Shown: positions 1 to 33,733 of the stretch, piece by piece
Numbering within the stretch: position 1 is the first letter of the stretch
Layout: each line of letters starts with the position of its first letter
From: Blastopirellula marina
Lineage (GTDB): Bacteria > Planctomycetota > Planctomycetia > Pirellulales > Thermoguttaceae
Direction: 5' to 3'
NCBI GenBank assembly: GCA_020721965.1
Contig: DYLS01000046.1
Span: 1-33,733, forward strand
DNA: 33,733 nt
Notes under the pieces: model-generated
Told to the model about the DNA's origin: nothing
The model's input: the letters and a program-made list of their open reading frames with translations, nothing else
Databases searched by the model: none
Program-made: the position numbers and the translations under genes

Positions 1-345
1 GAGCGTGCATTACGGCTGCCTTTCGATGGGTATTACCACTGCCAAAGAGGGGAGGCAACCGTGTCATTTTTCGCGGAAGTCGCCGCCGCTTCCGGAAAGC
101 CCAGCGAAGCCGGAAACCCCGGCGATTTCGGAAAGATCTCGGTCAAGAATCCACCGAAATGGCTCACCGGTTGATAGGCCGCCTTACGCTTGCAAACCCT
201 TGTGCCAAGCGTCAAACTAACGTCAACGCGCTAGCGTCAACGCCCCGGCTGGGACGCGACCACGCCGTGCAGTCTGCTGGCGAGTCGCTTGTCCAAGGCG
301 GGACGGTCGGCTGTCGTGTGCACCTCAAACCTGGGAGGCCTCATC
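1..345. other. Leading stretch with no recognised gene
   Basis: Short frames on both strands give no recognisable protein and no convincing ribosome binding site. The segment probably holds the 5' region of the oxidoreductase that starts at 346, but I see no clear promoter. The window edge cuts off whatever lies to the left. Confidence 0.5.
333..337 (+). promoter_or_regulatory. Ribosome binding site setting the GTG start at 346
   Basis: GGAGG lies 8 bases before a GTG codon at 346. The longer frame with a TTG at 289 has no such site. The GTG start also places the twin-arginine motif close to the N-terminus, as a Tat signal requires. Confidence 0.7.
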
Positions 346-1644
346 GTGGAACTTTCGCGACGCAGAGCTATGCAAACATTCGGATTGAGTGCCATGTCGT
401 GGGCCGCGCCGGCGGTGATTGCCGCTGAGAAAGAGCACGTCTTCCGGACGGCCTTGATTGGATCGGGCTGGTGGGGGATGAATATCCTTCAGGCGGCCGT
501 GGAGTCGCGGCGGTGTGATGTGGTGGCCTTGTGCGACGTGGATGAGAACCAGCTCAACCCCGCGGCTGCCCAGGTGGAGGCGTGGACCGGGAAAACCCCC
601 GTCAAGTACCGAGACTTTCGCGAACTTTTGGAACGCGAAAAGCCGGAAATCGCGGTCGTCGCAACGCCAGACCATTGGCATCCACTGATTACGATCGCCG
701 CCGTTCAGGCCGGGGCCCATGTGTACGTCGAGAAGCCGATCAGCCATACGATTTACGAAGGTCGGGCCATGGTGAAGGCGGCCCGGCAAGTTAATCGCGT
801 GGTCCAGGTGGGAACACATCGCCGCGTTTCGCCGCATTGCATGTCCGCCCAGATGTTTCTCAAGGAAGGCGGGCTGGGCAAGATCGGCATGGTCCGGGCC
901 TTTGTGCATTATCCGGGCGGAACAGGTACTCCCACGCCTGACGCCGACCCGCCCGCCGGCTTGGACTGGGACTTTTGGTGTGGTCCGGCCCCCTTGCGCG
1001 CGTTCAACCCGGCCATTCATCCCAAGGGCTTTCGGCAATTCCTCGACTACGCGAACGGCACACTGGGCGACTGGGGCATTCACTGGATGGACCAGATCCT
1101 CTGGTCGACCGAGGAAAAGTATCCTCGCCGCGTGGCTTCGACGGGCGGCCGGTTTATCCGTCAAACCACCGATGACGCACCTGATACTCAGGTCGTCGAG
1201 TTCGCCTTCGAATCGTTCACCGCCGTTTGGGAGCACCGCCGTTACGGTGGCAACGACGCGGAAAAGCACAACATCGGCTGCTATTTCTACGGAACCGAGG
1301 GGATGCTTCACTTGGGCTGGCTGGACGGTTGGACCTACTATCCCACCAATAAGAGCAAGTCCGTCATCCATGAGGATGCGCAATTGCATGGCAAGGATAA
1401 CCACAACATCCCCGAGCTTTGGGCCGACTTTCTCGACGCTATTGAAAAGCGCCGCCTTCCCGTTTGCGATATCGAAATCGGCCATCGTTCCACGAATATG
1501 AGCCTGCTCGGCATGTTATCCCTAAAGTTGGGCCGCAGTATCACTTGGGACGGCGACAAGGAAGTGATGGTTGGAGACGAAGAGGCCAACAAATTGCTGA
1601 CACGGCAGTATCGCTCGCCGTGGCAATATCCGGACTGGAGCTGA
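346..1644 (+). CDS. Tat-exported Gfo/Idh/MocA family oxidoreductase
   Basis: This is a 432-residue NAD(P)-dependent dehydrogenase-like protein; the family oxidises or epimerises sugars, inositols or their derivatives. Residues 4-27 form a twin-arginine signal (SRRRAMQTFGL, a hydrophobic stretch, then a small-residue site near AIAA), so it should be exported folded. A Rossmann nucleotide-binding loop is visible as GSGWWG (about 39-44), followed by the acidic CDVDE segment. The family EKP motif is at 129-131, and the C-terminal substrate domain contains the DWGIHWMD segment. The GTG start at 346 is chosen from the ribosome binding site. Tat-exported members of this family are abundant in planctomycetes, where they are generally linked to breakdown of complex or modified sugars. 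The substrate cannot be read from sequence, and the downstream DUF1559 gene gives no metabolic clue. Confidence 0.9.
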   Translation: MELSRRRAMQTFGLSAMSWAAPAVIAAEKEHVFRTALIGSGWWGMNILQAAVESRRCDVVALCDVDENQLNPAAAQVEAWTGKTPVKYRDFRELLEREKPEIAVVATPDHWHPLITIAAVQAGAHVYVEKPISHTIYEGRAMVKAARQVNRVVQVGTHRRVSPHCMSAQMFLKEGGLGKIGMVRAFVHYPGGTGTPTPDADPPAGLDWDFWCGPAPLRAFNPAIHPKGFRQFLDYANGTLGDWGIHWMDQILWSTEEKYPRRVASTGGRFIRQTTDDAPDTQVVEFAFESFTAVWEHRRYGGNDAEKHNIGCYFYGTEGMLHLGWLDGWTYYPTNKSKSVIHEDAQLHGKDNHNIPELWADFLDAIEKRRLPVCDIEIGHRSTNMSLLGMLSLKLGRSITWDGDKEVMVGDEEANKLLTRQYRSPWQYPDWS

Positions 1645-1743
1645 TGCTCATCAAATATGGCAGTTCTATAGCGGATCTGGTGCGAGGATCGCTTGAGAGC
1701 CGAACGCAAGGCCGGTATGGGCGCTGCGTTACGAGGTCTTTTC

Positions 1744-1750
1744 GAGGAGG
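1744..1750 (+). promoter_or_regulatory. Ribosome binding site setting the start at 1760
   Basis: GAGGAGG ends directly against an in-frame ATG at 1751, too close to use it, and is 9 bases from the ATG at 1760. The latter is therefore preferred. Confidence 0.65.
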
Positions 1751-1759
1751 ATGACTGAC

Positions 1760-3502
1760 ATGACCCGCACATTGAAAACGATGACTGTATGGCTAGTTAC
1801 AGCAGCCTTGATTCACGGGCACTGGCTGGCCGCTCTCGCTGGCGCCGGCGAAATGGCACCGCTTGCCGTCGCTGCCGCGCCCAAAATCGACCGCGACAAA
1901 CAGCGACCGAGCGAAACGCTGCAAGTGGTGAGCGATGATTCCGCGGGTATCGAACAGTGGCAAGCCGTTGCGGACATAGCTTACCTGCCGCCCGATGCCA
2001 CTGCGGGCATCGTCCTGCACCCGAGCCGCGTCCTCTCGGCGCCGGAGTCCGAATTGCTCCCTTTGGAGGTCATTTCCGCAGCAGGAAAAAAAGAGTGGGG
2101 ATTGGACCCATTGGAGTTGGAATGGGTAGTGGGAACGATCGTAGTCTCGTCGTCCGGCCCACCGATGTTCGGTCTGGTCCTTCGGACCTCCGCACCAGTG
2201 GACGATTCCGCATTGCTGCCATCTCTGAAACGCAACACCGATGCGCAAACCCTGGATGGGCGACCATACTATCGCGCCCAAGACCCCATGATAATGCCAA
2301 GCATCTACCTTCCTGATGATCGGACCGTGATCATCGCTCAAGAGGGAATGTTGCAAAAGATACTGAAGAGCCGCCGTGACACTCAACCCGGGAAAGTGGG
2401 CCGTTTGCTTCAAGAGATGACGCCGCTACCGGATGCCGTGTTAGTCCTGGATTTCGAGCCGTTGCGCCCGCTGGTTCAAGGATTCTTGATGCAGGATCCG
2501 CCACCACCCCAGTTTCGTGCGATCGAAGCGATTCCCGCTCTGGTCCAGACCGCGGAGTTACATGCCGACATCGTCGGATCGCCGCATTTTTATATCGCGC
2601 TTCATGCCAAAAGCGCGGCGGATGCGATGAAACTACAAAATGTGTTATCGGAAATCATGGAGACCGGCAAGCAGACATTGCTCTCGCAACTCCAGGAAGC
2701 GGGATCAGACGACGATCCGATCCGGCTGGCCATGGCACAATATGTCGAACGGCTAGCGGATCGTTACTTTGGCTATCTTCGACCGGAGCGTAAAGGCAAG
2801 GTTGTCTTCAAGGACATTCAGGGCGAGAAAGACATGCAAATGGCGACGATCGGCATCATGGTCGCCTTGATCTTGCCCGCCGTGCAGGCTGCGAGGGAAG
2901 CGGCACGTCGCTCGCAGGCCATGAATAACCTCAAACAACTGGGGCTGGCCCTCCTCAATTATCACGATCTGACCCAGAAGTTCCCGGCGCGGGCAGTCTT
3001 CGACTCGGAAGGACGGCCGCTTCTGAGCTGGCGCATCCAGATTTTGCCGTTTATCGAGTGCAACGACCTGTACGATCAATTCCATCTCGACGAACCGTGG
3101 GACAGCGAGCACAACCGGAAATTGATCCCTTTGATGCCGGAAGTCTTCGCAAATCCCAGCGCCCCTCAGGAGCCGGGAAAAGCGCATTATCTCGGCCTCG
3201 TCGGCCCTGGCACGTTATTCGAAGGGTCGGAGGGCCACGCCTTCCGCGATATCACTGACGGGACGAGCAATAGCATTATGCTGGTGGAAGTGAATCCGGA
3301 TCGGGCCGTGATTTGGACTAAGCCCGAGGACATCCCCTTCGACCCCGAAAACCCGCTCGACGGTTTGGGAAACGCTCATCCCGGCGGTTTCAACGTCCTT
3401 TTTTGCGATGGTTCCGTGCGGTTCATTTCGGAAACCATCGACCGCGAGGTGTTTCGCCGCATGGCGACCATCGGCGATGGCAAACCTTTAGGAGATTTCT
3501 GA
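1760..3502 (+). CDS. DUF1559 protein with a large N-terminal extension
   Basis: The 580-residue product starts with a hydrophobic signal-like segment (about 8-30). About 330 residues follow that I do not recognise. At about 361-400 comes the hallmark DUF1559 stretch: a hydrophobic run ending [17 protein letters not shown], then [15 protein letters not shown]. The C-terminus carries the family's H-X9-DG signature, with His540 and Asp550-Gly551 ([13 protein letters not shown]). In ordinary DUF1559 proteins the pilin-like hydrophobic helix is at the very N-terminus behind a prepilin cleavage site. Here it is internal and lacks the G-F-T-L-V-E motif, so pilin-type processing is unlikely. DUF1559 proteins are hugely expanded in planctomycetes and presumed to be surface or periplasmic; their function is unknown. 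The N-terminal part may fold as a separate domain exposed outside the inner membrane. Confidence 0.88.
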
Positions 3503-3616
3503 GCGGACGAAACCGGCCTTTCCCGGGAAGAAACAAAGACGACGGCGATGCCCCACGATCGGGTCCGCCGCGATTGACTTCCACGACGACATTTCGGGCG
3601 GACGGCCCGCGAGTAA

Positions 3617-5755
<2,139 letters not shown>

Positions 5756-5898
5756 ATTTTCGCGATTGCCACTCGGATTCCTCATGCCTCGCAACGGTTG
5801 CGGGCGGTCAAGCCTTCGCGATTTGCCAGCCCCTCCGATATTCGCACAAAATCGCCGCGCTCTCCATCCCTGCAAGCGAGAGTCAGCCCTTACTCGAT

Positions 5899-6786
5899 TC
5901 AAGCCTCGTTCCAGCACCTTCGAAGATAGTCCCGGGCTTCGGCCAGGGCAGCGATCATTGCGTCCGGTTCTGGTTCACCGTGCATGAAGGGGTTGACACA
6001 GCCGCGATATCCGATGCTCCGCAGAGCTAGCAACCACGGCCGAAAGTCAGCAGGTCCGTGGCCGGGGAGCTGCTGGATCCCCTCGGCCTTTTGCCAGGCA
6101 TAGAAATAAAGCAATTGGCGGCCACAAATCCGAATCGCCTGGGCCACGTCCTCCCCGCGGGCCTGAATGTGGTACGGGGCCAAAGCGATCCCCAATCGTG
6201 GGTGCCGATTCAGGTCGGTGAAGACCTTCAGGCTCTCGCACGAGTCGAGCAGTGACTGTCCATGATTTTCGATGGCCAAGTACGAGTCGTACTTTTCCGC
6301 CAAGTCCAGCTCGGGACGCAGAGAATCGAGAAACGCTGTCATGCAGGGAGCCAAGTCGGCTGGCTCGCATGGCTTGGTACTACCGCGAATGGCTACGCCC
6401 CCGCCGCATTGTCCCAATAGCTCCGCATACTTGGGATAGCCACCGACATAGACAGAAAAGGCGTAAAGCTCCAGCCCCAAGGAGTGGAGTATCTCCAACA
6501 GCCTCGCAGCACCCAACCTGTTCTGCACGTCGTCCAAGTGGGGACAGCCCGCATACGCCGACCAAACGTCAATGGCATCAAACCCCAGCTCCGCGATCTT
6601 GCGGCAAGCTACCTCGATCGGCAATCGCGAAAAGTTAATCGAGGAGGCCGAGAGCCGAAGCTGCGGACGCTCGGGCGGCGTATCCGGCACCTTTGCAAGC
6701 CCCCGGGAGAACGGCACCGAAACGAGCGTCCCAACCGAGACGGCTTGCAAGACAGCTCGCCGCGATAACTTGAGAGGTTGACTCAT
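5899..6786 (-). CDS. Tat-exported xylose-isomerase-like TIM-barrel protein
   Basis: The 295-residue product belongs to the sugar phosphate isomerase/epimerase (AP-endonuclease 2-like) TIM-barrel superfamily. The N-terminus is a twin-arginine signal (LSRRAVLQAVSVGTLVSVPF) ending near residue 30. Barrel-type motifs include LGFDAIDVW (strand 2 region), LGLELYAFSVYVGG and the metal-site-like YLAIENHG, whose Glu resembles the conserved metal ligand. A later ligand candidate is in GPADFRPWL, and MHGEPEPD lies near the end. The ATG has AGAGG about 10 bases upstream. The gene converges on ligA and diverges from the photolyase gene. A family A repeat starts only 20 bases upstream of the start codon, so the leader and probably the promoter lie in or across that repeat. 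Substrate unknown; the fold assignment is firm, the reaction is not. Confidence 0.85.
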   Translation of the reverse strand: MSQPLKLSRRAVLQAVSVGTLVSVPFSRGLAKVPDTPPERPQLRLSASSINFSRLPIEVACRKIAELGFDAIDVWSAYAGCPHLDDVQNRLGAARLLEILHSLGLELYAFSVYVGGYPKYAELLGQCGGGVAIRGSTKPCEPADLAPCMTAFLDSLRPELDLAEKYDSYLAIENHGQSLLDSCESLKVFTDLNRHPRLGIALAPYHIQARGEDVAQAIRICGRQLLYFYAWQKAEGIQQLPGHGPADFRPWLLALRSIGYRGCVNPFMHGEPEPDAMIAALAEARDYLRRCWNEA

Positions 6787-6805
6787 TTTTGGGGCCTCTT
6801 GCGTA

Positions 6806-6910
6806 CTACAGCGCAGGGTTGTTTGCTTGGCTCAACAGCTCGTGATGGGACATCATGCCCCGCAACATACGCTAGGCGCTTCATGCAATCACGTGGACTT
6901 TGCGCCGCAG
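6806..6910 (-). repeat. Family A dispersed repeat, copy 1
   Basis: This 105-base segment begins CTACAGCGCA on the plus strand and ends TTTGCGCCGCAG, giving inverted ends. Its reverse complement aligns along its whole length with the copy at 33571-33677, sharing for example GCGCAAAGTCC at one end, TTGCATGA, a central ATG(T/C)G(C/A)G(G/A)GGC-like block, TGTTGA(G/A)CCAA and CAACCCTGCG at the other end. Treating the two ends as RNA, the terminal ten bases pair completely if two G-U wobbles are allowed. It ends 20 bases from the start codon of the isomerase-like gene. Confidence 0.75.
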
Positions 6911-7343
6911 TATTGCGTCCCAGTACAAGGTGATGGTAAAGACGCTAGATGGTCTCCCGCTGGATGGCCCCCGAAGGAGTGATGTCCCCGTAACACAGCC
7001 CAATGTACGTGCCCGAACGCAGCCGAGTCAAGCTGCCCACCCGGTTTCGTCGTTGAGCACGAATTACCGTGATGGTGGCGCATCGTGAATGTGGTACACA
7101 TCTGGTCGGGTCTTTTCCCGCGCGTGGTTGAGATCGGGGCCTCGGGCTATTGCTGCTTCGAGGCATTGGCGGTCTCAATCGCAGGAGGACATCACAGCGG
7201 GTTGAAGTCCTGGTGGGTAAAATATCGGTAGCACTGTTGGCATCATTGGGACCGTCGATCGGCGTCCCTGGTCACGCGCACTATTGCGTCGGGATTCCTC
7301 CGATGGCACAAGGACCAAGGGGCTTTCGTCGAGAGGCACGTTC

Positions 7344-7349
7344 AGGGAG
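7344..7349 (+). promoter_or_regulatory. Ribosome binding site setting the photolyase start at 7356
   Basis: AGGGAG lies 6 bases before the ATG at 7356. The frame is open 24 codons further upstream, but the family N-terminus (a short polar lead into VVWFRRDLR) begins here. Confidence 0.75.
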
Positions 7350-7355
7350 CTTCTC

Positions 7356-8795
7356 ATGAACGGGTCTGTGGTTTGGTTCCGCCGCGATCTCCGGGTAACA
7401 GACAATCCCGCTCTGCTGGCGGCTGCCGCCCGAGGTGGCCCTGTGGTCGGGCTTTTTGTCTGGGCACCCGAGGAAGAGGGCGATTGGCCGCCCGGGTCTG
7501 CATCCCGCTGGTGGCTGCACCACTCACTCCAACGGCTCGATGCATCGCTTCGGGAACGCGGGTCTCGATTGATATTGCGGCGAGGACCAACCCTCGACGC
7601 GATTCCAAATGTGTTGCGGAGCTGCCATTGCGATGCTGTGTTTTGGAACCGACTTTACGATCCGGACATCGTTCAAAGAGATATTGGGATCAAGCAACGT
7701 CTGCGCGAGTGCGAAGTCCGCGCAGAGAGTTTCAATGGGTCACTGTTGCTGGAGCCTTGGGAACTCCGCAGCGTCAGCGTCGCACCGTACCAAATATTCA
7801 CCCCTTTCTGGAAAGCGTGCCTCGCGCGCCTTGCGCCCGACCGGCCGCGGCCCGCTCCCGAGCGACTTCCAGGGATGTCTCGCTGGCCCGACTCGCTGGC
7901 CGTATCCGACTTGAAATTGGAACCCGAGATCGACTGGGCGGCAGGGTTGCGCGCGGCATGGACTCCTGGCGAAGAAGGGGGAGCCTTTGCTCTAAGGCGG
8001 TTCCTCGAGGAGGGGTTAGCGCACTACGCCGATGAACGAAACCGACCTGATAAACCGAGCACCTCGCGATTGTCGCCGCACCTGCACTTTGGCGAAATCA
8101 GCACACGTCAAGTTTGGCACGCCGTGCATCACCAGGGTCACTCCAATTGCGATGAGAAAATCGACGACAACGTTCGCGTCTTTCTGAGTGAATTGGGGTG
8201 GCGTGAGTTTGCCCATCATTTGCTCTATCATTTCCCACATTCGTCCCATGCTCCGCTACGCGAGGAGTTTCGCCGTTTCCCGTGGCAGACCAACGTGGCA
8301 CACTTGAAGGCCTGGCAGCGTGGTCGAACGGGTTACCCCATCGTGGACGCGGGTATGCGAGAGCTTTGGCAAACCGGATGGATGCACAATCGGGTTCGGA
8401 TGATCGTGGCGTCGTTTCTGGTCAAGCACCTCCTGATCCCGTGGACGGAAGGTGCCAAATGGTTTTGGGACACCTTGGTCGACGCCGATCTGGCCAACAA
8501 TACCCTGGGGTGGCAGTGGACGGCGGGATGCGCGGCCGACGCAGCTCCATATTTTCGCGTCTTTAATCCCATCCTTCAGGGCCAGAACTTCGATCCCGAC
8601 GGCCATTATGTGCGACGTTGGGTCCCTGAATTGCGTGCTGTCCCCACACAATGTATCCACTGCCCTTGGAAAATGCCGAATGATGTGGAGAGCAAGGCCC
8701 GGCTATCATTCGGAAAAGACTACCCGCCGCCAATAGTGGAGCATGATCAATCGCGGATTCGAGCGTTAGAGGCTTGGAACACGATCAAGAAATAA
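7356..8795 (+). CDS. phrB: Deoxyribodipyrimidine photolyase (class I CPD type)
   Basis: The 479-residue flavoprotein uses blue light to split cyclobutane pyrimidine dimers in DNA. The N-terminal antenna domain opens with VVWFRRDLRVTDNPAL. The C-terminal FAD domain shows TSRLSPHLHFGEIS (FAD phosphate contact region), FLSELGWREFAHHLL, GYPIVDAGMRELWQTGWMHNRVRM and DADLANNTLGWQWTAG, the last containing the Asn expected near flavin N5. Length and motif order match class I bacterial CPD photolyases. Tryptophans typical of the electron-transfer chain are present. A cryptochrome-like or 6-4 activity cannot be excluded from sequence alone, but these motifs favour CPD repair. It lies upstream of a secreted TPR gene and appears to be a single-gene unit. 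Confidence 0.95.
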   Translation: MNGSVVWFRRDLRVTDNPALLAAAARGGPVVGLFVWAPEEEGDWPPGSASRWWLHHSLQRLDASLRERGSRLILRRGPTLDAIPNVLRSCHCDAVFWNRLYDPDIVQRDIGIKQRLRECEVRAESFNGSLLLEPWELRSVSVAPYQIFTPFWKACLARLAPDRPRPAPERLPGMSRWPDSLAVSDLKLEPEIDWAAGLRAAWTPGEEGGAFALRRFLEEGLAHYADERNRPDKPSTSRLSPHLHFGEISTRQVWHAVHHQGHSNCDEKIDDNVRVFLSELGWREFAHHLLYHFPHSSHAPLREEFRRFPWQTNVAHLKAWQRGRTGYPIVDAGMRELWQTGWMHNRVRMIVASFLVKHLLIPWTEGAKWFWDTLVDADLANNTLGWQWTAGCAADAAPYFRVFNPILQGQNFDPDGHYVRRWVPELRAVPTQCIHCPWKMPNDVESKARLSFGKDYPPPIVEHDQSRIRALEAWNTIKK

Positions 8796-8981
8796 CCACT
8801 GGGCGGGGCACACGGTTTATTACGCTAGTAAGCGACTTCTTTCGTAATCGCGACTCCCTTGGCTCGACCGGTTTGCGTACAATAAGGAAGGAGTAAACAC
8901 AGCCAAGAATAAGCCTCTCTGAGCGAATTACCCATGCCACAATGCGGCGTCTTCGTCGCGCAATCGGTTCGGATTAGCGAC

Positions 8982-8987
8982 AGGAGG
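8982..8987 (+). promoter_or_regulatory. Strong ribosome binding site for the ATG at 8995
   Basis: AGGAGG is 7 bases before the ATG at 8995. It favours this start over the internal ATG at 9088, although the latter would give a more conventional signal peptide. Confidence 0.7.
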
Positions 8988-8994
8988 GGCTTCC

Positions 8995-10065
8995 ATGAGC
9001 GGGCAACCCTCTTTGGCAGGCCGGTGGCTCGCCTCTTCAGGCAGACCATCGGCACGTCCGGTTCCTTCGCCGAACGGATTATCCCTCATGTTCTTTAGAA
9101 TGGGCTTGGCGTGGGCCCTGGCTGGTACTCTGATTTTGGGCGTTCTATTCCCTGCTCATGCGGAGTCCGGCGGCAACTCCCGTCACGCATACGGCTCGGA
9201 AAACTCCGCGTCGGCTGACCACCCTTGTCGGCTGTACGGACCCATTTATGTCATGCCGCCGATCGGTTATCCCCACGTTTATTCTTATTCAACGGTAATC
9301 CCCGGCCCTGTGCCTCACGCATTTTACTACCGCCAAGAGACGTTTTGGTCCTGGCAATGGGGCGACGGGGGCTCGAACGGTCCCGGCCGCATACGCGCGG
9401 TACCGTACACGTTTTACCAATGGCAAGCCGTACCTTTGATTACGGTCTTTCCTCTGCCGGGACTACCCATCGGCCCGATCCAGCGGCCGCGCCCATCGAT
9501 TCCCCACCAGGCTGCACCGCGGCAACCGGCGAACGCGGTTGCCGGTCTGGACGGCCGGGTAATGGGGGCAGCCATCCCAAACCACAATCCCGCCGGCGAC
9601 CGAATGCGCGAAGCCGCATCGCAATTCATGGAAAATGGAGATCGCCTGTTCCACGAGGGCCAGTATCGCGAGGCGTACGCCCAATACCGGAGTGCCGCCA
9701 AAGCCTCGCCGGCATTCGCCGCGGCCTATTTCCGGCAGGTCTTCGCGCTCACGGCGATCGGGGCCTATGATTTGGCTGTGCAAGCTGCCAAGAGAGGGTT
9801 GCAGCTCGATCCCGCTTGGCCGCACCACGCACTCCGGCTTTCCACGCTGTACGGCGGTGGGGACGCGGCAAAGCGCGAGCACTTCGCCCGGCTGGCCGAG
9901 GCCGTCCAGAATGCCCCGCACAACGGCGACCTACTCTTCCTGCTCGGCGTGATGCTCTACTTCGACGACCGAGCCGCCGAATCACAAACCTTCTTCGCGC
10001 AGGCGTTGCCTCTTTTGGCAGGGGCGGATCAGCACGTTCGACTCTTTCTCGAACGACGGCCTTGA
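8995..10065 (+). CDS. Secreted tetratricopeptide-repeat protein
   Basis: The 356-residue protein has a long polar N-region, a hydrophobic core at about 36-52 (MGLAWALAGTLILGVLF) and an AHA-ES signal-peptidase-like site near residue 56. The next 140 residues are rich in Pro, Tyr, Gly and aromatic residues and have no clear fold. From about residue 207 to the end are two to four TPR-like helical pairs, for example NGDRLFHEGQYREAYAQYRSAAKASP, AYDLAVQAAKRGLQLDP and the LLFLLGVMLYFDDRAAESQTFFAQAL segment. TPR units mediate protein-protein contacts, so a periplasmic scaffold role is plausible. The N-region before the hydrophobic core is unusually long for a Sec signal, so the protein might remain anchored. 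No partner can be named from neighbours. Confidence 0.8.
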   Translation: MSGQPSLAGRWLASSGRPSARPVPSPNGLSLMFFRMGLAWALAGTLILGVLFPAHAESGGNSRHAYGSENSASADHPCRLYGPIYVMPPIGYPHVYSYSTVIPGPVPHAFYYRQETFWSWQWGDGGSNGPGRIRAVPYTFYQWQAVPLITVFPLPGLPIGPIQRPRPSIPHQAAPRQPANAVAGLDGRVMGAAIPNHNPAGDRMREAASQFMENGDRLFHEGQYREAYAQYRSAAKASPAFAAAYFRQVFALTAIGAYDLAVQAAKRGLQLDPAWPHHALRLSTLYGGGDAAKREHFARLAEAVQNAPHNGDLLFLLGVMLYFDDRAAESQTFFAQALPLLAGADQHVRLFLERRP

Positions 10066-10244
10066 CCTCATTTGGTTGTACCCGCGATGTCGCGAGGCGT
10101 ACCGCCGCCATTGCACACCACTATACGCGGTGCCCAGAGGTCCATGTGAATGCTATAGGTTGTGCCTCAATGGGCGTGTGCAATGAGAGTAGGCCGCCGG
10201 GCGATGTCGTGGCCGGACTAGATTTCCGCTCCAGGACTTGTGCT

Positions 10245-10347
10245 CGACAGCGCAACGTTGTTTGCTTGGTTCAACACCGTGTGGTGAGGCAACATGACGC
10301 GTCGCAATCGATGCTGCGCCCGTCATGCAACTGGACTTTTGCAAAGT
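10245..10347 (-). repeat. Family A dispersed repeat, copy 2
   Basis: Read on the minus strand it aligns with copy 1 and with the 33.6 kb copy: TTGCATGA near the start, GCGACGCGTCATG in the middle, GGTGTTGAACCAAGCAAACAA towards the end, and TTGCGCTGTCG instead of TGCGCTGTAG at the end. The 13-base middle block is identical to part of the 24.2 kb copy. Its distal end runs into the terminal repeat of a family B element. Confidence 0.7.
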
Positions 10348-10501
10348 GCTCGATCCCCCTCTGAGAGAGGGTCACAAACTGAAGTACTGGGCAATCCAGC
10401 GAAACAAGGAAAGCTATTTTTATGGGAAATAGCCTTCGCCGTACCATCTCTCCATGGAATGGGCGAGCTTGTGACCCCAAATTGCAATAGTCCAGATGCA
10501 A
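10326..10501 (+). mobile_element. Family B MITE-like element, copy 1
   Basis: The element is about 176 bases long. Its ends are TGCAACTGGACTTTTGCAA and, inverted, TGCATCTGGACTATTGCAA, matching at 17 of 19 positions. The interior aligns with the copy at 32331-32507: GGAAAGCT(A/G)TTTT, GCC(T/C)TCGCC, ATCTCTC and GTGACCCCAA(A/G)TTGCAA(T/A)AG. No transposase is encoded. It would be a non-autonomous element or a mobile regulatory repeat. Confidence 0.65.
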
Positions 10502-10615
10502 GAAAGCAAACCTTGCGCGGTCGTCTCAAGTACCCTGGAAAGAACTCATCTCGTGGAAGGAACTCAACTCGGGCTACGCAGGGATAGCGCCTCCTCGGCA
10601 AGCTCGCACCGAAAT

Positions 10616-11320
10616 TCAAGTCCCATAGACCGAATCGATCCGCCTCCTCCGATGGAGCGAGCTGCGACGCGGGCTTTGCCGAACACGAGGTGGGGATATC
10701 GCTGCCTTGGTTTTTTGGCGAACCAGCGCGGCAACCAGCAAAAATCCCAGACCCACCGCACCACTCGGTACGCCGTAAACCGCCAGGAGCGGCCTGTCCA
10801 GCGTTACACTCCAGCCGAGCAAAATGGCCCCGCACACAAATGCCATGAGGCCCAAAGCCAAGCTGCCCCAAAAGGCGGCGGAGGAATCGTCACGGGAATG
10901 CGGTTTCCCGGCTTGTTTCGCCGACGGATAAACGAGCTTCCGATGCCAGTGCACCAATCCGATCGTGTCGTGCGGGAGATCCCGGCGTGCCCGTCGCCTG
11001 GCCCGTTCCGTCTCGGGGACATGGGGCGGAATCAACTGCTCCAAGGCCAGTTGCAGTGCCCGCAGCCGCGACTCCAACGCGAACCACGCATCGGAGGTGG
11101 TTCCCACATCGCAAGCCCCCGGAGGAACCTGACGCTCGTCCTCCGAAAACTGCGAGGCAGCATTTGGGATCGAATCCCGGTCCCTGCGCGCGGGGTCCGT
11201 CTCGAACTTGGCGAGATAACTCCCACACTGTGGGCATACAATGCCCCCATCGGGCTGACGTAATACCGGGACATCTCTTTGACATTGGTCGCACCACATA
11301 GCGTGTACGATATCGACCAT
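10616..11320 (-). CDS. Zinc-ribbon protein with two membrane segments
   Basis: The 234-residue product begins with a CxxC...CxxC zinc ribbon (Cys10, Cys13, Cys29, Cys32: WCDQC and VCPQCGSYL). A charged, partly helical middle (about 75-115) follows, then two hydrophobic segments at about 149-172 and 178-200, and a very basic C-terminal tail (RQSPRRSSLHRRRR). I do not recognise a named family, though short membrane proteins with an N-terminal zinc ribbon are common in planctomycetes. The ATG at 11320 has no strong ribosome binding site; an in-frame ATG at 11299 would place the first CxxC at residues 3-6. The gene is 176 bases downstream of tatC on the same strand and could be cotranscribed. A role in membrane-associated sensing is only a guess. 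Confidence 0.7.
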   Translation of the reverse strand: MVDIVHAMWCDQCQRDVPVLRQPDGGIVCPQCGSYLAKFETDPARRDRDSIPNAASQFSEDERQVPPGACDVGTTSDAWFALESRLRALQLALEQLIPPHVPETERARRRARRDLPHDTIGLVHWHRKLVYPSAKQAGKPHSRDDSSAAFWGSLALGLMAFVCGAILLGWSVTLDRPLLAVYGVPSGAVGLGFLLVAALVRQKTKAAISPPRVRQSPRRSSLHRRRRIDSVYGT

Positions 11321-11496
11321 TTGACGCTGACGGCTTCAGCAAATGTATCGACTGTGAGAAATTATTCAAGTTTACACGCATTCCCAAGAAATAGAGCGAC
11401 CAGATGACCGGCGAGGTATGGGCAATGTGCGAATTGTGGGTCAAGAAACAGCACGGCAAATACGTGCTCTGTCTCGTTCGGCGGCACGAAGGGGTG

Positions 11497-12990
11497 TCAA
11501 ACAGGACGACTGTCCGAGGCGGTGTCGAAACCACTCCGGCTCCGCGGAAAGAACTTGCACAACATGATCCCACCAAAATAGAGGAGGCACAAGGGTATCG
11601 CCATTAACAACTGGCTGGAAGGGTCGGGAGGAGTCAAGATCGCCGAGACCACAAAGATTACCAAGACCGCCATTTTCCACTGCGAGAAATAATCTCGAAT
11701 CGTGAAAATCCCAATCCTTTCCAAGAACAGCATCACCAGAGGCAACTGGAACCCAATCCCGAAGCCGAGCGGCAGGATGAGCACGAAAGAGAGCCAGTCG
11801 CTGATCCGCGGCTCGAGCTGAATGCCCAGCCATTCGTTGAATTGGAATAAGAACTTGAGCACCGGCTCGAAAACGTAGAGGAAGGCCAAAGCCGCGCCGG
11901 CAAAAAACAGGAGCAGACTGAACGGCAGGAACGTGTAAACGAACTTGCGTTCGTGCCGGTATAAGCCCGCCGCCACGAACAACCAAATCTGAAAGAAGAC
12001 CCACGGCGCGGAAAGGAGGACGCCAACCAATAACGAGGCCTTGATATAAATCGAAAAGGCCTCATGCGCACTCAAGCTCTTGGCCCGCACTCGGGAATCA
12101 TCCTTGGCGGGGCGCCAGGCGAAGATATGGATCAGCTCCTCGGGATTCACTTCCTCGGAATTGAACCCTTTCACCGATGCGGCTGTCGCATCGTAGGAAC
12201 GAATGAGATCGTTGAGACGCTCCAGGTTTTGGCGGGTTGAAGCGGCCAGCAGGTCGGTGGCTTTGGCTAATACCCTGCAATTCTCGCCGGTGACTCGCGT
12301 TTGCCAGTCATCTTGCTCAAGGATTTGGAGGGCGGCGTCAACCTCCGCGCCATTTAGCCCGCGAGCCGTTTCTGCCCCTTGGGCGTGAGCCGAGGGAGCC
12401 GTGCTGCCGGAGGCCGCAATCAACTGGCGCCCCACCTGCAAAAGAAATGCCCGGTCCTCCTCGGCAAGGCTTTTGGCGTCCCCGGTCGCGTTGACTTGCC
12501 GAAGCTTTTCCTGAATGTTGGCCAACTGTTTTAGCAAATCCTGGCATTGCTGGCGTACCAGGCGAAAACTATCCGGAAGCTGAACGAGGATATCCTGCGG
12601 TGAGATCAAATACTCATCGACCAGCATCTGCTGAGAGACGACAAATTCGCCCGCGCCCTCCGCCGAGTATGCGGTTGGCAGTCCCTTCTCGCTCAAGGTC
12701 TTAAGACGGCTCGTAACCTCCTTTTGAGACAAGGTTACGTAATGTTCTGTCAAAGCCTTCTCCAAAGGACCTTGAATCAGTTTGACTACGTGGTTACCCA
12801 ATAACAGCCCTGCCAGAAAACCGATCGCTAATCCGATGATGGCGCGGAAGAGGCACTTTCGCAACTCTTCCAGATGCTCGCCGAAGGTCATCGTGGATTC
12901 ACGAAAGAGGTCTTCGTCCGATTTCGGGGGTGGGAGCAAATGAATCATATGGGTGATATGCGAAACCCAGGCGGGATGGAGAACACTCAC
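11497..12990 (-). CDS. tatC: Twin-arginine translocase subunit TatC with enlarged first periplasmic loop
   Basis: TatC is the polytopic membrane subunit that recognises twin-arginine signals and nucleates the Tat export pore. The N-terminal motif MTFGEHLEELRKCLFRA (34-50) and TM1 (about 46-66) are standard. The later part also matches: HEAFSIYIKASLLVGVLLSAP, FVAAGLYRHERKF with the conserved Glu, and ILTPPDPSSQ. The loop between TM1 and TM2 is about 245 residues, against roughly 50 in the Escherichia coli protein. It contains a helical, Gln/Leu/Glu-rich stretch (about 140-270). The start is uncertain: GTG at 12990, ATG at 12948 or ATG at 12891 are all in frame and none has a good ribosome binding site. 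The 12891 start would begin directly at the conserved motif. Tat-signal proteins elsewhere in the window are natural clients. Confidence 0.93.
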   Translation of the reverse strand: MSVLHPAWVSHITHMIHLLPPPKSDEDLFRESTMTFGEHLEELRKCLFRAIIGLAIGFLAGLLLGNHVVKLIQGPLEKALTEHYVTLSQKEVTSRLKTLSEKGLPTAYSAEGAGEFVVSQQMLVDEYLISPQDILVQLPDSFRLVRQQCQDLLKQLANIQEKLRQVNATGDAKSLAEEDRAFLLQVGRQLIAASGSTAPSAHAQGAETARGLNGAEVDAALQILEQDDWQTRVTGENCRVLAKATDLLAASTRQNLERLNDLIRSYDATAASVKGFNSEEVNPEELIHIFAWRPAKDDSRVRAKSLSAHEAFSIYIKASLLVGVLLSAPWVFFQIWLFVAAGLYRHERKFVYTFLPFSLLLFFAGAALAFLYVFEPVLKFLFQFNEWLGIQLEPRISDWLSFVLILPLGFGIGFQLPLVMLFLERIGIFTIRDYFSQWKMAVLVIFVVSAILTPPDPSSQLLMAIPLCLLYFGGIMLCKFFPRSRSGFDTASDSRPV

Positions 12991-13638
12991 AACTGAGATG
13001 ACGGCACGTCGAATCCTCTATCGTACCAGCCCGGAATCTATCTCGCAACGAACCGCCTCGGCGATGATATCCGCCATCCAATAAGCCCTTTCGTTCGATT
13101 ACAAGATGCGGCCTGTGCCGCTCCGCGAAAGCTTGGCCGGTCGCGTGCCGTATCGTAACGCGAGCGAAAGCCCAACTCCTCCGCCCTCTCTCCTGTACTA
13201 CAGCGCAGAGATCGCCTGATTGGATGATATGCCCAGCATCTGATCTGCCCAGCATCTGTTGTGAGAGGCTATGTCCTATAACCCAAAGATGCTGAGCCAA
13301 GCACACAACCTTGAGCTGTTTGCACAATAGTCCCGCGACGATGCCGTGAGAAGCACCGCCATCGAAAATGGCGCCGGGTTCGCTTCCACGCTACCCCGCC
13401 AAGGTCGCCATCACTTCGCTGATAACGACGGGATGTCAGGTTGCCGGAACGGTGCTTTCAGCAGATTTCTTGACAATGGCTTCGCGTGCCTTGATGGCCC
13501 CCAAGAGGGCGTTGGGAACCCCCGAGCACCGCGCGAAGCGAACTCACTATCGCTTCCCGGGAAATCGCCTCCCGAAAATCGGAACCGTCGCAGGGCCTCG
13601 TCCACACACTGATTGCAAGAAGTCCGCTGCCGGTCCTT
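12991..13638. other. Intergenic region between kinase and tatC, with a family A repeat
   Basis: The flanking genes are both on the minus strand, so this 648-base gap is downstream of the kinase and upstream of tatC. It contains the family A copy at 13198-13320. The 13340-13620 part has open frames on both strands but none resembles a known protein or has a ribosome binding site; it may be decayed coding DNA. The tatC promoter should be near 13000, but no clear -35/-10 pair is visible. Confidence 0.55.
13198..13320 (+). repeat. Family A dispersed repeat, copy 3 (with internal duplication)
   Basis: It begins CTACAGCGCA and ends with TGCTGAGCCAAGCACACAACC and a degenerate TTGAGCTGT. It aligns with the 33.6 kb copy in the same orientation (GATNGGATGAT near the start, GAGGC(T/G)(A/T)(T/C)GTCCTA, AAAGATGCTGAGCCAA). 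At 123 bases it is longer than the others. The extra length is explained by a direct duplication of a 14-base unit, TGCCCAGCATCTGA followed by TGCCCAGCATCTGT, at about 13230-13260. Confidence 0.65.
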
Positions 13639-15186
13639 TCATCGCGCCGCGTCTTTTTGGAGCTGGACCAGATTCAAGACCTCCGTCCGTAATGTCTTCA
13701 TGGTCAGTGGCATCTGAAACACGCGGCGGTGTTCGTTACGCACGGCAATAGCGGCAAGATGCTTTTGGGGTTCGTCGAGCAACAGAATTGCGGGCAGCAG
13801 GTGCGTTCGGGGATCATCCCCCAACTGGTTAAAACAGGTTAGCGCAGTCTCGCCCAAATCCGCAGCGCTGAACAGCACGCAATCCGGCGCAGAGCCCTCA
13901 GAATGGCAACGCTCCAGCGCCCTTTGCGGATCGGCTACGACCAGCACACGAAATCCTATTTTCTTCAGACCATTGCGAAACAATTCCTGAAGCTCGTAAT
14001 TGGACTCGACAACCAGGACCGTCGGTTGCGAATCATTGGACGCGGCCCCGTTGTGCAGCGTTTCCAATTCCTGGTCCGCTTCCCCTTGGGCTAGCTTGCG
14101 GGCAGCGGTTTTCAGGTCGAGCAACATGTGTGCGGGATTTTGATACCGGTAGGTCACGTCCAAAGACATCGCCTTGTGAATGATCCCGGTCAGTAACCGC
14201 GGCACACTCTTGTCCACCGATTGGATGGGGGGGATTTCATGAAAGCGGTTCCTGTTCATCCGCTTCAGCCGGTCCTTGGTTTCGGACAATGGCGCCGTCC
14301 CCGTGATCAGATGATAAAACATGCAGCCCGAGAAAAAGATATCACTGCGGGGGTCATTTCGGCTCACGCCGGTTAGTTTCTCCAGAGCCGCGTAGTCGAC
14401 GGCCCGGGCGTTGGGCGGTACTTCCGGGACCATGGCTTCCAGGTACTCATCCACGGTGGCCAGCCCGAAATCGACCAGCTTGGCAGTACCTTCGCTGCTG
14501 ATCAATACGTTACTCAGTTTGAGGTCCCGATGCGTCAGGCCCTGGCGGAAGGCGTAATCCAACCCGCTTATGATGTCGATCATGATCCGGGTCGCTTCCA
14601 AAGGTTCCAGCTTTTTTCGGATCTTCAAGAATTCGCGGAGGTTCTGCCCTTCAACGAACTCCATGACCAGGTAGTACGAGCCGTTGGCCATGGCGGCGTC
14701 GAATACAGGTACGATATTGGGATGGCGGAGGGCCATGCCAAGCTGCCCCTCTCGCAAAAACTGCCGGAAGCACTCCGGATTGGAACTGTACCGGCGGCGC
14801 AGTACCTTCAATGCCACCACCTGATTATTGGTCTGATTGACGGCGCGAAAAACTCGGGCAAAACTTCCCGCTCCAACAAGGTACAGTACTTTGTACTCAC
14901 CGTAAAAAAAGCCGTCGCGATCTCCCTTGAGCAGCTTTTCAATCAGATAATTGGTGAGGTACTCCCGGCGGACCAGAAACTGCAAAAACTCCTCGACAGG
15001 GACATTGCGGCGTCCCAGTTCGGACCAGATGCGCCGCATCTCCCAATCATTGATCAGTCCCAGATCCATCGCACGCTGGGCGATCGATTCAGCCGTCCAA
15101 TCGTTGCTCATGCCTCTGCTCCGCAATTGTTGCATACAGCCCTCTTCAAGCCCCCAGAAGCGTAGAGGTCGGTAAACAATCATCAT
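13639..15186 (-). CDS. Ser/Thr protein kinase with C-terminal pseudo-receiver domain
   Basis: The 515-residue product has a helical N-terminal region (about 25-95). A Hanks-type kinase domain follows: glycine loop GAGSFARVF (about 105-113), ATP lysine in VALKVL (about Lys127), catalytic HRDLKLSN (Asp221), DFG (239-241), and an ALEKL segment at the usual APE position. From about 388 a response-regulator-like domain follows (TVLVVESNYELQELFRNGLKKIGFRV). It lacks the usual acidic pair, and the position of the phospho-accepting Asp reads PDCVLFSAADL, so phosphorelay chemistry is probably lost. No transmembrane helix is seen, so it is probably cytoplasmic. The start at 15186 follows GAGGAA. It is divergent from the zinc-ribbon/terpene-cyclase-fold gene; substrates are unknown. 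Confidence 0.9.
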   Translation of the reverse strand: MMIVYRPLRFWGLEEGCMQQLRSRGMSNDWTAESIAQRAMDLGLINDWEMRRIWSELGRRNVPVEEFLQFLVRREYLTNYLIEKLLKGDRDGFFYGEYKVLYLVGAGSFARVFRAVNQTNNQVVALKVLRRRYSSNPECFRQFLREGQLGMALRHPNIVPVFDAAMANGSYYLVMEFVEGQNLREFLKIRKKLEPLEATRIMIDIISGLDYAFRQGLTHRDLKLSNVLISSEGTAKLVDFGLATVDEYLEAMVPEVPPNARAVDYAALEKLTGVSRNDPRSDIFFSGCMFYHLITGTAPLSETKDRLKRMNRNRFHEIPPIQSVDKSVPRLLTGIIHKAMSLDVTYRYQNPAHMLLDLKTAARKLAQGEADQELETLHNGAASNDSQPTVLVVESNYELQELFRNGLKKIGFRVLVVADPQRALERCHSEGSAPDCVLFSAADLGETALTCFNQLGDDPRTHLLPAILLLDEPQKHLAAIAVRNEHRRVFQMPLTMKTLRTEVLNLVQLQKDAAR

Positions 15187-15191
15187 GCAAC

Positions 15192-15197
15192 TTCCTC
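15192..15197 (-). promoter_or_regulatory. Ribosome binding site setting the kinase start
   Basis: On the minus strand GAGGAA lies 5 bases before the ATG at 15186 and 8 before a second in-frame ATG at 15183. The frame remains open to 15264, but that upstream part has no such site. Confidence 0.6.
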
Positions 15198-15321
15198 TAT
15201 AGTACGTTTGAAATTCAGAAGCCGCAACGAATAGGCATCCCTCTGGCGAGGAGGATCCACCCAAACCCGCACATTCACTTCATCCCGCATCAGCGCCCCC
15301 CCATGGCTGCAATCTGCGATC

Positions 15322-15400
15322 GCGAATACCGTGATCCCCCCGTGGCAAATACCGTAATCACGCCGTGGCAAATGCCGTGACTACCCTTGCGAATAACGTC
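15322..15400 (+). repeat. Tandem repeat, 23-base unit, about 3.5 copies
   Basis: The units are 15322-15344, 15345-15367, 15368-15388 and a partial unit 15389-15400. The consensus starts GC(G/A)AAT(A/G)CCGTGAT and ends CCGTG. Units one and two differ at only a few positions, unit three is 2 bases shorter, and the last is truncated. The spacing is regular and without intervening unique spacers, so it is not a CRISPR array. Its position between divergent genes makes operator-like repeats possible. Confidence 0.75.
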
Positions 15401-15698
15401 TTGCGGCTTTCTCTTCGCGAAATCGTCATGGCACGACTGGGTACGACTACGTAGAATGAGTGAAGATGGATCACCATGAGTCGGAAGAGCGTGACCGTCG
15501 AGACCTGACGGAGATTCACCAAAAATGTAGCCCGGTTCTTGTGTTATTCCGACCCAGGTGTTTAGTGAGCCGACCGAGGTACAGCGCCGTGACAAGGCCA
15601 ATCCGCAGCCGTTGGTCGCGGTGATAATTTCGGAAATGTGGCGACTCGACAGTAGAGATGATGCTTTTCCCTAGGCCTCTTCCCAAGGGGTCGGCGGC

Positions 15699-17768
15699 AT
15701 GAAGGATTCCTCATCGGAAATGCTTGCCAGTTCCCACACGTCGTTGGGAGACGGCGGGGGGCAAAATCTGCCGCGGCCGGAAACAGCCGCGCGTCCGCCG
15801 TCCGAATCGCCTGGTGAAATCTGGCTGGATGGGGACGTGTTGGCGTGCGCCTGCCTTCAGTGCGGTGCGCCGATGTCGATTCGCCTGTGGCTGGGAATGG
15901 CGGATTGCTGGCGTTGCGGTCTCAGCATCGAACTAACCGAGGAACAAGAACAGCAGGCCATGCGTCTGCTGCAACAGTGGGAAGCCGAAAAGGAGCAAAG
16001 AAGAGCGGAAGCCGCCGCGACCATCCGTCCCACGGTCGCCAGGTCTGGCGCCGCGACGCGACCAAAGGCCGCTTCCTCGGAGACCGCCCCCCCGGAAACA
16101 AGGGCGGCATCGACGGCGGCAAGATCAGGCCGTTGGGCAGCGGAGGTAACCCCAGGGACGGGGCCCGAAATCACACCCTTGCCGCAGGAAGCCCGACCCC
16201 GGGAAATCTCGCGAAGGGATTGGTATCGCAATGCCGCCATTGCCGTTCGCCCACAAACGCTGGCTCGCACTTTCTGGAGCGACTTGCCCGCTTGGCTGAT
16301 CAGCTTGATCTTCCACATGGTGGCTCTCTTGCTTTTGGCCTTACTCACTGCGCCGATCCTCAACGAACCAGATACCATCACGCTCTCCACATCCATCAAT
16401 TACCGAGACTTGGAGGGCGAAGACGGCTTGCTGAAGGAGCGACAAGAGTTACCGACCGATTTCGAGGAAGCTGGACTGGCTGTGCCAGTGGACATTGTCG
16501 CGGACGCACCGCCGGGCGTGGATCAAGTGGAGGTTCCATCCCTGGCCGATCCCGTGCCGCTAACCTCCTCCACCGATCTGCCCAACAACACCATTGCAGC
16601 TCCCATCACCCCGCCGCCAATGGGCGTCATGTTCGCCGGCCGGGATCCCAGCGTGCGAAGCCACCTATTGAAGGAGGGCGGCGGGACGAACGAAACGGAG
16701 GCGGCAGTGGCGCGTGGGCTTCGCTGGCTGGCACGTCATCAAAACAGCGACGGGAGTTGGAGCCTGCACGCGTTTCATCTCGCCCCCGGAGCCGTGGGGG
16801 ATGAGGATGGTCAGGGGGAACAGGCAGACGTGGCCGGAACCGCCCTGGCCCTGTTGCCATTCTTGGGAGCAGGCCAAACACACCGCCAGGGAGAGTACAA
16901 GTCTTTGGTGCTGAAGGGCCTCAATTGGCTAGTAAGCCAGCAAGGCAAAGACGGTGATCTGAGAGGAAACGGCATTGGAGATATGTACGCGCACGGCCAG
17001 GCTACGATCGTGCTCTGCGAAGCCTACGCCATGACCCGGGATCCCCAACTGCGCGAACCCGCTCAGCAGGCCCTGGATTTCATCGTCCAGGCCCAGCACC
17101 CCACGGGTGGTTGGCGATATGACCCTCGGCAGGCGGGAGATACGAGCGTTTTGGGGTGGCAGTTGATGGCCTTGCGCAGCGGGAAAATGGCCTACCTTCG
17201 CGTGCCGGATCGCGTATTCGCAGACGCTTCAAAATACCTCGACAGTGCACAAGCCGACCGCTATGGCAGCCGCTATGCCTATCTGCCGGGCCACGGCGGC
17301 ACCCCCACGATGACGGCTGAGGCGCTCCTGTGTCGCCAATACCTGGGCTGGCCCCGCGAACACCAAGGCTTGAAGGCCGGTGCCTATTACCTCCTTAATG
17401 AGTGTCGGCCAAGCCCACAAAAACTCGATACCTCCATGCCTTGGTTCTATTACATCTACTACGCCACGCAAGTCATGCATCACATGGGTGGCGACTTCTG
17501 GCGGAAATGGAACGACGCCATGAAGGAAACACTGTTGGCCACACAACAGACAACGGGTTCCTTGGCGGGGAGCTGGGATCCTCGCGACCAGTTTGGTCGC
17601 CAAGGTGGCCGCATCTACACCACGGCACTGGCAATCTGCACGCTGGAGGTCTATTACCGTCACATACCACTCTACGATTCCACGCCCGTAATGCTTGTGA
17701 AAACAGCAGAGGCAAACGGAAAGAGTCGCGGTACAGACTCGATGAACGGGTCTCCCGCCCCACAGTAA
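15699..17768 (+). CDS. Membrane protein with zinc ribbon and terpene-cyclase-like toroid
   Basis: The 689-residue protein has three parts. A zinc ribbon lies at 52-73 (Cys52, Cys55, Cys70, Cys73: CLQCGAP and CWRCGL), followed by a charged coiled segment and a Pro/Ala/Thr-rich linker. One transmembrane helix lies at about 197-222 (LPAWLISLIFHMVALLLLALLTAPIL), so the N-terminus is probably cytoplasmic and the rest outside. From about 335 to 665 there is an alpha/alpha toroid of the prenyltransferase/squalene-cyclase type, with repeated GLRWLARHQNSDGSW, LNWLVSQQGKDGDL, ALDFIVQAQHPTGGWRYDP and SYLDSAQ-like units. The DxDD acid motif of hopene cyclases is not obvious, so I do not call it a cyclase. 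The same toroid occurs in non-enzymatic or protease-inhibitor-like proteins. An AAGGGG sequence precedes the ATG. Confidence 0.8.
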   Translation: MKDSSSEMLASSHTSLGDGGGQNLPRPETAARPPSESPGEIWLDGDVLACACLQCGAPMSIRLWLGMADCWRCGLSIELTEEQEQQAMRLLQQWEAEKEQRRAEAAATIRPTVARSGAATRPKAASSETAPPETRAASTAARSGRWAAEVTPGTGPEITPLPQEARPREISRRDWYRNAAIAVRPQTLARTFWSDLPAWLISLIFHMVALLLLALLTAPILNEPDTITLSTSINYRDLEGEDGLLKERQELPTDFEEAGLAVPVDIVADAPPGVDQVEVPSLADPVPLTSSTDLPNNTIAAPITPPPMGVMFAGRDPSVRSHLLKEGGGTNETEAAVARGLRWLARHQNSDGSWSLHAFHLAPGAVGDEDGQGEQADVAGTALALLPFLGAGQTHRQGEYKSLVLKGLNWLVSQQGKDGDLRGNGIGDMYAHGQATIVLCEAYAMTRDPQLREPAQQALDFIVQAQHPTGGWRYDPRQAGDTSVLGWQLMALRSGKMAYLRVPDRVFADASKYLDSAQADRYGSRYAYLPGHGGTPTMTAEALLCRQYLGWPREHQGLKAGAYYLLNECRPSPQKLDTSMPWFYYIYYATQVMHHMGGDFWRKWNDAMKETLLATQQTTGSLAGSWDPRDQFGRQGGRIYTTALAICTLEVYYRHIPLYDSTPVMLVKTAEANGKSRGTDSMNGSPAPQ

Positions 17769-18314
17769 GCACAGTAAGCCGCCACTCCTTTCAACCAGTC
17801 CCTATTCTCCGCCAGGTCTCGTTGCCGAGGTGTTACAGCCGGTAGCGTGCAATTCACGATCGATAGGGGAAGTCCGACCACCCCCGTCAACCGCGTGTAG
17901 AATTCACCTTCCCAGCCGTTGTGGCACGGTTTTTGCTCTCGACCGCGAGCCTATAACCCTGACACGATTGGATCGAAAGTGTCAAGCCCCTTCGCACGAG
18001 TCAATGGCATTTTTTCGAAACCAAGCTCGGTTTTTGGGTTTAAAGATAAGGGGGCGGATCGGACTGCGGTCACGGCGGAGCAGATGCATCGTCATTCGAA
18101 AACATAGCGATTTCGCTTGACATCTTCGATCCGGTGAGCAGGGCGGCCTACGCGATGCGATTTTGTAGTTCGGCCATATCCAATCAGAATAAGGAGAGGA
18201 TGGGTGGTCGCAATTCGCGGTGTCGCTGGGCTGGCCCACTTGTCGTTGGTTTGGCCCAATTCCCGGTCGCCCTCGGATCCCGGAGAAGACAAGTCTTTGT
18301 TTCCAAATTATTTC

Positions 18315-18492
18315 TGATGACTGGACTCTTGCAAATTGGGACCACAAGCCCCGCTCTCGGCTCGTGAAGTGGCAGGACGAAGGCGGTCTTTTATGAATGC
18401 TGTTTTCCCTGTTTTCCTGACTTGCCCAGAATTCTGATTTGTCGCCGTATCTCCAGATGGGCATCAAGCAGTTTGCAAAAATCCAGTCATGA
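18315..18492 (-). mobile_element. Family B MITE-like element, copy 2
   Basis: The 178-base element has the best-preserved terminal inverted repeats of the three: TGATGACTGGACTCTTGCAA at the left and, inverted, TCATGACTGGATTTTTGCAA at the right, matching at 17 of these 20 positions. Its interior is inverted relative to the other two copies. On the minus strand it shows CAGAATTCTGGGCAAGTCAGG, AGAGCGGGGCTTGTGG and CCCAATTTGCAAGAGTCCAG, matching the 32.4 kb copy. It encodes no protein. Confidence 0.7.
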
Positions 18493-18520
18493 CCTTGCCG
18501 CACATATCGTTTGCATATTC

Positions 18521-18524
18521 GGAG
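18521..18524 (+). promoter_or_regulatory. Ribosome binding site setting the start at 18533
   Basis: GGAG lies 8 bases before the ATG at 18533. The same frame is open upstream to 18422, but that part lies inside the family B element and does not resemble a signal peptide. Confidence 0.6.
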
Positions 18525-18532
18525 TAACGCCG

Positions 18533-21500
18533 ATGGTATCCTGGAAGGTCTCGTCCTCCTCGCTTTCGCATAGCAATTGGGGTTGGCAACCCTGGGCAGC
18601 AATTTGCATTGTCGCCGCTTCCATTGTTTTCGCAACCGTTGGCCGGGCAGCCGAGCACGAAGTAGTCGGCGTCCTGGCTCTGGCTGTCGATCCAGATGTC
18701 TCGCAACAAATCGGTCTCACGCCAAACCAAATCGCACAAATCAATCAAATTGTCGTTGACCGCGAGGCAGAGGTCCTGGAAATCGCCTCCGACTTTCGAG
18801 GGCTTACTCCGGATGAGCGTTTCGTCAAATTAGCCCCATTCCGAAAGGCAACCGAGGAGCGAGGCCTCGCCATTTTGAGTCCCCAACAACGAGCCAAGCT
18901 GGAACAAGTCCGATTCAAACGCTACGGTCTGTCGCTGCTGGAGGACCCCGTGATCGCGGATCGGCTCCGCATCCCCCCCGAGCAACAAGGCGCCATTCGG
19001 GATGCCGTGCGGGTCCGCGAAGAAAAGCTTCGGCAGTTGGGGACGAATGCCAAACCGGAGGAAATTCAAAAGCTGGATGAATCGCTTGCCGCATTGCTAG
19101 GAGAGCCGCAACGGGCCGCCTTGCGAGCCGTGTTGATGGGGGAATTGCCACCCCCCCCTGATGGCATCTCCTCACCGGCTCCCACAGCTTCCGGGGCGGG
19201 GGGGGCATCCTCGCCGACGGGGCTACCCACGGCTGACGCCTCATCTGAGAGTCCCCAGCCAGCTCCTTCGGACGCCCCGCCCGCATCCACAGCCCCCGGT
19301 GAGCCAGGGCCGGTCACTAATGGCGAAGCATCGTCGGTCCCGCCAGCCGGTACCGACGGCAACGATTCCGTGATGAACGCAGCCAAAGAGCCAATCGCTC
19401 CGCCGCCGAGCTTGCCCGGCACCAACGTTAACCCTCCCGGGGGGCACTCCGTACCTCAACCATCCTCTGGTGCGGAAGCTAGCGAGCAAACGGGAGAGGT
19501 AAGGCCGTCCGGCGGGAGCGTAGCCCCAACTCGCGACTCCGCCGAGGCAGCGCCAAGCCAAACGAACGAGCCTCCGCCACCGAGCGGTGCACCTTCGGCC
19601 CCCGCGGCAGAGCATCCGGAGGGCAGCCATCCGGCGGAAACGCGTCCGATGACGGCACCGCCAGCGGAGACCGCGGAAAGCCCTGTCGCCCAGGCCGCGG
19701 AACCGGCCGCGGTTCCTTCCCCTGTCGCACAACCACACGACACGATCGAAGTGGCTGGAAATGAGCAGTCGCTTCCGAAGGAGGATGTGCGGCTTCGTTT
19801 CAATTTTCGCTACCAGCCCTGGCAAGATGTCCTCAAATGGTTTGCCGAGCAAGCCGGACTCTCGCTCGTGATGGAAACGCCTCCCGCTGGGACCTTCAAC
19901 TATGTGGATGATCGCCAATTCACGCCGTCAGAGGCAATCGACCTGTTGAATAGCGTCCTCTTGATGAAGGGCTACATGCTCGTTCGCAAGGAACGAATGC
20001 TGATCGTCCTGAATGTCGATGACGGCATCCCACCGAATCTTGTCGATACGGTCCTTCCGGAAGAGTTGGACAAACGGGGCGACCACGAATTGGTCAGCAC
20101 GCTCTTCCAATTGCAGCGGATTTCTCCCGAAGCGGCGGAGGCAGAGGTAAAAAAACTGCTGGGTCCCCAGGGGAGCGTTACGGTGCTGCCCACCTCCAAG
20201 CAATTGCTCGTCACCGATACCGCGGGAAAGCTTCGCACGATCCAAAGGGTCATCGCGGCGATCGAGAACCCCTCGGCCGCAGCCAACGACGTCCGCGTAC
20301 TGGAAGTCAATCCTTCCACCGTGGATCAGGTACTGAATATCGTCCGGCAGATGTTCCAAATCCCAGCCGACCAGAATGCCAACGCCGATGGAACATTGCG
20401 TTTCGCACTTGACCCGAGTGGGGCTAGGATGTTGGTAACGGGCACCCCTGATATGCTGGACCGATTCTCCAAGGTGGTGCAGGCCGCCGATCCTACAGCA
20501 TCCGGCAGCGGCGTCGGGATCGAATCGACCCCGCAGCTAGAAGTCTATCCCATAACCACAGCCGATCCCCAAGCCGTGCTCGAGGTCCTGCAAACGCTCC
20601 TCGTTGGCACGCCCGACGTACGATTGGCCATCGACCCCAAGACAGGCAACTTGATTGCATTTGCTCGGCCGGATCAACATGCTACGATCCGGGCTACGCT
20701 CCAGCAACTGCAAGGCGAGGCGGGACAGGTAGAGGTCATCCCGCTCCGCGTGGTTGATCCGCAATTGGCGGTGCTGGCTATCAACAAGTTATTTGGAGTG
20801 ACGGATGGCACGAACGTCAACGCTCCAACGGTGGACGCCGACATCACGACGCGGCAACTCCTGATCCGCGGCAGCCGGGCCCACATCGAGCAGATCCGCG
20901 ATATGCTGAGGAAGATGGGTGAACCGGAATCTGGTGCCAGCTCCGGAAATGTCAACCTGATTCGCACCATACCGATGTCGCCGGAAGTCGCAGAGGCCAT
21001 GCTCCGGGAACTTCAGACGATATGGCCCAACGTGCGAGAAAACCGCCTCCAGGTCATCACCCCGCGTTCCGTCTCGAACGAAGAATCACCAGGTCCATTA
21101 CCCGACCAAAATGGTGCGGAGGGCCAACCTTTGGAGAGGGATCAATTGGAATCTTTCCGGATTCCGCTTGGCGCAGCGGGAATGATCACGCGACGATTAG
21201 TCGGCGGCGTGCCATCCACTCGCGCGGCCACACGATCCGGGACATCCACAACCAACAGCCAGCCGAGCCAGTCCCAATCACCTTCGACCGCCCCACCTCA
21301 ACCGCCTCAAGGTGGATGGGGGCCGCCGGGCGGATTCGGACCACCTGGACCGTGGGGACCGCCGGGCGGGTTTCAGCCGTATTTTCGAAGGGAATCCGAT
21401 GAACACGAACATTCCGAGGAACATCAACACAATTCCGATCGTTCAACATCACTTCCAGAAAACGGCAACCGGGTTACGTCCAGCGACCCATTCCCATTTC

Positions 21501-22855
21501 GGCAGTCGCCAACGCATTTTCAATTCGTGAGTCAGTCGGCCCAGTCGGGGGACTCGTTGCAGGCATCGAATCCGGTGGATATCCCGGCGACAGGATCGAG
21601 CCTGCCCTCCCAAACGACTGGAGATCGAGAGTCCGAAACAGAAACGCCTCCCGAGCCAAACTCCGAGCAGACCACGGAAGTCCCAATTCCGTCACCTAGC
21701 GTCCCGCCGACGCAGGTCCCGCCAGCGCCCCAGTCGTCAGGTCCTCCACCCGTGGTCGTGGCAGTGACGCCAGAGGGGCTGGTCATCGCTTCGCAAGACC
21801 CCGATGCCTTGAATCAACTGGAAGACCTTCTACGTCGCATGGCGACCAGCGAACAATACCCGCAAAGCGGCGGCCCGGAACTGGTCGTGTATTACCTCAA
21901 GCACGCCAGGGCCGAATCGGCCGGCGCTATCCTCGATCAGATTTTGGGCGGCGGAACTCTCACCAATAGTGGATCCTCCAGCGGCTCATTAGTCGGCGAG
22001 ATTGCGCGGGCTGCATTCGGCAACGTGGGCGGCGGGCTGGTTGGAAGCCTACTCGGCAGCGAGGAAGGGAGCACCAGTAGCAGTTCGACCACCGCCAACA
22101 CGATGGCCGGCTCCATTCAAATCACTCCCGATTCCCGCCTGAATGCCCTGGTTGTCCAGGCTTATCCCGAGGACCTCCGGCTTGTGGAAGAGATTCTGCG
22201 TGTCCTGGATCGTTCGGACAGCCCAGAGGACGTGGCAATTCAACCCCGGACGGTTATCATTCCGGTACACAATACCCAAGCAGAAGAAATCGCTCAAATC
22301 CTTCGTAGCGTCTATCAAGATCGGCTTGTCACCGGGGCTGGTCAACAACGTGCTCCTTCGCCCCAGGAGCTGATCCAGTTGTTGCGCGGTGGACGAGGGG
22401 GGAGTGGTGGGAAGTCGCAGTCTCAAGAAGAGCCCCCGAAGATGTCAATCGGTGTGGACAGCCGGACCAATTCGCTCGTGGTATCCGCCCCCGAGCCTCT
22501 ATTAAAAGAGGTACAGGAATTGGTCGAGCAATTAGACCAAAGGGCCGAAACGGAATCTGAGGAAACGACACAGGTCGTTACCTTGGAGCGTGCCAATCCT
22601 CAATCCATTCAGGCAGCGCTGAGCGCTCTGTTGGGGCAGGACGTCCAGATTCGCGGCGGCACCGGCAGCTCCAGCTCCCGCACAGGCACGACGAACACTA
22701 GCACTCCGTTCCGCGGTGCCTTCGGAAGTCCCTTCGGCACGCAAGGCTTCCAGGGATTCCCAGGCGGCTTTTCGCGAGGTTTTCCCGGCTTCAATCGCTC
22801 GTCCGGTAGCGGTTTCACTCGCGGAAGCTCCGGTTCTCGTAGAAGCGGGCGCTGA
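18533..22855 (+). CDS. Giant exported protein with repeated secretin-type modules and no pore domain
   Basis: The 1440-residue product has a signal peptide (hydrophobic core about 19-37, GRAA site near 40). Residues 45-200 are helical and charged, and 202-415 are Pro/Ala/Ser/Glu-rich. An N0/STN-like domain follows at about 417-497 (FRYQPWQDVLKWFAEQAGLSL). Then come about eight alpha/beta modules of the NolW/ring-building kind, recognisable by a strand, an XXPxxVxxVL helix and a LxVxG/A strand. Examples start near 518 (LVSTLFQLQRISPEAAEAEV), 587, 668, 735, 802, 1114, 1237 and 1345. A second low-complexity block separates the fifth and sixth modules (about 846-1076). The protein ends in a Gly/Ser/Arg/Phe-rich tail, and the beta-barrel secretin domain is absent. 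It is probably periplasmic or envelope-bound. No other secretion genes lie beside it. Confidence 0.85.
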   Translation: MVSWKVSSSSLSHSNWGWQPWAAICIVAASIVFATVGRAAEHEVVGVLALAVDPDVSQQIGLTPNQIAQINQIVVDREAEVLEIASDFRGLTPDERFVKLAPFRKATEERGLAILSPQQRAKLEQVRFKRYGLSLLEDPVIADRLRIPPEQQGAIRDAVRVREEKLRQLGTNAKPEEIQKLDESLAALLGEPQRAALRAVLMGELPPPPDGISSPAPTASGAGGASSPTGLPTADASSESPQPAPSDAPPASTAPGEPGPVTNGEASSVPPAGTDGNDSVMNAAKEPIAPPPSLPGTNVNPPGGHSVPQPSSGAEASEQTGEVRPSGGSVAPTRDSAEAAPSQTNEPPPPSGAPSAPAAEHPEGSHPAETRPMTAPPAETAESPVAQAAEPAAVPSPVAQPHDTIEVAGNEQSLPKEDVRLRFNFRYQPWQDVLKWFAEQAGLSLVMETPPAGTFNYVDDRQFTPSEAIDLLNSVLLMKGYMLVRKERMLIVLNVDDGIPPNLVDTVLPEELDKRGDHELVSTLFQLQRISPEAAEAEVKKLLGPQGSVTVLPTSKQLLVTDTAGKLRTIQRVIAAIENPSAAANDVRVLEVNPSTVDQVLNIVRQMFQIPADQNANADGTLRFALDPSGARMLVTGTPDMLDRFSKVVQAADPTASGSGVGIESTPQLEVYPITTADPQAVLEVLQTLLVGTPDVRLAIDPKTGNLIAFARPDQHATIRATLQQLQGEAGQVEVIPLRVVDPQLAVLAINKLFGVTDGTNVNAPTVDADITTRQLLIRGSRAHIEQIRDMLRKMGEPESGASSGNVNLIRTIPMSPEVAEAMLRELQTIWPNVRENRLQVITPRSVSNEESPGPLPDQNGAEGQPLERDQLESFRIPLGAAGMITRRLVGGVPSTRAATRSGTSTTNSQPSQSQSPSTAPPQPPQGGWGPPGGFGPPGPWGPPGGFQPYFRRESDEHEHSEEHQHNSDRSTSLPENGNRVTSSDPFPFRQSPTHFQFVSQSAQSGDSLQASNPVDIPATGSSLPSQTTGDRESETETPPEPNSEQTTEVPIPSPSVPPTQVPPAPQSSGPPPVVVAVTPEGLVIASQDPDALNQLEDLLRRMATSEQYPQSGGPELVVYYLKHARAESAGAILDQILGGGTLTNSGSSSGSLVGEIARAAFGNVGGGLVGSLLGSEEGSTSSSSTTANTMAGSIQITPDSRLNALVVQAYPEDLRLVEEILRVLDRSDSPEDVAIQPRTVIIPVHNTQAEEIAQILRSVYQDRLVTGAGQQRAPSPQELIQLLRGGRGGSGGKSQSQEEPPKMSIGVDSRTNSLVVSAPEPLLKEVQELVEQLDQRAETESEETTQVVTLERANPQSIQAALSALLGQDVQIRGGTGSSSSRTGTTNTSTPFRGAFGSPFGTQGFQGFPGGFSRGFPGFNRSSGSGFTRGSSGSRRSGR

Positions 22856-23436
22856 CTCCGTGGTGCCGAAACACGACACCAGGCCCGGCCAACCAGCCGG
22901 CAGAACAACTGGTTCTCACCACTCCCACGGCGTTCCAATCCGCGGCGCCATATACGCATCCACGACCAGGCACCGCCCCATCTTGCCAAGGTTGGGGACA
23001 TCGCGGGCCTTGCACTCATTTTCGAATGCCGTGAATCAGGAATCATCGCCGAGCGCCATTCGCTGGGCTTGCGAAAGCACTACAGCGTGTTAAAATCTTT
23101 GAAGTACAGGTAGCAGGTTACCGATGACCTTCTTACCGTAACCGACCCGTGACCTGTCGGCACGTTCGCGTTTTTTGCCCCGGGATTTCCTGGTGCGGCC
23201 GATCGCTTTATAATATCGTCTGCGTGAAAACGTTGATCCGTGCAACGTTGGTCCACGCAATAGCGTTGGTCTGCGGAACTCCGTGCAACAAGGTTGATTC
23301 GTGCGACGTGTGCAACAGCGATGGGAAGGTCTTCGGGCGAGATTTCGTCTGCCGATCTTCTTTCCTAGCCGTGGAACTCGGCAGCAAACCGAGTCAAAAC
23401 TGGGATTGTGACAGGGGGGGCGATTTCGCGTACCAA
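22856..23436. other. Intergenic region before tRNA-Cys
   Basis: This 581-base gap has no supported gene. It contains degenerate tandem repeats at about 23221-23325. A lone CTACAGCG at 23082 resembles the end of family A, but I could not extend the alignment. Confidence 0.5.
23221..23325 (+). repeat. Degenerate short tandem repeat, 15-18 base unit
   Basis: Variants of (C/T)CGTGCAACGTTGGT recur: units start near 23221, 23238, 23253, 23281 and 23299, with a shortened piece at 23271. The units differ in length by up to three bases, so this is an old or loosely conserved array. It ends about 110 bases upstream of tRNA-Cys. No spacer-repeat pattern typical of CRISPR is present. Confidence 0.5.
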
Positions 23437-23509
23437 GGCGCTGTAGCCAAGTGGCTAAGGCAGTGGATTGCAAATCCACCATTCGCCGGTTCGAATCCGG
23501 CCGGCGCCT
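23437..23509 (+). tRNA. tRNA-Cys (anticodon GCA)
   Basis: The 73-base cloverleaf is complete. The acceptor stem GGCGCTG pairs with CGGCGCC, with one G-U pair. The D-arm contains AGCCAAGTGGCTAAGGC. The anticodon stem-loop TGGATTGCAAATCCA carries GCA, and the T-arm is GCCGG-TTCGAAT-CCGGC. The discriminator base is T (U73), the expected cysteine identity element. CCA is not encoded. No downstream copy of the tRNA 3' end was noticed, so there is no evidence of an integrated island using this gene. Confidence 0.97.
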
Positions 23510-23752
23510 CTTGATCTCTTCAACAATTTGGATCTTTTCAACAATCCAAGCCCCTGCCAGAATCTCCCGGCCCCGGGTCGAAGCCTCGAATCAGCCAATC
23601 GTACCTAGAACGCTTCCCGGAACTGACAAAAGGGAAGCCGACACCGGAGCCTACTCGATATCGAACTCGCCGGGGGGTTGATTCTCGACCGTGCGTGCAG
23701 ATATCGGCTGATTTGGATGGCGATCCAGCCCGAATAGGGAGGTGAGAACGAA

Positions 23753-24061
23753 TTGATCCTCGAAGGGGCACCCAGGAAGGGGCGTCAAGAGAAATCCTTC
23801 GTAAACTTCATGTCCTTCGTAAATCTATCCGTTTCCGGTTGGGCAACCGCTAGGCCAAACTTCCTGGACGTATTTTTATGCAAATCGTTACTGCGTAACG
23901 ACTTTCTGTTGATCTGCGCTGCTTGCCGTAGTCATGTAATGGTTTTTCGTAAGTGCTTGTCCTGTAACGAGTTGCGCGATTCGCCTTGTACTCCAAAAAT
24001 GGTGGGAGAATCAGGGTGTACAATTGACGCAAATCATTGTCTTGCAATCGCTTGCAACTAG
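23753..24061 (+). CDS. Possible small cysteine-containing protein (doubtful)
   Basis: A 102-residue frame starts with TTG at 23753, 8 bases after a good GGAGGTG sequence. The translation includes two paired cysteines (CAAC and CLSC) that could bind a metal, but it resembles no family I know. Base composition differs from neighbouring genes and the frame lies in repeat-rich debris, so it may be a chance reading frame or an acquired fragment. The ribosome binding site is the only positive evidence. Confidence 0.2.
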   Translation: MILEGAPRKGRQEKSFVNFMSFVNLSVSGWATARPNFLDVFLCKSLLRNDFLLICAACRSHVMVFRKCLSCNELRDSPCTPKMVGESGCTIDANHCLAIACN

Positions 24062-24103
24062 CGCCCCCTAGTTCGCAGGGGGGGGAGTTTGGGCTAGGGT
24101 GGG

Positions 24104-24183
24104 CTTAGAATCTGTCTCAAAACGCCCATGCGGTGGTCAGGCGGTAGAGCCGGCGGAACCACAATGAAGCGCACACAAACTGT
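24104..24183 (-). pseudogene. Likely 3' remnant of an IS5-type transposase with its element end
   Basis: On the minus strand the frame reads QFVCASLWFRRLYRL and a few more residues, then a stop. This resembles the short C-terminal helix ending in LWLRRL of many IS5-family transposases. Just after the stop comes TTTTGAGACAGATTC (complement of about 24107-24121), typical of the terminal inverted repeat in IS5/IS1031-like elements. Only about 80 bases remain. The remnant stops where a family A repeat begins. The identification rests on pattern memory and is tentative. Confidence 0.35.
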
Positions 24184-24184
24184 C

Positions 24185-24294
24185 CTACAGCGCAAATCCT
24201 ATCCGATGGCGTGACGTGCCCGGCATACGCCGCGACGCGTCATGGCCTATCAGCACAGGGTGTGGAGTCGAGAAAACAAGGTCGGCGCAAGCAG
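24185..24294 (+). repeat. Family A dispersed repeat, copy 4 (diverged)
   Basis: It opens with CTACAGCGCAAATCC. It then shares GCGACGCGTCATG exactly with the 10.2 kb copy, followed by CCTATCAGCACAGGGTGTGGAG, which matches the conserved TATCACCACAAGGTGTTGAG-like block of other copies. The 3' end (AAACAAGGTCGGCGCAAGCAG) is the most diverged part. It lies next to the transposase remnant and 44 bases from the permease stop codon. Confidence 0.6.
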
Positions 24295-24337
24295 ATTTTC
24301 GCAATCAATTCTGCGAAAACAACGCGGCGCTATGGAA

Positions 24338-25804
24338 TTAAGCCTCTTCGGCAGGCATTTCCAGCGTTTCCGTTTCCAGTCCGGCAAGCGCGAGAACGCC
24401 ATAGAGTACGAAGCCGACGATGAAGGCGGCCACGGGAGGACACGGCACGTAGGCCGTTCCCAAGATCAGGTCGATCGCACCGACCACAAACCCTACCACC
24501 CAGGATATCCATCCGGCGGGATTGAAACCGGCGCGCGGCCCGGCCCAGCGTTTACCGGCCAGGAGATAATCCGCAGCCATGGCCCCGCAAACCGGCCCGA
24601 AGGAGGCCCCGATGATCGTAAAGACTCCTGCCGCATTTCCCGCGTAGCCGCTCAAAACCAACAAGATGGCGACTACCGCACCGATTCCGCAAGAGATAAA
24701 CGGATTGACCTTGGGCAGGGTGGTCTTGAAGCTGTTAGCCGCAATAAAACTGGAGAAGCACGCAGGCGGAAACGCGGCAATGGCAAGCAAATACCAGAAG
24801 ATGCTGGGCGTGGCCTTGCCCAAACTAGGCGTGAGGTTGCCCATGATCGTCGTCGTTTGCAGAACTGGCGGCTTGCCGAGTAGTCCAGCTCCGGCTGCTC
24901 CCGCGGCGATCAACAAGGATAAGCCACCTGTAAAGATGATGGCTCCCGCAACACCGACCAAGCCGCCCCATTTGACGTCGTTCTCATCGCGGTTTCCCAT
25001 TCCGAAGTCCACCCCCGCGGCTCCCGCCGTGGCAAAGAAGCCGACCACGTACGTCGCAATCGCGACGAATACCCCCCAAACCGTTAGAGAATCCGCGACC
25101 TTGGGGGCCTGAGCGCTGGCATTCGCGTCGGATGCCGCCTGAGTTGCCGCAAGGGGCTCCTGCCCTGCTGCCACGAGGTCTGCATGATTGAACTTCACCA
25201 GTCCACCGATAGAGACCAGCGTCAGGACGATCAGGATAGTCAGCGGGAACAGCGGCAGGTACGTCGCCACCCGGCCCACATATTGAATCCCCTTCAGCCC
25301 CATAAACGTGGCGAGGACAATAAAGGCGATGGCCACAAGGGCATAGGTAGGACTTCCGAATCCGACTCCGAACGGAGCACACAGCAACCCCGTGGTAAAA
25401 AAGGCGTTGACCGCCAACCACCCGAACTGCAGGCATCCCATGAGGAATCCCGGCATGATGAATCCACCCTGCACCCCATACGTCGAAGTCCCTACGATGT
25501 AAAGTGGCAGTCCCGTCTGAACTCCCAATTTGCCAGGAACAAGATAAAACAAGTAATGGCACAACAGGGCGGAGACGACCAGTGCCAAAAAGGCAATTCC
25601 CACCCCTTGCGCGAGGGCGCCACCGGCATTGAGCGGTATACCACTTCCCCTAACCAATTCATTAATGACGGGCACCTGTTGCCAAAACACGAACCACAGG
25701 AAGATGCCCGCGTATGTCGGCGCGGTGCTTGCATACCACGGCGTCCGATTTTCTCTTGGAACGGGTTTGGCCGAGGCCACATAATCGGGAAGCGTTCCAG
25801 CCAT
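24338..25804 (-). CDS. NCS1-type (purine/cytosine permease-like) transporter
   Basis: The 488-residue protein has about 12 hydrophobic segments and resembles the nucleobase:cation symporter-1 family, which moves purines, cytosine, hydantoins, thiamine or related compounds with protons or sodium. The N-terminus has the family-like PWYASTAPTYAGIFLWFVFWQ segment. TM-region features include VQTGLPLYIVGTSTYGVQGGFIMPGFLMGCLQFGWLAVN and VGFFATAGAAGVDFG. The central loop (about 215-245) is unusually Ala/Gln/Asp-rich. AGGAGG lies 6 bases before the ATG, which fixes the start. The gene is divergent from the glycosyltransferase and stands alone, with no purine or pyrimidine catabolic genes beside it. 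Substrate is therefore undetermined. Confidence 0.85.
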   Translation of the reverse strand: MAGTLPDYVASAKPVPRENRTPWYASTAPTYAGIFLWFVFWQQVPVINELVRGSGIPLNAGGALAQGVGIAFLALVVSALLCHYLFYLVPGKLGVQTGLPLYIVGTSTYGVQGGFIMPGFLMGCLQFGWLAVNAFFTTGLLCAPFGVGFGSPTYALVAIAFIVLATFMGLKGIQYVGRVATYLPLFPLTILIVLTLVSIGGLVKFNHADLVAAGQEPLAATQAASDANASAQAPKVADSLTVWGVFVAIATYVVGFFATAGAAGVDFGMGNRDENDVKWGGLVGVAGAIIFTGGLSLLIAAGAAGAGLLGKPPVLQTTTIMGNLTPSLGKATPSIFWYLLAIAAFPPACFSSFIAANSFKTTLPKVNPFISCGIGAVVAILLVLSGYAGNAAGVFTIIGASFGPVCGAMAADYLLAGKRWAGPRAGFNPAGWISWVVGFVVGAIDLILGTAYVPCPPVAAFIVGFVLYGVLALAGLETETLEMPAEEA

Positions 25805-26196
25805 CGCAGCCCTCCTGATTCAATTGGGGAAAGTGTAAAGATACGAAGGCACGAAATGGGCCAACATCCGCCGTCCGTGATCGCCATTCGCACGACAGCG
25901 CATGCAATGCCAGCAACTGGGATTGAGTATAACCTAGACCGCGAAGAAGTCCAGAACCATTCCCAGCTAATTTCATTGCCGCAGCCTATTTCGGCTGTAT
26001 ATATTTCCCAGCCTACCACGTCGCAAGTCGTGTTGACCGCCTTACGGGGATGACATTACCATACTCCAAATGGATTGTCAGCCTCGCATGCCGAAGGCGG
26101 TTTCTCGCACGACTTCGCCGTCGCCAGGGGGTAGGCTATGCCCGAAATGCTGGCGGCGGACGCCGTCGATGACATTTCCTACTCCGACGCCAAAAC
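25805..26196. other. Divergent promoter region between permease and glycosyltransferase
   Basis: This 392-base gap must contain the promoters of both flanking genes. One promoter-like pair is described at 25976-26003. A short frame starting at 26138 that overlaps the glycosyltransferase start is not supported by composition or family resemblance. Confidence 0.6.
25976..26003 (+). promoter_or_regulatory. Possible promoter with palindromic spacer
   Basis: TTGCCG (25976-25981) and TATATA (from 25998) are separated by 16 bases and point towards the glycosyltransferase. The spacer is itself an inverted repeat, CAGCC-TATTTC-GGCTG, which could be an operator or a hairpin. Planctomycete promoters are poorly characterised, so this is only suggestive. 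Confidence 0.3.
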
Positions 26197-27534
26197 ATGG
26201 ATGAAAACGGCCGACCCCTACGAAACCAGTGGCCTTGGCAGTGGGGCCTATTACTTGCCCTGGCTCTGTCCATACGCTTAGCAGCGGCAGCGGCCTGGGA
26301 ATGTCGGTATCAAGGAGGGCTGGTCTTTGGCGACAGTGTCAGTTATTGGCACCTGGCAAAGGCGATCGCCCACGGCGAAACCTATCAATACGGCGACTAC
26401 GGTCGTGTTTTTCGCACGCCCGGTTATCCTATGCTCCTTTCGCCCCTGTTTTGGCTCTTTGGGGAATCGCCGCCTTATTTCGCAGCTCGTGCGATAGGCG
26501 CCGTGCTGGGGACGCTGGGGGCCGTTGCGACGGGCTGGCTCGCCACGTTGCTTTGGGACAGCCGAACGGGTTGGTATGCCGCCTTGCTAGCGGCCATTCA
26601 CCCAGAATGCGTGCTGTCATCAGTGCCCATCCTCAGCGAGGCCGCCTTTTGTCCAATCTGGGTGGTTCATCTGGCGTGCCTGGCCGCCATGTGGCGATGT
26701 GCAGGGACCCGGCAAGCATGGACTTGGGCGACGGGCGCGGGGGTCACAGCAGGCTTGGCAATCCTGATCCGGCCAAGTGCCTTGCTGTGGCCGCCTCTAT
26801 TGTTTCTTGTCGCTATGATGAGGGATTTTAGGGCCAAGAGCCTCGCTCCGTTGGCGTTGTCCACGGGATTGATCGTCGTCGTGTTGCTGCCGTGGTGGAT
26901 TCGGAACTATCGGGCTACCGGACACTGGATTCCCACGACAACTCAGGTGGGCGCAAGTCTGTACGATGGCTGCAATCCTCATGCGAACGGCGCGAGCAAC
27001 ATGGACTTTGTGACAGCCGCGATACAAGCGACCAAGAGCAGTTTGGGAGATAGAGGTAAGCATCCCGGGATCGTAGAGATCGAGGTCGATCATCGCCTGC
27101 GCAACGAAGCATTACGCTGGGTGGCGGCCAATCCCTTCCAGTTCGTCCGTTTGGCAGGCGTCAAACTGCGACGGTTTTGGAGTCCCGTGCCTAACGAAGG
27201 GACCTTCAACCGCTTTCCCTTCAACCTGATCCTGGCAACGGCCTTCTTGAGCGTCATTGCATTGGCCGTGACAGGGCTGATCCGAGGCACGCTGGGCTGG
27301 GCTGCCTTTTTCGTCTGCTGGTTGCCCACCATCTATTTCACTCTCTTGCACATGGTTTTCGTAAGCTCTGTGCGTTATCGTCAACCTGTGATGTTCGGTC
27401 TGATCGCTGCCGCGGCGCCGGTTCTTGCTAGCGCTATAGATGTCCTCAGGTCGAGGTGGGGGATCGCTTTGGCGAACGGCGGCCTCTCTCGATCCGACGA
27501 TAAACACAAGGCAAGGAAGCACAAATCGCGGTGA
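26197..27534 (+). CDS. GT39/ArnT-like membrane glycosyltransferase
   Basis: The 445-residue protein has roughly nine to ten hydrophobic segments. Its first outer loop carries an acidic motif in GLVFGDSVSYWHLAKAIAHG (Asp46). This is the layout of GT-C enzymes such as protein O-mannosyltransferases and ArnT, which transfer sugar from a lipid-phosphate donor on the outer face of the inner membrane. FRTPGYPMLLSPLFWLFG is the expected second conserved stretch. The stop overlaps the start of the AsmA-like gene by GTGA, implying translational coupling. The ATG at 26197 has no strong ribosome binding site. The acceptor (lipid A, protein or glycan) cannot be told from sequence. Confidence 0.82.
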   Translation: MDENGRPLRNQWPWQWGLLLALALSIRLAAAAAWECRYQGGLVFGDSVSYWHLAKAIAHGETYQYGDYGRVFRTPGYPMLLSPLFWLFGESPPYFAARAIGAVLGTLGAVATGWLATLLWDSRTGWYAALLAAIHPECVLSSVPILSEAAFCPIWVVHLACLAAMWRCAGTRQAWTWATGAGVTAGLAILIRPSALLWPPLLFLVAMMRDFRAKSLAPLALSTGLIVVVLLPWWIRNYRATGHWIPTTTQVGASLYDGCNPHANGASNMDFVTAAIQATKSSLGDRGKHPGIVEIEVDHRLRNEALRWVAANPFQFVRLAGVKLRRFWSPVPNEGTFNRFPFNLILATAFLSVIALAVTGLIRGTLGWAAFFVCWLPTIYFTLLHMVFVSSVRYRQPVMFGLIAAAAPVLASAIDVLRSRWGIALANGGLSRSDDKHKARKHKSR

Positions 27535-30500
27535 AAAGATTTCGCAAGCCCAAAAGACCGATTTTGACTGTACTCAGGTGGGCGATCGTCCTCGTGCCAA
27601 TGCTGGCAGGAGGCACGTATCTGTATCTTTCCCAACAAGCAGATTCCCTTCTTCGAAGCGAGGTCCAACGCATATTTTCGGCCCGGTACCCGAACTTGGA
27701 CTTGCAGCTCCGTTCTGCCACTTGGATTTCCGGTGAGGGCATACAACTCAAAGGCATTCGCATACGCGATCCACAATTCGCGGGCGAAACGAGCGAGATT
27801 TGCGAAATAGAGGAGGTTTTCTTCGGCTTTTCGGCCACGCTAGAGCGCCTCTGGAAGGGTGACGTCATCATCGAAGCAGTCCGCGTCCGCCGACCGCGAA
27901 TCCGAGCCGTTCAGGTCGGCGCGAGGACGTGGAATTTTTCGACCCTTTTCCCGTTGCCACAATTTAGCCGTAGCCCTCCCCCGATCGAAATCGAAGATGG
28001 AGTGGTGGACGTCGCGCCTCGAGGTGTGCCCCAAGGCGGTCTTACGTTCCGCGACGTCCAGTTGCGCATTTGGGGGGCTGCCGATGGTCCTTCCCTGAGC
28101 GATGCCGACGTTTCCCACAGGCGATATCTTCGTGGCACTTTCACCGGCGACTTTCTGCGGCGAGTCAACATCGAAGGGACCATCCATCCCCACACGCTTC
28201 AGATGAACTTGCAAGGGACGGTCGACTCTCTCGATGTCTCGCCGGAGTTTTGGGCCTCGTTGCCGGAGGGGATATCCCGGCGAATCGGCCTGCTGGCGAA
28301 TCTTCGCGCTCAAGCGGCATTCGGATTCCGCGTGTTCTATGACGCCTCCCAACCTTTGCGATTCGATGTTGCTGGACAATTCCAACAAGGGCGTTGGGAC
28401 GCCGCGAGGATACCTCATCCCCTGACGGATATCGCCGGCCGATTTCATATCACCGACCAGACCGTGCGGTTGGACGATCTCTTGGCGGTCTCGGGAGCAA
28501 CTCAAATTCAGATTCGCCAGGTTGAGGCTCGTTATAACGAAACGATCGAGCCTCTGCTCCTGGATGCGAGCATCACGAATTTGCAGATGGAGCCAAGTCT
28601 CGTCCCCCTCCTGCCGGCCAGCTTGCAGCGGCAATGGACGAAGTTCTTTCCTTCTGGAGCGATCAATCTGACGACGCGTCTAGAATGGGTGTCGGGTCGC
28701 CCCCAAGGTTCTATCCGCGCGGACTTGTTGGACGTCTCTTTTGCGTATGCCGCGTTTCCTTACCGACTGCAACAGGCGCAAGGATCGCTGCGACTGGATC
28801 TGGCGGCGGACCGCCTGGACGTGAATGTCACGGCACGGGCCGACGATCAACCGCTGGAAATACGCGGCTATGTCTTGCATCCCCTGGCGGTTTCGCAAAC
28901 TCAGCTCTCCGTCACGGGACGAGGTATTCCACTCACGGACCGCCTGTTCGCGGCGGTCCTCAATCCCCGCACGCAAGAGCTGCTCCGCGCACTTCACGCC
29001 ACCGGCAAGATCGACGTGTGGCTGGGAGTCAGCCAGGATGTGCCGGGAATACCCGCACGCACTCAAATCCAGATCGGCTTGCAGCAATGCGCCATCAAGT
29101 TCGCGGGCTTTCCCTTCGCCATTTCCAATATTACTGGGCGAATGTTAAAACGGGAAAATGTTTGGGAGTTCCAAGACCTGGCAGGCACGCACGGCCACTC
29201 CCAAATCTACGCGTTTGGAAACCTCGTCCCCGGTACCAATGGCTCCACTTTTTCGCTACGGTTCAGTGGGCGACAAATTCGCCTGAACAGCGACCTGCGC
29301 GAGGCCCTTCCGAAAGAGGCCTGGCGCCAAGTGTGGGACAATCTGCGACCCGAGGGAACCGTCGATCTGGCCGACGGATTGTATGTCTATCGCACCTCTG
29401 GGGGTAACGAGATCCGCTTCTCCGCCACGCCGAGCGATGACCGCACCGCGTTGGAACCGGTTGCGTTTCCCTACCGGCTGGAGAACCTCCGCGGCACGCT
29501 CCGATTCGAAAATGGGGCCGTTTTTGTGGACAATCTTCGCGGCCGGCATGGGAGCTGTTCGTTCCAGACGCGAGCGTCCTGCGAAACCATGCCAGACGGC
29601 GGCTGGCGTTTGCGGCTGGACGATCTGTGGATGGACCGCCTGACGGTCGATCGGAGTCTTCTAACGGCCCTGCCCGAATTGGTGAGTAACGGGTTATCTC
29701 GGCTCAACCTGGGCGGTCCCATCAATGTGCGTGGGACCTTGGAAATCGGCCAGCTACCACGAGCCGAGAGTGCCCCTCTGCCCGCCGGGACCCGTTTGTC
29801 TTCGCCGCCGCGCGTGGCATGGAGCGCTCTGGCGACTTTGGCCGGCAATTCGGCAGGTACCTTGGTACCCCTGCAAAACATCCACGGCAATATCGCCCTT
29901 CGCGGCTTGTACACGCCGGACAAGTTCACGTCGGATGGGGACTTGGACATCGATTCGTTTTCCTTCCGCGGCATCCAGTGCACGGATCTCCGCGGCCCTT
30001 TTCGCCTGGAAAACGACCGGCTTCTGTTGGGTCATGTCATCGAACCGGCCGCGGGCGCCGAACAGCCCGCCCGCCCTCTGGAAGCAAAGGTTTGGGACGG
30101 TATCGTCCGCGGCGGCGGATGGATTCGATTTCACCCCCTACCGGAGTACCAATTCTCCGCATCGCTGAGCCAGGTAAATCTTGCTGCGGCAGCGAGGGAT
30201 CAGCAAATCGATGCCCCGAATCTAAGCGGCAAGATCTACGCGGCAGTCTCTGTTCAAGGTAAGGGGGGCGATATTCAGGGACTAACGGGCTACGGTAATT
30301 TCCAGTTAAAGGACGCGGATATTTACGAGTTGCCGCTGGTTGTGGCTTTATTAAAGATTCTCAGCGTGCGGCGGCCGGATCGCACTGCCTTTCGGGAATG
30401 CGAGGGCCAATTCCAAATCGCTGGCAGTCACCTCTACTGGGATCGACTCATGTTTCGCGGCGATGCCGTCAGCCTGGTCGGACAAGGTGAAATGGATTTT

Positions 30501-30743
30501 GATACCCGTTTGCGACTTACCTTTCGCTCCCTTTTAGGACCGAACGAAATGAAAATTCCGGTCGTAAAGGAGGTCTTTCGTGGTGCAAGCGAGCAGATCA
30601 TCCTGATTCACGTGGGCGGAACATTGAAGAACCCGGAGGTGCGACGAGATCCCCTGCCTGGCGTCGGTCAGGCCTTGCAGTGGATCGGCGGTAGAGAGCA
30701 GCAGCCATCGCGGTTGCGAGAGGTTTTGCCTTTGATACGATAA
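27531..30743 (+). CDS. AsmA-like (AsmA/YhdP/TamB superfamily) envelope protein
   Basis: The 1070-residue protein has a basic N-terminus and one transmembrane helix (about 10-32), then a very long region of short beta strands and amphipathic segments expected to lie in the periplasm. The C-terminal part (about 925-1055: GYGNFQLKDADIYELPLVVALLKIL, the FRGDAVSLVGQGEMDF stretch and IILIHVGGTLKNPEV) matches the AsmA-like C-terminal region. Members of this superfamily form bridge-like grooves that carry phospholipids between inner and outer membranes. The GTG start at 27531 overlaps the glycosyltransferase stop codon by four bases, so the two proteins are probably produced together. No frameshift or internal stop is seen. 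A role in lipid or outer-membrane assembly follows from family knowledge, not from direct evidence here. Confidence 0.85.
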   Translation: MKRFRKPKRPILTVLRWAIVLVPMLAGGTYLYLSQQADSLLRSEVQRIFSARYPNLDLQLRSATWISGEGIQLKGIRIRDPQFAGETSEICEIEEVFFGFSATLERLWKGDVIIEAVRVRRPRIRAVQVGARTWNFSTLFPLPQFSRSPPPIEIEDGVVDVAPRGVPQGGLTFRDVQLRIWGAADGPSLSDADVSHRRYLRGTFTGDFLRRVNIEGTIHPHTLQMNLQGTVDSLDVSPEFWASLPEGISRRIGLLANLRAQAAFGFRVFYDASQPLRFDVAGQFQQGRWDAARIPHPLTDIAGRFHITDQTVRLDDLLAVSGATQIQIRQVEARYNETIEPLLLDASITNLQMEPSLVPLLPASLQRQWTKFFPSGAINLTTRLEWVSGRPQGSIRADLLDVSFAYAAFPYRLQQAQGSLRLDLAADRLDVNVTARADDQPLEIRGYVLHPLAVSQTQLSVTGRGIPLTDRLFAAVLNPRTQELLRALHATGKIDVWLGVSQDVPGIPARTQIQIGLQQCAIKFAGFPFAISNITGRMLKRENVWEFQDLAGTHGHSQIYAFGNLVPGTNGSTFSLRFSGRQIRLNSDLREALPKEAWRQVWDNLRPEGTVDLADGLYVYRTSGGNEIRFSATPSDDRTALEPVAFPYRLENLRGTLRFENGAVFVDNLRGRHGSCSFQTRASCETMPDGGWRLRLDDLWMDRLTVDRSLLTALPELVSNGLSRLNLGGPINVRGTLEIGQLPRAESAPLPAGTRLSSPPRVAWSALATLAGNSAGTLVPLQNIHGNIALRGLYTPDKFTSDGDLDIDSFSFRGIQCTDLRGPFRLENDRLLLGHVIEPAAGAEQPARPLEAKVWDGIVRGGGWIRFHPLPEYQFSASLSQVNLAAAARDQQIDAPNLSGKIYAAVSVQGKGGDIQGLTGYGNFQLKDADIYELPLVVALLKILSVRRPDRTAFRECEGQFQIAGSHLYWDRLMFRGDAVSLVGQGEMDFDTRLRLTFRSLLGPNEMKIPVVKEVFRGASEQIILIHVGGTLKNPEVRRDPLPGVGQALQWIGGREQQPSRLREVLPLIR

Positions 30744-30750
30744 AGTTTTC

Positions 30751-30774
30751 GGCCGATACCCGTCGGCTGCTTTG
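30751..30774 (+). terminator. Weak terminator-like hairpin after the AsmA-like gene
   Basis: GGCCGA-TACCCG-TCGGCT can form a six-pair stem, with one G-U pair, seven bases after the stop codon, followed by GCTTT. The T-run is short, so termination would be weak. Confidence 0.25.
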
Positions 30775-30909
30775 ATCCCTTCTCCTAGAGCGCGGTTTCG
30801 GTCTAAGAAGCGATCACGGTCGGATTGGCGTCCAGACCTCTTCTTGGTGGAAGAGCGAAGGTAACGTCACGAAAGACGATCCAGATCCCGATTCGATTTC
30901 GCGAATTCC

Positions 30910-30915
30910 AGGAGG
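30910..30915 (+). promoter_or_regulatory. Ribosome binding site setting the start at 30921
   Basis: AGGAGG lies 5 bases before the ATG at 30921. The longer frame beginning at 30825 has no comparable site. Confidence 0.75.
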
Positions 30916-30920
30916 TTGCC

Positions 30921-31250
30921 ATGAGCACGGGACCGTTGGGGTCCATTGGGGCCGGCGCAGCGGGGTTGCCTTTGGCGCAGGTGCGGGCGGGCGACGCCGA
31001 GCGGGCAAAGGAAAAGATCGATCGCGATGGCAGCAGGGCAGCCGACATCAAGGCCGAAAAAAGCGCCGGAGTCGGCGAAACAGATGGCGAGGATCATGAG
31101 ACGGCGGAACGAGACGCCGATGGCCGACGTCCTTGGGAAGAACCTCCGCCGCCTCAAGAATCGGACAGCCAAGGCAACGAAGCGATGCAGGGTGATTTAC
31201 CCCCCGACCCGACGGGACAGAGCGGGAACCTGCTGGATATCAGCGGCTGA
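30921..31250 (+). CDS. Small hydrophilic protein of unknown function
   Basis: The 109-residue product begins MSTGPLGSIGAGAAGLPLAQ, a short Gly/Ala-rich, mildly hydrophobic head. It is followed by a highly charged, Asp/Glu/Arg-rich and presumably disordered body and a Pro-rich segment (PWEEPPPPQE), ending in GNLLDISG. It has no signal peptide, no cysteine and no recognisable domain. The strong ribosome binding site supports its being a real gene. It lies between the AsmA-like gene and dapF, about 180 and 160 bases from each, and could belong to the same transcription unit. Confidence 0.6.
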   Translation: MSTGPLGSIGAGAAGLPLAQVRAGDAERAKEKIDRDGSRAADIKAEKSAGVGETDGEDHETAERDADGRRPWEEPPPPQESDSQGNEAMQGDLPPDPTGQSGNLLDISG

Positions 31251-31408
31251 TCGTCGATTGCCGACTGGCCAGCCTTGAGTGCCCCGCGGATTTCACGCTG
31301 CCAACGTTTTTGGCCACAATCATGACCGTGATCCGCGGTTTCGCCGCTACGTGATGCCGCGGACAGCGCGGGCACGATCATACAACTGCAAAAAATGCGA
31401 GGCAAAAC

Positions 31409-32248
31409 ATGCGATTCGTGAAAATGCAAGGGGCGGGCAACGACTATGTCTATGTTGATTGCTTTCGACAATCACCGCCCCAATTTCCCGAGGAGTTGGC
31501 CCGGCGGATTGCCGACCGGCATTTCGGCGTCGGCGGAGACGGCTTGATCCTGATTGTTCCCTCACAGGTTGCCGATGCACGGATGCGTATGTTCAATGCC
31601 GACGGATCAGAGGCGGAAATGTGCGGCAACGGCGTAAGATGTGTCGCCAAGTACGTGTACGACAGCGGCATCTGCCGCAACAATCCCCTCCGCATTGAGA
31701 CCGGCCGTGGCGTGTTGACGTTGGATCTGTTGATCGAGCACGATCGGGTGAGCAAGGTGCGGGTAGACATGGGGGAACCGATCCTTGGCCCCAGTGAGAT
31801 TCCGACAACGCTCGGCGCGGGGCTGCCCTCCGTCTCCGAGACACCCCTGGACGTTGATGGCGAGACCTTCGTCGTTACCTGCGTGTCCATGGGAAATCCC
31901 CACTGCGTCATTTTCACGCAAGAGCTGACGGACGTCCTGGTTCACGGGCGAGGTCCCAAAATCGAGCATCACCCGGCATTTCCACGCCGCGTAAACGTCG
32001 AATTCGTGCGGCTGGAATCCCGCCGCGAAGGGACAGCCCGAGTCTGGGAAAGAGGAGCTGGCGAGACCATGGCCTGCGGTACCGGGGCCTGCGCAATCGG
32101 CGTGGCCGGGGTATTGACCGGGAGAACCGAGCGGCAACTGAGGATTCGCCTACCCGGCGGCGTATTAAATGTCGAATGGAGCGAAAACAATCACGTATTC
32201 TTAACCGGTCCTGCGGAAGAGGTCTTCCGCGGCGAGTGGCCGGACTGA
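31409..32248 (+). CDS. dapF: Diaminopimelate epimerase
   Basis: DapF interconverts LL- and meso-diaminopimelate in lysine and peptidoglycan precursor synthesis. The 279-residue length is normal. The N-terminus [17 protein letters not shown] is characteristic. The two catalytic cysteines are present: Cys72 in [17 protein letters not shown] and Cys223 in [12 protein letters not shown], each acting as base or acid on one face of the substrate. GVGGDG (40-45) and MGNPHCVIF are further family motifs. Its presence indicates DAP-type lysine synthesis and agrees with a meso-DAP peptidoglycan. It stands apart from other lysine genes, as is common in planctomycetes. Confidence 0.97.
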
Positions 32249-32330
32249 GACCGCGACCACGGCGCGCTCGGTTCGTCCAAGCTTGACCTGTTGGTTTTTG
32301 CGGCACGCCTCACGACGCTATTACAAAACT

Positions 32331-32507
32331 TAGGACTGAACCTTTGTAAACCGATGGCACCCCTTTGCGACAGGGCGAAAACTAGAGTTCTGGTCAATTC
32401 AGGTGAACACGGAAAGCTGTTTTCGTAGAACACTGCCCTCGCCCGACTATCTCTCAAGAGAAGCGGGGCGATTGTGACCCCAAGTTGCAAAAGCCCAGTC
32501 ACGATTC
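32331..32507 (+). mobile_element. Family B MITE-like element, copy 3
   Basis: The right end TTGCAAAAGCCCAGTCACGA and the degenerate left end GGACTGAACCTTTGTAAA are inverted repeats (about 12 of 19 positions alike). The interior runs parallel to the 10.3 kb copy: TTCTGGTCAATTCAGG, GGAAAGCTGTTTTCGTAG, CCTCGCCCGACTATCTCTC and GGGGCGATTGTGACCCCAAG. It has no coding capacity. Confidence 0.65.
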
Positions 32508-32658
32508 CCGGGGCAAGCGATCGCCATGAACGGGCAGATGACCGGCAAGGAGATGGCATGAATGGAGTTTTGGTGGCGGGTAGCTCCCGAGAATGTAGGG
32601 TTTCCCAGAGTAGACAGGTCACGGGGCTGTATCGTGTGATTGAAGCGTTGACCTTGTG

Positions 32659-32665
32659 AAGGAGG
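32659..32665 (+). promoter_or_regulatory. Ribosome binding site setting the start at 32671
   Basis: AAGGAGG lies 5 bases before the ATG at 32671. A GTG at 32656 in the same frame would place this sequence inside the coding region. Confidence 0.75.
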
Positions 32666-32670
32666 ACGAC

Positions 32671-33495
32671 ATGTCAATCCGGAGTTGGGGAAGGCACGCG
32701 GCCGTGGGCGGCTTGGTTGCGGTATTCCAGACCTGGATGAAGACCCTACAATTCCGCGTGCTCTATCAAGAACCGAGCATCGACCCCATGTCTCCGGAAT
32801 GCGTCGAGCCACATCTTTACATCTTCTGGCACGAATACATCCTTTTTCCTTTATACCTGCGAGGTCACTGCCATTTGACCATGTTGCTATCCAGGCACCG
32901 CGACGCCGATTGGTTGACCTTGGCCGCCAAGCGTTTGGGCTTCGATTTTGTCCGCGGCTCGACCCAGCGGGGCGGAACCCAAGCATTGCGGTCCCTGATG
33001 GCTGCCGGAAAAACGCGGCACCTGACGATTACCCCGGACGGACCTCGCGGCCCAAGACGCCGCATGGCGCCGGGGGCAATCTACTTGGCTTCGCGACTAA
33101 ATATGCCCATCGTGATGATGGGCTTCGGCTACGACCGGCCTTGGCGGCTGAAAAGTTGGGATCGATTCGCCATTCCGCGGCCTTTTTCGCGTGCTCGGGC
33201 GGTGATCAGTGCCGCGTGGCTCGTTCCCCCCGGCCTCGATCGCGCGGGGGTTGAGGAGTATCGCGTTCACGCCGAAGCCGAGTTGAATCGGCTCACGGAA
33301 CAGGCGGAAGCATGGGCACGGACGGGAAATCGTTTGCCCGGCGAGAGAAGCCTCTTTCGGCAAGCGGCACATCACTCCCTCTGTGGGACGCACCAGATCA
33401 AGCCGGCCGTTCACCCGGATGCCATGCTGCCGGATTCCCAACCGAATCACCATCCAACGGAAACGACCCAGGCAATCTACAAGGTGCCCGCGTAG
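32671..33495 (+). CDS. DUF374 lysophospholipid acyltransferase-family protein
   Basis: The 274-residue product matches DUF374 proteins, members of the LPLAT acyltransferase superfamily often associated with lipid A or phospholipid acylation. Visible features are YIFWHEYILFP, containing the His/Glu pair in the usual first-block position. They are followed by LLSRHRDADWLTLAAKRLGFDFVRGSTQRGG, then ITPDGPRGPRRRMAPGAIYLASR and RPWRLKSWDRFAIPRPFSRA. A hydrophobic segment near the N-terminus suggests membrane association. The C-terminal 60 residues beyond the core are Pro/His-rich and not part of the family. Together with the AsmA-like and glycosyltransferase genes it adds to an envelope-building theme, but acyl donor and acceptor are unknown. 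Confidence 0.88.
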   Translation: MSIRSWGRHAAVGGLVAVFQTWMKTLQFRVLYQEPSIDPMSPECVEPHLYIFWHEYILFPLYLRGHCHLTMLLSRHRDADWLTLAAKRLGFDFVRGSTQRGGTQALRSLMAAGKTRHLTITPDGPRGPRRRMAPGAIYLASRLNMPIVMMGFGYDRPWRLKSWDRFAIPRPFSRARAVISAAWLVPPGLDRAGVEEYRVHAEAELNRLTEQAEAWARTGNRLPGERSLFRQAAHHSLCGTHQIKPAVHPDAMLPDSQPNHHPTETTQAIYKVPA

Positions 33496-33570
33496 AGATA
33501 GCCGCCCCGTTGATTCAGGCCGGGCGACGAGCATTCACGCCGCGTAATCCGTGCCTGTTGTTTTTTAACA

Positions 33571-33677
33571 CTACAGCGCAAAGTCCGCCTGGTTGCATGA
33601 TGCCCCCACCTACGATGCGAGGCGTTACGTCCTAGCACCACAAGATGTTGAACCAAACAATCAACCCTGCGATGTAA
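33571..33677 (+). repeat. Family A dispersed repeat, copy 5
   Basis: This 107-base copy starts CTACAGCGCAAAGTCC and ends CAACCCTGCGATGTAA; the ends are inverted repeats matching at eight of ten terminal positions. Its middle contains TTGCATGATGCC, CGATGCGAGGCGTTACGTCC and AAGATGTTGAACCAAACAA, all found with small changes in the other copies. It follows the acyltransferase gene by 75 bases. The last 56 bases of the window after it show nothing recognisable. Confidence 0.75.
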
Positions 33678-33733
33678 TCTTAACCAGAAAACGTAACCGT
33701 TCACGGGTGGAACCATGCGGAAAGCGAGAGGTT

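Follow-up and report, generated by a model that had tools for sequence, protein, structure and literature searches.

Architecture of the array gene

The window (the whole stretch of 33,733 nucleotides that was analysed, on contig C31 of a genome of Thermogutta, Planctomycetota) contains a single open frame that runs on the forward strand to a stop at 22855. The frame begins with an ATG at 18533, and an alternative TTG start at 18422 is possible. Its product consists of an N0 domain followed by four modules, one split module, two further modules and one half module (Table 1), so the count of about eight modules given in a preliminary description of this DNA was fair.

Table 1. Features of the array gene, with positions in the window.
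Feature	Position	Strand	Remarks
Whole gene	18533..22855	+	1440 aa from ATG; N0-bearing array of secretin N modules, barrel-less; Pfam Secretin_N x6
Signal-peptide-like N-terminus	18533..18649	+	Hydrophobic stretch, then GRA/AE (slash, putative cleavage point); judged by eye
All-helical domain	18650..19159	+	AF2 pLDDT 91.6; akin to small LTXXQ protein of a T2SS cluster
Pro-rich block 1	19160..19762	+	Putative linker; poorly conserved (low occupancy and identity, 18 aligned proteins)
N0 domain	19778..20032	+	Within best conserved stretch; boundaries approximate; AF2 fold, VIA match to 4jtm
M1 (Secretin_N)	20102..20278	+	Over Pfam cut-off; AF2 fold
M2 (Secretin_N)	20291..20491	+	27.7 bits alone, just under the 28.2 cut-off; AF2 fold
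M3 (Secretin_N)	20540..20710	+	Over Pfam cut-off; AF2 fold
M4 (Secretin_N)	20729..20926	+	Over Pfam cut-off; AF2 fold
M5a, first half (beta-alpha-beta) of split module	20948..21064	+	AF2 secondary structure; weak support
Pro-rich block 2, inserted within M5	21065..21748	+	pLDDT mostly < 50
M5b, second half (beta-beta-alpha) of split module	21749..21850	+	AF2; conserved
M6 (Secretin_N, long Gly/Ser loop)	21887..22216	+	Over Pfam cut-off; AF2 fold
M7 (Secretin_N, best single match)	22250..22546	+	60.2 bits; AF2 fold
M8a, dangling first half module	22568..22651	+	Found in 57/57 rows
Gly/Ser/Arg tail	22652..22852	+	Net positive composition; kept among relatives

Pfam recognised six Secretin_N (PF03958) stretches in the protein (E 4e-64). 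The GspD N0 model matched weakly (E 0.0016-0.003, below the Pfam cut-off), and reached E 0.01 in 28 of 57 aligned array rows. AlphaFold2, run on this 57-row alignment, predicted that the modules fold as beta-alpha-beta-beta-alpha, with pLDDT above 90 for N0 and most module cores and low confidence for the Pro-rich insertion. The top Foldseek match of the model was the secretin PulD (6hcg, E 1.4e-10), and VIA-align superposed the array N0 on the N0 of GspD (4jtm) with a Z of 12.1 and an rmsd of 2.1 over 80 residues. As modelled, the array modules are secretin N-type folds. The preliminary description had proposed N0-like and repeated ring-building-type modules without a secretin pore, and both the structure predictions and the profile searches agree with it. 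Pfam detected no PF00263 barrel in the whole protein, its C-terminal part included, or in 57 rows with trimmed tails, among them the window's array. A search of the whole genome located PF00263 in five places, none of them on C31. Measured against the GspD family, the protein has N0 and repeated Secretin_N modules and no detected C-terminal barrel.

Both of the long Pro-rich blocks noted earlier are present. In the model, the second interrupts the fifth module rather than separating modules. Against a module profile, M5a and M5b together scored 12.3 bits and M5a alone 7.8, which supports the split weakly; the halves in reverse order scored 8.6, and 200 shuffles gave at most 9.2. The block measures 227 aa in the window's array and 48-320 aa across the 57 rows. 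The Gly/Ser/Arg tail does stand in place of the barrel, as had been described. In 58 complete relatives, the C-terminal 60 aa are 40% Gly and 13% Arg with a net charge of +3 to +10 in all, and the final residue is Arg in 48 of them.

Relatives of the array

Scanning genome contigs with the single array protein as query returned no relatives. A profile scan identified 113, of which 80 were retained. One set comprised the 58 of these 80 frames that were complete and shorter than 1600 aa. The main alignment used 57 of 59 rows (L159 and L161 were omitted for size), and another took 30 of 37. Related long arrays carry 16-69 modules, the longest having 69 modules in 5394 aa.

The lack of a detected barrel and the half module at the end would fit a decayed secretin that no longer has its barrel or any function of its own. 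Conservation among the relatives makes such decay extremely unlikely: each of the 58 complete relatives shorter than 1550 aa keeps six (n = 56) or seven (n = 2) modules, the N0-M5a region of 16 relatives is 31-69% identical to that of the window's array, and the half module and the basic tail are themselves conserved.

Searches for type II secretion genes in the window and the genome

The preliminary description found no adjacent secretion genes, and indeed neither Pfam, run on 16 of the larger ORFs (the array included), nor NCBIfam, run on nine of them, detected a gene for an outer-membrane secretion apparatus in the window. Searching window frames of at least 100 aa with representatives of the type II secretion system (T2SS) by phmmer gave nothing at 1e-5, a coarse test in which the secretin representative misses the array itself at this level. 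TatC, an inner-membrane export protein, is encoded at 11497-12990.

Elsewhere in the genome, contig C107 carries a T2SS core cluster that lacks a secretin, and contig C89 encodes a 1316-aa secretin, P0002, which exceeds the NCBIfam GspD cut-off. P0002 has a barrel and, by Pfam, nine Secretin_N stretches, which are homologous to the array modules. Unlike the array, it has no N0 that the array profile detects, as its matches to this profile begin past N0. The Pfam N0 model was discarded for this comparison because it missed N0 in a fused protein whose array-profile match starts at N0. The search for a separately encoded pore, suggested in the preliminary description, thus leads very probably to P0002.

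Fusion to, and co-occurrence with, T2SS components

In family f110, each of the six proteins examined (2138-2221 aa) matches the array profile over the segment that starts with N0 and ends with the half module, and then continues on the same chain into a secretin with its barrel. The array match covers approximately residues 90-980, as one stretch in three proteins and as three colinear stretches in the others, and the secretin profile with its barrel covers residues of about 1020-2130. Between the two, a Gly-rich stretch resembling the tail of the window's array comes after the half module, and a second half module comes next.

We next compared searches for the array, secretin and gspK, each covering 198 genomes of the class and taken as one identical draw because their settings were equal and their genome labels shared; these genomes are kin and not statistically independent, so Fisher p values were disregarded. 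The array and a gspK-like gene occurred together in 129 genomes, the array alone in four, gspK alone in nine and neither in 56. For the array and secretin, the corresponding counts were 125, eight, nine and 56. Judged by these sequence matches, genomes mostly either have the array along with a gspK-like gene and a GspD-type secretin or lack all three. Several families lack the array and the T2SS genes jointly; f109 is one that has neither the array nor gspK. The genomes with gspK only are mostly from f110, and one of them (G330) has a fused array below the search threshold.

Linkage was counted among the matches listed, with f110 left out and any array copy accepted, long arrays and paralogues included. 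The array lay within 25 kb of gspK in 52 of 95 genomes, of secretin in 37 of 93, and of either in 57 of 97. The best NCBIfam models for the intervening genes in two loci were GspE (2e-187), GspF (3e-104), GspG, H, I, J-like and K, only GspG being over its cut-off. Such encoding alongside GspE, GspF and GspG-K was seen in relatives and not in the window itself.

The preliminary description had suggested that the array could form a ring or scaffold in the periplasm with no tie to type II secretion. Such a role would suit the window, in which no secretion-apparatus gene was found, the unlinked array in Thermogutta, and the four array-positive genomes without a gspK match at threshold. This independence is very unlikely in view of the fusion to a barrel secretin in f110, the co-occurrence with gspK and secretin, the shared absences, and the linkage in 57 of 97 genomes among the matches listed.

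Comparison of the gene neighbourhoods of 18 array loci revealed no widely shared gene. An initial reading of the array gene as a loner was overturned when wider regions, together with the searches for secretin and gspK, revealed the T2SS link. Two loci in the 18-locus comparison, L071 and L082, share gene clusters, and those of L071 match T2SS-cluster genes.

A T2SS secretin probably divided between two genes

To our knowledge, bacterial secretins carry N0 and the pore on one chain. We consider it likely that one T2SS secretin is encoded by two genes in this organism and that the array is its periplasmic half, the one with N0. Judging from the sequence matches, the arrangement appears to be shared by the majority of genomes in the class that carry an array, f110 excepted. 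The array protein would be exported to the periplasm, where N0 and M1-M7 could stack as rings and lengthen the channel entrance toward the inner-membrane platform (GspE/F, PilM/GspL-like protein and pseudopilins). The pore and upper N modules would be supplied by a partner secretin, here P0002, which the N0-bearing array may dock to the inner membrane; any effect on secretion would follow from this putative partnership. The Pro-rich blocks would serve as flexible linkers. M8a and the Gly/Arg tail mark the point at which the two halves are continuous in the fused relatives, and may be their mutual contact site. In relatives whose arrays have 16-69 modules, the greater length would serve to span a wider periplasm.

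Several observations sit less easily with a divided secretin. The array, the C89 secretin and the C107 core cluster are mutually unlinked in this genome, 40 of 97 genomes show no linkage among the matches listed, and T2SS genes flank only three of the 11 long-array loci fetched. No gspK match exceeded the model cut-off in the 198 genomes. GspC, the usual partner of N0, was not among the components identified by searches aimed at other T2SS parts. The pTM of the array model is 0.36, too low to tell how the modules pack. P0002 also owns a divergent first half module and therefore does not need completion by the array. In half-module pairing, M8a with the second half from the secretin scored 24.6 bits, the secretin's own halves 14.0, and M8a with M5b 16.8. 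We rejected completion in trans as not demonstrated, the pairing score being nearly additive (12.4 + 11.7).

The same co-occurrence and linkage data would fit an accessory T2SS scaffold, in which the array is an extended single chain on the platform or secretin base, outside the channel wall, comparable to the helper proteins GspB and TsaP. That the split genomes encode it separately, and that it has long disordered linkers and a basic tail, is also consistent with such a role. We regard it as rather unlikely, as the array modules are of N0/N1 type and the six f110 proteins have the array continuous with the secretin, where N domains belong.

Comparison with known systems

The secretins GspD, PulD and XcpQ, a group that includes the best structural matches, form rings of 12-15 subunits, as the array may also do. 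They resemble the array in having N0 and repeated Secretin_N folds, and many array relatives are encoded in or near T2SS clusters, as these secretins are. They have three Secretin_N modules, whereas the array has seven and a half, with Pro-rich insertions, a helical N-domain, a Gly/Arg tail and no barrel found, its N part forming a gene of its own. DotD of type IVB secretion likewise combines a secretin N-domain-like fold with the lack of a barrel, but is a single small domain of another system. A partial parallel comes from the mitochondria of some protists, for which a published report describes GspDN1-GspDN3 as free-standing Secretin_N proteins, even halves, beside a barrel-only GspD, with a two-hybrid signal between GspD and GspDN1 (PMC8134430). 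These are single modules or halves and mitochondrial, whereas the array is long, N0-bearing and bacterial. Among the sources accessible to our literature search on planctomycete T2SS, split secretins and barrel-less arrays, we found no description of such a protein.

If the secretin is indeed divided, the separation of an N0 protein from a pore protein would be widespread, with arrays growing from six to 69 modules, and the periplasmic part of the channel would be modular and extendable. More speculatively, and with little probability at present, the T2SS channel could be an extendable stack whose tube length is set by module number and which forms the core of planctomycete crateriform structures. 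These are outer-membrane complexes with pili-like fibres that pin both membranes like press studs. Array and secretin would then build a trans-periplasmic tube, with about 17 modules over both proteins in Thermogutta and, if each ring adds about 3 nm, perhaps 200 nm for the 69-module array of a relative, and tube and pseudopilus together would make up the core. The array would in that case offer a concrete candidate for these structures.

The helical N-terminal domain

A PDB fold search with the helical domain gave no match at E 0.001, and the best VIA superposition (5io8, Z 7.3, rmsd 3.3 over 83) is within the noise for helical models. As there is no clear PDB match, a Spy/CpxP fold for this domain remains a guess. 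Its match to LTXXQ (PF07813, E 0.033) is below the cut-off. By phmmer, the domain is similar to a T2SS-cluster protein (L209:12678-13538, 5.8e-10), which itself scores over the Pfam LTXXQ cut-off (26.8 against 24.3).

Module architecture and predicted folds of the array

The start and end of the array frame (table) agreed with those in the preliminary description, which had also proposed secretin modules without a pore. Pfam bore this out: it recognised Secretin_N in six stretches and GspD N0 weakly, and did not detect a barrel. When the whole genome was searched, secretin barrels were found only on contigs C89, C244, C226, C154 and C53, and none on the contig of the window (C31). From its N-terminus, the protein comprises a signal-peptide-like stretch, a helical domain, a Pro-rich block, N0, modules M1-M4, M5, M6, M7, a half module and a Gly/Ser/Arg tail. 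A second Pro-rich block lies in the M5 loop. The best conserved stretch is N0 to M4, and the Pro-rich blocks vary freely between relatives.

An AlphaFold2 model of 963 residues, built from 57 alignment rows, reached a pLDDT of at least 90 at 410 residues, was low in the Pro-rich insertion and had a pTM of 0.36, so that the module folds are fairly reliable and the arrangement of the modules is not. The structural matches of the model were secretins, in line with the ring-module folds expected from the preliminary reading. PulD (6hcg) matched with an E-value of 1.4 × 10−10; its VIA alignment to the model gave Z 14.4 and an rmsd of 28.9 over 289, with several domains at differing angles. The N0 domain aligned to 4jtm with Z 12.1 and an rmsd of 2.1 over 80 (VIA).

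Array and secretin in split and fused genes

The genome of the window holds three separate pieces. Contig C107 carries a core type II secretion system (T2SS) cluster of LTXXQ, GspE, F, G, H, I, J-like, K, PilM-like and membrane proteins, and barrel and Secretin_N searches returned nothing there. The separately encoded pore protein for which the preliminary description had suggested a search is very probably the secretin on C89. This secretin exceeds the NCBIfam GspD cut-off (383.7 against 351.35), has nine Secretin_N stretches and carries a divergent first half module of its own. Array-profile matches to it begin at model position 177, past N0, and the N0-bearing array sits in the window. The same three-way split recurs in G002, a genome on one contig, where the pieces lie far apart at 3.34, 1.36 and 3.83 Mb, and no array-T2SS linkage was seen in Thermogutta.

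In several genomes of family f110, which may be the Gemmata family, array and secretin matches fall in a single frame. All six frames fetched (2138-2221 aa) have the array first and the secretin second. At the junction, a half module gives way to a Gly-rich stretch, mostly with Arg, and a less regular linker then leads to a second half module. The window protein ends in a half module and a Gly/Arg tail of the kind that opens this junction. We therefore read array and secretin genes in the organism of the window as counterparts of the two parts of the single f110 gene.

Linkage and co-occurrence with T2SS genes

At the split loci of G376 and G355, the genes between array and secretin have as best NCBIfam matches GspE, GspF, GspG, GspH/XpsH, GspI/XpsI, weak GspJ and GspK, after which come a protein resembling PilM/GspL and a membrane protein with no assigned family. 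Also present are an EF-hand protein and a small helical protein of the LTXXQ type. Only GspG passes its cut-off, with GspE near (623.8 against 630.25), and T2SS gene names generally come mostly from matches under curated cut-offs. Clustering showed that this gene set recurs in further loci. Genome G364 has a tandem of an array-like barrel-less protein (1104 aa), an array (1351 aa) and a secretin (1403 aa), and in G328 about 170 bases separate the array and secretin frames. EF-hand proteins recurrently adjoin planctomycete T2SS genes, at the loci tabulated and at others.

Among the hits listed for genomes outside family f110, the array lies within 25 kb of gspK in 52 of 95 genomes, of the secretin in 37 of 93, and of either in 57 of 97, against a chance level of about 0.8% if the genes are single-copy and the genome measures 6.5 Mb. 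Across 198 genomes of the class, array and gspK were both found in 129 and both missing in 56, with gspK alone in nine and the array alone in four, where a gspK match was missing at the threshold. The gspK model had no matches above its own cut-off in these 198 genomes, but at the same E-value limit it matched only 2 of 14 control genomes. The C89 secretin as query recovered nearly the same genome set as the array profile. Array, secretin and gspK are jointly absent from G479, G370 and G324, whose families have other members carrying them, and from those members of families f8 and f109 that were listed.

Short and long relatives

Arrays were also found in the same-genus genome G001, on a 7402-base contig, and on a contig of Thermogutta sp. 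MAG-77; Thermogutta is classified in Planctomycetota, class Planctomycetia, order Pirellulales. In a phylum sample, 22 of 294 genomes had an array match at E 10−40, and all of these but G214 belong to the class. A count of modules in the 58 complete relatives shorter than 1550 aa, made with a profile built here and excluding N0, the split module and the half module, gave six in 56 of them and seven in two. The barrel family had no match in the 57 array rows, which had their tails trimmed off.

Some genomes encode longer arrays. In those read (G018, G013 and G019), both ends resemble the window protein and the middle is expanded. Eleven distinct long frames, some cut by contig ends, hold 16 to 48 modules, and a 5394-aa frame on G018:C113 (L063-L065) holds 69 secretin N-type modules at a median spacing of 66 residues. 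Its module pairs three, five and eight apart reach identities of 91, 86 and 88%, respectively, which is a sign of duplication in blocks of those three sizes. Three long arrays scanned, G018 not among them, had no Pfam barrel. The 32.6-kb contig of the 69-module frame had no T2SS genes at 10−5, and the flanks of 8 of 11 long-array loci, some cut by contig ends, had none.

Counted against a split T2SS secretin are the 40 of 97 genomes in which no linkage was seen, the unlinked Thermogutta genes, these eight loci, the secretin's own half module, the four array genomes lacking a gspK match and the sub-cut-off T2SS names.

Possible role of the two proteins

In Klebsiella, the N0 ring is described as the secretin base that binds the GspC HR domain, in a complex with a periplasmic reach of about 20 nm (PMC6882859). 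By analogy with this secretin, the N0 base and lower rings would come from the array, and the upper rings and pore from the partner secretin. No GspC was identified among the genes named here.

Free-standing Secretin_N proteins and halves are already described from protist mitochondria (PMC8134430). Among the papers listed by our literature search on planctomycete T2SS, split secretins and barrel-less arrays, none was found to describe a bacterial split secretin like this one or such arrays. The crateriform structures of planctomycetes have been described as membrane connections specific to these bacteria, with 12 nm fibres; that macromolecules are taken up through them is called speculation in the same source (PMC5394234). 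We conjecture that they are tied to the array/T2SS system.

Other genes of the window and related loci

Further features are listed in the table, including what are probably the two ends, broken over contigs, of a second barrel-less N0/Secretin_N paralogue in the window's own genome (G000).

Coordinates of the array and of other features in the window and at fetched loci (L)
Feature	Location	Strand	Length	Observation
Array	window 18533-22855	+	1440 aa	begins at ATG 18533
TatC	window 11497-12990		497 aa	main match begins only near residue 285, plus a second short stretch; seems to have a long extra segment
Alpha-toroid protein	window 15699-17768			immediately upstream of array gene; squalene-cyclase-like repeats, Cys-rich N-terminus
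AsmA/YhdP-like protein	window 27531-30743		1070 aa	weak similarity, every match under Pfam cut-offs
tRNA-Cys (gca)	window 23437-23510			
Paralogue, one end	G000:C7 (L028:1-2444)	-		spread over two overlapping frames
Paralogue, other end	G000:C173 (L027:3-764)	+		
Intact relative of paralogue	L090:7704-10898		1064 aa	
Unusual frame	G000:C53 (L032:5654-9946)		1430 aa	partial secretin barrel match at C-terminus
EF-hand protein	L209:13727-15163			adjoins T2SS genes
EF-hand protein	L188:9366-10727			adjoins T2SS genes
LTXXQ-type protein	L209:12678-13538			small, helical; adjoins gspE; related to N-terminal domain of window protein

A contig titled 'Candidatus Nealsonbacteria' (L111, JABMRB010001118.1) carries a typical planctomycete array gene and was probably wrongly binned.
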